Part shown: one piece after another, positions 1 through 42,513 of the stretch
How positions within the stretch are numbered: the stretch's first letter is position 1
How the letters are laid out: every line of letters starts with the position of its first letter
NCBI GenBank assembly: GCA_903855945.1
Contig: CAIOAK010000131.1
Location: 1 to 42,513 of the forward strand
Direction of reading: 5' to 3'
DNA: 42,513 nt
Origin: an uncultured Anaeromyxobacter sp.
Lineage (GTDB): Bacteria; Myxococcota; Myxococcia; Myxococcales; Anaeromyxobacteraceae
The notes under the pieces: generated by a model
Databases searched by the model: none
What the model saw: only the letters and a program-made list of their open reading frames with translations
Told to the model about the DNA's origin: nothing
Program-made: the position numbers and the translations under genes

Positions 1-113
1 GCGAAGGACGCAGTTCTCCGGCGCCATCCAGCCTTGCCCACCCCCCCCGCGCAGCCGGCGCCCCCCAGCGCCGCGGGCTCCACCCCGGCCCGCCGGCCTC
101 ACGGAAGGGCGCC

Positions 114-452
114 CTACAGGATACCGTCGCCCCGCTCGCCCGTACGGACCCGGACCGCATCCTCCACCGGAATCACGAAGACCTTCCCGTCCCCGATGCG
201 TCCCGTTCCAACGGCCTTCTGGACGACGTCGAGCAACCTCGGGACGAGCGAGGTCGGCACCACGAACTCGACCTTCAGCTTCGGCCGGTACTGGATCTCG
301 TACTCGGAGCCCCGGTACATCTCCCCGTGCCCCCTCTGCCGCCCGAAGCCCTTCACCTCGGTGATGGTCAGTCCGTCGACCCCCCAGACGAGGAGCGCGT
401 TCTTCAGGGTCTCCAGCCGCGACGGCTGGATGACGGCTTCGATCCGGGTCAA
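114..452 (-). CDS. glnB: Nitrogen regulatory protein P-II
   Basis: A 112-residue PII signalling protein, full length for the family. PII trimers sense ATP/ADP and 2-oxoglutarate and bind partners such as ammonium channels or nitrogen-assimilation enzymes. The sequence shows the family core: TEVKGFGRQRGH at 31-42, then the T-loop with YRGSEY, whose Tyr51 is the residue uridylylated in proteobacterial GlnB, and near the C-terminus the GTGRIGDGKVFV segment of the B-loop and the RVRTGE motif. The start is TTG at 452, chosen because a perfect GGAGGTG Shine-Dalgarno lies a few bases upstream and the family N-terminus begins there. No amtB, glnA or glnD is adjacent, so GlnB and GlnK cannot be told apart by context. 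Family assignment is very secure; the exact paralogue is not. Confidence 0.95.
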   Translation of the reverse strand: MTRIEAVIQPSRLETLKNALLVWGVDGLTITEVKGFGRQRGHGEMYRGSEYEIQYRPKLKVEFVVPTSLVPRLLDVVQKAVGTGRIGDGKVFVIPVEDAVRVRTGERGDGIL

Positions 453-505
453 GGTCCACCTCCGAGGGTTGAGACTGCAAGGGACGCGCCGCCCCGCGCC
501 CGCCC

Positions 506-555
506 GCCCGTGCGCGATTCACGGGCTCCCGCGCCGCCCGTGCCCGGTTATCGGG
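506..555 (-). terminator. Two GC-rich hairpins after the 589-residue gene
   Basis: A perfect 7-base inverted repeat (GCCCGTG at 506-512, CACGGGC at 520-526) and a second one (GCCCG around 541-545, CGGGC at 551-555) lie between the stop of the minus-strand gene ending at 598 and the PII gene. There is no T-run, so this is a weak terminator or attenuator call. It could also act in the 5' leader of the PII gene. Confidence 0.3.
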
Positions 556-597
556 CGACGGGTGCGCGGATCCGGGCAGGTCCGGGTTCTGTGACGA

Positions 598-2367
598 TCA
601 GGCGATGTCCAGCCAGGTGAACCACACCGGATGGTGGGTCTTGTACCACTCGAGAATCTTCCGGATGGCCTGCTGCTTCTCGCGCGGCATCACCTTCTCG
701 TCGACCCGGTCGAAGTGGACCTTGATCCGGTCGCCGTCGTGGTCGAGGGCCTGGGAGAACATGGTCTGGAGCTCGTTGCGGATGCGCCCCGAGTCGGAGA
801 TCTTCACCGCCCGCTTCGTGTGGTCCACGCCGGACAGGAAGCGGACGAGCAGCGGGCTGAAGACGTGGCGCTGCTGCTCGAAGGTCTCCATGAGACGGAA
901 CGTGAACGTGATGTAGGAGGAGGCGTTGCGCGTGGCCAGGCGCGTGGTGACCTTGTAGACCCCCTCGCGCACCTTCTCGACCCCCTTGGTGCCGGTGTAC
1001 GGGTCGTCGCACATGTAGCCGATGGCGGCGAGCACGCCCCAGTGCTTCTCCGGGAGGAAGGCGTCGGCGCGCAGGACCGCCTTGCCCATGGGCACGTTGC
1101 AGGCCCGGGCGTCCCGGATGGCCTCGGCGTAGTCGGCCACCGCCTCGTCGGTGATCTCCTGCCCCACGGCGATGGCCCGGACCTGCGCCGCGAAGTCCGG
1201 CGCGTCCGGGGAGAGTTGCATGAGCTTGGCCTCCTGGTCGCAGGGGAGGTCGAAGCTGGGCGAGAAGACCGCCATGCTCGTCGAGACCTCCAGCACCTCG
1301 TCGAGGCTGGAGGCCTGCATCGCCTCGGCGCTGGCCGCGTAGCCGTCGCAGAGGAACACGTGGGGTGCCCCGGAGGCGTCCTTCCAGCTCCCCACCAGGA
1401 AGGAGGGAGCATAGGTGCCCGAATCGGTGAACACCTCGATGCCCGAGGGGGCCTTCCATCCGTCGTCCAGGAGGTGGGCGCCGGTGGCCGTCCACTCGGC
1501 CCAGAGCTTCCCGAGCCGCTTCACCCGGCTCTTCCCGCGCAGCGTCCACACGTGGACGTGGTCGGAACGGATGCCCGGGTAGGTGGCCTGGATGACCTCC
1601 ATCACCTTGGCGCGCGGGGTGCGGTAGTCGAGCAGCACCGCGACCTCCTCCGCCTTCCGGGCCACGGCGCGCGGGACGGTGAGGCAACCCATGTACGACT
1701 CGTACGGGCGAGAGATGGTGAGCGGCGAGTCGAAGAGGTGGAAGACCACCATCGGCCCGGTGGGCTTGCCCTCGGCGAAGCGCGAGGTGTTCTCCAGGGT
1801 GTCGACGGCCGCGCCCCAGATGGTGATGCCCCGGCTCTTCAGCCAGCCGTGGAACTGGTCGAAGGTGTGGCCGGGCTCGTTCAGCAGGCGGCGCACCCGG
1901 CGGTCGACCGTCATGGCGACCTCGGGGCGCGCGTAGACGCGCCCGAAGCCGAGGAGCGGGTTGGCGCCCATCTCCGGGGTCTCGCCGGCCTTCGGCATGA
2001 GACCCTCGCCGAGGCTCACCATGATGGCGTGGTTCTCGGGCAGGGTGCGGGTGAGGTACCAGAGCCCCTCGCTCATCACGTAGGCGCTGATGGCGTCGGC
2101 ACCCTTCTTCACCTGGTTGTAGACGTACTTGTCCTTGCCGGCGCCCTCGCCGAACCCGCCGTAGAGCTTGGTGCCGAGCGCGGTGGCCGCCGCGGTGACG
2201 GCCAGGTTGCGGGCGATTCCACGCGGCGTGAAGGTATGGGAGGAGACCGGCTCGGCCTGGGAGCGATCGACCTGGACGTCATCCAGCCAGAGGTGGAAGC
2301 GACCCAGCACGGGACGGCTGTCGAAGGCCCACTGCGCGATCAGGTTTCGCTTTTCGATTTCGTTCAT
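598..2367 (-). CDS. Conserved-looking 589-residue protein of unknown function
   Basis: A long, cleanly coding frame (589 residues) with strong G/C third positions. I do not recognise the family. There is no convincing signal peptide; a short Ala-rich hydrophobic stretch occurs near residues 50-65 but is not clearly a membrane helix. The protein looks soluble, with many aromatic/charged alternations, a run near 345-365 containing CDGYAASAEAM, and a Lys/Arg-rich C-terminal tail ending in WYKTHHPVWFTWLDIA. The start ATG at 2367 is preceded by GGGGG and by a TAGACT -10-like box nine bases upstream. It is divergent from the HExxH membrane protein at 2410. A shared promoter region of only about 40 bases suggests co-expression but gives no function. 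Confidence 0.85.
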   Translation of the reverse strand: MNEIEKRNLIAQWAFDSRPVLGRFHLWLDDVQVDRSQAEPVSSHTFTPRGIARNLAVTAAATALGTKLYGGFGEGAGKDKYVYNQVKKGADAISAYVMSEGLWYLTRTLPENHAIMVSLGEGLMPKAGETPEMGANPLLGFGRVYARPEVAMTVDRRVRRLLNEPGHTFDQFHGWLKSRGITIWGAAVDTLENTSRFAEGKPTGPMVVFHLFDSPLTISRPYESYMGCLTVPRAVARKAEEVAVLLDYRTPRAKVMEVIQATYPGIRSDHVHVWTLRGKSRVKRLGKLWAEWTATGAHLLDDGWKAPSGIEVFTDSGTYAPSFLVGSWKDASGAPHVFLCDGYAASAEAMQASSLDEVLEVSTSMAVFSPSFDLPCDQEAKLMQLSPDAPDFAAQVRAIAVGQEITDEAVADYAEAIRDARACNVPMGKAVLRADAFLPEKHWGVLAAIGYMCDDPYTGTKGVEKVREGVYKVTTRLATRNASSYITFTFRLMETFEQQRHVFSPLLVRFLSGVDHTKRAVKISDSGRIRNELQTMFSQALDHDGDRIKVHFDRVDEKVMPREKQQAIRKILEWYKTHHPVWFTWLDIA

Positions 2368-2376
2368 GGGACCCCC

Positions 2377-2382
2377 AGTCTA
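2377..2382 (-). promoter_or_regulatory. -10 box (TAGACT) for the 589-residue gene
   Basis: TAGACT on the minus strand ends nine bases before the ATG at 2367, fitting the short- or no-leader promoters seen at several other genes here. No clear -35 hexamer is visible. On the plus strand of the same gap TAATCC (2381-2386) could serve the divergent gene. Confidence 0.35.
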
Positions 2383-2409
2383 ATCCAAGTTTTCGTGGTA
2401 GAGGCGGAA

Positions 2410-3186
2410 GTGGTGCACGAATCCCTCCGAGGCTCTGGCTGGGTCCTGGCGGCGGCGCTGGCATGGCTCGCTGCGGCAAAGGCGGCTGCCCAGGAGGGGC
2501 CGGTGGCTGGCCCCCCTGCGGCCTCCCCCCCGGCCACCGACCTCTCCACCCCCACCGCCCTGGTCTCCCCGGCGCCCGAGGGTTGGCCCGAGTTCACCGG
2601 GGTCACCTTCGGGTCGGTGGCCCTCACCGCCGCCGGGTTCGTCTCCGCCTTCGCCGTCCACGAGGCCTGCCACCTCGTCACCAACCTCTCGATGGCCAAC
2701 GTCCCCACGCTGGAACCCGTTCGCTTCGCGGGGGCCATCCCCTTCTTCGCGGTCTCCCCGAACGTCCAGTGCCGGGACGGCTCCTGCACGAAGCGGAGCG
2801 GGGAGCCCTTCTGGCCGGGACCGCGGGGCTACGGTTTCATCGTCACCTCGGGGATCCTCTGCCAGGAGATCACCGACGAGATCATCCTCACCGAGCACCC
2901 CCGGATCCGCCAGGAGTCCGAGCCGTTCCTGAAGGGGATGCTCCTCTTCAACACCGCCACCTCGCTGGCCTACGGCATCGCCAACCTCACCGGGATCGAG
3001 CCCCCCGAGGGGGACCTCCGCGGATTCGAGCAGGCGACGGGGTCGCCCCGGGGGGTCCTGGCAGCCCTCGTGCTCGGAACGGCCGCGCTCGACATCGCCC
3101 GCTACTTCCTGCCGGACGCCACCTGGCTCCCCTGGGTGAGCAGGGGGTCGAAGGCGGTCACCCTGGGATTCGTGATCGCCTACTGA
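2410..3186 (+). CDS. Membrane protein with HExxH motif (putative membrane metalloprotease-like)
   Basis: About 258 residues. The N-terminus carries a hydrophobic signal or anchor (residues about 11-27), then a Pro/Ala-rich linker (28-60), then a hydrophobic segment (66-84) that ends in the zinc-metallopeptidase signature HEACH at about 84-88. Further hydrophobic helices follow around 140-155, 190-200 and 215-235. The HExxH motif at the end of a membrane helix recalls intramembrane site-2-type proteases, but I do not see the second conserved motif (NPDG/LDG) of that family, so protease activity is inference. Two cysteines at about 121 and 126 could pair outside the membrane. Start choice: tandem GTG at 2410/2413 behind GAGGCGG; an upstream in-frame GTG at 2395, eight bases after TAATCC, is also possible. 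Divergent from the gene ending at 2367. Confidence 0.75.
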   Translation: MVHESLRGSGWVLAAALAWLAAAKAAAQEGPVAGPPAASPPATDLSTPTALVSPAPEGWPEFTGVTFGSVALTAAGFVSAFAVHEACHLVTNLSMANVPTLEPVRFAGAIPFFAVSPNVQCRDGSCTKRSGEPFWPGPRGYGFIVTSGILCQEITDEIILTEHPRIRQESEPFLKGMLLFNTATSLAYGIANLTGIEPPEGDLRGFEQATGSPRGVLAALVLGTAALDIARYFLPDATWLPWVSRGSKAVTLGFVIAY

Positions 3187-3202
3187 ACCGCGCGCGGCGG
3201 GA

Positions 3203-4540
3203 TCAGGGGATGACGAAGCCCAGCACCGACAGCATGATCCCGCCCTGGACGACCAGCGCCGCCGCCGCGAGGAACATCGGCGCGCGCCCGGCCCCGCGGA
3301 GGAAGCCGGCGGCGGAGATCGCGAACGGGACGGCGAGGAAGATCCAGAGCCGCGTCACCTCCCCCCGGTTCCTGCCCAGGAGGTCCACCGCCACGACCGA
3401 CGCGAGTCCCACCGCTCCCATCCAGGTGGCGGGGTCGCGGAGCGATCGGCGCAGGGCAAGACCCCATCCCACCGCGACGACCACGGGGGCTCCGAGCGTG
3501 AGGAAGAACTCCGCCAGGTTGGCCACCACCCAGGTGGCGTAGGGGCGCCCCGCCCACTCGTTGAACCGGGCGGCCTCGGCAGTGACACGGCCGAGCTGTC
3601 GGAACGTGTCGAACCCGGTCGTGATCTGGAGGAGGAGCGCCCCCGCGACCACCGTCACGGCCGCCACGACCGAACCGGTGGCGATTCGAGCCGTTCCGGT
3701 GCGCCCCGCCGCGCGGTCCGCGACCGCAACGGCCAGGAAGACCAGCCCGAGGCCGAAGGGCGTCGGGTCGAGAAGGAGCCCCATGAGGAGCGCGAGGCCG
3801 GCGGCGATGGCGAGCCCCTGACTCCGGCCGCGCAGGTAGCGGATCCAGAGCCAGAGGGCGAGCATCACCGGCAGCGGCGCCACGCCGTTCAGGATCGGAG
3901 CGAACACGAGCCGCGGCGGGAGGAGGACGTAGAGGGCCATCGCACCGACCGCTGCCTCCCGGTCCTCCAGGACCTCGAGCGCCACGAGCAGCACGAGCAC
4001 CCCGACCAGGTTCGCGAGCAGCAGGATCGCGACCGCCATCGCCTCGGGCGAGGAGGTGAAGACGTGCATGGCCCGGAAGATCAGGTACTTCCCGGGCATG
4101 TTTCCCTGGGCATGCAGCGGCAGCCGCGGGGCGATGGCCTCGTAGCCTCGAAGGAGCGTGGCCGTGTCGTACCGGAGCGCCGCCGAGAAATAGGAGGTGG
4201 CAGCGTCGCTCCGGACGATGGCGCCGAGCGCGAACGGGGAGAGTCGCCAGAGCAGGAGTTGCAGCGCCGTCCCGCCCCCCAGGAGAAGGAGGGACGCAGC
4301 GGTGAGCGACCGTCCGGCGACACGGAGCGCGCCCGCCAGGAGGAGCGCGGCGGCGGCCCCGGCCGCGAGGGAGGCGAGGAGCGCGTCCCACCGGAGCAGG
4401 GAGACGTATGGATAGACCCATCGCCCCGGGAACGAGCCGACCACGAGCGCGTGGCGGGCGAAGAGCGCGCAGGCGGCGGCCGAGACGAGCACGAGGAGCC
4501 AGCCGATCGCCTTGGACCGTCGGTCGGCGTCGCCGTTCAC
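3203..4540 (-). CDS. Polytopic membrane protein, glycosyltransferase family 39-like
   Basis: A 445-residue membrane protein with about 10-12 hydrophobic helices. A soluble-looking loop follows the first three helices and contains AIAPRLPLHAQGNMPGKYL, reminiscent of the first loop in GT39/ArnT/PMT-type glycosyltransferases, which use lipid-linked sugars to glycosylate lipids or proteins at the periplasmic face. The helix pattern and the RYLRG loop fit that fold, but the paired acidic catalytic residues are not obvious, so the family is tentative. The GTG start at 4540 was chosen because a TACACT -10 box lies exactly 6 bases upstream, implying a leaderless mRNA; a longer frame from 4612 lacks coding character. 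It converges with the gene ending at 3186. Confidence 0.7.
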   Translation of the reverse strand: MNGDADRRSKAIGWLLVLVSAAACALFARHALVVGSFPGRWVYPYVSLLRWDALLASLAAGAAAALLLAGALRVAGRSLTAASLLLLGGGTALQLLLWRLSPFALGAIVRSDAATSYFSAALRYDTATLLRGYEAIAPRLPLHAQGNMPGKYLIFRAMHVFTSSPEAMAVAILLLANLVGVLVLLVALEVLEDREAAVGAMALYVLLPPRLVFAPILNGVAPLPVMLALWLWIRYLRGRSQGLAIAAGLALLMGLLLDPTPFGLGLVFLAVAVADRAAGRTGTARIATGSVVAAVTVVAGALLLQITTGFDTFRQLGRVTAEAARFNEWAGRPYATWVVANLAEFFLTLGAPVVVAVGWGLALRRSLRDPATWMGAVGLASVVAVDLLGRNRGEVTRLWIFLAVPFAISAAGFLRGAGRAPMFLAAAALVVQGGIMLSVLGFVIP

Positions 4541-4546
4541 AGGAGC

Positions 4547-4552
4547 AGTGTA
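4547..4552 (-). promoter_or_regulatory. -10 box (TACACT) for a leaderless GTG start
   Basis: On the minus strand TACACT is followed by 6 bases and then the GTG at 4540. Transcription starting seven bases after the box would begin at the start codon itself. No strong -35 is seen. Confidence 0.5.
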
Positions 4553-4602
4553 GCGGGGCGGGTGGCCCGCGTCGCGGGGGGAGTGTGTGCGGCCGTATGG
4601 CG

Positions 4603-4617
4603 CCGGGGTCACCCCGG
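4603..4617 (-). terminator. Hairpin after the response regulator gene
   Basis: CCGGGG TCA CCCCGG is a perfect 6-base stem with a three-base loop, about 45 bases past the stop of the minus-strand receiver gene and upstream of the next gene's promoter. No T-tract follows, so it may be a weak or Rho-assisted terminator. Confidence 0.4.
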
Positions 4618-4660
4618 TCGCCGGTCCCGCGAACGGCGCAGTGCCACCCGGATCTGCCCG

Positions 4661-5110
4661 CTACGCAACCTTCACGGACGGAGCGAAGCCCGGGCTCGCA
4701 CCGACCCAGTCGAGGATGCGCCGCTCGGACCGCTCCCGCTCCAGGTCGTCCACGGCGAGGCAGACCGCCAGCCGGACCGCGACGGGATCGAAGGGTTTCT
4801 CGATGAACCGGAAGACGTTGGCCTGGTTGATCGCGGCGAGGGCCAGGGAGACATCGACCTTCCCCGAGACCAGGATCCGTCGAGGCTCGGGCATGTGGTC
4901 CCGCATGGAGGTCAGGAGCGAGAGCCCCGAGAGGCCAGGCAAGACGTGGTCGGACACGACGACATCCACCTGGTCGGTGCGCAGGACGGCGAGCGCGCTG
5001 GGCACATCTCCGGCGAACGAGAGCGTGTAGCCGAGCCCCTCGAGCGATTCGGCCACCGCGTTCCGGAAGAATGCGTCGTCGTCGACGATGAGGATGTGCG
5101 CGCCGGCCAT
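4661..5110 (-). CDS. Single-domain response regulator (CheY-like receiver)
   Basis: A 149-residue receiver domain with a short C-terminal extension and no DNA-binding or enzymatic output domain. It shows the acidic pocket VDDD near residues 8-11, the phospho-acceptor Asp in VVSDHVLPG near 51-59, the switch Ser in LVSGK with its Lys, and the FRFIEKPFD segment of beta5-alpha5. Such proteins usually relay phosphate to, or modulate, a partner. The ATG at 5110 was chosen over an upstream in-frame ATG at 5248 because GGGAGGT sits just before it and the receiver fold begins at AHILIVDDD. Its neighbour upstream is a PilT-family ATPase in the same orientation, so a link to surface motility is plausible but not shown. 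The 5' leader contains two inverted repeats. Confidence 0.9.
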   Translation of the reverse strand: MAGAHILIVDDDAFFRNAVAESLEGLGYTLSFAGDVPSALAVLRTDQVDVVVSDHVLPGLSGLSLLTSMRDHMPEPRRILVSGKVDVSLALAAINQANVFRFIEKPFDPVAVRLAVCLAVDDLERERSERRILDWVGASPGFAPSVKVA

Positions 5111-5128
5111 GACCGACCTCCCTGCTCC

Positions 5129-5168
5129 TTGCCGTCCCTGGACGGCAAATCGATGGATATCACCATCG
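5129..5168 (-). promoter_or_regulatory. Two adjacent inverted repeats in the response-regulator leader
   Basis: TTGCCGTCC CT GGACGGCAA (5129-5148) is a perfect 9-base inverted repeat with a two-base centre. It is followed at once by CGATGG (5151-5156) and CCATCG (5163-5168) around a six-base spacer. Both sit between the Shine-Dalgarno (about 5116-5121) and the AT-richer upstream DNA. The first has the form of a dimeric repressor operator; either could be an RNA hairpin affecting ribosome access. Confidence 0.45.
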
Positions 5169-5248
5169 GAGGGGTCGATTCGAGGAATTGATGACAAATT
5201 CTTACGGCAGAAACGTGTAGGTACATGTGCGATACCCTGTCGATTCAC

Positions 5249-6457
5249 TCATTTTCCGGTCCGCTCCAGCTCGTCGAGGATGCGGGCGAGGTCCTCATCG
5301 GACGAGGAGATCTCGAGCACGCCCTCCTGCGTACGGGAAGTGGCCGGGGCAGGAGGAGTCGCGGTGCGCCGGTCCGGCATCCTCCGGGGACTCGGGCCTA
5401 CCGCCGCCTCGGAATACCCGGCCGCTTCGCGCCCCTCCCCTTCCCGCGCGACCGGCTCCGGGCCGGGAACGTACCAGTCGGTCCTCCGCTCCAGCCACTC
5501 GCGGTAGCGGGCGAAGGTGAAGCAGCCGTCGGCCGCCCCGGTCTCGAGCGCGGTCGCGATCTTGAAGAATTGCGCCTGGCGCACCATGGCCTTCACCGCC
5601 TGGTTCGCGACGAGCACCTCGCACTCGGGTGCGCGCAAGTTGCGCTCCGGGAACCAGCGAAGACGCTGGCAGACGACGCCCACCAGGCAGTCGGCGAGCT
5701 GGGTGGCGATGCCCGCCTGGATCTCCGCCGGGAAAGCCCCGACGATCCGCTGCAGCGCCTCGGCGGCGGAGGAGGAGTGGACGGTGGTGAGGACGAGGTG
5801 GCCCGTCTCCGCGGCGGAGAGCGTGAGGCGCATCGTCTCGGCGTCGCGGAGCTCACCCACCACGAGGACGTCGGGGTCCTCGCGCATGGCGTCGTAGAGC
5901 CCCTGCTCGAAGCTCGGCGTGTCTCGCCCCACCTCGCGCTGCCGGATGAAGGAGAGTCGGGGCGTGAGCACGTACTCGATGGGCGACTCGAGCGTGACGA
6001 CGTGGCGCGACTCCCGGAGGTTCAGCTCCTGCACCAGCGCGGCGAGCGTGCTCGACTTCCCCGAGCCGGTGGGGCCGCACACGATGACGAGCCCGTGGTG
6101 CGGCTCGACGAGGCGAGAGAGATCGGACCGTAGGTTCAGCCGCTCCAGCGTCGCCTGCGCGGCGGGCAGGAATCGGATGGCCATCCCCACGCCCCGGGCC
6201 GTGCAGAGGACGTTCACCCTGCAGCGGGCCCCGCCCAGGCTCCGGGCCACGTCGGCCGACCTGCGCTCCAGGAAGTCGGGCCAGCGGTCCTCGCCCACGA
6301 GCTCGCGCGCCGCCTCGAGAAGCTCCCGCGCCCCGACCGGCGCGCCCATCGACTGCAGCTGCCCGCGGACACGGGCGCTGGGCGGCAATCCCGCCTCGAG
6401 GTGGAGGTCGCTCGCCCCGATCTCGCGGGCGGCGGTGAGGAGCGAGGGAAGGTCCAT
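5249..6457 (-). CDS. PilT/PilU-family type IV pilus retraction ATPase
   Basis: A 402-residue secretion-type ATPase of the PilT branch, hexameric motors that depolymerise type IV pili for twitching motility. The N-terminal PAS-like domain contains the GASDLHL signature (14-20). Walker A is GPTGSGKS (128-135), the Asp box includes LESPIEYV, and Walker B is DPDVLVVGELRD (about 194-205). The His box is HLVLTTVHSSSAAEAL (220-235), and the CVGVVCQRL-like segment follows. The C-terminus extends about 50 residues beyond typical PilT as a low-complexity tail rich in Pro/Arg/Glu, ending in a short acidic helix. Start: ATG at 6457 behind GGAGTGG; an upstream ATG at 6493 adds 12 Arg-rich residues not typical of the family. 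No pilin or pilB/pilC is adjacent, so this is probably one of several paralogues. Confidence 0.88.
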   Translation of the reverse strand: MDLPSLLTAAREIGASDLHLEAGLPPSARVRGQLQSMGAPVGARELLEAARELVGEDRWPDFLERRSADVARSLGGARCRVNVLCTARGVGMAIRFLPAAQATLERLNLRSDLSRLVEPHHGLVIVCGPTGSGKSSTLAALVQELNLRESRHVVTLESPIEYVLTPRLSFIRQREVGRDTPSFEQGLYDAMREDPDVLVVGELRDAETMRLTLSAAETGHLVLTTVHSSSAAEALQRIVGAFPAEIQAGIATQLADCLVGVVCQRLRWFPERNLRAPECEVLVANQAVKAMVRQAQFFKIATALETGAADGCFTFARYREWLERRTDWYVPGPEPVAREGEGREAAGYSEAAVGPSPRRMPDRRTATPPAPATSRTQEGVLEISSSDEDLARILDELERTGK

Positions 6458-6512
6458 GAGTCCACTCCTAGCGCGGCGCCGGCCGGCGGTCACGCGCGAA
6501 GCCTCACCGCGC

Positions 6513-6518
6513 TACAGT
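6513..6518 (+). promoter_or_regulatory. -10 box (TACAGT) of the decayed channel gene
   Basis: TACAGT ends 7 bases before the ATG at 6526, the same short spacing as at other genes in the window, so the promoter of this broken gene appears preserved. Confidence 0.4.
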
Positions 6519-6525
6519 CCCCCAC

Positions 6526-7006
6526 ATGCCCGCCCCGACCCCCGACACCGCCCTGCAACTCGTGGAGGACGTCAACTCGGCGCTCCCGATCCTCCAGATC
6601 CTGCCGTTCCCGGATCTCGTCCTCGGAGGAACGCTCCTCGTGCTCATCGTCATCCTGCACGGATTCCTCATGCGCTGGATCCAGGCCCACGTGATCCGGC
6701 GCGAGCAGGCCCTCCGTCTGGAGCGCGGCGCTCAAGTACACGCGCCTGTTCCCCACCTGGGAATCGGCGAGCTACTACGCTGCCAACACCTACACCACCC
6801 TCGGCTACGGCTCCCGGATGCTCCCGGAGCAATGGCGGATGGTGGGCCCCATCATGGCCATCTCGCGGCTCTTCACGTTCGGCTGGACCGGCAGCGTCCT
6901 CGTCGACGTGGTAGGGCGGATGGGCCGGGTCAAGGAACTGATCCACCAGGCCGCAGCCACATCGCGGTCTGGTCGGCCTGGTACACCCGCGACTCCCCCT
7001 GCGTGA
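6526..7006 (+). pseudogene. Decayed ion channel (Ion_trans_2 / two-pore-type potassium channel) with internal deletion and frameshift
   Basis: The first about 65 codons (frame of 6526) encode a membrane helix ending HGFLMRWIQAHVIRRE. From about 6722 the homology continues in the +1-shifted frame as VWSAALKYTRLFPTW, then AANTYTTLGYGSRMLPEQW and a last helix ISRLFTFGWTGSVL. TTLGYG is the potassium-selectivity-filter-like motif of Ion_trans_2 channels. In intact relatives, as I recall them, another helix separates these two parts, so a deletion removed it and shifted the frame near 6720. The shifted frame stops at 7006, but its last about 15 codons (after VKELIHQ) look non-native and overlap a second, minus-strand remnant. 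A functional channel is unlikely. A sequencing indel alone would not restore the missing helix. Confidence 0.65.
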
Positions 7007-7125
7007 ACTCGAAGCCGTAACGCACCAGGATGCGGTTCGCGCCCCGTCGCACCATCGTGGACCAGCCCCGGAGCAGGAGCGGGAGCCCCAGCGAAGCGAG
7101 CTCGATCGAGTCGCCTTCGGCCCCG
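6930..7125 (-). pseudogene. 3' remnant of a minus-strand gene, possibly hot-dog dehydratase/thioesterase-like
   Basis: About 60 codons with good third-position bias and protein-like composition, containing LLRGWSTMVRRGANR, LVRYGFEFTQGE and VYQADQTAMWL, then a stop at 6930. The frame has no start or upstream homology: it runs into the cytochrome c gene antisense and loses coding character above about 7125. The ending vaguely resembles the last strands of hot-dog-fold acyl dehydratases, which is a weak guess. It overlaps the tail of the channel pseudogene, consistent with one deletion having joined the 3' parts of two convergent genes. Confidence 0.3.
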
Positions 7126-7171
7126 CCTGTGCGCCAGCCGGCGGGAGGCGCGTCGCGACGAGCTGCCCTGC

Positions 7172-7429
7172 CTACTTGAGGCCGGACACGAACTTCGCCA
7201 CCGCGGCGGCGTCGTCGATCTTCACGGGCTTCATCTTGCCCTTGCCGTCGTTGATCGCCTTCAGGACGTCGGCCTCCTTGGTCCCCTTGATGGAGGCCTT
7301 GTGCATGGCGCCGCCGGCGCCGTCGGCCCCGTGGCACATGGCGCACTTGGCCTTGAATGTGGCGGCGGCGTCGGCGTAGGCGGAGCTGGCGAAGGCGGCG
7401 AGGGCGGCGGCAACGAGGAGGCGCTTCAT
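7172..7429 (-). CDS. Small monohaem c-type cytochrome
   Basis: An 85-residue class I cytochrome c precursor. A Sec signal peptide (about 1-19, ending SAYA) is followed by the haem-binding CAMCH at 29-33 and a distal Met in GKGKMKPVK as the likely sixth ligand. It would be a soluble periplasmic electron carrier of about 7 kDa plus haem, the size of cytochrome c551/c5-type proteins. The ATG at 7429 begins the signal peptide; an earlier in-frame ATG would add 21 unrelated residues. A small hairpin (CCTT/AAGG, 7439-7450) lies over the possible ribosome-binding region. No oxidase or reductase partner is adjacent. Confidence 0.92.
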   Translation of the reverse strand: MKRLLVAAALAAFASSAYADAAATFKAKCAMCHGADGAGGAMHKASIKGTKEADVLKAINDGKGKMKPVKIDDAAAVAKFVSGLK

Positions 7430-7452
7430 GTTCAGGAGCCTTTCGGAAGGAG

Positions 7453-7467
7453 GCGGCCAGGGGCCGC
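7453..7467 (-). terminator. GCGGCC hairpin between membrane protein and cytochrome genes
   Basis: GCGGCC AGG GGCCGC is a perfect 6-base stem with a three-base loop, in the 105-base gap after the minus-strand gene ending at 7535. No T-run follows, so the call is tentative. Confidence 0.3.
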
Positions 7468-7534
7468 TCAAGTGAGCCGCAGAACTTTCCACGGATGGGG
7501 CGCCATGTCGAGCCTGCTCTCGCTCCTCGACGCA

Positions 7535-8077
7535 TCAGCCTTTCCGGGGTGCCCCTCCCGGGCGCGGGCCGAACAGCAACGCGAAGAGACTCTCACAACC
7601 GAACGCCCGGGCGGTCTCGCGCAGCGCGAAGAAGGACATGAAGGTCACGGTCACGAGCTGGAAGTGGGAGAGCATCTCCCAACCGCGGCCACCGGAAAGC
7701 CGGAACTCGTCGGAGAGGGGATGACCCTTCACCAGCGCCTTGACCGCGTGCTCCGCCGTGATCAGGACGGCGGCGAAGATCGAGAAGGTCAGCGCCTTCC
7801 AGAGGATGGCGACGAAGAGGGGTCGGTCCTGGTGCTTCTCGCCCACGTGCAGGACCTGGCCGAGCAGCACGACCTTGCCCAGGATCGCCGCCTCGATGAT
7901 GGCCGATCCGTAGGCGTAGGTGATGATGTCGTACTCGGCGAGCGTCACGGTGCGGTAGGTCGCGATCGCGAGGAACAGGAGGGCGAAGTAGCCCGCCACG
8001 ACCGTGTACTCCTTCATTTCGTTCGTGAGCCGCTGCTGGACCCGCTTCGCGCGGGAGGGTGCCGGGGAGGAGGACAT
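7535..8077 (-). CDS. Four-helix integral membrane protein, unknown function
   Basis: A 180-residue protein with a basic N-terminus (about 1-20), then four hydrophobic helices at roughly 24-44, 55-77, 88-110 and 140-160, and a Gly/Pro/Arg-rich tail. The loop HVGEKHQDRPLF between helices 2 and 3 is polar and might hold function. I do not recognise the family with confidence. The start ATG at 8077 is fixed by a TACGAT -10 box exactly 6 bases upstream, implying a leaderless transcript whose promoter lies inside the 3' end of the neighbouring carrier gene. It therefore need not depend on that gene for expression. Confidence 0.8.
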   Translation of the reverse strand: MSSSPAPSRAKRVQQRLTNEMKEYTVVAGYFALLFLAIATYRTVTLAEYDIITYAYGSAIIEAAILGKVVLLGQVLHVGEKHQDRPLFVAILWKALTFSIFAAVLITAEHAVKALVKGHPLSDEFRLSGGRGWEMLSHFQLVTVTFMSFFALRETARAFGCESLFALLFGPRPGGAPRKG

Positions 8078-8083
8078 CCCCCG

Positions 8084-8089
8084 ATCGTA
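8084..8089 (-). promoter_or_regulatory. -10 box (TACGAT) for a leaderless ATG
   Basis: TACGAT on the minus strand, then 6 bases, then ATG at 8077. Initiation seven bases downstream of the box would coincide with the A of the start codon. Confidence 0.5.
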
Positions 8090-8093
8090 ACAC

Positions 8094-9026
8094 CTAGGGG
8101 AGCACGATCCACGCGACGATCGGGAAGGTCACGGCCCCCGCCACCGTGGAGAGCAGGATCTCCGCGGAGATGCGCTCCGGCGCCGCATCGTAGCGACTTG
8201 CGAAGACGAAGGCGTTGGCCGCGGTGGGGAGCGCGGCGATGAGCACACCGGCTCCGACCCAGGTGGGGTCCACCCCCGCCAGCCGGAGGAAGGCCCAGGC
8301 GACGGCCGGGTAGAGGACGAGCTTGGCGGCGGCGATGAACGAGATGGGGAGCAGGTGCCCCTCGAGCCGGCGCCCCGCGAGCGAACCACCCAGCGCGAAG
8401 AGGGCCGTGGGCCCTGCCGAGGCCCCCACGAAGGAGAGCAGACGATCGACCGGGATCGGCAGGCGGGAGCCCGAGAGGCCGATGGCGGCCCCGGCGATGA
8501 CGCCCAGGACGATGGGGTTGCCAACCGTGGCGCGCAGCACGTCGCGGCCCGCGCCCCCGCGCGCCCTGCCGTCCCCGGGTCGCCCCAGGCTCATGAGGAC
8601 GATGCCCGCCGGCATGAGGATCCCGACCTCCGCGAGGATTGCCATGGCGAGCGGGCCGGTGGCCCTCTCGCCGAGGAGGGACAGGAGGAGCGGCACCCCC
8701 AGGAACCCCAGGTTCCCGTTGGTGGCGGCCTGCGCGTGCGCGCCGACGACGCCCACGCCGCCCCCCCCGATGGCCGTGATCCCGGCCGTCGCGGCGAAGA
8801 TCACCGCCCCCGCCCCGAGGAACGCGAGAAGGTAGCGCGCGTCGAGGACGCCCTGGAGCGGCTGCCGGGCGAGCATCCCGGTGATCAGCGCCGGGAGCGC
8901 CAGATCGAAGGCGTAGGCCGCGAAGGCGGCGATGCCTGCGGGCGCGAGCCATCCGAGCCGGGCCGCAGCCCACCCGATGACCACGACCGCGAAGATGGGC
9001 GCGCTCGCGAGGACGAAGGAGAGCAA
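8094..9026 (-). CDS. AEC-family (auxin efflux carrier-like) transporter
   Basis: A 310-residue protein with about ten hydrophobic helices arranged as two five-helix halves, typical of the AEC/PIN-like family (PF03547). Bacterial members export or import organic anions such as malate. Family-like features are the early helix AAFAAYAFDLALPAL, the helix containing GNLGFLGVPLLLSLLG in which Asn and Pro break the helix, and LPTAANAFVFASRYDA near the end, matching the conserved second-half crossover. The start is taken as TTG at 9026 behind GAGG; an ATG giving a complete first helix is not available nearby. Substrate cannot be predicted. The stop is only 16 bases before the next gene's start, but that gene has its own promoter. 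Confidence 0.85.
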   Translation of the reverse strand: MLSFVLASAPIFAVVVIGWAAARLGWLAPAGIAAFAAYAFDLALPALITGMLARQPLQGVLDARYLLAFLGAGAVIFAATAGITAIGGGGVGVVGAHAQAATNGNLGFLGVPLLLSLLGERATGPLAMAILAEVGILMPAGIVLMSLGRPGDGRARGGAGRDVLRATVGNPIVLGVIAGAAIGLSGSRLPIPVDRLLSFVGASAGPTALFALGGSLAGRRLEGHLLPISFIAAAKLVLYPAVAWAFLRLAGVDPTWVGAGVLIAALPTAANAFVFASRYDAAPERISAEILLSTVAGAVTFPIVAWIVLP

Positions 9027-9064
9027 GTGCGCCTCGGGCGGCCCTGGGACGGATGTGCCCGGGC

Positions 9065-9271
9065 TCAGCCCTTGCGCCGCTTGGCCCGGACGCTCGCCGT
9101 CTCCCCGCCGAGGCCGAAGTTGTCGGCGTCGATCTCGTCGATGACGACCATGGTCGTGGCGGGATTCTTCTTCAGGATGTCGTTGAGCAGGTTGGTGACG
9201 CCCCGGATGAGCGCCGCCTTCTGATCCTTGCTCACCTTCTCCCGCACGAACCGGATGTTGACGTACGGCAC
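9065..9271 (-). CDS. 4-oxalocrotonate tautomerase family protein
   Basis: A 68-residue protein of the 4-OT/MIF superfamily, small tautomerases that use an N-terminal proline as general base. The sequence begins (M)PYVNIRFVRE, so removal of the initiator methionine would expose the catalytic Pro1. The next conserved parts are KDQKAALIRGVTNLL and the beta strand TTMVVIDEID. The start is a GTG at 9271 with a perfect GGAGGA just upstream. The C-terminus is extended by a basic tail (VRAKRRKG). It is about the usual 60-70 residues. The natural substrate is unknown, and no meta-cleavage genes are adjacent. Confidence 0.88.
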   Translation of the reverse strand: MPYVNIRFVREKVSKDQKAALIRGVTNLLNDILKKNPATTMVVIDEIDADNFGLGGETASVRAKRRKG

Positions 9272-9398
9272 GATTCCTCCTCGGTCAGGGGTGGCCCGGC
9301 TGCACGCCGGGGCCTTCAGGCCGCAGTGTCCGCACTCCCCCGACGAAAGGCAACCCCGCTCTTTCCGGCGCGGGACGATCCCCGGCTGCACACCGCGG

Positions 9399-9428
9399 TT
9401 GCGCCCCCCCTCGGGCCTGAACTACGAT
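9399..9428 (+). promoter_or_regulatory. Promoter of lipoprotein gene 9439
   Basis: TTGCGC (9399-9404), 18-base spacer, TACGAT (9423-9428), then 10 bases to the ATG at 9439. The transcript would have only about 3-4 bases of leader. This is one of the few promoters here with a passable -35. Confidence 0.45.
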
Positions 9429-9438
9429 TCGCGCCCCC

Positions 9439-10062
9439 ATGAGGTCGTCCTTCCGCTCCGCCGCCGCCGCCGCCGCCCTGCTGGTCCTGTCGTCCTGCAC
9501 CGGGACGAAGATGGTCCAGGTGTGGCGGGACCCCAAGTACGACGCCCAGCCGGTGAAGCGCCTCTTCCTCGTCTGCATCATGCCGAACGACCGCACCCGG
9601 GTCGTCGTGGAGAACGCGCTGGCCCAGGCGCTGCTCGACAAGGGCTACCTCTCGGCAACCTCCACCGGCGTCTTCCAGGGCGGTGAGCTCGACAAGGAGA
9701 AGGGGCTCGAGTTCGTCCGCGCGAACCAGATCGATCTCGTCATCATCCAGCGGATGGTGAAGCACATGGAGATGGCCTTCATGCCGGGCACGCTCGACTA
9801 CGTCCCGCCGGCCGCCTACTACGGCGGCTGGTGGCCCAACTACGGAACCGGCGACGGATTCTGGTACACGAGTTCCTACGTCGAGGAGGACACCAGCGTG
9901 AAGACCGAGACCACCGTCTACTCGGCGCACGGCGGAACCGAGAAGCTGGTCTGGAACGGGGTCTCCACGACCTACAACATCCAGAGCGCCATCGGCGGGG
10001 CCCAGTCGCTCGCGCACGAGCTGGTGAGGGACCTCGAGAAGGCCGGCATCCTGGTCCGGTGA
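9439..10062 (+). CDS. Outer-membrane-type lipoprotein, paralogue of the protein at 31600-32178
   Basis: A 207-residue lipoprotein precursor with lipobox LSSC and Cys20. The mature part opens MVQVWRDPKYDAQPVKRLFL, then a region of alternating strand/helix with VENALAQALLDKGYLSATS and NQIDLVIIQRMV. An aromatic insert follows (YYGGWWPNYG near 133-142), and it closes with AQSLAHELVRDLEKAGILVR. The layout (WxDPxY, a small-molecule-binding-like half domain, then a conserved C-terminal helix) resembles DUF4136-type lipoproteins; no function is known. A clear second copy lies at 31600-32178. Its stop overlaps the ATG of the next lipoprotein gene (TGATG), so the two are probably cotranscribed. Confidence 0.85.
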   Translation: MRSSFRSAAAAAALLVLSSCTGTKMVQVWRDPKYDAQPVKRLFLVCIMPNDRTRVVVENALAQALLDKGYLSATSTGVFQGGELDKEKGLEFVRANQIDLVIIQRMVKHMEMAFMPGTLDYVPPAAYYGGWWPNYGTGDGFWYTSSYVEEDTSVKTETTVYSAHGGTEKLVWNGVSTTYNIQSAIGGAQSLAHELVRDLEKAGILVR

Positions 10063-10421
10063 TGCGACGAGATCTCGCCTCCGGCGGCGTGCTCCTCTGC
10101 GCCCTCCTCGTCTCGTCCGCCTGCGGGGAACCTCCCCGGCTCGTCGAGGGGACGAGCTGCTCGGCGGGGGGCGCCCTGTGCGTCGACATCCTGACCGTGT
10201 CGAGCTTCGAGGTTGCCCAGGCCGCCTGCCTGCAGGTGCTCGGCCTGGCCTACACCTTCCAGCCAGGGGTGGCGTGCCCCAGGGACGGCGTCGTCGGCTA
10301 CTGCGACATGAACCAGCCGTACGTGGCCGTCTGGTCGGTGGCCTACTCGTCACCCACCTACACGACCGCCACCGCCACGAGCGCCTGCTCCGTTCTGGGG
10401 GGCACCTTCCGCGCGCCGTAG
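10062..10421 (+). CDS. Small cysteine-containing lipoprotein
   Basis: A 119-residue predicted lipoprotein with lipobox SSAC at Cys21. The mature protein is short and has six further cysteines (C33, C41, C55, C71, C79, C109 by approximate count), suggesting disulfides. It has a Ser/Thr/Tyr-rich stretch near the C-terminus. I do not recognise a family. The ATG overlaps the stop of the previous gene by one base (TGATG), which usually means translational coupling, so it may act with that lipoprotein. Confidence 0.7.
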   Translation: MRRDLASGGVLLCALLVSSACGEPPRLVEGTSCSAGGALCVDILTVSSFEVAQAACLQVLGLAYTFQPGVACPRDGVVGYCDMNQPYVAVWSVAYSSPTYTTATATSACSVLGGTFRAP

Positions 10422-10453
10422 CGAGCCCCGTCGCCTTCGGAACCACGCGGTGG

Positions 10454-10459
10454 TATCGG
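10454..10459 (+). promoter_or_regulatory. -10 box (TATCGG) for the amidohydrolase
   Basis: TATCGG(T) ends 7 bases before the ATG at 10467. A GAGGG lies in the 7-base gap and could add ribosome binding only if transcription starts unusually early. Confidence 0.35.
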
Positions 10460-10466
10460 TGAGGGC

Positions 10467-12140
10467 ATGACAGCCCTCCTCGCCGCCCTGGCCCTCCTCG
10501 CCGTCCCTCCGGCCGACGTCATCTATACCGATGGTGACATCCTCACGATGACGGAGGGGAAGGATGCCCCGCAGGCGCTGGCGGTCCGCAACGGTCGGAT
10601 CGCGGCCGTGGGCACGAAGGCCGACGTGATGAAGCTGCGCGGCCCGGGGACCCGGGTGGTCTCGCTGGGGAAGCGGACGCTCCTGCCGGCCTTCATCGAC
10701 CCTCATTCCCACTTCCTGGCGGCGGTGGCCATCGACAACTGGGCCAACGTGTCGGAGCCACCCGTGGGGCCCGTTCGATCGATCCCCGACATCCTGGCGG
10801 CGCTGCGAACCCAGGCGGCGAAGCAGAAGGCCAAGCCGGGGGACTGGATCATCGGCTACGGCTACGACGCCACCGGACTCGCCGAGAAGCGAGACGTGAA
10901 CCGCCACGACCTCGATGCCGTCTTCCCGAGCAACCCGGTGATGCTGCTCCACGTCTCCGGCCACGGCGCGGTGTTCGACTCGAAAGGGCTCTCCGCATTG
11001 GGAATCGGTCCGGACACCGTCACGCCGCTGGGCGGCGTCATCGTGCGGGAACCGGGTTCGAACCAGCCGGCGGGTCTCCTGATGGAGAACGCCTTCATCG
11101 TCCTCGAGCCCAAGCTTCCCCTGCCGAAGCCGGAGGATCTGGCCGGGTCGCTGGCGGCGGGTCAGATGCGCTACTTCTCGCAGGGATACACCGTGGCCAC
11201 CGAGGGGGCGACGCCGCCGGCCGCCATCCCGGCGATGCGCGAGGCCGCCCGCAGGGGGATGCTCACCATCGACGTGATGGCGCTCCCCCTCATCCAGTCG
11301 GCCTCGGAAGTGCTCGAGAAGCCCGGCTCGGGGTTCGGGCAGATGATCGACCACGTGAAGATCGCCGGGCTCAAGGCGGTGATCGACGGCTCGCCCCAGG
11401 GACGGACCGGCTACTTCACGAAGCCCTACCTGGTCCCGGGGCCGATGGGGCAGTCCTCCTGGCGCGGCGAGCCCTCGGTGACGCAGAAGCAGCTCTCCGA
11501 CGGCCTCCGCGCGGCCATCTCCGGGGGCGGCCAGCTCTTCGCGCACGCCAACGGCGACGCCGCCATCGACATGGTGATCAAGGCCCAGGAGGACGCAGGG
11601 CTGGACGCGAAGGTGGACGCGCGGACGGTCCTGGTCCACAGCCAGTTCGCCCGGGACGACCAGCTCGACGCCTACGCGCGGCTGGGCATCATCCCCTCGT
11701 TCTTCACGAACCACACCTACTACTGGGGCGACGAGTATCCGGTGCTGCTCGGGGCCGAGCGGACGCAGCGGATCAGCCCTGCCGCCTCCGCGGCGGCGCG
11801 GAAGATCGCCTTCACGAACCACACCGACTTCCTCGTCACCCCGCTCGACGCGATCTTCACCGTCTTCAGCGCCGTGAACCGGGTGAGCAAGTCGGGCAAG
11901 GTGGTCGGCCCCGAGGAGCGGATCCCGCCCATGCTGGCGCTCCGCGCGCTCACCGTGGAGGCGGCGCGGCAGTACCGCGAGGAGGGGGAGCGGGGCACGC
12001 TCGAGGTGGGCAAGGTGGCCGACCTCGTGATCCTCTCGGCCAACCCGGTCAAGGTGCCGCCAGCGCAGATCCGCGACGTGAAGGTCCTCGAGACCGTGAA
12101 GAACGGGCGGACGGTCTACGCGGCCCCTGCCGCTCGCTAG
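10467..12140 (+). CDS. Amidohydrolase family 3 (YtcJ-type) metal-dependent hydrolase
   Basis: A 557-residue protein of the amidohydrolase_3 family. A hydrophobic leader (1-15) may be a signal peptide. The N-terminal beta-sandwich strand ADVIYTDGDILTMTEG is typical, followed by the metal-binding DPHSHF (HxH) at the start of the TIM barrel. Later metal/substrate positions appear as FAHANGDAAIDM, VLVHSQFA and FTNHTDF. The C-terminal sandwich ends with the usual GTLEVGKVADLVILS, where the substrate-free beta domain closes. Members hydrolyse amides, carbamates or N-formyl compounds; the substrate is not predictable. About 557 residues is normal for the group. Its 3' end lies 21 bases from the next start, whose promoter sits in the gap. 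Confidence 0.92.
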   Translation: MTALLAALALLAVPPADVIYTDGDILTMTEGKDAPQALAVRNGRIAAVGTKADVMKLRGPGTRVVSLGKRTLLPAFIDPHSHFLAAVAIDNWANVSEPPVGPVRSIPDILAALRTQAAKQKAKPGDWIIGYGYDATGLAEKRDVNRHDLDAVFPSNPVMLLHVSGHGAVFDSKGLSALGIGPDTVTPLGGVIVREPGSNQPAGLLMENAFIVLEPKLPLPKPEDLAGSLAAGQMRYFSQGYTVATEGATPPAAIPAMREAARRGMLTIDVMALPLIQSASEVLEKPGSGFGQMIDHVKIAGLKAVIDGSPQGRTGYFTKPYLVPGPMGQSSWRGEPSVTQKQLSDGLRAAISGGGQLFAHANGDAAIDMVIKAQEDAGLDAKVDARTVLVHSQFARDDQLDAYARLGIIPSFFTNHTYYWGDEYPVLLGAERTQRISPAASAAARKIAFTNHTDFLVTPLDAIFTVFSAVNRVSKSGKVVGPEERIPPMLALRALTVEAARQYREEGERGTLEVGKVADLVILSANPVKVPPAQIRDVKVLETVKNGRTVYAAPAAR

Positions 12141-12149
12141 CAGACGGGG

Positions 12150-12155
12150 TATCCT
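12150..12155 (+). promoter_or_regulatory. -10 box (TATCCT) placing the start of the TGA-containing gene
   Basis: TATCCT is followed by exactly 6 bases and then GTG at 12162, the same spacing as at 4540, 8077 and 28814. This independently places the start of the gene upstream of the two in-frame TGA codons. Confidence 0.55.
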
Positions 12156-12161
12156 CGCCGG

Positions 12162-12761
12162 GTGTCCCCCCTCGTCCTCCACGCCACCGGGTTCGGCTGA
12201 GGCCCGGTGACGGGCCTCGGTTGAGGCACCGTTCTCGCGCCCGTGCTGGCGCGCCTGGATTCCCTCCCCGGCGTGAGGACCGCCCGGACCGACTCGTCGG
12301 GCCGGTTCTTCTGGTTGTCGCTCGGTCCCGGCGCCGACCCGTCGCTGGTCGCGACGGCGGCCGGCACGGTGCTCGGTTCCGGCGCCCGGCCCCTCCCGGA
12401 ACCCGAGGCCGAGGCCCAGCTCCGCGCCCGCGGCACCGGGGACCCCTGGTTCGACGCGGGTGAGGTGATGTCCCTCTCCTTCATCGAGTCGCGCCTGCTC
12501 TCGGTCCGGTTCGCCGGGGAGGCGTCACGCCGGTTCCGTCTCCTCCCCGAGCAGCGCGAGCGGGTCGCCGAGGCGCTGCGCACCGAGCTCTTCGCGGCCA
12601 TGGAGCGGGTGCACCGGGAGGGGGGCCGCGAGAGCAGCGGCTGGATCTACGAGGAGTGGCCGGCCCTCGCGGCCGCCGCCGCAGCCCGCTGCGCCCCCCA
12701 CCTTCCACCGGAGGTCGTGCCCGAGCTGGGGGCGCTCCTTCCCACGCTGCTCGCCCGCTGA
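12162..12761 (+). CDS. Candidate selenoprotein with two in-frame TGA codons (residues 13 and 21)
   Basis: Read with TGA as an amino acid, 12162-12761 is one frame of exactly 200 codons (199 residues). It begins VSPLVLHATGFG, then U13, GPVTGLG, U21, GTVLAPVLARL and continues to a normal TGA stop. Third-position G/C bias holds before, between and after the TGAs. The GTG start has a -10 box 6 bases upstream, so initiation at a later GTG (12243) is less likely. The two TGAs sit in a repeated context (GFG-U-G, GLG-U-G) near the N-terminus, as expected for a redox pair separated by seven residues. A 15-pair hairpin spans both TGAs, and a 6-pair hairpin begins 11 bases after the second. The rest is Arg/Glu/Leu-rich, with WIYEEWPALAAAAAARC near the end; I recognise no family. 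Alternatives: a pseudogene with two nonsense mutations, or a shorter protein from an internal start. TGA-as-Trp is unlikely because TGA ends many genes here. Confidence 0.55.
12192..12225 (+). promoter_or_regulatory. Hairpin spanning both TGA codons (SECIS-like candidate)
   Basis: The core is GAGGCCCG (12199-12206), loop GTGA, CGGGCCTC (12211-12218): eight perfect pairs capped by a GNRA tetraloop. Seven more pairs, including G-U wobbles, extend it outward to 12192 and 12225. The first TGA (12198-12200) lies in the 5' arm and the second (12222-12224) in the 3' arm. Bacterial SECIS hairpins sit at or just after the recoded codon, so position fits. The classical loop/bulge signature of E. coli fdhF is not matched. 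Confidence 0.4.
12236..12253 (+). promoter_or_regulatory. Second hairpin, 11 bases after the second TGA
   Basis: CGCGCC (12236-12241), loop CGTGCT, GGCGCG (12248-12253): six pairs. The 11-base distance from the TGA to the stem equals that between TGA and the upper SECIS stem in E. coli fdhF. In such GC-rich DNA short stems are common, so the evidence is modest. Confidence 0.35.
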
Positions 12762-12776
12762 CGAAAGGGACCCCGC

Positions 12777-13562
12777 ATGCCCCGATTCGCCGCCAACCTG
12801 ACCATGATGTTCAACGAGGTCCCCTTCCTCGAACGGTTCGCGCTCGCCGCCCGGGCCGGGTTCGAGGCGGTGGAGTACCTCTTCCCCTACCCGTTCGAGC
12901 GGGACCAGCTGGCGGAGAGGCTCCGGGAGAACGGCCTCTCCCAGGCGCTCCACAACCTGCCGGCCGGCGACTGGGCGGCCGGCGAGCGGGGCATCGCCTG
13001 CCTTCCCTCCCGCGTCGGCGAGTTCCAGGACGGCGTCGAGACCGCCATCGCCTACGCGAAGGCGCTCGGCTGCGGCCAGCTCAACTGCCTCGCCGGCGTC
13101 CTGCCCCCGGGCGCGGACCGGGAGATGGCGGAGCGCACCCTGGTGGAGAACCTCCGCTTCGCGGCACGGGCGCTCGCGCCCCGCGGCCTGCGCCTCCTCG
13201 TCGAGGCCATCAACACGCGGGACATCCCCGGATTCCTCGTCTGCCGCACCGAGCAGGCGCTGCGGTTCCTGGACCTCGCCGGGGAACCCAATATTCACTT
13301 ACAGTACGATATCTACCACATGCAGGTCATGGAGGGAGACCTCGTGCCGACGATGCGCCGCAACCTTGGGCGCATCGGCCACGTCCAGGTCGCCGACACC
13401 CCGGGGCGCAACGAGCCCGGCACCGGCGAGATCCACTACCCCTTCGTCTTCGCGCAGCTCGACACCATGGGGTACACCGGGTGGGTGGGCTGCGAATACA
13501 AGCCGCGCGGGGATACGGAGGCCGGCCTGGGCTGGTTCGCGCCGTACCGGACGCGACGGTGA
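12777..13562 (+). CDS. hyi: Hydroxypyruvate isomerase
   Basis: A 261-residue TIM-barrel enzyme of the xylose-isomerase-like superfamily, the usual length for Hyi, which interconverts hydroxypyruvate and tartronate semialdehyde. The N-terminus MPRFAANLTMMFNEVPFLER matches the family opening. Other hallmarks are GFEAVEYLFPYPF, HNLPAGDWAAGERGIACLP, the glutamate in LLVEAINTRDIPGF and the second catalytic glutamate in GWVGCEYKP. The metal/substrate His is in QYDIYHMQVMEGDL. The start ATG is preceded by AAAGGGA. The next gene, a tartronate semialdehyde reductase, starts 16 bases after the stop. Together they convert hydroxypyruvate or glyoxylate-derived tartronate semialdehyde to glycerate. Glyoxylate carboligase is not in the window. 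Confidence 0.95.
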   Translation: MPRFAANLTMMFNEVPFLERFALAARAGFEAVEYLFPYPFERDQLAERLRENGLSQALHNLPAGDWAAGERGIACLPSRVGEFQDGVETAIAYAKALGCGQLNCLAGVLPPGADREMAERTLVENLRFAARALAPRGLRLLVEAINTRDIPGFLVCRTEQALRFLDLAGEPNIHLQYDIYHMQVMEGDLVPTMRRNLGRIGHVQVADTPGRNEPGTGEIHYPFVFAQLDTMGYTGWVGCEYKPRGDTEAGLGWFAPYRTRR

Positions 13563-13578
13563 GAACGGGAGGAACATC

Positions 13579-14475
13579 ATGAACGTCGGATTCATCGGGC
13601 TGGGCATCATGGGGCGCCCCATGGCGGGCCACCTGGGCGCGGCGGGGCACGCGCTCTTCCTCCACACCCTCGGCGGGATCCCGCCCGAACTCCTCGAACG
13701 GGGCAGCGTGGCCTGCTCGAACGGCCGGGAGGTGACCGAACGGTCCGACGTGGTCATCACCATGCTTCCCGACACGCCCGACGTGGAGGCGGTCCTCTTC
13801 GGCCCGGGTGGCGTCGCCGAGGGGCTCTCCCCCGGCAAGCTCGTCGTGGACATGAGCTCCATCTCCCCCATCGAGACCAAGCGCTTCGCCGCGCGCGTGA
13901 ACGCGCTCGGCTGCGACTACCTCGACGCGCCCGTCTCCGGCGGCGAGGTGGGGGCCAAGGCCGCCTCCCTCACCATCATGGTCGGCGGCTCCCCGGCGGC
14001 CTTCGACCGGGCCAGGCCGCTCTTCGAGAAGATGGGGAAGAACATCACCCTCGTCGGGGGGAACGGCGACGGGCAGACCACCAAGGTGGCGAACCAGATC
14101 ATCGTGGCGCTCACCATCGAGGCGGTGGGCGAGGCCCTCCTCTTCGCGTCGCGGGCCGGCGCCGACCCGGCCCGCGTCCGCCAGGCCCTGCTCGGAGGCT
14201 TCGCCTCCTCCCGCGTGCTGGAGGTACACGGCGAGCGGATGATCCAGCGGAACTTCGCGCCCGGCTTCCGCATCGCGCTCCACCAGAAGGACCTGGCGCT
14301 CGCCCTCTCCGGGGCGAGGGCGCTGGGGGTCTCGCTCCCGAACACCGCGACCTGCCAGGAGCTCTTCAACTCCTGTGCCGCTCACGGCGGCGCGGGATGG
14401 GACCACTCGGCCATGGTGAAGGCGCTGGAGACCCTGGCCGGGGCCGAGATCGGCGGACCGGGCCAGGGTTCGTAG
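13579..14475 (+). CDS. glxR: 2-hydroxy-3-oxopropionate (tartronate semialdehyde) reductase
   Basis: A 298-residue beta-hydroxyacid dehydrogenase. The Rossmann dinucleotide motif is GFIGLGIMGRPMAGHL at 4-19. The substrate-binding signature is DAPVSGGEVGAKAASLTIMV, with the catalytic Lys in GQTTKVANQI and the C-terminal HQKDLALAL motif. This subfamily reduces tartronate semialdehyde to D-glycerate with NAD(P)H. Length and motifs fit GlxR/GarR rather than 3-hydroxyisobutyrate dehydrogenase, and the upstream hyi gene supports this; paralogues with other substrates cannot be excluded. The start ATG follows GGGAGGAACATC. The gene converges on a sugar transporter gene with 18 bases between stops. 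Confidence 0.93.
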   Translation: MNVGFIGLGIMGRPMAGHLGAAGHALFLHTLGGIPPELLERGSVACSNGREVTERSDVVITMLPDTPDVEAVLFGPGGVAEGLSPGKLVVDMSSISPIETKRFAARVNALGCDYLDAPVSGGEVGAKAASLTIMVGGSPAAFDRARPLFEKMGKNITLVGGNGDGQTTKVANQIIVALTIEAVGEALLFASRAGADPARVRQALLGGFASSRVLEVHGERMIQRNFAPGFRIALHQKDLALALSGARALGVSLPNTATCQELFNSCAAHGGAGWDHSAMVKALETLAGAEIGGPGQGS

Positions 14476-14493
14476 CCGTCCAACCGGCGGGCG

Positions 14494-15888
14494 CTATCCG
14501 CCCTGCCCGAGCCTCCGCAGCGGCTTGCCGGCCTTCAGGTCGGCCTCGATCCGTTCCAGCGAGATCCCCTTCGTCTCCGGCACGAACCCGGCCACGAACA
14601 CGATCGCCAGCAGGCAGAACGCGGAGAAGACGAAGAAGATGGACGAGTTCCCGTGCTCCTGCATGAAGGTGAGGGAGTTGTCCATGAGGAGCCCGGCGAA
14701 GGTCCAGTTCACCATGGTGGTGACGGTCATCCCCACCTCGCGCCCCTGGATCGGGAAGACCTCGGAGCACACGATCCAGGCCACCGGCCCCCAGGAGACC
14801 GCGAAGCCGAAGATGTAGACGATCACGGCGACGAGCAGGACCGGACCGGACCAGGCCGGGCCCGTGGCGCCCGCCACGTCTCCGATGGCGCGGAAGGCGA
14901 GGCCGGCGGCGACCATGGCGACGAACATGGACGCGGCGCCGACGTAGAGGAGCTTCTTCCGGCCCCACTTCTCGACGAGCCGGATGGCGGGGAACGTGAA
15001 GATCATGTTCACCGTGGGGACGGTCATCATCGCCACGAGCCCGGTGAGCCCCGCGAAGCCGAAGATCCGGGGCGCGTAGTAGATCATCACGTTGATCCCC
15101 ACGAGCTGCTGGAACATCTGCAGCAGGATCCCGACCGCCAGGACCTTCAGGAAGTAGCCCTGGAAGACGATGCGGGTGGAGGTACCCCCCGTCCCCAGGG
15201 ACTTCTCGATGTCCGCGATCTCGGCCGCGACCTCCTCCTCCGTCGCGAGGATCCGCCGCAGGACCACGGTGGCCTCCTCCTTGCGCCCCCCGAGCATGAG
15301 CCAGCGCGGGCTCTCCGGGAGGAAGAGGCTCCCGAGGAGCATCAGGGCGGCGAAGAGCACGATCACCCCGAACATCAGAGGGAGCGCCCGCTCGGGCTTG
15401 ACCACGGCCCGGATGATGAAGACGTTCGAGACGGAGATGACGAAGATGCCGATGGTGATCATCAGCTGGAAGAGCGTCCCCATCGACCCGCGGACCTTCG
15501 TGGGCGCGGTCTCCGACAGGTAGAGCGGGACGACGAACGAGGCGATGCCGACGGCGAAACCGAGCGCCAGCCGGCAGGCCAGCATGACCGCCATGGGGAG
15601 GAGGAACGCGGACAGGAGGGATCCCACGGTGAAGATGAGTCCCGCGAGGACCAGGCTCCTCTTCCGCCCGAGAAACCTGGCGAGCAGCCCGGAGAGGAGC
15701 GCGCCCGCGACGCCGCCCGTCGCCAGGATCGAGGAGTAGTGCTCCGCGCCCCGGGTGTCGAGCCGGTAGACCGTCTGGATGGTCGAGAGCGAGTTGGCGA
15801 TGAAGCCCTGATCGAGCCCGAAGAGCAGGCCGCCGAGCGCTGCGGTGCCGCTGATCAGGAGGACGATCGACCGGTATCCGCCGTTCAT
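14494..15888 (-). CDS. MFS sugar transporter (sugar porter family)
   Basis: A 464-residue sugar:proton symporter-like protein with twelve predicted helices. Family signatures include GLLFGLDQGFIANSL in helix 1, the loop ARFLGRKRSLVLAG, PLYLSETAPTKVRGSMGTLF, the central PESPRWLMLGG, the substrate-binding QQLVGINVMIYYAPRIFGFAG in helix 7, and the C-terminal FVPETKGISLE. These are the classic XylE/GalP/GLUT motifs. The start ATG (15888) follows GGAGGCAAC and overlaps the stop of the upstream hexokinase gene by four bases (ATGA), so the two are cotranscribed. The pair would import a hexose and phosphorylate it on entry; glucose is the likeliest substrate by inference. A weak GGCGG/CCGCC hairpin covers its 3' end. 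Confidence 0.94.
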   Translation of the reverse strand: MNGGYRSIVLLISGTAALGGLLFGLDQGFIANSLSTIQTVYRLDTRGAEHYSSILATGGVAGALLSGLLARFLGRKRSLVLAGLIFTVGSLLSAFLLPMAVMLACRLALGFAVGIASFVVPLYLSETAPTKVRGSMGTLFQLMITIGIFVISVSNVFIIRAVVKPERALPLMFGVIVLFAALMLLGSLFLPESPRWLMLGGRKEEATVVLRRILATEEEVAAEIADIEKSLGTGGTSTRIVFQGYFLKVLAVGILLQMFQQLVGINVMIYYAPRIFGFAGLTGLVAMMTVPTVNMIFTFPAIRLVEKWGRKKLLYVGAASMFVAMVAAGLAFRAIGDVAGATGPAWSGPVLLVAVIVYIFGFAVSWGPVAWIVCSEVFPIQGREVGMTVTTMVNWTFAGLLMDNSLTFMQEHGNSSIFFVFSAFCLLAIVFVAGFVPETKGISLERIEADLKAGKPLRRLGQGG

Positions 15889-17144
15889 GTTGCCTCCGAC
15901 TTCCGTGGCACTTCCGATGCGATCGCAGCGATGATCGCCGCGCCGATGCCCGACCCGTCATGGGCCAGCTCGAAGCGGACCTCCCTCGCTCGTTCCCCCA
16001 TCCCCTGCGCCAGGAACGCGGACATCGCCTCCCGGTATCCCGGGAACTTCTCGAAGAGGGAGCCGTCGATCGCCGCGACCCGTTCCCCCGGGGCCTGCTC
16101 GCCCCGCCAGAGCAGCACCGCGGCGATCGCCGTGGCGGCGAGGTGGGCGGAGCGGGTCGTGACGAGCTCCGCGACGGCCCGGGCGACCCGGTCGCCGCCG
16201 GTGGGCGATCCCGCGACGAGCCGGGAAAGGTGCTCGCTCGTGAGGGAGTACGGGGCGCCGACCGGCGCCGGGACGAGCCCCTCCCGCGCGAGCTGGTCGA
16301 GGACCAGGCGGACGATCTCGCCGAGATACATCCCGGAGACCGCCTTCTCGAAGAGCTGGCTTCCCGGGTTGGCGGAGGCGGCGTCGAGCGCCCGGTCGAA
16401 GGAGTTCCCCGCGAACCCGGCGAATCCTCCCCACTCGATGTTGACGATGACGCCATCCTTCCCCTTCTCGGGATAGCAGGCGTTCGTGCCCGTCCCCAGG
16501 ATGACCCCGAGCTCGCACCCCTCCCGCTCGTAGCTCCGGGCGACGAGCGTCCCCACGGTGTCGTTCACGAGCGCCTCCACCGAGACGCCGCCGAGTCCGC
16601 GCCTCCGGAGCGCAGCCTCCAGGAGCACCACCACGTCCTTCCCTTCCACTCCACTCGCGGTGAACCCCTTCGTCCACTGGATGAGCGCGCCCGATCGGAT
16701 CCCGGTCTGGCGCACGGGGAACGAGAAGGTGAATCCGAGTCCGTACTTCCCGTCGCGCGGGAGCCCGCTCCCGGAGAGGAAGGCGTCGAGCGACGCCGCG
16801 ACGAAGTCGAAGAGGGCGACGCCGTCCCCCCCCATGTCCTCCCTCGGGATGGCGGCACGCGTCGCGCGCACGACCTCGAACGACCGATCGCCGGAGAGTT
16901 CCACCGCCAGGACGCGGAAGTTGGTCCCGCCGAGATCGAGCGCCAGGAACCTGCCCTTCTCCCGCCCGGTCGGCCGCCGCGTGAAGGAGGAGAGCATCTT
17001 GAGCGAGCTCGCCCGGCCGGCCAGACCGCTTCGCATCTCCTCGTGGAACCGGGCCACGAGCCGCCCGGCAGCCGCCTCATCGAACAGGAAATCTTTCCGG
17101 AGGGACTCGAGGCGATCCTCCAGCGAAGAACCGGGAGTGCTCAT
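15885..17144 (-). CDS. Hexokinase of the eukaryotic type (hexokinase_1/hexokinase_2 domains)
   Basis: A 419-residue hexokinase with the eukaryotic rather than bacterial-glucokinase signature set. It has LALDLGGTNFRVLAVEL (phosphate 1), FTFSFPVRQTG and WTKGF in the small domain, EALVNDTVGTLVARSY with the catalytic Asp, GVILGTGTNACYPE (phosphate 2), and VNIEWGGFAG with the sugar-binding Glu. It would phosphorylate glucose or related hexoses with ATP. Length fits a single-unit 45-50 kDa hexokinase. Such enzymes occur only patchily in bacteria, so the gene is of interest for transfer. The start ATG at 17144 has TACGTC eight bases upstream. It overlaps the downstream sugar transporter gene by four bases. 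Confidence 0.93.
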   Translation of the reverse strand: MSTPGSSLEDRLESLRKDFLFDEAAAGRLVARFHEEMRSGLAGRASSLKMLSSFTRRPTGREKGRFLALDLGGTNFRVLAVELSGDRSFEVVRATRAAIPREDMGGDGVALFDFVAASLDAFLSGSGLPRDGKYGLGFTFSFPVRQTGIRSGALIQWTKGFTASGVEGKDVVVLLEAALRRRGLGGVSVEALVNDTVGTLVARSYEREGCELGVILGTGTNACYPEKGKDGVIVNIEWGGFAGFAGNSFDRALDAASANPGSQLFEKAVSGMYLGEIVRLVLDQLAREGLVPAPVGAPYSLTSEHLSRLVAGSPTGGDRVARAVAELVTTRSAHLAATAIAAVLLWRGEQAPGERVAAIDGSLFEKFPGYREAMSAFLAQGMGERAREVRFELAHDGSGIGAAIIAAIASEVPRKSEAT

Positions 17145-17225
17145 CGAGAACAGACGTATTCCATTTCACGTCGAAGATCTACGGGCCGATGGTCCTGCTT
17201 CGACCGGTGGTGTAAAAGGGAAGGT

Positions 17226-18101
17226 ATGCGATCCAAGGCAATTTCCTCCCCTGGCCTTCGCCTCCTCCCGCTCCTCCTCCTCCTGCTCGCCCTCCCCTAC
17301 CGGGCCGGGGCGCAGACCGCGTACAACCCGGAGTTCCTCGGCAACGCCGCGCCGGCGCCGCGCACCGGCTTCAGTCCCAAGATCTTCCTCGACTATTTCA
17401 ACCAGAACTCGATCTCGGGCAACGACGTCGAGCTGGCGGTCGAGCCGCAGTACTGGATCGCGGGGTTCTCCGGCAACACGGCCAAGGACTGGCTCCAGTT
17501 CCTGGTCCACGTCCCGGTCGGGTACCGCTCCCAGGACCTCGGCGGGACCACCAGTTCCTCCTTCAGCCTCGGATCGATCGGCGTCCAGGCCGAGTCCTTC
17601 GTGAACCTCGCCAGCGGGAAGGACGCGGTGTGGTGGTTCGACAACGGCCTCGCGGTGGGCCTCCCCACCTCCACCGGCGTGCAGGGGCTTCGGATCGGAG
17701 GCAATTCCTTCTCGGTCACCTGGTTCCAGGAGAACTACGTCAGGCTCGGCGCCTGGATCTTCTCGGTCTCCCCGATCGCCCTCACCTACTCCTTCCAGGA
17801 CGTCGCCACCGGGGTGACCCCGGGCCTTTCGATGGGCGTCATGAACAGCGCGTTCGGCTACGAGGTCTCCGACGTCGTGACCCTCGGCGTCACCACGGCC
17901 TACCTGCTCGGCAACCTGGCCGGCTCCAACGACGGAACGGGGAAGACGCTGGGCGTCACGCAGCGGCTCTACGTCGGCCCGGCCTTCTGCTTCTCCTTCC
18001 CGAACGACATCGCCCTCCAGGCGAGCATCATGATCGACGTCTACACGCAGAACACCACCCGTGGGCAGGGCGTCGCCGTCGCCTTCTGGCACATGTTCTG
18101 A
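17226..18101 (+). CDS. Outer-membrane beta-barrel protein (transporter/phenol-degradation MetA-like)
   Basis: A 291-residue precursor with a long Leu-rich signal peptide cleaved near RAGAQ (about 30). The mature protein alternates polar/hydrophobic residues throughout, with many aromatic girdle residues, e.g. WIAGFSGNTAKDWLQFLVHV and SFSLGSIGVQAESF. It ends in VAFWHMF, a C-terminal phenylalanine strand recognised by the BAM machinery. The pattern fits the 12-14-strand transporter/MetA_deg clan of barrels. The ATG at 17226 follows AAAAGGGAAGG. It is divergent from the hexokinase gene (81-base gap), so a role in sugar uptake across the outer membrane is possible. The next gene (18108) starts 6 bases downstream, suggesting cotranscription with the envelope genes. 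Confidence 0.82.
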   Translation: MRSKAISSPGLRLLPLLLLLLALPYRAGAQTAYNPEFLGNAAPAPRTGFSPKIFLDYFNQNSISGNDVELAVEPQYWIAGFSGNTAKDWLQFLVHVPVGYRSQDLGGTTSSSFSLGSIGVQAESFVNLASGKDAVWWFDNGLAVGLPTSTGVQGLRIGGNSFSVTWFQENYVRLGAWIFSVSPIALTYSFQDVATGVTPGLSMGVMNSAFGYEVSDVVTLGVTTAYLLGNLAGSNDGTGKTLGVTQRLYVGPAFCFSFPNDIALQASIMIDVYTQNTTRGQGVAVAFWHMF

Positions 18102-18107
18102 CGAGGA

Positions 18108-19196
18108 ATGGTGCGCACGAGGCAACTGCGGGACACGCGTCACCGGCACGGGCTGACCCTCGTCCTCCTGCTCGGCGCCGTCGGCCTCGCCGGCCACGCT
18201 CTCGCCGAGCCCAGGCCGGACGGGGAGCGCGAGACCTTCGTGAACGAGGTCCGGCAGCGCTTCCCCGAGTCCCAGTTCATCGTGGGCGTGGGCGAGAGCG
18301 ACCTCTCCGCCGCCGGCGCCGAGTCCCGGGCCGTCGCCGACGTCGCCGCGGCGATCCGGAGCAGCGTGGAGCGGACCTTCCGTGCGGTGGAGCAAGGGAG
18401 CTTCGGCCCCGGCGTCGCCCGGGTCGATTTGCGAACGCTCGACGAGATCCAGCAGAAGGTCGAGACGACCGCGGGCGCGCACATTCATCCCCGACGGGAG
18501 TTGACCCGGCGGATCGGCGGCGGATGGCTCGCGGCCGCGACGGCCTCGCGCGCCGAACTGGACGCCCGCTACGTCACGGAGGCCGGGCCGCTGACGAGCC
18601 GGTTGTCCACGGCCCAGGACCGGATCCTCTCGAGCCGGAGCTGGATCGAGGGAGCCCCCGCCTGGTGCGAGATCCGGCCCCTGGAGGCGAGGATCCAGCT
18701 CCTGAGCCAGGAGCGGCTCGCCGTGAGCGGGAAGGTGCTCTGGACCCCCGAGTTGCAGGAGCGAAGCCGCCAGGTGGGCGCGGTCCACGGCGCGGCCCGC
18801 TCGACGCTTCGGGTCAACGTGATGCGCCTCCCCGACGGGGGCGAAGAGGACCCGTCCGACCGGGTGGTGAAGGCGGTCCGGAAGGCTGGATGGGAGGCCG
18901 GCACCGCAGGGGAGGCCTCGTGCAGCCCCGGCGGCCTGATCCTCCAGCCCGTGCTCTCCCGGGAATGCCGCCGGACCGCCATCGGGCTCCAGAATTGCGA
19001 GGTGGCGCTGCGGATCGAGGGGCGCGCCTGCGACGGAGGCAAGCTCCTCTTCACGGCGAGCCGGTCCGCAACGGGGTCCGACTCCCGGGACGCGGCGCGG
19101 GCCGAGCGCGCTGCGCGGAAGAAGCTGGAGGTCGCGGCCGTGGCGGACGACGCGGCCGCGCGCACCCTGGGTGTGCTGGGTGAGTGTTCGCCATGA
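18108..19196 (+). CDS. Secreted LPP20/FlgP-like domain protein
   Basis: A 362-residue protein with an atypically long basic N-region and a signal-anchor helix (about 15-33, ending AGHALA). Next comes a domain starting FPESQFIVGVGES, then an Ala/Arg helix (SRAVADVAAAIRSSV). This opening, a short hydrophobic strand with GVG then a helix of sequential A/R residues, is the LPP20-family pattern. It closely parallels SKFLTGVGSADERGVAESRA in the protein at 23626-24654. The later part contains LRVNVMRLPDGG and two cysteine-containing strands that look like a second small domain. No lipobox. Its stop is 32 bases from the next gene, which appears to have its own promoter. It faces the minus-strand lipoprotein operon that carries its relatives. 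Confidence 0.72.
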   Translation: MVRTRQLRDTRHRHGLTLVLLLGAVGLAGHALAEPRPDGERETFVNEVRQRFPESQFIVGVGESDLSAAGAESRAVADVAAAIRSSVERTFRAVEQGSFGPGVARVDLRTLDEIQQKVETTAGAHIHPRRELTRRIGGGWLAAATASRAELDARYVTEAGPLTSRLSTAQDRILSSRSWIEGAPAWCEIRPLEARIQLLSQERLAVSGKVLWTPELQERSRQVGAVHGAARSTLRVNVMRLPDGGEEDPSDRVVKAVRKAGWEAGTAGEASCSPGGLILQPVLSRECRRTAIGLQNCEVALRIEGRACDGGKLLFTASRSATGSDSRDAARAERAARKKLEVAAVADDAAARTLGVLGECSP

Positions 19197-19215
19197 CGCC
19201 CCTGCCCCGCTCGGG

Positions 19216-19221
19216 TACCAT
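19216..19221 (+). promoter_or_regulatory. -10 box (TACCAT) for gene 19229
   Basis: TACCAT ends 7 bases before the ATG at 19229. It supports this start over an in-frame ATG at 19193 within the previous gene's last codons. Confidence 0.4.
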
Positions 19222-19228
19222 CGCGAGG

Positions 19229-20197
19229 ATGCGCCTCCTCGTGCTGTTCCTCGCTCTGCTCGCGCCGCCGTGCCTCTCCTGGGCCCAGGCTCCCGCGCGT
19301 CGCGTCGCGGTGCTGGAATTCCAGGCCTCCTGGTCCGGGGCGTGCGGGGAGTCGCGGAAGCTCCGGCCCGACGAGGTCGAGGCCTGCGAGTTCCTCGGCC
19401 TTCTCGCCGACGAGGCCCGCGCCGGAGCCCTCCAGGCCCTGCCTCCGCAGAAGTACGTGGTGATGACGCGCGAGAACACCGCCCAGCTGATGAAGGACGC
19501 GGGACTCTCCCCGGCCGGGACCGAGGGGGAGAGCGAGGTGGAGACGGCCCGGCTCATCGGCGCCGACCTCGTCCTCTCCGGCATCGCCTCCCGCCTCTCG
19601 AACAGCTGGGTCGTGACGGCCAAGCTGCACGACGTGAAGTCCGCGGCGCTGCTCGGAACCGCCAAGGCCGTGGCGACGACGACGCTCGCGGTGATGAACA
19701 CGGTCCGGACCGAGGTTTCGCGCGTGGTGAAGGAGGCCGTCGATCAGGCCGCGCGGGACGATGCCCATTCGGCCGGCCCGGCGAGCCGGGCGGCGGCCTG
19801 TCCCGCCGGCCAGGTGCGCATCCGGACCCGCTGCTGCTGGCCGGGCCAGGAGGAGGGCCCCTCGGGGCGATGCGAGGGGATCCCGCGGTGCCCGGCCGGC
19901 ACGCTTCCGCTCCCCGACCTGGAGTCGCCCACCTGCCTCGCGCTTCCCCCCCCCGCGCGCAGCCCGGCCGATGACGGCCTGTGCGAAGGCAAGACCCCAC
20001 ACGCCTATGCGTGCGATCTCGGGGGATTCCTCAAGGGGCAGCCGCGGGTCGACCTGACGATGGAGGAGATCGCGCTCATCCGGGCCCGCTGGACGGCTGC
20101 GGCGCGGGAGTCCTGCACCGTCCGCGCGACCGCTGGGCGGTGCACGGGACTCGCCGCTTCAGGCGCGGGCAAGGTCGAGCGCTGGTGCTGCCCCTGA
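19229..20197 (+). CDS. Secreted TolB-N/FlgO-like protein with Cys-rich C-terminus
   Basis: A 322-residue protein with a signal peptide (about 1-20, ending LSWAQA). The domain at about 24-165 begins RRVAVLEFQASW and continues through LPPQKYVVMTRENTAQLMKD and ARLIGADLVLSGIASRL. This is the alpha/beta pattern of the TolB N-terminal/CsgG/FlgO group, which build or brace outer-membrane assemblies. The C-terminal half is rich in cysteine (CPAGQVRIRTRCCWPGQ, CEGIPRCPAG, ending VERWCCP), likely disulfide-bonded and surface- or periplasm-located; it resembles small knotted repeats but no family was recognised. The gene follows the LPP20-like gene in the same orientation and converges on the minus-strand lipoprotein operon across a palindromic terminator. 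Confidence 0.72.
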   Translation: MRLLVLFLALLAPPCLSWAQAPARRVAVLEFQASWSGACGESRKLRPDEVEACEFLGLLADEARAGALQALPPQKYVVMTRENTAQLMKDAGLSPAGTEGESEVETARLIGADLVLSGIASRLSNSWVVTAKLHDVKSAALLGTAKAVATTTLAVMNTVRTEVSRVVKEAVDQAARDDAHSAGPASRAAACPAGQVRIRTRCCWPGQEEGPSGRCEGIPRCPAGTLPLPDLESPTCLALPPPARSPADDGLCEGKTPHAYACDLGGFLKGQPRVDLTMEEIALIRARWTAAARESCTVRATAGRCTGLAASGAGKVERWCCP

Positions 20198-20198
20198 T

Positions 20199-20213
20199 AG
20201 CGCCCGGGGCGCT
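20199..20213. terminator. Bidirectional terminator hairpin between convergent genes
   Basis: AGCGCCC G GGGCGCT is a perfect 7-base inverted repeat (as RNA, a 6-pair stem with a CGG loop) in the 27 bases between the stops at 20197 and 20225. Position favours termination in both directions, although no T-run is present. Confidence 0.5.
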
Positions 20214-20224
20214 GTGACGTCCCG

Positions 20225-20662
20225 TCAGCGGTAGTCCTTGGGCGTCACCGCGGGCATCTCCGGTCTTCCCTGTTCCCCCTTCGGGGCGGTGCCCTCCCGG
20301 AAGAACGGCTGGAAGACCGAGAGCCGGACCTTGCCCTTGCCGGAGACGTTGCAGAACCGGTAGGCGAAGCTCGACAGGCCCGAGAACGGGATCCACTTGT
20401 GGGTGTCCTTCTCCGGACCGGTGAAGAGCACGAGGTGGATCAGCGTGGGGTGGCCGCTGTCGTCGAAGACGATGTCCATCGTGTCGAGCTCGCTTCGGTA
20501 CTCCTCGCGCTCCCCGTTCTGGTACCGGAGCTTGACCACGATGCTCGTCTTGGCGTCGCACTCCTGGTGAACTTCCACCTTCGCCGGGGGGGGCTTGGGC
20601 GCCGCCGCCGACAGGACGGGAACGACCAAGGCCGCGACCACGACCAGCAGCAAGATTCGCAC
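20225..20662 (-). CDS. Small secreted protein, unknown function
   Basis: A 145-residue protein with a signal peptide ending in LSAAAP (about residue 22). The mature part has two cysteines (about 35 and 104) and beta-rich segments: SIVVKLRYQNG, TLIHLVLFTG, FAYRFCNVSGKGKVRLSVFQ. I do not recognise the family. The GTG start at 20662 is preceded by GGGAGG; an in-frame GTG at 20677, overlapping the upstream gene's TGA, is the alternative. It is the last gene of the lipoprotein operon and ends 11 bases before the terminator. Confidence 0.72.
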   Translation of the reverse strand: MRILLLVVVAALVVPVLSAAAPKPPPAKVEVHQECDAKTSIVVKLRYQNGEREEYRSELDTMDIVFDDSGHPTLIHLVLFTGPEKDTHKWIPFSGLSSFAYRFCNVSGKGKVRLSVFQPFFREGTAPKGEQGRPEMPAVTPKDYR

Positions 20663-20673
20663 GTGTCCTCCCG

Positions 20674-21594
20674 TCACTTGAAGCGGACCAGGTCGCCCAC
20701 GCGGATCGACCAGTTGCGGAACTGATCATCGTCGTCCTGGTCCCCGGAGGCTCCGGGATCCCTGCCGGCCGGATCCCCGCCCCGGGCGTTGCTTCGCTTC
20801 ACCGGCCGGCTGATCTGGGCACGGCACATCCTGGGCTCGACGGCGGTGATGTACACCTCGGCGATGATGGCCCGGTCGCTCAGCTGCTCGCCCGTGGTCG
20901 GATCGGCGATGGTGTCCCCGGTGGCGTAGATGAGGGCGGCCATGCCCTTCCGGATGTTCTTGTCCTCGCCGGCGGTGATGACCACCTCGCCGCTGCTCAC
21001 CGACTGGATCCGGGCGCCGGTGATGGCGTCCTTGTCCGGGATGGCGTCCCGGACGCCCTGGGCGAGCTTCCCGATGTCGGCCCCGTCCACCTCGACGTCG
21101 AGGGTGCCGCGGTAGTTCACCTCCAGACGGCTCGCGTACATCACCGCCTCGGAGTAGACGTTGATGAGCCGGACGTCGATCGACATCTTGTGATCCTGGG
21201 GCGAGAAGCGGGTGATGCTCCCCACCAGCATCCCGTCGATCTTGTGGTCATCCCGCAGGACCCGGATCTCCTGCTCCACCTCGCGCGAGGACTTGTTGCG
21301 CAGCTGCCCGCGGTCGAAGATGTCGTAGCGCTTCGACTCGAAGAGCTTGGTGGTCAGGATGTCCGGGATGGTGCGGACGAGGTCACCGGCCGAGTTGGTC
21401 TGGTCGGTGAAGTCGAGCACCGCGATGCGGAACTTGTAGGACGAGGGCGGCGGCCGGAGCGCGCGGCGCGGGGGAGTCGGCGGGACGAGGACGGGGGTGT
21501 CCACGACCGGGTCGTTGACCACCACGTACTTGGGCGAGCAACCAAGCACTCCCACGGCCAGGAGAAGGACCAACCCAAGGTTCGGCTTCAGCAC
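20674..21594 (-). CDS. CsgG-like lipoprotein with FlgT-like C-terminal domain
   Basis: A 306-residue lipoprotein precursor with lipobox VLGC (Cys19). After a Pro-rich linker comes a CsgG/TolB-type domain (about 55-160) starting FRIAVLDFTDQTNSAGDLV, then LTTKLFESKRYDIFDRGQL, IDGMLVGSITRFS and DVRLINVYSEAVMYAS. These are the strand-helix elements CsgG uses to make the curli pore and FlgT uses in the flagellar outer-membrane ring. A small beta domain follows (about 190-265) with SSGEVVITAGEDKNIRKGM and DTIADPTTGEQL, the FlgT-C-like barrel. A Gly/Asp/Arg-rich tail precedes a final hydrophobic WSIRVGDLVRF strand. The GTG start at 21594 lies behind GGGAGG and overlaps the upstream gene's stop. No csgA/csgE or flagellar gene is present here. 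Confidence 0.82.
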   Translation of the reverse strand: MLKPNLGLVLLLAVGVLGCSPKYVVVNDPVVDTPVLVPPTPPRRALRPPPSSYKFRIAVLDFTDQTNSAGDLVRTIPDILTTKLFESKRYDIFDRGQLRNKSSREVEQEIRVLRDDHKIDGMLVGSITRFSPQDHKMSIDVRLINVYSEAVMYASRLEVNYRGTLDVEVDGADIGKLAQGVRDAIPDKDAITGARIQSVSSGEVVITAGEDKNIRKGMAALIYATGDTIADPTTGEQLSDRAIIAEVYITAVEPRMCRAQISRPVKRSNARGGDPAGRDPGASGDQDDDDQFRNWSIRVGDLVRFK

Positions 21595-22481
21595 TGTGTC
21601 CTCCCATTCTCCATCCAGTAGCAGGGCTTGGGCAGCGACGGCGGAGTTGCGGGGACCATCTGCTGGCGGGCGTAGTCCCAGCGATCGACGCTGGTCGCGG
21701 CGGGAGCCCGCGGCTCGGCGCCCGTGGAGGGCGGGGGCGGACGGGTCTTCTGGATCGCCCAGGCGTTGGCCTGCGCCGGCTGATCGACCTGCGTCGCCTG
21801 GATCCACTCGTCGCGCGCCAGCCCCTCTCGTCCGGTCATCTGGTAGACGTACCCGAGCAGGTTGTGGACGTTGGCCCGGTTCCATCCCTGGGCGAGCAGG
21901 TACTTGAGGGTCTTCTCCGCCTCGGCCCACTGCTGCTTCCGGACCTTCATCTCGGCCTGGTAGTAGGAGATCTGCGCGTCGTACTTGTTCACGTCGGAGG
22001 CGCGAGACAGGTAGTTCTGGGCTCGCGTGAAGTACTGCTCCCGGTCCGAGACGTCGGGATCGAGGTCGTAGATGCGCAGGCTGATCACCGTGAGGTTGAT
22101 GAGCGCATAGGAGAGGCTGGGGTCGAGCTGCAGCGCCGCCTCGTAGCAGACCTGCGCCTGCTTCCACCTGGACATCGCCTGCTGGACGGTGGAGGCCGCC
22201 CTCTGCTGTTGCCGGCGGGCAATCGAGCCCACCTCATCCGCGCTCACGGGTGGGGAGGGATCGAATCGGGGAAGCCGCGTCGCCAGGAGTTCGTCCCGGT
22301 AGACGTCGGCCTGATCGAGCATCTTGTCGGAACTCGGCCGGCGAGACGAGCCCTCGCAGGTGGAGGAGGCCGCCTCGGGATTGGGCCTGACGCCGTCCGA
22401 GGGATTGACGAAGACGAGGTGCGTCCCGCAACCGGATATGGCGAGGCCGACCGCAATGAGGGAGAGCTTCTTCGTACGCAT
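21588..22481 (-). CDS. TPR lipoprotein
   Basis: A 297-residue lipoprotein precursor with lipobox ISGC (Cys18). The middle (about 95-230) is helical with TPR-like pairs: AMSRWKQAQVCYEAALQLDP, then AQNYLSRASDVNKYDAQISY, then AEKTLKYLLAQG and VHNLLGYVYQMTGREGLARD. TPR proteins scaffold multi-protein complexes. The C-terminus is Pro-rich with a final CYWMENGRTQC. The start ATG at 22481 follows AGGGGTG. Its stop overlaps the start of the CsgG-like gene by a few bases, so coupling is likely. A strong hairpin (22539-22564) lies in its leader, separating it from the upstream LPP20 gene. Confidence 0.82.
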   Translation of the reverse strand: MRTKKLSLIAVGLAISGCGTHLVFVNPSDGVRPNPEAASSTCEGSSRRPSSDKMLDQADVYRDELLATRLPRFDPSPPVSADEVGSIARRQQQRAASTVQQAMSRWKQAQVCYEAALQLDPSLSYALINLTVISLRIYDLDPDVSDREQYFTRAQNYLSRASDVNKYDAQISYYQAEMKVRKQQWAEAEKTLKYLLAQGWNRANVHNLLGYVYQMTGREGLARDEWIQATQVDQPAQANAWAIQKTRPPPPSTGAEPRAPAATSVDRWDYARQQMVPATPPSLPKPCYWMENGRTQC

Positions 22482-22538
22482 GGTCACCCCTTGTAGAAGC
22501 GCGATGGAAGCAGACGCACTCTTGCCATTCAAGGTCCC

Positions 22539-22564
22539 GCCGGACCGGCATCGACCGGTCCGGC
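22539..22564 (-). terminator. Perfect 10-base hairpin inside the lipoprotein gene cluster
   Basis: GCCGGACCGG, loop CATCGA, CCGGTCCGGC: ten perfect pairs in the 116-base gap between the LPP20 lipoprotein and TPR lipoprotein genes. No T-run follows on either strand, so it may act as an attenuator, RNA-processing site or protein-binding palindrome rather than a simple terminator. Confidence 0.45.
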
Positions 22565-22597
22565 AGGAGGCACGGCGGAGCCCCGTCCTGACCGAGG

Positions 22598-23194
22598 CTA
22601 GTTCTTGCGCGCCGAGGCGCGCTCGAACTCGTCGACGATGGCGTCGGCCCGCTTGTTGATGTCCTGCTTCACCGAGTCGCTCAGGGTGCCGGCGTCCTTC
22701 AGCCCCTTGAGCGCGTCGCCGAAGGTCTTGGCGTCGAGCTGGGCGAGCGCGTAGTACAGCTTCCGCTCCCGGTCAACGTAGGTCTTGGGGACCCCCACTC
22801 CGTTCAGGGTCCGCTTGGTGACGCTCTGGGCCATGGACTTCACCTTCTGCGTCGCCTCCTCGCCGGCCCCGCTCTTGTACATGCTGTCCTGGGTCTGGTT
22901 GACGAAGGCCTGGACCTGGCTCTCGATGTAGCTCGCCATCTCGGTCCGCGCTCGGGTCGTGGCGACCTCGGTGCCCAGCGCCTCCGAGGTGATGTTGTCA
23001 GCAGTTCCCCGGGCACAGATCCCGACGAGCCCTGTGGTCGAGGGGCACGCCCCCGACTTGAAGCAGGTCCAATCCGGACCGCTCGAGCACTCGGGCTTGG
23101 GCGCCGGAGGGGGCGCAGGCGGCGGAGCGCTGGCGCATCCGGCGACCACGAGGAGGGTGACGAACATCGCTGCGCTGCTGCTTCTCCAGTTCAT
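22598..23194 (-). CDS. LPP20-family lipoprotein (FlgP-like)
   Basis: A 198-residue lipoprotein precursor with lipobox VAGC (Cys20), followed by a Pro-rich stretch (SAPPPAPPPAPKPE). The mature domain has a short N-part with two CxC-type cysteines (about 38, 46 and 52, 62). The core LPP20 pattern runs from LVGICARGTADNI, then a helix of TTRARTEMASYIESQVQ, then KTYVDRERKLYYALAQLD. This resembles the C-terminal strand of FlgP/LPP20 proteins, which sit at the outer-membrane ring of Vibrio and epsilonproteobacterial flagella and elsewhere. Start ATG at 23194 follows GAGGTG. A different LPP20-like protein lies two genes upstream in the operon (23626). Confidence 0.82.
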   Translation of the reverse strand: MNWRSSSAAMFVTLLVVAGCASAPPPAPPPAPKPECSSGPDWTCFKSGACPSTTGLVGICARGTADNITSEALGTEVATTRARTEMASYIESQVQAFVNQTQDSMYKSGAGEEATQKVKSMAQSVTKRTLNGVGVPKTYVDRERKLYYALAQLDAKTFGDALKGLKDAGTLSDSVKQDINKRADAIVDEFERASARKN

Positions 23195-23218
23195 AGGCAC
23201 CTCGATCAGCGGGAAGGT

Positions 23219-23614
23219 TCACTTGCTGAGGGCTTCGGCCTCCGCGAGCTTCGCGGACGCCTTCGCCGCCATGCGGCACGTTTCCTTGTTCCTCTCGTTC
23301 TTGAGCCACTCATCCAGCTTCACGGAGGCATTGAAGAGGTGCTCCCCCTTGCCCGCCGCGATGCAGTACTTCTCGAAGACGGCCCGGTCGGCCTCGGCCA
23401 CGAGGAGCGCCGCGTGCTGCGCCGCCGCGCCCGAGTGCTCGCCGGCCTCGGCCTTGGCCTTGGCCGCCAGCGCGCCGCCTCCGTAGTTCTCGTAGGCCGC
23501 ATCCAGGACCTGCCGCAGTTCGTTCCGCGGCCCGGCCAGCTTGTCGTCCTTGGCCGTGCAGGCCGCCGAGGCCAGGCACGTGGCGAGGATCGCCCAGGCG
23601 ATGGGTGTGCGCAT
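23219..23614 (-). CDS. Small lipoprotein, DUF4398-like helical
   Basis: A 131-residue lipoprotein precursor with lipobox SAAC (Cys19). The mature part is almost entirely helical and Ala/Lys/Glu-rich (e.g. LRQVLDAAYENYGGG, AALLVAEADRAVFEKY, ASAKLAEAEALSK), like short coiled-coil lipoproteins of DUF4398 type; the family call is weak. The two later cysteines (about 83 and 112) could pair. It lies 11 bases from the preceding gene's stop and 24 bases from the next start, i.e. inside the operon. The start ATG at 23614 has GAGGAG about eight bases upstream. Confidence 0.78.
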   Translation of the reverse strand: MRTPIAWAILATCLASAACTAKDDKLAGPRNELRQVLDAAYENYGGGALAAKAKAEAGEHSGAAAQHAALLVAEADRAVFEKYCIAAGKGEHLFNASVKLDEWLKNERNKETCRMAAKASAKLAEAEALSK

Positions 23615-23625
23615 GATCGGTCTCC

Positions 23626-24654
23626 TCACTCGTCCTCCTCGGTGGCCGCACCGCCGGGGCCCTTCCCGAGCGAGCCGGCGATGGCCTTCTCGAGCGACTC
23701 CCCCAGCGCCTTTCGGGCGCGGAGCCGTGCCTCCGAGAGGACCTGCGACGCCTCCCGGGCGGAGCACTTGAACTCGGCGAGGACCCGCTTCCCGCCGATC
23801 TCCTGCATCCGACCGTTCGCGAGCATCCGCACCTGGTACCAGGGGGGATTGCGGACCGGCTCGGGCTTCTCGACCACCAGGGTCACCTCGAGGTCGGCCC
23901 CGGTCCGGGTCGTCAGCACCTTGCGGAATCCGAGTGCGAGGAGCCCCTTGCGGACACCTCCCTCGATCTCCGGCTCGAGCTTCGCCGGGATGGCCACCTT
24001 GAGCGACAGGAGCGCCTTCTCGGCGCGCTGGGCGACGGCTGCGGTGTCGATGCTGGGGGCCGGCAGGGAGCCCGGCTCGAGCACCCGGACCTGCGCGACG
24101 AGCGGTGCGCGCTCCCGCAGGAGCGCCGCCACGGGGATGAGTGCGAGGGCCGAACCCACCCGGTCGGTCGCGGGGGGGGCACCGGCGATCACCTGCTCCA
24201 GCTGCGCGTCGAGTTCGCCGATCCTGCCGAGCGCCGCCTGCAGCGCCTTCCTCCGGTCCAGGACGGCGAGCGCGTAGATGCGGCGGGTGGCGGGGTCGGT
24301 CCAGGTGGCGACGATGGACGTGCCCACCAGCTCACCGGTGGTCACCACCTGCGTCACGTCCCGGGCGTCCATCCCCCGCCTGGACTGGGTGTCCGCCCCG
24401 GACGACCGCACGCTCTCGAACTCCTGGCTCGAGATCTCCGATTCCACGCGCGCCTGGAATACCCGCGCCAGCTCGGCGCGCGCGCGCGACTCGGCCACGC
24501 CGCGCTCGTCGGCGGAGCCGACGCCGGTGAGGAACTTGCTGCGCGGCCACTCGTCGGACTCGCCGTCCACCCAGGCGGGGCGGTCGGCCGCGGTGGCGGT
24601 GCCGGCCAGCCCCACCGCGAGGAGGAGCAGCATCAGCCAGATTCGTCGCGTCAT
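23626..24654 (-). CDS. Secreted LPP20-like domain protein
   Basis: A 342-residue protein with a cleavable signal peptide (ending TATA, residue about 22) and no lipobox. It begins RPAWVDGESDEWPRSKFLTG, then VGSADERGVAESRARAELARVF, the LPP20-family N-terminal pattern (WPxSxFLTGVG plus an A/R helix). It continues with TRRIYALAVLDRRKALQAAL, the strand that in LPP20 proteins follows 'YALA'. The second half (about 175-310) contains AALLRERAPLVAQVRVLEP and LEVTLVVEKPEPV, looking like an appended alpha/beta domain. The tail is Gly/Glu-rich. The start ATG at 24654 lies five bases after the stop of the COG3014-like gene, so they are co-transcribed. It is a close structural parallel of the + strand protein at 18108. 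Confidence 0.82.
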   Translation of the reverse strand: MTRRIWLMLLLLAVGLAGTATAADRPAWVDGESDEWPRSKFLTGVGSADERGVAESRARAELARVFQARVESEISSQEFESVRSSGADTQSRRGMDARDVTQVVTTGELVGTSIVATWTDPATRRIYALAVLDRRKALQAALGRIGELDAQLEQVIAGAPPATDRVGSALALIPVAALLRERAPLVAQVRVLEPGSLPAPSIDTAAVAQRAEKALLSLKVAIPAKLEPEIEGGVRKGLLALGFRKVLTTRTGADLEVTLVVEKPEPVRNPPWYQVRMLANGRMQEIGGKRVLAEFKCSAREASQVLSEARLRARKALGESLEKAIAGSLGKGPGGAATEEDE

Positions 24655-24659
24655 GGCGC

Positions 24660-25976
24660 TCACAGGACCGTTCGCGTCTGGAGGTAGGATCGCTTCCCCC
24701 GGGTCACGACCACGTCCGGGAAGGACTGCTCGACGACCGTGTTGCCGGCCTTGTCGAAGGAGACGAGCTTCACCTGGTACTTGCCAGCCGGCAGGTGGAC
24801 GTGGCCGAGGCGGATCTCGGCGGCGATGGTGTTCCAGATTCGCGTGTCCGCCACCTCGGTCTGGGCGGCGGCGATGCCGAGCCCGAGGCCGACGAGCGCT
24901 CCCGAATCCTTGCCCCACTCGTCCTTGGCCGCCTTCTCCGCCTGCTTGGCCGCGATGGCCTTGGTGGTCGCGCGGACGATGGCCCGGGTCTGGATGGCGT
25001 CGGCCTTCTCGGTGAGGACGGTGCTCGCGATGGAGCTGATGTTCTCCGCCATCACGGTCCTGTACTCCTTCCCGTTGACGACGATCTTGGACCCGACGAT
25101 GCGATAGGGCTCCTGCACGAACTTCGGCAGGGCGTAGACCACGGTCTTGGGGACCAGACCGGCCTTCTCGGCCTTCTTCACCTGCTCGGTCAGCGCCGGG
25201 TTTCCGATCTTCTTCACCGCCGCCGCGACCTCGCCCCAGTTGATCTGCGCCTTCACGGAGTCGATCCGCGCGGCGGGGCCGTTGTAGTGCACCAAGATGA
25301 GCTCGCCCTCGTCCTTGCCCATCGGCACCGCGAAGACCTTGGGATCGAGCTCGCTCTTCACCTTCCCCTGGGAGACCTGGCTCGCCGCCGAGTTCACGAG
25401 CTTCGCGGCCACCGCGACGTCCTCCTTCTGGCCGGCGTCCTCGTAGACGAGCCGTGCGAGAACGCGCGCGAGGAGGTCCCCCTTGTCGGAGGTGGGGACG
25501 CCCTTGGGGTTGGCGTCGTTCAGCCGCGCCAGGAAGGCCGAGAGCTTCCGTGCCTCGACGGCCGCCTCGTCCGGCTTGTTCAGGAGGAGGGAATTGAGGG
25601 AGCGCAGGATGTGGAGCAGGATCTTCTCGTAGGGCTCCCCCCGGTACTCGACGGTGTTGTCGTTCACCAGGAACTGCCCGACGGCCTGCGTGGCGCTCTT
25701 CGTGTAGAGCTCCTCGACCCGGGCCTCCGCCTTGTCGAGCGCCAGCTCGCTCTCGGCGTAGCGCCCGGCGAAGTGGAGGACGGCGCCCTTGTCCAGGTAG
25801 TAGAGGACCTGGCTCGACTTGCCGTACTCGTCGTCGGCTGCCTTGTCGATACTGGCCACGGCCTCCGCGTAGTTCTGCGAGGCCATGTGCTGGTTCACGT
25901 CCTTCTTGTGCGCGCCCGACGGCCCTGCGCAGGCCGCCACGAGCAGCGGGACGATCGCGATGGGAAACCTCTTCAT
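24660..25976 (-). CDS. COG3014-type envelope lipoprotein
   Basis: A 438-residue lipoprotein precursor with lipobox VAAC (Cys16). The first half is TPR-like (ASQNYAEAVASIDKAADDEY, LYYLDKGAVLHFAGRYAES, ELALDKAEARVEELY), then VEYRGEPYEKILLHILRSL, the family hallmark. The second half is beta-rich (GELILVHYNG, NISSIASTVLTEK), then RAIVRATTKAIAAKQAE and ends RLGHVHLPAGKYQVKLVSF. In gammaproteobacteria COG3014 genes typically neighbour LPP20 and LpoB-like genes, exactly the arrangement here. Function is unknown, but it is thought to work at the cell envelope. The start ATG at 25976 sits 20 bases after the LpoB-like gene's stop. Confidence 0.85.
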   Translation of the reverse strand: MKRFPIAIVPLLVAACAGPSGAHKKDVNQHMASQNYAEAVASIDKAADDEYGKSSQVLYYLDKGAVLHFAGRYAESELALDKAEARVEELYTKSATQAVGQFLVNDNTVEYRGEPYEKILLHILRSLNSLLLNKPDEAAVEARKLSAFLARLNDANPKGVPTSDKGDLLARVLARLVYEDAGQKEDVAVAAKLVNSAASQVSQGKVKSELDPKVFAVPMGKDEGELILVHYNGPAARIDSVKAQINWGEVAAAVKKIGNPALTEQVKKAEKAGLVPKTVVYALPKFVQEPYRIVGSKIVVNGKEYRTVMAENISSIASTVLTEKADAIQTRAIVRATTKAIAAKQAEKAAKDEWGKDSGALVGLGLGIAAAQTEVADTRIWNTIAAEIRLGHVHLPAGKYQVKLVSFDKAGNTVVEQSFPDVVVTRGKRSYLQTRTVL

Positions 25977-25996
25977 GGCCGCGGCCCCCGGGGATC

Positions 25997-26587
25997 TCAC
26001 CAGCCGGTGGAGGCCCGATCGATCTGCTTCTTGATCTTCTTCTGGCCGTTCCAGGCGATCTGGTTCGTCTTCACGTTGAGTAACTTGAGATTCACCTGGT
26101 ACATGATGACGGAGGTTCCACCCGAGCGGTCCTCGATGGAGTTGAGGACGCCGGAGAGCACGAAGTCGGCCCCGATCTCCTTCCCCTGCCCCTTCCGCGT
26201 GGCGTCGGAGGCGTTCATGTCCTGATCCTGTCGCTCGTCGCGGATCCCGGCCCGCTCGTCCATGCTGGCGACGAAGGAGACCTTGCCCGACTTGATGAGG
26301 GACCGTTGCAGGTCCTCGATGAAGGTCTGGGTGTTGATGTGCTCCATGCTGCTGTTCTTCACGCCCTGGACCGTGACCACCGGGAGCTTGCCCCCCTTGG
26401 TCGCCTTGGGAAGCCAGGGATCGGAGAGGGCGTCGGCGATCATCTCCTCGGCGACGAGGCGCGAGTCGGTGTCGTTCCACCGCCCGCTCACGTCCTTCAC
26501 GTCGTTGGTGTCGAGGCGGCTCACCTTGGTGGTGGCGCATCCGACGGCAAGTGTTCCGACCAGGACGACGAGGAGTGTTTGCCTCAT
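25997..26587 (-). CDS. LpoB-like penicillin-binding protein activator lipoprotein
   Basis: A 196-residue lipoprotein precursor with lipobox AVGC (Cys17) and the LpoB/COG3417 pattern. VSGRWNDTDSRLVAEEMIAD is followed by LPVVTVQGVKNSSMEHINTQ, then FIEDLQRSLIKSGKVSFVAS, KGQGKEIGADFVLSGVLNSI and YQVNLKLLNVKTNQIAWNGQ. LpoB in E. coli reaches from the outer membrane through peptidoglycan to stimulate PBP1B. Relatives outside Enterobacteria often sit with COG3014 and LPP20 genes. There is no PBP gene in the window. It is the first gene of the minus-strand lipoprotein operon; the ATG at 26587 follows AGAGGGAACC. Confidence 0.9.
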   Translation of the reverse strand: MRQTLLVVLVGTLAVGCATTKVSRLDTNDVKDVSGRWNDTDSRLVAEEMIADALSDPWLPKATKGGKLPVVTVQGVKNSSMEHINTQTFIEDLQRSLIKSGKVSFVASMDERAGIRDERQDQDMNASDATRKGQGKEIGADFVLSGVLNSIEDRSGGTSVIMYQVNLKLLNVKTNQIAWNGQKKIKKQIDRASTGW

Positions 26588-26673
26588 GGTTCCCTCTTTC
26601 TGACTTCGGATACAGCCGATCCCGGCTGGTTTCCCGCCCCGACCTGGCGGTTTGTTTGAACTGACCGTACCAC

Positions 26674-26766
26674 CGATCGAGCGCGTCGATCGAGGACCAG
26701 CCCGGGTCGTTGCGAAATTCACATGGGCATGTAAGTCATTGTAATTACTGAACCTCGCCGTGACCA
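26674..26766 (-). promoter_or_regulatory. Promoter and two palindromes upstream of the lipoprotein operon
   Basis: Reading the minus strand: TGGTCA (26761-26766), 17 bases, TACAAT (26738-26743), a near-consensus sigma70 promoter giving a start near 26731. ACATG GG CATGT (26721-26732) straddles that start, ideal for an operator. CGATCGA GCGCG TCGATCG (26674-26692) lies about 40 bases further into the roughly 145-base leader. The DNA from 26690 to 26760 is notably AT-richer than its surroundings. Confidence 0.45.
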
Positions 26767-26848
26767 CCCGTCCGGGATGGCCTCGATTGGGGCGCCTGGG
26801 TCCGGGCTGGACAACCCGTGGTATCTTCCGCCCGGAGGATTGGGACGA

Positions 26849-27502
26849 GTGCCAGAGGGCAGCGATTTCCTGGGTGGGACCAAGAAGCTCGTGTACGGCG
26901 CGATCGCCGCGGCGGCCGTCGTGGCTGCCCAGGAGATCACCAAGCGCTTCGTGGACAAGGGCATGACCGGAGACGCCGCCAAGCCCGCGGCGTCCGCCGC
27001 AGCGGCCGGCACCGCCCCGGCACCCACCCCGACAGCACCAGCCGCCTCGGCGCCGGCTCCGGCTCCGGTCGTACCGGTCGCCCCACCCGCTGCGCCGCCC
27101 ACCGCAGCTTCGGCACCGCTCGTGGTCGCCTCGGCTCCGCCCGATTCGCCCTCGGCACCGCCCGCGGCCGCCGTCGCACCGGCCCAGCCCCCCCGGTCGC
27201 TCCTGCAGGCGGTCTTCGAGGGAGAGTTCGACGTGGCGCTCCAGACGGCGCGCGCGGACGAGCGCTACCGTTCCCTTCGGCCCGGTCTGGCCGCCTTCGC
27301 GGAGGGTGGGACCTCGATGAAGGCCCAGGACTGGACCGCCGCCCGGAGCTCGTTCCGGCGCGCCGAGTCCACACCCGAACTCCGGCCCCTCTCGTTCTAC
27401 TGGCGGTGCCGCCTGGCGAAGGCCGAGATCGGCACCGATGGGCCGGCGGCGGTCGAGCGCTGCCAGTCCGAGGCCGGGCTCCCGCCCGGCGGTCCCGAGT
27501 AG
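26849..27502 (+). CDS. Ala/Pro-rich protein with TPR-like C-terminus
   Basis: A 217-residue protein. The N-terminus holds a hydrophobic helix (about 15-27, YGAIAAAAVVAAQ) that may anchor it in the membrane. An 80-residue low-complexity Ala/Pro/Val linker follows (about 45-118). The C-terminal about 90 residues contain two TPR-like helical pairs (LLQAVFEGEFDVALQTARAD, MKAQDWTAARSSFRRAES). Such anchor-linker-TPR proteins commonly act as envelope scaffolds. The GTG start follows GGAGGA and TATCTT 21 bases upstream; an in-frame ATG at 26777 would put about 24 extra residues before the helix. It converges on the MltC-like gene (9-base gap) and is divergent from the LpoB operon. Confidence 0.72.
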   Translation: MPEGSDFLGGTKKLVYGAIAAAAVVAAQEITKRFVDKGMTGDAAKPAASAAAAGTAPAPTPTAPAASAPAPAPVVPVAPPAAPPTAASAPLVVASAPPDSPSAPPAAAVAPAQPPRSLLQAVFEGEFDVALQTARADERYRSLRPGLAAFAEGGTSMKAQDWTAARSSFRRAESTPELRPLSFYWRCRLAKAEIGTDGPAAVERCQSEAGLPPGGPE

Positions 27503-27511
27503 GCCCGAGGG

Positions 27512-28702
27512 CTAGTTCTTCACTTCTGGTACGGTCGCCTGCTTCCAGGTGGTCCGGAACTCCGAAACCTTCTTGACGTACTCCTTGGTCTCGTCCGGCG
27601 TCTTGGCGAGCAGGGCCTCGCGGACCTTCGCCGCCGACGCGTCCTTGGGGAGGACTTTCCGGTCCCCGGAGATCGCGGCGAGCGCCTTCTTCGTGTTCCC
27701 CGGCCCGCAGTTGTAGGCCGCGATGGCGGCCAGGTCGCGCGCCGCCGGGTCCTTCATCGCCCCGAACTCGGCCGTCTGCATCAGGTGGAGGTAGGCGCTC
27801 CCCAGCTCGACGTTCACCTCGGGCCGGTAGAGCTCCTCGGCCGGAACCACCCGCGCCTTGCCGTGGACGTGCCTCCAGGCATCGTTCGCACCTGACTTCG
27901 GGACGAGCTGCATGAGTCCGTAGGCCGGAGCCCCCGACTTCGCGAGCGGGTTGAAGAAGGACTCCCTCTGCATCACCGCGAGGATCAGTGCCTCGTCCAC
28001 GCCGAACTGCTTGGAGGCCTCCTGGACCAGCTGCTTGTACGGCTTGGCGGCCTTGGTGAGGTGGTTCGGGACCATCTTCAGCTCGACGGTGACCACGGTG
28101 CGCTTCTTCCCGTTCGCGACCACGGTGCGCGTCTCCAGCTTCGCCTTCTCGACCTTCTCCTTCACCACCTTCGGAACGTCCGCCTCCTGGAGCGGCTTTC
28201 CGTCGCCGCGATCGACGATCTCGGAGAGGGGGTTCCGCTTGGCCGGGTTCCGGGCCGACATCATCGCGCCGAGCTGCTCCTGGACCTTCTGCTCCACCTC
28301 CTTCTTCTGGACGGGCCCGGTGCCGTCGAGCAGGACCTCGACCTTCACCGTGCCGGTATCGAAGTCTACCTCCCCGTGACCGCGATCGTCGGCCGAGTAG
28401 CTGGACCAGGTGGGACGGGTCGATGGCACGAAGTTGCCCCACAGCCCCTCGACCTCCTTGACGAAGGCCTGGTACTCCCGGTCCGACTCCTCGAGGAACG
28501 CGCGTTGCTCCAGGTTCATCTCGGCCTGGAAGTTGGCAACCTCCTTGTCGAAGTCCGCCGTCAGATCATCCGGCATCTTGAAATCATCCGGCCGGGCCTG
28601 GCCCAGGGCGAGGAGGGGCGCGGCGCAGAGCACCAGCCCCGCGAGGAGCGATGCCAGGGAAGGGATCTGTCGGTCTCGGGTCATGGCTTGGCCCGGAATC
28701 AT
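27512..28702 (-). CDS. mltC: MltC-like lytic murein transglycosylase
   Basis: A 396-residue protein with a signal peptide (cleavage near LALGQA, about 36). The N-terminal DUF3393/MltC_N domain (about 85-215) contains FVPSTRPTWSSYSADDRG, then EVDFDTGTVKVEVL. The SLT domain follows: ILAVMQRESFFNPLAKSG with the catalytic Glu at about 247, AYGLMQLVPKSG, and IAAYNCGPGNTKK near the C-terminus. These are the MltC order and motifs; the enzyme cleaves the MurNAc-GlcNAc bond with 1,6-anhydro product. Unlike E. coli MltC, the signal sequence has no clear lipobox (LVLC is a poor match), so it may be a soluble periplasmic form. A coiled-coil-like stretch (about 48-85) precedes MltC_N. Start: ATG at 28702 behind AGGGG; ATG at 28684 is an alternative. 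Confidence 0.9.
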   Translation of the reverse strand: MIPGQAMTRDRQIPSLASLLAGLVLCAAPLLALGQARPDDFKMPDDLTADFDKEVANFQAEMNLEQRAFLEESDREYQAFVKEVEGLWGNFVPSTRPTWSSYSADDRGHGEVDFDTGTVKVEVLLDGTGPVQKKEVEQKVQEQLGAMMSARNPAKRNPLSEIVDRGDGKPLQEADVPKVVKEKVEKAKLETRTVVANGKKRTVVTVELKMVPNHLTKAAKPYKQLVQEASKQFGVDEALILAVMQRESFFNPLAKSGAPAYGLMQLVPKSGANDAWRHVHGKARVVPAEELYRPEVNVELGSAYLHLMQTAEFGAMKDPAARDLAAIAAYNCGPGNTKKALAAISGDRKVLPKDASAAKVREALLAKTPDETKEYVKKVSEFRTTWKQATVPEVKN

Positions 28703-28801
28703 GCCCCGTTCCCCTGGGAATTCCTACCGGCCCCGGGGAGGGGAGACGCCCCAAGAGAGGCGCACCCATACGGGGTTCATCGGAAAATCCGAACAAGTCC
28801 G

Positions 28802-28807
28802 TAGAAT
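28802..28807 (+). promoter_or_regulatory. -10 box (TAGAAT) for a leaderless ATG
   Basis: TAGAAT, then 6 bases, then ATG at 28814. This is the closest match to the TATAAT consensus among the leaderless-type promoters here. Confidence 0.55.
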
Positions 28808-28813
28808 GGCCCC

Positions 28814-29293
28814 ATGACCGCCCTGCTCCTCGCCACCCTGCTCCTCGCCGGCAAGCCCGAGATCGCACTCGCGACCGACGGCTCCCCCTCGATGTTCGTC
28901 CTGGTGGAGGAACTGCCCCCCAGCGCCGTCAAGGGCGGGATGGACAAGGGCGCGCTCCAGCGGGTGACCACCTCCGGGCTCAAGCGCTGCGGCGTCCCGG
29001 TGGTCACGACCAGCTCGACGCTGCTCACCTACTCCGTGAACGTCAACGTGATCCCCACCAAGAACGGGTTCGCCGCCAACGTGGGGTCGCAGTGCTACAC
29101 CTTCGTCGAGATCAAGGGGGTGTCGAGCAAGGTCCTCATCTGGGAGTCCTCGCTCCTCATGGTGGGCCCGATGAACGGGCTCGGGACGCAGGCGCTCGAG
29201 GCGCTGGTGGGGCAGATCGACGAGTTCTGCGCCGAGTACCAGAAGGCGAAGCAGGAGAGCGCTCCGGTCAAGGCGACGGCGCCCAAGAAGTAG
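28814..29293 (+). CDS. Small secreted protein, unknown function
   Basis: A 159-residue protein with a short hydrophobic leader (about 1-13), possibly a minimal signal peptide. The mature part carries two cysteines (about 59 and 95) that may pair, the strand-rich STLLTYSVNVNVIPTKNG and VGSQCYTFVEIKGVSSKVLI, then a helix LGTQALEALVGQIDEFCAEY with a third cysteine. The tail is Lys/Ala-rich. I do not recognise a family. Its ATG is placed by a TAGAAT -10 box exactly 6 bases upstream. It is divergent from the MltC-like gene and converges on the carboxymuconolactone-decarboxylase homologue, 24 bases apart. Confidence 0.75.
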   Translation: MTALLLATLLLAGKPEIALATDGSPSMFVLVEELPPSAVKGGMDKGALQRVTTSGLKRCGVPVVTTSSTLLTYSVNVNVIPTKNGFAANVGSQCYTFVEIKGVSSKVLIWESSLLMVGPMNGLGTQALEALVGQIDEFCAEYQKAKQESAPVKATAPKK

Positions 29294-29317
29294 GGCAGCC
29301 CTCCGCCGCCGGCCGGT

Positions 29318-29872
29318 TCAGAACGGCGGGGGCGTTCCGGGAGGCAACGCCACGGCGAAGCCCTGGTTGATCCCCGAGAACATCTCGTAGAAGCCCACCA
29401 GCACCACGAGCTCGAGGAAGCCCTCCATCCCGAAGCGGGCGATGGCGCCCTCCTGGACGGGCGCGGGGATGTCCTTCCAGGGCAGCGTCGCGGCGAGCAC
29501 GGCGGCGGCCAGGTCGTAGGGTGGCGGGAACCGTCCCGGCTCGAGGACCGGATCGCGCAGCGTCGCGATGACCGCCTCCGGAACCCCTGCCTCCCGGGCG
29601 TGCGCCACGTGGTCCACCCACTCGAAGGCCGCCCCCGTGCGCCGGGCCACGGCGAGGACCACGAACTGGTAGACGTCCCGGGGAAGGTGCCCCTGGAACT
29701 TGAGGTAGAAGCCCAGCTCCTCGACCCGCTTGCAGAGCTGCGGGTGGTTCATGAGCGCGTCGTACGGGCCGCCGAAGGGTGCGCCCCGTGCCTTCCGGCG
29801 CGCCACCATCGCGTCGTAGATCGCTCGGTCGTCGGCCGACAGCTTCGTCCCGTCGAACGGCAGCTTCGCCAC
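29318..29872 (-). CDS. Carboxymuconolactone decarboxylase (AhpD-like) family protein
   Basis: A 184-residue all-helical protein of the CMD/AhpD superfamily. Recognisable segments are PFGGPYDALMNHPQLCKRVE, LGFYLKFQGHLPRDVYQFVV and LAVARRTGAAFEWVDHVAHA, the last covering the active-site helix. It has the His-rich EWVDHVAHA form of CMD rather than the CxxC of AhpD peroxidases, so peroxidase activity is unlikely. Members act as decarboxylases or lactonases in aromatic or keto-acid degradation. The GTG start at 29872 follows GGAG. It is the last of a minus-strand trio with a TPP enzyme and a lipoprotein, 14 bases after the TPP gene's stop. Confidence 0.85.
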   Translation of the reverse strand: MAKLPFDGTKLSADDRAIYDAMVARRKARGAPFGGPYDALMNHPQLCKRVEELGFYLKFQGHLPRDVYQFVVLAVARRTGAAFEWVDHVAHAREAGVPEAVIATLRDPVLEPGRFPPPYDLAAAVLAATLPWKDIPAPVQEGAIARFGMEGFLELVVLVGFYEMFSGINQGFAVALPPGTPPPF

Positions 29873-29886
29873 GGTCAACGCTCCAT

Positions 29887-31599
29887 TCACTCGTGGTACG
29901 ACCAGGACGCGACCGCGGCCGACCAGTCGGCGACCGGGGTCGGGCTCGCGACCTCGACCTTCACGTCGATCACCGTGGGGCCGCGGGCCGCGAGCGCCCG
30001 GGCGAAGGCCGGCTGCAGCTCCTCGGGACGGCGGACCGTCTCCCCCGCGCAGCCCAGCGACCGGCCGAATCCTGCCCAGTCGAGGTCGGGGAGCCTCGTC
30101 AGCGCGTCGGGCACCGGACCCTCCAGGTGCGCCCGCAGCCAGACGTTGCCGAGCGCCGCGTTGTCGAGAACCACGAAGACGATGGGCAGGCCGTACCGGG
30201 CGGCGGTGGCCACCTCGATGCCCTGCATGTGCATGCAGCCGTCGCCCGTGATGACCGCCACCTTCCGGTCGGGCCGGGCGCACTGCACACCGGTCGCCGC
30301 CGGGATGGCCCATCCCATGGGGCCGAGGTTGGTCGCCGACACGTAGGTGCGCGGCTCGTGGGAGCTCCAGTAGTGGCCGGCGAAGGCCCGGTGCGCTCCC
30401 GAGTCCACGAGCAGGATCGCGTCGCGGGGGAAGGCGCGCCTCATCTCGGTGACCACCCGTGCCGGATGGAGCGGAACCTTCTCGCTGGCGGCGTCGGCGA
30501 GGGCCTGGAGCCTGGGCGTGGCTCGGATGGCGTCCATCCAGGCGGAGCGGTCCGGCGCGCTCCTCGCCATGGCCGCGTCGATCCGGTCTGCCTGCTCGAG
30601 CAGGAACGCGAGGTAGGCGCCGCAGTCCCCGACGATGCCGCCGTCCGGCGCATGGGCGCCGAGGACGGCCGGGTCGAGATCGACGGCGATGATCGAGGTG
30701 GGGCGGAGCGTCCACTGCATGGAGTCCCGCTCGTTCAGTCCGGAGCCGAGCACGAGCAGGAGGTCGGGCGGCTCGTCGAGCAGCGCCCGGCGCGCGTGGT
30801 GGGTGCCGGCGTACCCGAAGACGCCCAGGGAGAGCGGGTGGTCCTCGGGGAACACCCCCTTGGCGCGCAGCGTGGTGGCCACCGGGATCTTCCAGCGCTC
30901 CGCCACCGCCCGCAGCCGGGCGGCCGCGTTGGCGTGCTCGACGCCCGCCCCGGCCAGGATGGCGAGCCTCGTCCTTCGCGCCCCACCCTCCCCCGCCAGG
31001 CGCGCGAGGGAGGCCTCCGCCTCGTGCCGCGAGAGAACCGCCGGAGCCGAGATGGAGGCCCCGACCGCCCGGTGGAAGACGTCCAGCTCGCCCTCCTGCG
31101 CCCCCTGGGGCAGGGAGAGGTGGACCGGACCGCGGGGGCGCGACAGCATCCGCAGGACCACCTTCCGGAACACGTGTGGAAGGTTCTTCGGCGCATCCAC
31201 CGACGTGGAGTGGCGCGTCACCGGACGGAGCACCGCGACGTCGTCGAGGGTCTCCTGCGACGCGTCCTGGAAGAAGCCCAGCCCCTCGAGCTCGGTGGCC
31301 ACCTCCCCGCTCAGCACGAGGAGCGGCGATCCGTCGGTGCGGGCGGTGGCGACCGCCGTCACCGTGTTGGTCAGGCCCGGGCCGCCGATGCACAGGACGG
31401 CCCCGAAGCGCCCGCTCGCCCGTGCATAGCCGTCGGCCATGTAGGCCGCACCGCCCTCCTGCGCCGCGACGACGGGCCGGATGGCGGCGTTGCGACCCAG
31501 CGCCGGGAGGAAGGGATCGACGAGCCCCCCGGGCACGAGGAAGAGGTGATCGATGCCTTCCCGGACCAGCGCATCGAGGATGAAGTCGGTGCCCTTCAT
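29887..31599 (-). CDS. Thiamine pyrophosphate-dependent enzyme, acetolactate synthase large-subunit-like
   Basis: A 570-residue three-domain TPP enzyme. The Pyr domain has the cofactor-activating Glu48 in VAAQEGGAAYMADGYAR and the GPG substrate loop (IGGPGLTNTV). The central Rossmann-like domain includes AILAGAGVEHANAAARL. The PP domain has the TPP/Mg motif GDGCMHMQG ... VLDNAALG (GDG-x(25-30)-N). This order and length fit the acetolactate synthase / oxalyl-CoA decarboxylase / benzoylformate group. Glyoxylate carboligase is unlikely because it lacks the Glu. The regulatory ilvN is not adjacent. The ATG directly abuts the upstream stop (TAGATG), so the preceding lipoprotein gene and this one are coupled. 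Substrate unknown. Confidence 0.88.
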   Translation of the reverse strand: MKGTDFILDALVREGIDHLFLVPGGLVDPFLPALGRNAAIRPVVAAQEGGAAYMADGYARASGRFGAVLCIGGPGLTNTVTAVATARTDGSPLLVLSGEVATELEGLGFFQDASQETLDDVAVLRPVTRHSTSVDAPKNLPHVFRKVVLRMLSRPRGPVHLSLPQGAQEGELDVFHRAVGASISAPAVLSRHEAEASLARLAGEGGARRTRLAILAGAGVEHANAAARLRAVAERWKIPVATTLRAKGVFPEDHPLSLGVFGYAGTHHARRALLDEPPDLLLVLGSGLNERDSMQWTLRPTSIIAVDLDPAVLGAHAPDGGIVGDCGAYLAFLLEQADRIDAAMARSAPDRSAWMDAIRATPRLQALADAASEKVPLHPARVVTEMRRAFPRDAILLVDSGAHRAFAGHYWSSHEPRTYVSATNLGPMGWAIPAATGVQCARPDRKVAVITGDGCMHMQGIEVATAARYGLPIVFVVLDNAALGNVWLRAHLEGPVPDALTRLPDLDWAGFGRSLGCAGETVRRPEELQPAFARALAARGPTVIDVKVEVASPTPVADWSAAVASWSYHE

Positions 31600-32178
31600 C
31601 TACTTGGCCAGGATCCCGGTGGCCTCGAGCTGCCGCACCAGGTCGGCTGCGATGGCCGAGGCCGCTCCCTGGATGTCCACGGTGTTCGACTGGCCGCTCC
31701 AGACGAGGATGTCCGGTTCGGAGCGGACGTCGTAGACCTCGACCCGCGCGGTGACGTCGGTCTCCTGGGAGACGACCATCGACTGGGACCCGGCCACACC
31801 GCCGTACCATCCCCCCGCCATCGCCGTGGTCGTGACCGTCACCGGGTCCGCCTTCTGGGTGGTGAGCCGCTCCATCACGAGGAGGTCGACCTTGTTCTCG
31901 GTCACGTACCGGTTGATCGCGAACTTGTCGAACCGGCCGGGCGGAAAGACGCTCGATGCGGTGGCCGCCTGGTAACCGCGGGCCTTGAGGGCCGCGGCGA
32001 CCGCGTTCTCGAACTGGATGGCGTTCCCGCCCTTCCCGCTGGCCGAGAGGACCATCACGCGGTTCACCGGGTGGGAACGGTAGTTCGGATCCCGCCAGAG
32101 CTGGGTGAGGCTGGCGCTGGCGCAGCCGGTGGTGCAGAGGGCGGCGACGGCGAGGGCGGCGACGAGGGGACGGTTCAC
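31600..32178 (-). CDS. Lipoprotein, paralogue of the protein at 9439-10062
   Basis: A 192-residue lipoprotein precursor with lipobox TTGC (Cys19). It matches the lipoprotein at 9439 segment by segment: TQLWRDPNYRSHPVNRVMVL versus VQVWRDPKYDAQPVKRLFLV, FENAVAAALKARGYQAATAS versus VENALAQALLDKGYLSATS, KVDLLVMERL versus QIDLVIIQRM, and a C-terminal LVRQLEATGILAK versus LVRDLEKAGILVR. This WxDPxY family resembles DUF4136-type lipoproteins; function unknown. It is the first gene of the trio with the TPP enzyme and the CMD protein. The start is GTG at 32178 behind AAAGGA. The stop directly abuts the TPP enzyme's ATG. Confidence 0.85.
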   Translation of the reverse strand: MNRPLVAALAVAALCTTGCASASLTQLWRDPNYRSHPVNRVMVLSASGKGGNAIQFENAVAAALKARGYQAATASSVFPPGRFDKFAINRYVTENKVDLLVMERLTTQKADPVTVTTTAMAGGWYGGVAGSQSMVVSQETDVTARVEVYDVRSEPDILVWSGQSNTVDIQGAASAIAADLVRQLEATGILAK

Positions 32179-32212
32179 GGAGGAATCCTTTCTGGAGCCG
32201 GGCTGGCTACCG

Positions 32213-35200
32213 TCATACCCGATCTGGAGCCGTCTGCGCGCCCTCCAGCATCCCGGCGATCCGGGCGATCTCCGCCTCCGGGGCGAGCCACCAGTTCCGG
32301 CTCCACACCCGGGCGATCCGCCAGCCCTTGCTCTCCAGGAAGCGCTGCCGCGCCAGGTCCCTCTCGCGAACGCTCCGGCCGCTGTGGAACATCGCCCCGT
32401 CGCACTCGATGCCGAGGCAGTAGCGGCTGGGGTTGCGGGGATCGACGACGGCCAGGTCGATCCGGTAGCTGCTCAACCCCACCTGGGTGTGGACGGTGAA
32501 TCCCCTTCGGACGAGGGCGTCGTGGACCTGCTCCTCGAACGGGGAGTCGAACGTGGGGCTGCCGGAGGCCGCCACCTTCACGGCGGGGTTGATCTCCCGG
32601 ATCACCCGCGCGAAGGCCTCGGGATCGCGCGAAGACACGGCCTTGGCGTACCGGAGGTACTGCTGGAAGCGCACCGGGCCCAGGTTCTTGCTGGTCTCGA
32701 CGGCGAGGATCTCGGGGTCGAACGAGCAGACCACGTAGATGCCCTTGCGGGCGCGGGTGACGGCCACGTTGAGCCGGTTCTCGCCACCGCCCACGCTCAG
32801 CGGGCCGAAGTACTTCCGCAGGACGCCGTCCGCTCCGGCGGCGTACCCGACGGAGAAGATCACCACGTCCCGCTCGTCCCCCTGGACGTTCTCGATGTTC
32901 TTCACCACCGGTCGATCGTCGATCCGCTCCCGGTTCTCCGCTGCGAGGAGGAGCCCGGCGAAGCCCGCGTCCACGCCCCGGCGCCGCTCGATCTCGTCCT
33001 TCACGGCGTCGGCCTGGGGCGCGTTGAAGGTGACGATGGCGACGCTGAGCGGCTTCCCCTCCCCTCCTTCCCGGAGCAGCTCGTGGAGCACCTCCACCAC
33101 CTTGCGCGCCTCCTCCAGGTTCCTCTTGTCGGCCCAGCGCCCCGGGACGGGCAGCCACTGGATGGGGGGATGACCATCGTCACGACCCACGTTGGCGGCG
33201 ACGGTGAGGGCGCCGTCGTAGAAGGCGTGGTTCGAGTACTCGATGAGCTCCTGGTGCTCGCTCCGGTAGTGCCAGCCCAGGTAGCTCTGCCCGTACACCC
33301 GCCGGGCCAGGACCAGCAGGCTGTCGATCTTCAGCGCGTCGGGAGCTTCGGCGGGGCCCTCCTCGCCTTCCTCGTCCTCCTGCACGCTCTCGAAGAAGTT
33401 GCTCGGGGGCATCTGCTGCTCGTCGCCCGCGACCACGACGCGCTTCCCCCGGTACAGGACCGGCAGGGCGCGCTCCACGGCGAGCTGGGAGGCCTCGTCG
33501 AAGATGACGAGGTCGAAGATCCCCCGCTCGAGCGGGAAGACCTCGGCCACCACCTCCGGGGACGCGAGCCAGCACGGGGCCACCTGCTGCAGCGGGTGGG
33601 TGTACTCCGTCAGGAGCGCCCGGAGCGGCTTCACGGAGCGCTTCTTCCCCACCTCGTAGGCCAGCTTCTTCCACCCGCCGTTCGCCCGCCGCCGGAAGTC
33701 GGCCTGGAGGAAGCCGGCCACCGCCTCCCGCTTCCGGTCGAGGAGGGACTGGAGCTTCGAGCGCAGGGCCTCGTAGCGCTCGAGCGGCTGCCCCTTGAGC
33801 TGCGGGAACGCCTGCTCCGCCTCCTCGATCCAGGCGAGCGTCACCGCCTGGCGCAGGTGCTCGCCCCAGTCCTCGGAGGCCGGGACGCCGGCCAGGCACT
33901 GCTCCAGGAGCGGCCCCGACCGGCCCGTCGAACCCCGGAGGATGTCGTGCTGCACCACGGCGTCGAAGTCGGCCGTGGCGATGGCGGCGAGGGGTTCGGC
34001 CAGGGCACGGAGCTCGGCGGGGCGCTCCAGGCGCCCGAGCGCATCGTCCATCCAGGCCGGGACCATGAAGGGTCGGAGCTTCGCGAGCGCCGCGCGCATG
34101 GACTCCGCGTGGAGCAGCGCCCCCTCCCACTCCGCGTGCGGGAGCGGCGCCATGTGGCTCGCGTGGCGCTGGACGGTGGAACGTGCGCCGTACCACCGCG
34201 GCACGAGGAACCGGTACCACCGGGTCCGGAGCCGCTCGAAGTCTGCGGCGGCGCGGATGGCACGGGCCCGCTCGCCGTCGTCGTCGATGCGCCGCGGCAC
34301 CGTGTCCCTCCTCGTTTGCTCGACGAGACGGGCGACCCCGTCGAGGAGTTCCCGACGCTCCGCGTGGGACTTCCCCGACCACGACTCCCGCCGGGAGACC
34401 GGGGAAGCGTCGCCGTCGAAGCGGAGGGCACCGGGCTGGAATCGGCGCGCCAGGTCGCGGAGGGCTTCCAGGTCGCGGTCGGCCTCGACGACCCCGGGTT
34501 CGATGGCGACGAGCGGACGGAAACCGGTCCGGGCCCGCTTGTAGAGGGCCGAGACCTGCACGCCGTGGCGCACCGCCGTGAGCGGTTCCACGATCTCCCG
34601 GATGGACCGGATCGCCCCGTCCACCGACTCGCTCATCTCGCCCAGGTCGGGCGCCCTCTCCGGACCGGGCGGCTCCGCCGAGAGCGCCTTCGCGAGCCGC
34701 CCGTAGACTGCGGCGCGGTCGGCCAGCGCGTCGTGCACCAGGTAGGCGCAGTCGGCCAGGTTCACCTGCTGCATCCTGCGGAAGACCACGTCGAGCGCCG
34801 CGCGCTTCTGGCAGACCACCAGCACCCGCTCGCCGCGCGAGAGTGCATCCGCCACCAGGTTGACGATGACCTGGCTCTTGCCGGTCCCGGGAGGTCCTCG
34901 CACCACGACGCAATCGGCGCCCTGGGCGCGGACGACCACCTGGTCCTGCGAGGGATCGCTCGGGAGGACCAGGTTCAGCTTCTGGTCGGGAACCTCGTCG
35001 AGGTCGATCTCCCCGAAGTTGGCCGGATTCGCCGCCGGGTCGTCCGCCCCGGCGTCCAGGAGGTTGTCCACGATCCCCTGGTCCGCCTCCCCGGCGACCG
35101 CGCGCCGGAGCATCTCCTCCAGGTCCACGTAGAGGGCCGTGGACGCCTGCCGGAACATCCCGATCACGAGGTGGGCGCGCCCCTGGAGCGGCCCGGTCGG

Positions 35201-35896
35201 GAGCGTTGCCAGGTCGGCGTTCGTCCGCGGGGGCATCCCCTCGATTTCACTACTAGTGAATAGCGAGAAGGGCAGCCCGGTCGCGGCGAACGCCTCCGCG
35301 ACCCGGCCCTGGATCTCCGCGTCGGAGGAGGCGGCCCCATCCGCGAAGGCCTGCTGGATCCGGTCGGCGAGCTCCTCGGGCGCTGCGTAACCCTTGTGCT
35401 TCCGGAGCGTGCCCAGGAGCGCGCGGTTCAGCTGGACGGTCGAGTCCTCGAACCGCGCGTACCATCCGGGCGGCCGGGCGTGGGGCTGGCGATCCACCCG
35501 CACCGGGAGGAGCGCGAGCGGGCCGCGCACGTGGACCTCGGGGGCCACGAACCCCTCGACCCAGCAGAAACCGAGGAAGAGCTCCTCGAGGCCGGTCTCC
35601 TCGGCCCGGGCCGCGGCGAACCGGGAGAGCTCCACCAGATGGGCGCGGGCCAGCTCCGCGGGCTCGGTCTCGTCCCGGTCGGAGACCAGGAGGACCTCGG
35701 TCGGGGCCTTGCGCGCCTTCGGGAGCACCGCGTCGGCCGCCGGGCCCATGTGCTGCCGGACGTCGAACGCGCTCTTCCTCGCGAGCTTGCGGAGGAAGAT
35801 GCTCGGGTTGCGCGTGTCGATGTGGAGGAGCCGGTCCCGGAACGCCTTCAACTGCTGGACGTAGCGTCCCCGCGCCCCTGGGTCTGTGGTCAGCAT
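32213..35896 (-). CDS. DUF4011-helicase-nuclease, Hhe-like anti-phage candidate
   Basis: A 1227-residue protein in three parts. The N-terminal DUF4011 region (1 to about 220) begins with FRDRLLHIDTRNPSIFLRKL. A superfamily 1 DNA2/NAM7-like helicase core follows: Walker A GPPGTGKSQ (334-342), then after a long alpha-helical insertion Walker B DLVIFDEASQ, motif III VVAGDEQQMPPSNFFES, YLGWHYRSEHQEL, and motifs V/VI ENVQGDERDVVIFSVGY and RLNVAVTRARKGIYVV. The last about 110 residues are a VSR/MTES_1575-type restriction-endonuclease fold: PFEEQVHDALVRRGFTVHTQ, YRIDLAVVDPRNPSRYCLG, IECDGAMFHSG and WRIARVWSRNWW with the D-(E)xK-like core. DUF4011-helicase-Vsr is the architecture of Hhe, a single-gene defence system reported by Gao et al. 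2020. Start ATG at 35896 behind GAGG. Not near other defence genes. Confidence 0.88.
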   Translation of the reverse strand: MLTTDPGARGRYVQQLKAFRDRLLHIDTRNPSIFLRKLARKSAFDVRQHMGPAADAVLPKARKAPTEVLLVSDRDETEPAELARAHLVELSRFAAARAEETGLEELFLGFCWVEGFVAPEVHVRGPLALLPVRVDRQPHARPPGWYARFEDSTVQLNRALLGTLRKHKGYAAPEELADRIQQAFADGAASSDAEIQGRVAEAFAATGLPFSLFTSSEIEGMPPRTNADLATLPTGPLQGRAHLVIGMFRQASTALYVDLEEMLRRAVAGEADQGIVDNLLDAGADDPAANPANFGEIDLDEVPDQKLNLVLPSDPSQDQVVVRAQGADCVVVRGPPGTGKSQVIVNLVADALSRGERVLVVCQKRAALDVVFRRMQQVNLADCAYLVHDALADRAAVYGRLAKALSAEPPGPERAPDLGEMSESVDGAIRSIREIVEPLTAVRHGVQVSALYKRARTGFRPLVAIEPGVVEADRDLEALRDLARRFQPGALRFDGDASPVSRRESWSGKSHAERRELLDGVARLVEQTRRDTVPRRIDDDGERARAIRAAADFERLRTRWYRFLVPRWYGARSTVQRHASHMAPLPHAEWEGALLHAESMRAALAKLRPFMVPAWMDDALGRLERPAELRALAEPLAAIATADFDAVVQHDILRGSTGRSGPLLEQCLAGVPASEDWGEHLRQAVTLAWIEEAEQAFPQLKGQPLERYEALRSKLQSLLDRKREAVAGFLQADFRRRANGGWKKLAYEVGKKRSVKPLRALLTEYTHPLQQVAPCWLASPEVVAEVFPLERGIFDLVIFDEASQLAVERALPVLYRGKRVVVAGDEQQMPPSNFFESVQEDEEGEEGPAEAPDALKIDSLLVLARRVYGQSYLGWHYRSEHQELIEYSNHAFYDGALTVAANVGRDDGHPPIQWLPVPGRWADKRNLEEARKVVEVLHELLREGGEGKPLSVAIVTFNAPQADAVKDEIERRRGVDAGFAGLLLAAENRERIDDRPVVKNIENVQGDERDVVIFSVGYAAGADGVLRKYFGPLSVGGGENRLNVAVTRARKGIYVVCSFDPEILAVETSKNLGPVRFQQYLRYAKAVSSRDPEAFARVIREINPAVKVAASGSPTFDSPFEEQVHDALVRRGFTVHTQVGLSSYRIDLAVVDPRNPSRYCLGIECDGAMFHSGRSVRERDLARQRFLESKGWRIARVWSRNWWLAPEAEIARIAGMLEGAQTAPDRV

Positions 35897-35913
35897 CCGG
35901 CAGGCCTCGCCCG

Positions 35914-36630
35914 TCAGTCCCCGACCACCTCGGCGCCGCGTCCGCCGAGCCAGGAGTAGAGTCCGCCCGCGGCGAGCGCGCCGATGATGGGCGCGACCCA
36001 GAACATCCAGAGCTGTCCCAGGGCCCAGCTGCCGGCGAGGAGGGCCGGCGCGGTGCTCCGGGCCGGATTCACGGAGGTGTTCGTGACCGGGATGCTGATG
36101 AGGTGGATGAGCGTCAGCCCGAGCCCGATGGCGATGGGAGCGAACCCCTTGGGGGCCCGGCCGTCGGTGGCGCCGAGGATGATGAGCAGGAACATCAGGG
36201 TCATCACCACCTCGGAGACGAAGCCCGCGACCATGGAGTAGCCGCCCGGGGAGTGCGCGCCGTATCCGTTGGCCGCAAGCATGCGCGGGGCGTCGAACCA
36301 GCCCGGCTTCCCGCTGGCGATGAGGAGGAGGACGACCCCGCCGACGAGGGCGCCGAGCACCTGGGCGACGATGTAGGGGACGAGTTCGGACGCCGGGAAG
36401 CGCTTCCCGGCCCACAGGCCGATCGAGACCGCCGGGTTCAGGTGGCAGCCGGAGATGTGCCCGATGGCGTAGGCCATCGTGAGCACCGTGAGGCCGAAGG
36501 CGATGGAGACCCCGACGAAGCCGATCCCCATTCCGGGGAAGGCAGCGGCCAGGACGGCGCTGCCGCATCCGCCGAGGACGAGCCAGGCGGTCCCGATGAA
36601 CTCTGCAGCGAGCTTCTTCGAAAGTGGCAT
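35914..36630 (-). CDS. aqpZ: Aquaporin Z
   Basis: A 238-residue MIP-family channel with six helices and both half-helix NPA boxes: [20 protein letters not shown] in the first half and [20 protein letters not shown] in the second. The selectivity-filter Arg (NPAR), the preceding His in [12 protein letters not shown] and the overall similarity point to water-selective AqpZ rather than GlpF. The mid-chain SGKPGWF loop and [12 protein letters not shown] match AqpZ loop C. Start ATG at 36630 with a GGGGAGGG Shine-Dalgarno. It lies 17 bases upstream of the Hhe-like gene in the same orientation, so they could be co-transcribed, though functionally unrelated. It is divergent from the SDR gene. Confidence 0.96.
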
Positions 36631-36746
36631 GCGCCCTCCCCTGGAGGCGAAAGCCTACCCTGCCGGCCGAGCCGGGTAGACGCCCCAACCGGTACGCGCG
36701 GGACGGACGGCGGGGCTCCTCTGGGGTATCGTGGCACCCCTTCGCC

Positions 36747-37733
36747 ATGCTCTTCGGATCCAGGAAACCGGGCCGGATCGACCCCATCTTCTCGGGGTTG
36801 AAGGCCGTCATCGACCATCACCGGGAACGGGACACGCTGCCCCCGCTCACCGAGGCCGACCGGCTCGACGGGATGACCTGCCTCGTCACGGGCCCGAGTT
36901 CGGGGCTGGGGCGCGCCATCGCACCGGAGCTGGCCCGGCGGGGCGGCCGGGTCATCCTCGCCTGCCGGGAGGGGCACGAGGGGCTTGCCGAGGCGATCCG
37001 GCGGGAGAGCGGCAACCCGGAGGTCTCCCAGCGCCCGCTCGACCTGGCCGATCTCGGCAGCGTCACGACCCTCTGCGACGGGCTGGCGCGCGACGGTGTG
37101 AAGCTCGACCTCCTCGTCAGCAACGCCGGGGTGGCACCGCTCGGCAACCGGCTCACGGGTGACGGTCTCGCCGAGCTCTTCCAGGTGAACTTCCTGGCGA
37201 GCTTCCTCCTCGCGAACCGGCTCCTCGACGACGATGTGCTTCCCCGCGGGCGCCCCACGCGCCGGGCGCCGCGCATCGTCATCACCTCCTCCGAGACCCA
37301 CCGGACCTGCCCACCCATCGACTTCGAGCGGTTCGGCCAGTTCCCGGACTTCGGCCTCCTGGACGGCACGACCTGGTACGGCCACAGCAAGCTCTACGTT
37401 CAGACCTTCGCCTGCGAGCTGGCCCGCCGGCTCGTGAAGGCGGACGGCTCGCCCGACGTGTCGGTGTTCTCCTACTGCCCGGGTGCCGTGCGGACCCGCA
37501 TCTCCCGCGAGGGCGGCCTCGCGGGCAAGGTGATGACCGCCTACTTCATCGACCCGAAGGTGGCCATGTGGCCGGCCGTCCACCTGGCCGCCAGCCGGAC
37601 GCTCGAGGGGCGGACCGGCGTCTACCTCTACCTCCGCCACGTCGCCGCCGCCGACGCGCGTTCCGCCGACCCGCGCAACGGGGAACTTCTGTGGCAGCTT
37701 GGACTCGAGATGCTCGCCGCGAGAGGAGCGTGA
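36747..37733 (+). CDS. Short-chain dehydrogenase/reductase
   Basis: A 328-residue SDR with an N-terminal extension of about 40 residues before the fold. The Rossmann motif is TGPSSGLG (48-55), the NAG motif SNAGVA at about 125-130, the catalytic Ser in VITSSETHR (about 181-182) and YGHSK (Tyr211, Lys215). The Asp after beta3 (PLDLADLGSV) is kept. The extension and the long insertion RGRPTRRAPR resemble retinol-dehydrogenase / protochlorophyllide-reductase-like SDRs; substrate unknown. The ATG at 36747 follows TATCGT (36727-36732) with a 14-base gap. The next gene starts 2 bases after the stop (or overlaps it if GTG 37730 is used). Confidence 0.88.
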   Translation: MLFGSRKPGRIDPIFSGLKAVIDHHRERDTLPPLTEADRLDGMTCLVTGPSSGLGRAIAPELARRGGRVILACREGHEGLAEAIRRESGNPEVSQRPLDLADLGSVTTLCDGLARDGVKLDLLVSNAGVAPLGNRLTGDGLAELFQVNFLASFLLANRLLDDDVLPRGRPTRRAPRIVITSSETHRTCPPIDFERFGQFPDFGLLDGTTWYGHSKLYVQTFACELARRLVKADGSPDVSVFSYCPGAVRTRISREGGLAGKVMTAYFIDPKVAMWPAVHLAASRTLEGRTGVYLYLRHVAAADARSADPRNGELLWQLGLEMLAARGA

Positions 37734-37735
37734 AC

Positions 37736-38953
37736 GTGTTCGAAGGCCTCCGATCCTGGAAGACCCGCGTGCTGGACCAGCAGGCGAAGCTGCTCGGCCT
37801 CCTCCTCCTGCTCAAGACCGGGAAGGGCTTCGCCGGCGGGCGCGAGAAGCTGCTCGTCCGCGACGCCCCCCGCTACAAGGTGATCGTCTGGGGGACGGGC
37901 TTCGTGGGGCGGCAGGTGGTGCGGATCCTGCTCGACCATCCCCGCTTCGAGCTGGTGGGCGTGATCGTCCACTCCGCCGAGAAGGACGGGGTGGATGTCG
38001 GCACGCTGTGCGGCGTCGCGCCGGTCGGGCTCACCGCATCGCGGGACGCCCGGGCGGTGCTCTCCCGGGAGGCCCACGCGGTGGCCTACTTCGGCCCGAC
38101 GGCCGAGTTCCTGGCGGAGAACCTGTCGAACATGACGCTGGCGATGGAGATGGGAAAGGACATCGTCTCCACGTCACTCACGCCGCTCGTGTATCCGAAG
38201 GAGTGCCCGACCGCGATCGCCGGCACGCTCCAGGAGGTCTGCCTGCGCACCGGCCGGACCTGCTTCACCACGGGTATCGATCCCGGCTTCGCGAACGACC
38301 TGCTCCCCATGACCCTCATGGGCGTCTGTGGACGGGTCGATCGCCTGCGGGTCCAGGAGATCCTCGACTACTCGTCCTACGCCGGCGACTACAAGCCGAT
38401 GGGTCTCGGGCAGCCGATGGAGTACCGGGCCATCCTGGAGAACCCGGAAGTCCTTCAGTTCGGGTGGGGGATGACGGTCCCGATGATGGCCGACGCGATG
38501 GGCGTGCGGCTGACGCGGATCGATTCCACCTGGGAGAAGTGGGCCACCCCGGTGGAGATCCGGTACGAGCACGGCGTGATCCCGGCCGGGTGCTGCGCCG
38601 CCGTCCGCTTCGAGATCCGGGGCTGGGTCGGCGGTGAGCCGCGCATCGTCCTGGAGCACTGCAACCGCGTGACCCATGCGGCGGCGCCCGAGTGGCCGAA
38701 GGGGAAGATGTACGAGCACGACGTCTACCGGGTGATGATCGACGGCGAACCCTGCATCGAGCAGGAGACTGCGCTGCGCGACTTCGCCACCCGGGACCCG
38801 AATCGCGCCGGGTGCCTCGCCACCGGGATGAGGGCGGTCCACGCGATCCCGGCGGTCTGCGCCGCGGAGCCGGGGCTCCTCTCCGCGCTCGACCTGCCGC
38901 TCATCCCCGGTTTCGGCAACATCCGGGAGGGTGCCGCTTCGGCAGAGCCATGA
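37736..38953 (+). CDS. NAD(P)H-dependent amine dehydrogenase family (2,4-diaminopentanoate dehydrogenase / DapB-like)
   Basis: A 405-residue protein. After an N-terminal helix with a Leu/Lys-rich stretch (LLGLLLLLKTGKG) comes a DapB-type Rossmann domain YKVIVWGTGFVGRQVVRIL with the GxGxxG motif, then ELVGVIVHSAEKDGVDVGTL. The catalytic-domain pattern includes LTPLVYPKECPTAIAG, FTTGIDPGFANDLLPMTLM and QEILDYSSYAGDYKPMG. The C-terminal domain ends in DLPLIPGFGNIREG. This is the family annotated in NCBI as NAD(P)H-dependent amine dehydrogenase, related to diaminopentanoate dehydrogenase; true substrates are mostly unknown. Start GTG at 37736 behind AGGAG; GTG at 37730 would overlap the SDR's TGA. 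The stop overlaps the thioesterase ATG (ATGA). Confidence 0.85.
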   Translation: MFEGLRSWKTRVLDQQAKLLGLLLLLKTGKGFAGGREKLLVRDAPRYKVIVWGTGFVGRQVVRILLDHPRFELVGVIVHSAEKDGVDVGTLCGVAPVGLTASRDARAVLSREAHAVAYFGPTAEFLAENLSNMTLAMEMGKDIVSTSLTPLVYPKECPTAIAGTLQEVCLRTGRTCFTTGIDPGFANDLLPMTLMGVCGRVDRLRVQEILDYSSYAGDYKPMGLGQPMEYRAILENPEVLQFGWGMTVPMMADAMGVRLTRIDSTWEKWATPVEIRYEHGVIPAGCCAAVRFEIRGWVGGEPRIVLEHCNRVTHAAAPEWPKGKMYEHDVYRVMIDGEPCIEQETALRDFATRDPNRAGCLATGMRAVHAIPAVCAAEPGLLSALDLPLIPGFGNIREGAASAEP

Positions 38954-39393
38954 ACGACGAGACCCGCCAGCAGGTGATCGAGATGATCAACTCCTCCCCC
39001 GGGTGGGTGCGGGAGATGGGGGTCCGGATCCTGACCGCCACGCCCGACGAGGTCACCTGCGAGTGGCTCGTGGAGGAGAAACATCTCCAGTCCTACGGGA
39101 TCGTCCACGGAGGCGTCCACTGCGGGGTCGTCGAGACGCTGGCGTCCATCGGCGCCGCCGTCGTGGCCTGGCCGCGCGCGCAGCGGGTCGTGGGGCTCGA
39201 GAACAGCACGTCGTTCCTCCGGGCCGTCCGGGCCGGGAAACTTCACGGAAAGGCGACCCCGGTCACGCGGGGGCGCACCACCCAGGTCTGGGAAGCCTGG
39301 ATCCGGGACGAGGAGGAGCGGCTCGTGGCCCAGGGGCGCGTGCGGCTCCTCTGCGTGGACAACGATCGGGTGCCGGGGGGCGCCCCACCATGA
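38950..39393 (+). CDS. PaaI-family hot-dog thioesterase
   Basis: A 147-residue hot-dog-fold protein of the PaaI/4HBT-II type. The core shows the nucleophile-positioning HGGVHCGVVETLASIGA (HGG motif after QSYGIV), then GLENSTSFLRAVRAGK and LHGKATPVTRGRTTQVWEAW. Such enzymes hydrolyse acyl-CoA or acyl-ACP esters, often removing stalled products. The gene overlaps its neighbours on both sides by four bases (ATGA at each end), so the SDR, amine dehydrogenase, thioesterase and SBBP lipoprotein are a tight operon. Specificity is unknown, but the neighbours suggest turnover of an acyl or amino-acyl compound. Confidence 0.9.
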   Translation: MNDETRQQVIEMINSSPGWVREMGVRILTATPDEVTCEWLVEEKHLQSYGIVHGGVHCGVVETLASIGAAVVAWPRAQRVVGLENSTSFLRAVRAGKLHGKATPVTRGRTTQVWEAWIRDEEERLVAQGRVRLLCVDNDRVPGGAPP

Positions 39394-41057
39394 AGAGCAA
39401 GACACTGGCAGTACTCCTGGCGGCCACCGCCTGGAGCTGTACCGCGAAGGCTCCGGTGGAGGTCATGGAGCCGCAGCTCGTCTTCTCGACCTACCTCGGG
39501 GGGAAGACCGCCTGCGCGACCTGCAGCCCGTTCACCTTCGGTTTGAACGCCGCGAGTGACGGGGCGGGAAACACCTACGTCACCGGCGCCACCCAGGTGC
39601 TGGACCTGCCGGTGAAGAGCGCGGCGCAGCCGACCTTTCCCCTGCAGAGCACCCAGGCCGCCTTCGTGGCGAAGTACGACCCGGCCGGCAACCTCGTCTG
39701 GTGCACGTACCTCGGAGGGAACAACGAGACCATCGGGATCGGCGTCGGCGCCATGCCGGGCGGAGGGGTCGCGGTGGTCGGCCTGACCACGTCCACGACC
39801 GCTTTCCCGATCGTGAACGCATACAGCACCACCCATTCCGGACAGTCCGACTACTTCGTGTCGGTCTTCGACGGGGACGGCCACCTCACCTACTCCACCT
39901 ATCTCGGGGGGAGCGACTACGAAGGGGAAGCGGGAGCGGTCTTCGCGGACAACAGCAGCAACGGCAACAACGTCGCCGTGGATGCTCAGGGGCGCGTCTA
40001 CCTCACCGGCATCACCCAGTCCTCCGGCGGCGGCTCCAGCGCGAAGTCCTTCCCCGTGAGCTCGAACGCCGTCCAGCCCGCCTTCGGCGGCAAGGTGGAC
40101 GCCTTCCTGGCGGTCATCGACCCTTCCCGGTCCGGCGCGAGCTCGCTCCTCTACTCGAGCTTCCTCGGGGGCAACGGGGACGAGAAGGGGCACGGGATCG
40201 CCGTGAACTCGACCGGCAGCCTGGTGACGGTGGTGGGATACACCCAGTCCACCAACTTCCCGACCACCGCCAACGGCTTCCGGAGCACACCCCCACCGGC
40301 GGACGCCGTGAGCAACGGCTTCGTGGCCCAGTTCGCCTCGAGCCAGCCGGGCTCCCCTTCCTCGGTCTTCTCGAAGACCTACGCCACCTACCTGGGCGCG
40401 GATGCCTCGGGTGCACGGGACGACGTGTACGCGGTTGCGCTCTCCCCCACGGGTCTCATCGTCCTCACCGGGCGCACGCAATCCGCGGCCTTCCCGATGC
40501 TCGATTCGTCGCACCCGTCCATCTACAACAGCGCCCCCTACCTGGGCGTCGGGGTCTCGAACGACGAGCCCTTCCTCGTGAAGATCGACCCGACCCGGAG
40601 CGGCGCGGCGTCGCTCGTCTACTCCACGTTCCTGGGGGGCGGGTCCACCACGGGAACCGGCGGGGGGTTCTGCACCGGCGTGGCCGTGGACGGGAGCGGC
40701 GCGAGCTACGTCGCCGGGGAGACCTCGGCACAGGGGATCCCGTACCAGTACTCGAGCGTGCCCCAGCAGGCCCCGCAGGCGACCCCGTACACGCCGGATG
40801 CGCTCTTCACCGCCAACCAGGGAACGACCGACGTCCTGCACATGCAGGTGAGCGCGGACGGTTCCACGCTGCGCTACTCCACCTTCATCGGCGGCCCGGC
40901 GAGCGACCGGAGCTACGGTCTTGCCCTCGACCCGTCGGGGAACGTGGTGCTCTCCGGGCTCACCTATTCCACCAACTTCCCGCTGCAGAATCCGGCCCAG
41001 GCCTGGCCCGGGAACACCGGGCGCATGAACGCCTTCGTGATGAAGATGCGGAGGTAG
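39390..41057 (+). CDS. SBBP-repeat (beta-propeller) lipoprotein
   Basis: A 555-residue lipoprotein precursor with lipobox AWSC (Cys17). The mature protein is built of imperfect repeats typical of SBBP (seven-bladed beta-propeller, PF06739): YSTYLGG, AVDAQGRVYLTGITQSS and SFP, then YSSFLGGNG, AVNSTG, VVGYTQSTNFP, and YSTFLGG, AVDGSGASYVAGETSA and a final YSTFIGG, ALDPSGNVVLSGLTYSTNFP. At least six copies are clear. Such proteins are usually surface- or outer-membrane-anchored and may bind glycans or proteins. It is the last gene of the overlapping operon (ATGA with the thioesterase). Two N-terminal cysteines (ACATCSP) may pair. Codon use equals that of its neighbours. Confidence 0.88.
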   Translation: MKSKTLAVLLAATAWSCTAKAPVEVMEPQLVFSTYLGGKTACATCSPFTFGLNAASDGAGNTYVTGATQVLDLPVKSAAQPTFPLQSTQAAFVAKYDPAGNLVWCTYLGGNNETIGIGVGAMPGGGVAVVGLTTSTTAFPIVNAYSTTHSGQSDYFVSVFDGDGHLTYSTYLGGSDYEGEAGAVFADNSSNGNNVAVDAQGRVYLTGITQSSGGGSSAKSFPVSSNAVQPAFGGKVDAFLAVIDPSRSGASSLLYSSFLGGNGDEKGHGIAVNSTGSLVTVVGYTQSTNFPTTANGFRSTPPPADAVSNGFVAQFASSQPGSPSSVFSKTYATYLGADASGARDDVYAVALSPTGLIVLTGRTQSAAFPMLDSSHPSIYNSAPYLGVGVSNDEPFLVKIDPTRSGAASLVYSTFLGGGSTTGTGGGFCTGVAVDGSGASYVAGETSAQGIPYQYSSVPQQAPQATPYTPDALFTANQGTTDVLHMQVSADGSTLRYSTFIGGPASDRSYGLALDPSGNVVLSGLTYSTNFPLQNPAQAWPGNTGRMNAFVMKMRR

Positions 41058-41069
41058 CGGCGTCGGGCG

Positions 41070-41591
41070 CTAGACCGCCCCGATGACCGCGAAGACCCAC
41101 TGCGGCATGGGCACGTCGGGCAGCGTGCCGGCGGTACCCTTGAACCGGATCGTCGTCTGGCGCCCCGAGCCGGCATTCTCGAACCAGCCCCCCTCCCCGT
41201 GGCGGGAGGACTCGACCTGGCTGTTGCCCACGCGCCCCACGAACTTGTCGGGGCTCGCCGTGATCCGGACCCGGATCCCGTTGATCAGCCCCTCGATCGT
41301 GAGCGAGCCGGGCTTGCGGGTCACGACCAGGTTGACGCCCGCGCCGGTGATCCTCTCCGGCGTCACCTTCAGCATCACGTCCTTCTGGAGCAGGCTCCCG
41401 CCCCAGCGCCCGTCCTTCGTGATCGACATGTTGACGGTCGGCCCGCGCACCCGGGTGGCATCGTAGGCGGCCGAGTTGCGGTAGATGACCTCGCCGGTCG
41501 AGACGAAGGGAGGCTCGGGCTCGGCGGCGGCGACAGGGAGGGCCAGGAGGGCGAGGGCGACGACGGGGACGAGCGTTCGAGGGATGCTCAT
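41070..41591 (-). CDS. Small secreted protein, unknown function
   Basis: A 173-residue protein with a signal peptide (about 1-22, ending PVAAAE). The mature part is beta-rich with short alternating strands (GPTVNMSITKDGRWGGSL, ITGAGVNLVVTRKPGSLTIE, IRVRITASPDKFVGRVG) and no cysteine. I do not recognise a family; the pattern looks like a small periplasmic or outer-membrane-associated beta fold. It converges on the SBBP lipoprotein gene (12 bases between stops) and is divergent from the Gly/Arg-rich-tail gene. Start ATG at 41591; an upstream in-frame ATG at 41681 is less likely because the signal peptide starts here. Confidence 0.72.
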   Translation of the reverse strand: MSIPRTLVPVVALALLALPVAAAEPEPPFVSTGEVIYRNSAAYDATRVRGPTVNMSITKDGRWGGSLLQKDVMLKVTPERITGAGVNLVVTRKPGSLTIEGLINGIRVRITASPDKFVGRVGNSQVESSRHGEGGWFENAGSGRQTTIRFKGTAGTLPDVPMPQWVFAVIGAV

Positions 41592-41671
41592 GGAGGCATC
41601 CCTTACCCCCCGGTTCGTCCCAAGCAAGGTCGTGCTCCACGAAACGACCGGAAAAGTGTATGGAGGAGTCC

Positions 41672-42322
41672 ATGAAGACACTCACCGAGCTCAGCGGGTC
41701 CCTGGTCCGAACGGCAGCTGCCGCCATCGCGGAGGCACGGCGCTCCTTGCCGCGGGAGGAGGCGCCCGTGACGCCTGCGGTCGTGGTAGCCCCGGCACCG
41801 GCCGAGGCCGAGGCCGAAGTTGCGCCGGCCGCCGAGGCCGTGGCCGAAGCGCCCGCCCCGAAGCTCGATCCCGACGCGGAGAGCGACGACCTGAAGGCCA
41901 TCCTGGACGAGGCCGTCGCGAAGGCCACCAGCTGCAGCGGCGAGCGACTCATCATGCTCCGCGCCGCGGTCAAGGCTGTGGGGCGCCGGACCGGGGATGT
42001 CCGGCTGGTCCGTGTGTTCGGCGTCGAGGAGCAGCTCCGCGGCGCGCAGGTGTTCGGGGAGCGGCAGTACGTGGTCGACTACCTGCCGACCAGCATGAAG
42101 CAGGTCGCCGACGCCCACCGGGACGACAAGGGCAAGGGCAAGGGGCGCGGCGGTCGCGGCGGCGGTGGTGGCGGTGGCGGTGGCGACCGCGGCGCGAAGG
42201 GGAGCTCGACCGGCGGATTCTCCATGGACTCGCTGAAGGACGACCGGAAGAACGATCGCGGAGGCGGGCGCGGCGGCGGCCCCCGGCGGCCGGGCGGTCC
42301 GGGCGGTCCCCCCAAGAAGTGA
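41672..42322 (+). CDS. Protein with Gly/Arg/Lys-rich (RGG-like) C-terminal tail, unknown
   Basis: A 216-residue protein in three parts. An N-terminal helix and Ala/Pro/Glu-rich linker (about 20-68) come first. A compact domain (about 69-150) follows, with DDLKAILDEAVAKATSCSGE, RLIMLRAAVKAVGRR and VRLVRVFGVEEQLRGA. The tail (about 155-216) is Lys/Gly/Arg-rich with a run of nine Gly near 170-178 and GGGRGGGPRRPGGPGGPPKK at the end. RGG-type tails often bind RNA or DNA; I recognise no family for the domain. The ATG at 41672 follows GGAGGAG; ATG 41660 is an alternative. A hairpin terminator follows the stop. Confidence 0.7.
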   Translation: MKTLTELSGSLVRTAAAAIAEARRSLPREEAPVTPAVVVAPAPAEAEAEVAPAAEAVAEAPAPKLDPDAESDDLKAILDEAVAKATSCSGERLIMLRAAVKAVGRRTGDVRLVRVFGVEEQLRGAQVFGERQYVVDYLPTSMKQVADAHRDDKGKGKGRGGRGGGGGGGGGDRGAKGSSTGGFSMDSLKDDRKNDRGGGRGGGPRRPGGPGGPPKK

Positions 42323-42327
42323 TGCGG

Positions 42328-42359
42328 CGGATGCGCCTTCGGCAGCGTCGGCGCATCCG
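42328..42359 (+). terminator. Hairpin after the Gly/Arg-rich-tail gene
   Basis: CGGATGCGCC (42328-42337) and GGCGCATCCG (42350-42359): ten perfect pairs with a 12-base loop, starting five bases after the stop. No T-run follows. The next DNA is non-coding and structured, so the hairpin may also mark an insertion point. Confidence 0.6.
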
Positions 42360-42513
42360 GTAACTCCGCCGTGCCTGGAAAGCGCGAGACGCCCCTGACG
42401 GGTGCATAGAAAGACCACCAGGCGGTGAGGAACCCGACAGTGGGGTAGCTGGAGGGGATCCGCCATGGATCGCGGGTAGTTGACGCCGATCCGGGCGTTT
42501 GATCGCGTCGGAA
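42360..42513 (+). other. Non-coding, structured-looking right edge
   Basis: About 150 bases with no credible gene. GCCTGG (42373-42378) pairs with CCAGGC (42418-42423), enclosing smaller stems such as GCG/CGC; GATCC/GGATC and CGCC/GGCG stems follow. Word use (e.g. AGAAAGACC, GTGAGGAACCC, GGGGTAGCTGG) differs from the flanking genes and resembles the start of a large structured RNA such as a group II intron domain I. The GTGCC at 42371 is close to, but not, the GUGYG intron start. The window ends before this can be judged. Confidence 0.3.

Follow-up and report, generated by a model that had tools for sequence, protein, structure and literature searches.

A probable two-selenocysteine protein family of Myxococcota, with a predicted HMA-like domain and a conserved hairpin after each UGA codon

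The SECIS of E. coli fdhF is a hairpin that lies 11 nt after its UGA codon and has a GU-containing loop. Published rules for bacterial SECIS elements call for a loop of 3–9 nt with a G in its first two bases, a stem of 4–16 bp, a distance to the loop of 16–37 nt and an energy no higher than −7.5 (PMC13188914). Selenocysteine (Sec) has been found in proteins named for mercuric transport: Global Ocean Sampling data yielded a selenoprotein MerP and a ‘putative mercuric transport protein’, with two marine sequences each (PMC2398784). SaoB, SaoC and UXX-star are bacterial Sec proteins that have been proposed to bind metals (PMC13188914). In A. dehalogenans, Zhang et al. listed 11 selenoproteins, including FdhA, SelD, a peroxiredoxin, a proline reductase, a thioredoxin and a DsbA-like protein; the two-Sec protein described here was not among them (PMC1794560).

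Here we analysed a 42,513-nt stretch of DNA from an uncultured Anaeromyxobacter sp. (the window), the source genome of which is a 4.07-Mb draft that is 99% complete. An earlier note had proposed that a GTG-initiated frame with two internal TGA codons encodes a selenoprotein, to be refuted by a genome without selABCD, by homologues that all start after residue 21, or by Trp, other sense codons or further stops at the two positions. We found this frame again at 12162–12758, with internal TGA codons only at residues 13 and 21, in the contexts GFG-U-G and GLG-U-G, respectively, and a terminal stop at 12759–12761. Standard gene calling yields only a 172-amino-acid open reading frame (GTG 12243–12761). 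The features that we assign are as follows.

12150..12155, + strand: −10-like box TATCCT of a putative leaderless promoter (TAnnnT, 13 of 18 homologous loci)
12162..12758, + strand: probable two-selenocysteine protein, 199 amino acids, GTG start (18 distinct homologues keeping both TGAs; coding substitution pattern)
12162..12401, + strand: predicted N-terminal HMA-like domain, residues 1–80, carrying U13 and U21 (AlphaFold2, Foldseek, VIA)
12198..12200, + strand: UGA, probably read as Sec13 (TGA in 18 of 18 homologues)
12212..12230, + strand: SECIS-like hairpin 1, assigned to Sec13, GGGCCUC-GGUU-GAGGC[A]CC (97.5% of cells paired, 17 sequences)
12222..12224, + strand: UGA, probably read as Sec21 (TGA in 18 of 18; HMMER alignments to the HMA domains of CopA and MerA)
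12236..12253, + strand: SECIS-like hairpin 2, assigned to Sec21, CGCGCC-CGUGCU-GGCGCG (intact in 18 of 18)
12402..12758, + strand: predicted C-terminal helical domain, residues 81–199 (AlphaFold2 pLDDT 90.7 when modelled alone)

Searches of 99 relatives, of 195 genomes of the phylum and of 384 genomes in 273 genera returned 18 distinct full homologues (window included) from 16 Myxococcota genomes; a homologue in G002 that is broken by a contig end was left out. Fifteen of these genomes belong to the window’s own family and one, G109, to another family of the phylum, and identity to the window protein ranges from 39% to 66%. Residues 13 and 21 are encoded by TGA in all 18 sequences, with no Cys, Trp, other sense codon or further stop at either position, and the homologues begin at start codons of their own that precede both TGAs, and their N-termini are conserved; neither of the refutations that concerned homologues was met. 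The invariant core of the family reads U-G-P-V-x-G-L-x-U-G-x-x-x-A-P-V-x-A-R-L. Judged by these alignments, the retention of both TGAs goes beyond chance. Two in-frame stops within one gene might suggest a pseudogene or a sequencing error; however, exactly these two stops, with no others, recur in 18 distinct sequences, several of which come from single-contig genomes, and this already refutes that explanation, to which we attach practically no weight. The single-contig assemblies G005, G006, G011, G019 and G022 suggest isolates.

Cys homologues at positions 13 and 21 had been expected, and this expectation failed. No Cys form was found among the 384 related genomes, and both positions are exclusively Sec across the genomes searched. 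A pattern scan of 84,980 species, the sole test beyond the sampled relatives and made with a narrow pattern, returned only close relatives and again no Cys form, and no homologue was found in the plasmids and viral contigs searched. Weak matches at G018 (L056) and G131 (L061) were set aside as probably due to chance, as they lie in other open frames, and L018 in G036 encodes an HMA protein with GMTC that is at most a distant relative. In the homologue from outside the window’s family (L060; G109:C143:103082-103657), the DNA of the UGA–hairpin region is nearly identical. Two contigs of G021 (C117 and C19) carry an identical gene and upstream region, probably an assembly duplication. Two genomes encode two different copies each of the two-Sec gene. 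In the tree, L016, L017, L020 and L021 cluster with moderate support (90/91), and each two-copy genome has one copy within and one outside this group; from this placement, both Secs appear to have survived a gene duplication.

Substitutions in nine close pairs bear on whether the UGAs are read through. Before UGA1, they number 8, 7 and 17 at codon positions 1, 2 and 3, as in coding DNA; between the two UGAs, the counts are 0, 0 and 22, and at codons +9 to +19 they are 1, 0 and 15. The change confined to third positions between the UGAs implies that this stretch is translated, that is, that translation continues past UGA1. Around UGA1, conservation extends over amino acids −9 to +19, and the overall pattern is the signature, at the level of sequence, of a peptide that is translated and under strong constraint to either side of each UGA. 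The TGAs could instead be true stops, with the protein starting beyond residue 21 (GTG 12243, where standard gene calling places the start, is one candidate) and the upstream part forming a short leader peptide. That account is hard to reconcile with the amino acid conservation and third-position-only change just described; it would also cost a confidently predicted HMA-like domain (see below) its strand 1 and the greater part of helix 1, and the conserved promoter precedes GTG 12162. We consider it very improbable and favour translation from GTG 12162 through both codons.

The TATCCT box reported exactly six bases 5′ of this GTG is indeed present, and similar boxes are common in the family: a TAnnnT box that ends 6–9 nt 5′ of the start codon occurs at 13 of the 18 homologous loci, compared with 0.02 expected, whereas only one Shine–Dalgarno-like motif was found. 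Together, these observations argue for initiation at the upstream GTG on a leaderless mRNA. Standard gene finding probably mis-calls genes of this family, with their two TGAs, wherever it is applied.

Each UGA is followed by a hairpin. The stem of hairpin 1 begins 11 nt, and its GGUU loop 18 nt, after UGA1 (−9.9 kcal/mol); for hairpin 2, the stem begins 11 nt and the CGUGCU loop 17 nt after UGA2 (−10.3 kcal/mol). Both satisfy the published SECIS rules in the window and in nearly all members of the family. These generic rules are weak, however: about 15% of the window’s TGAs pass them, so the hairpins alone are little proof. The third bases after UGA1 are frozen at codons +4 and +6, under hairpin 1, and at +12 to +17, under hairpin 2, and vary at +1, +2, +3, +7, +11, +18 and +19, which matches the limits of the hairpins; at codon +4, the free wobble base is G in 18 of 18 despite variation in the amino acid, as hairpin 1 predicts. 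The probability that these synonymous sites are frozen by chance is about 10^-18.5, a rough figure that assumes nine independent representatives and is too small because of their relatedness; the within-gene contrast between frozen and free sites stands. We found no compensatory covariation in either hairpin because the pairs hardly vary, and dropped it as a line of proof.

Hairpin 2 is the six-pair hairpin that the earlier note had placed 11 nt after the second TGA, and it is intact in all 18 sequences. The same note had also described a 15-pair hairpin with a GTGA loop that spans both TGAs. This structure (12192–12225) exists in the window and contributes to the minimum-energy fold of 12195–12270. 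It lacks conservation, however: 88% of cells are paired, the closing pair is broken in 9 of 17 sequences and pairs to the left of the first UGA are broken in 3–4 of 17. It relies on freely varying bases and competes with hairpin 1 in the window. On grounds of conservation, we rejected it as a SECIS and assigned to U13 the conserved hairpin at 12212–12230, the loop and 3′ arm of which contain the second UGA. Pairing in hairpin 1 is complete in 16 of 18 sequences, and the hairpin 1 of L021, as drawn, falls slightly short of the energy limit. Both UGAs are kept in the two exceptions, L017 (from G010), which lacks outer pairs, and L016 (from G005), which has lost most of the stem (GGGGCUCGCCUGAGGGACC, about −3 kcal/mol); these loci could serve as a useful natural experiment on the need for hairpin 1. 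The invariance of hairpin 2 and the disruption of hairpin 1 in L016 would fit a single SECIS that serves both UGAs, with the other conserved stem being secondary. However, 41 nt separate UGA1 from the loop of hairpin 2, which is beyond the 16–37-nt range, and the constant G at codon +4 is accounted for by hairpin 1. We regard a single SECIS as unlikely and prefer one hairpin per UGA, an assignment that remains inferred.

The genome of the window encodes selA, selB, selD and tRNA-Sec (78.5 bits); the full set of genes (selA, selB, selC and selD) that the earlier note had asked for is present, and the refutation by their absence was not met. The selD gene itself carries an in-frame TGA, about 26 nt after which lies a SECIS-like hairpin with a GUC loop, GGCGCAG-GUC-CUGCGCC (L036 1530–1600). 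Searches of the G109 draft assembly found tRNA-Sec but no selA and no complete selB; selB-like fragments of 30 residues occur on two contigs. The selenoprotein reading is supported overall, with none of its stated refutations met, and we are highly confident that Sec is inserted at both codons, although insertion itself is inferred, without protein or 75Se evidence.

An AlphaFold2 model built with Cys in place of Sec (pLDDT 91.6) has a β-α-β-β-α N-terminal domain (strand 4–7, helix 20–33, strands 38–44 and 49–54, helix 60–71), followed by five helices. Residues 1–80 are predicted to fold like the HMA domains of MerP and CopZ: the top Foldseek matches are HMA domains (probability 1.00, E 0.03; TM 0.78 to ATP7B), and the VIA Z scores of 6–7 are middling but consistent. 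Profile matches (HMMER) are weak, with U21 aligning to the first Cys of GMTCxxC in the HMA domains of CopA and MerA at E 0.01–0.05. The NCBIfam mercury(II) reductase model matches three members (best E 0.0007); no member reaches the gathering cut-off of PF00403, with one at E 0.21. Only the first position of the MxCxxC metal site is Sec, the second being V, A, L or E, and U13 lies in the same loop, eight residues before U21. The C-terminal domain, in which W96, E109, R111 and W166–P167 are conserved, has no PDB match better than E 1.2 and no clear relative. The earlier note did not recognise the family. An HMA-like N-terminal domain and a helical C-terminal domain can now be assigned from structure prediction, but the absence of a described family stands: no Pfam or NCBIfam model above cut-off covers the protein, nothing in NCBIfam 20.0 hits the window protein even when E values up to 1 are allowed, and we found no paper describing the family in the literature searched, in which subscription journals were poorly covered.

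The neighbourhood gives little guidance to function. In the window, an amidohydrolase gene lies upstream and hyi-like and glxR-like genes downstream; the stretch 12777–15888, with hydroxypyruvate isomerase-like and tartronate semialdehyde reductase-like genes and then a convergent sugar transporter, looks like an ordinary glyoxylate or sugar locus and shows no obvious connection to the selenoprotein. The suggested link to hyi–glxR found no support, as the neighbourhood is not conserved. Neighbours elsewhere include a biopterin hydroxylase with an ABC ATPase, an alcohol dehydrogenase, HlyIII and TMEM164 family proteins, sigma-54 activators and a protein kinase, and we set gene neighbourhood aside as a functional clue. 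Given that the neighbours are not common to the family, we infer that the two-Sec gene is probably transcribed alone.

We propose that the mRNA begins at or near GTG 12162 and that SelB and Sec-tRNA-Sec would decode UGA 12198 with the aid of hairpin 1 and UGA 12222 with the aid of hairpin 2. Hairpin 1 would have to open before U21 is decoded, because UGA2 lies in its loop and 3′ arm. The 199-amino-acid product would present an HMA/MerP-like metal loop with two selenols (U13 and U21), fused to the helical domain, and is most likely to bind or hand on a soft metal, for example Hg(II) or Cu(I), or to carry out a diselenol/diselenide redox step. We have high confidence in this explanation as a whole: a two-Sec selenoprotein, a leaderless mRNA, one hairpin per UGA and an HMA-like domain with a soft-metal or redox role. 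Metal binding by the diselenol is our best single guess at that role, about as apt to be wrong as right; it is inferred. The two Secs could instead form a redox pair (a diselenide or selenol catalysis) that binds no metal, with the HMA-like fold serving only as a scaffold. Redox enzymes make up most bacterial selenoproteins (PMC1794560, PMC13188914), the family lacks the second of the HMA metal-site Cys residues and the neighbours examined included no recognisable metal-resistance genes; on the other hand, the predicted fold is that of HMA, and there is no recognisable redox partner or thioredoxin-like motif. A redox pair remains a serious possibility, although we retain metal binding as the working view. 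More speculatively, this may be a Sec-only HMA-type family that handles soft metals via its selenol pair, in which the melting of hairpin 1 to expose the second UGA couples the two insertions, such that the gene could work as a metal chaperone gated by selenium; we offer this only tentatively.

The family would add to the bacterial selenoproteins one with two invariant Secs and no known Cys form, which methods that search for Cys/Sec pairs cannot, by design, detect. The gene is also a compact natural setting in which to ask how two UGAs separated by 24 nt are decoded when their SECIS hairpins overlap and the mRNA is apparently leaderless, and whether Sec can act as a metal ligand within an HMA-like fold. 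We class the family as new but of a familiar type, with an uncommon decoding arrangement; it is absent from the family libraries and papers searched. Like HMA proteins (MerP, CopZ and NmerA; PF00403), it has a predicted β-α-β-β-α domain, with U21 at the position of the first Cys of GMTCxxC; unlike them, it lacks CxxC, has two Secs instead (the first eight residues upstream), adds a C-terminal helical domain and scores below the Pfam cut-off. It shares Sec in proteins named for mercuric transport with the Global Ocean Sampling sequences, for which two Secs and a helical domain are not mentioned and no sequence comparison was made (PMC2398784). The proposed metal binding recalls SaoB, SaoC and UXX-star, although the window protein matches no NCBIfam 20.0 model. 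As in the SECIS of E. coli fdhF, the 11-nt spacing and a GU-containing loop are present; in contrast to fdhF, the two-Sec gene has two hairpins 24 nt apart, the first of which contains the second UGA.
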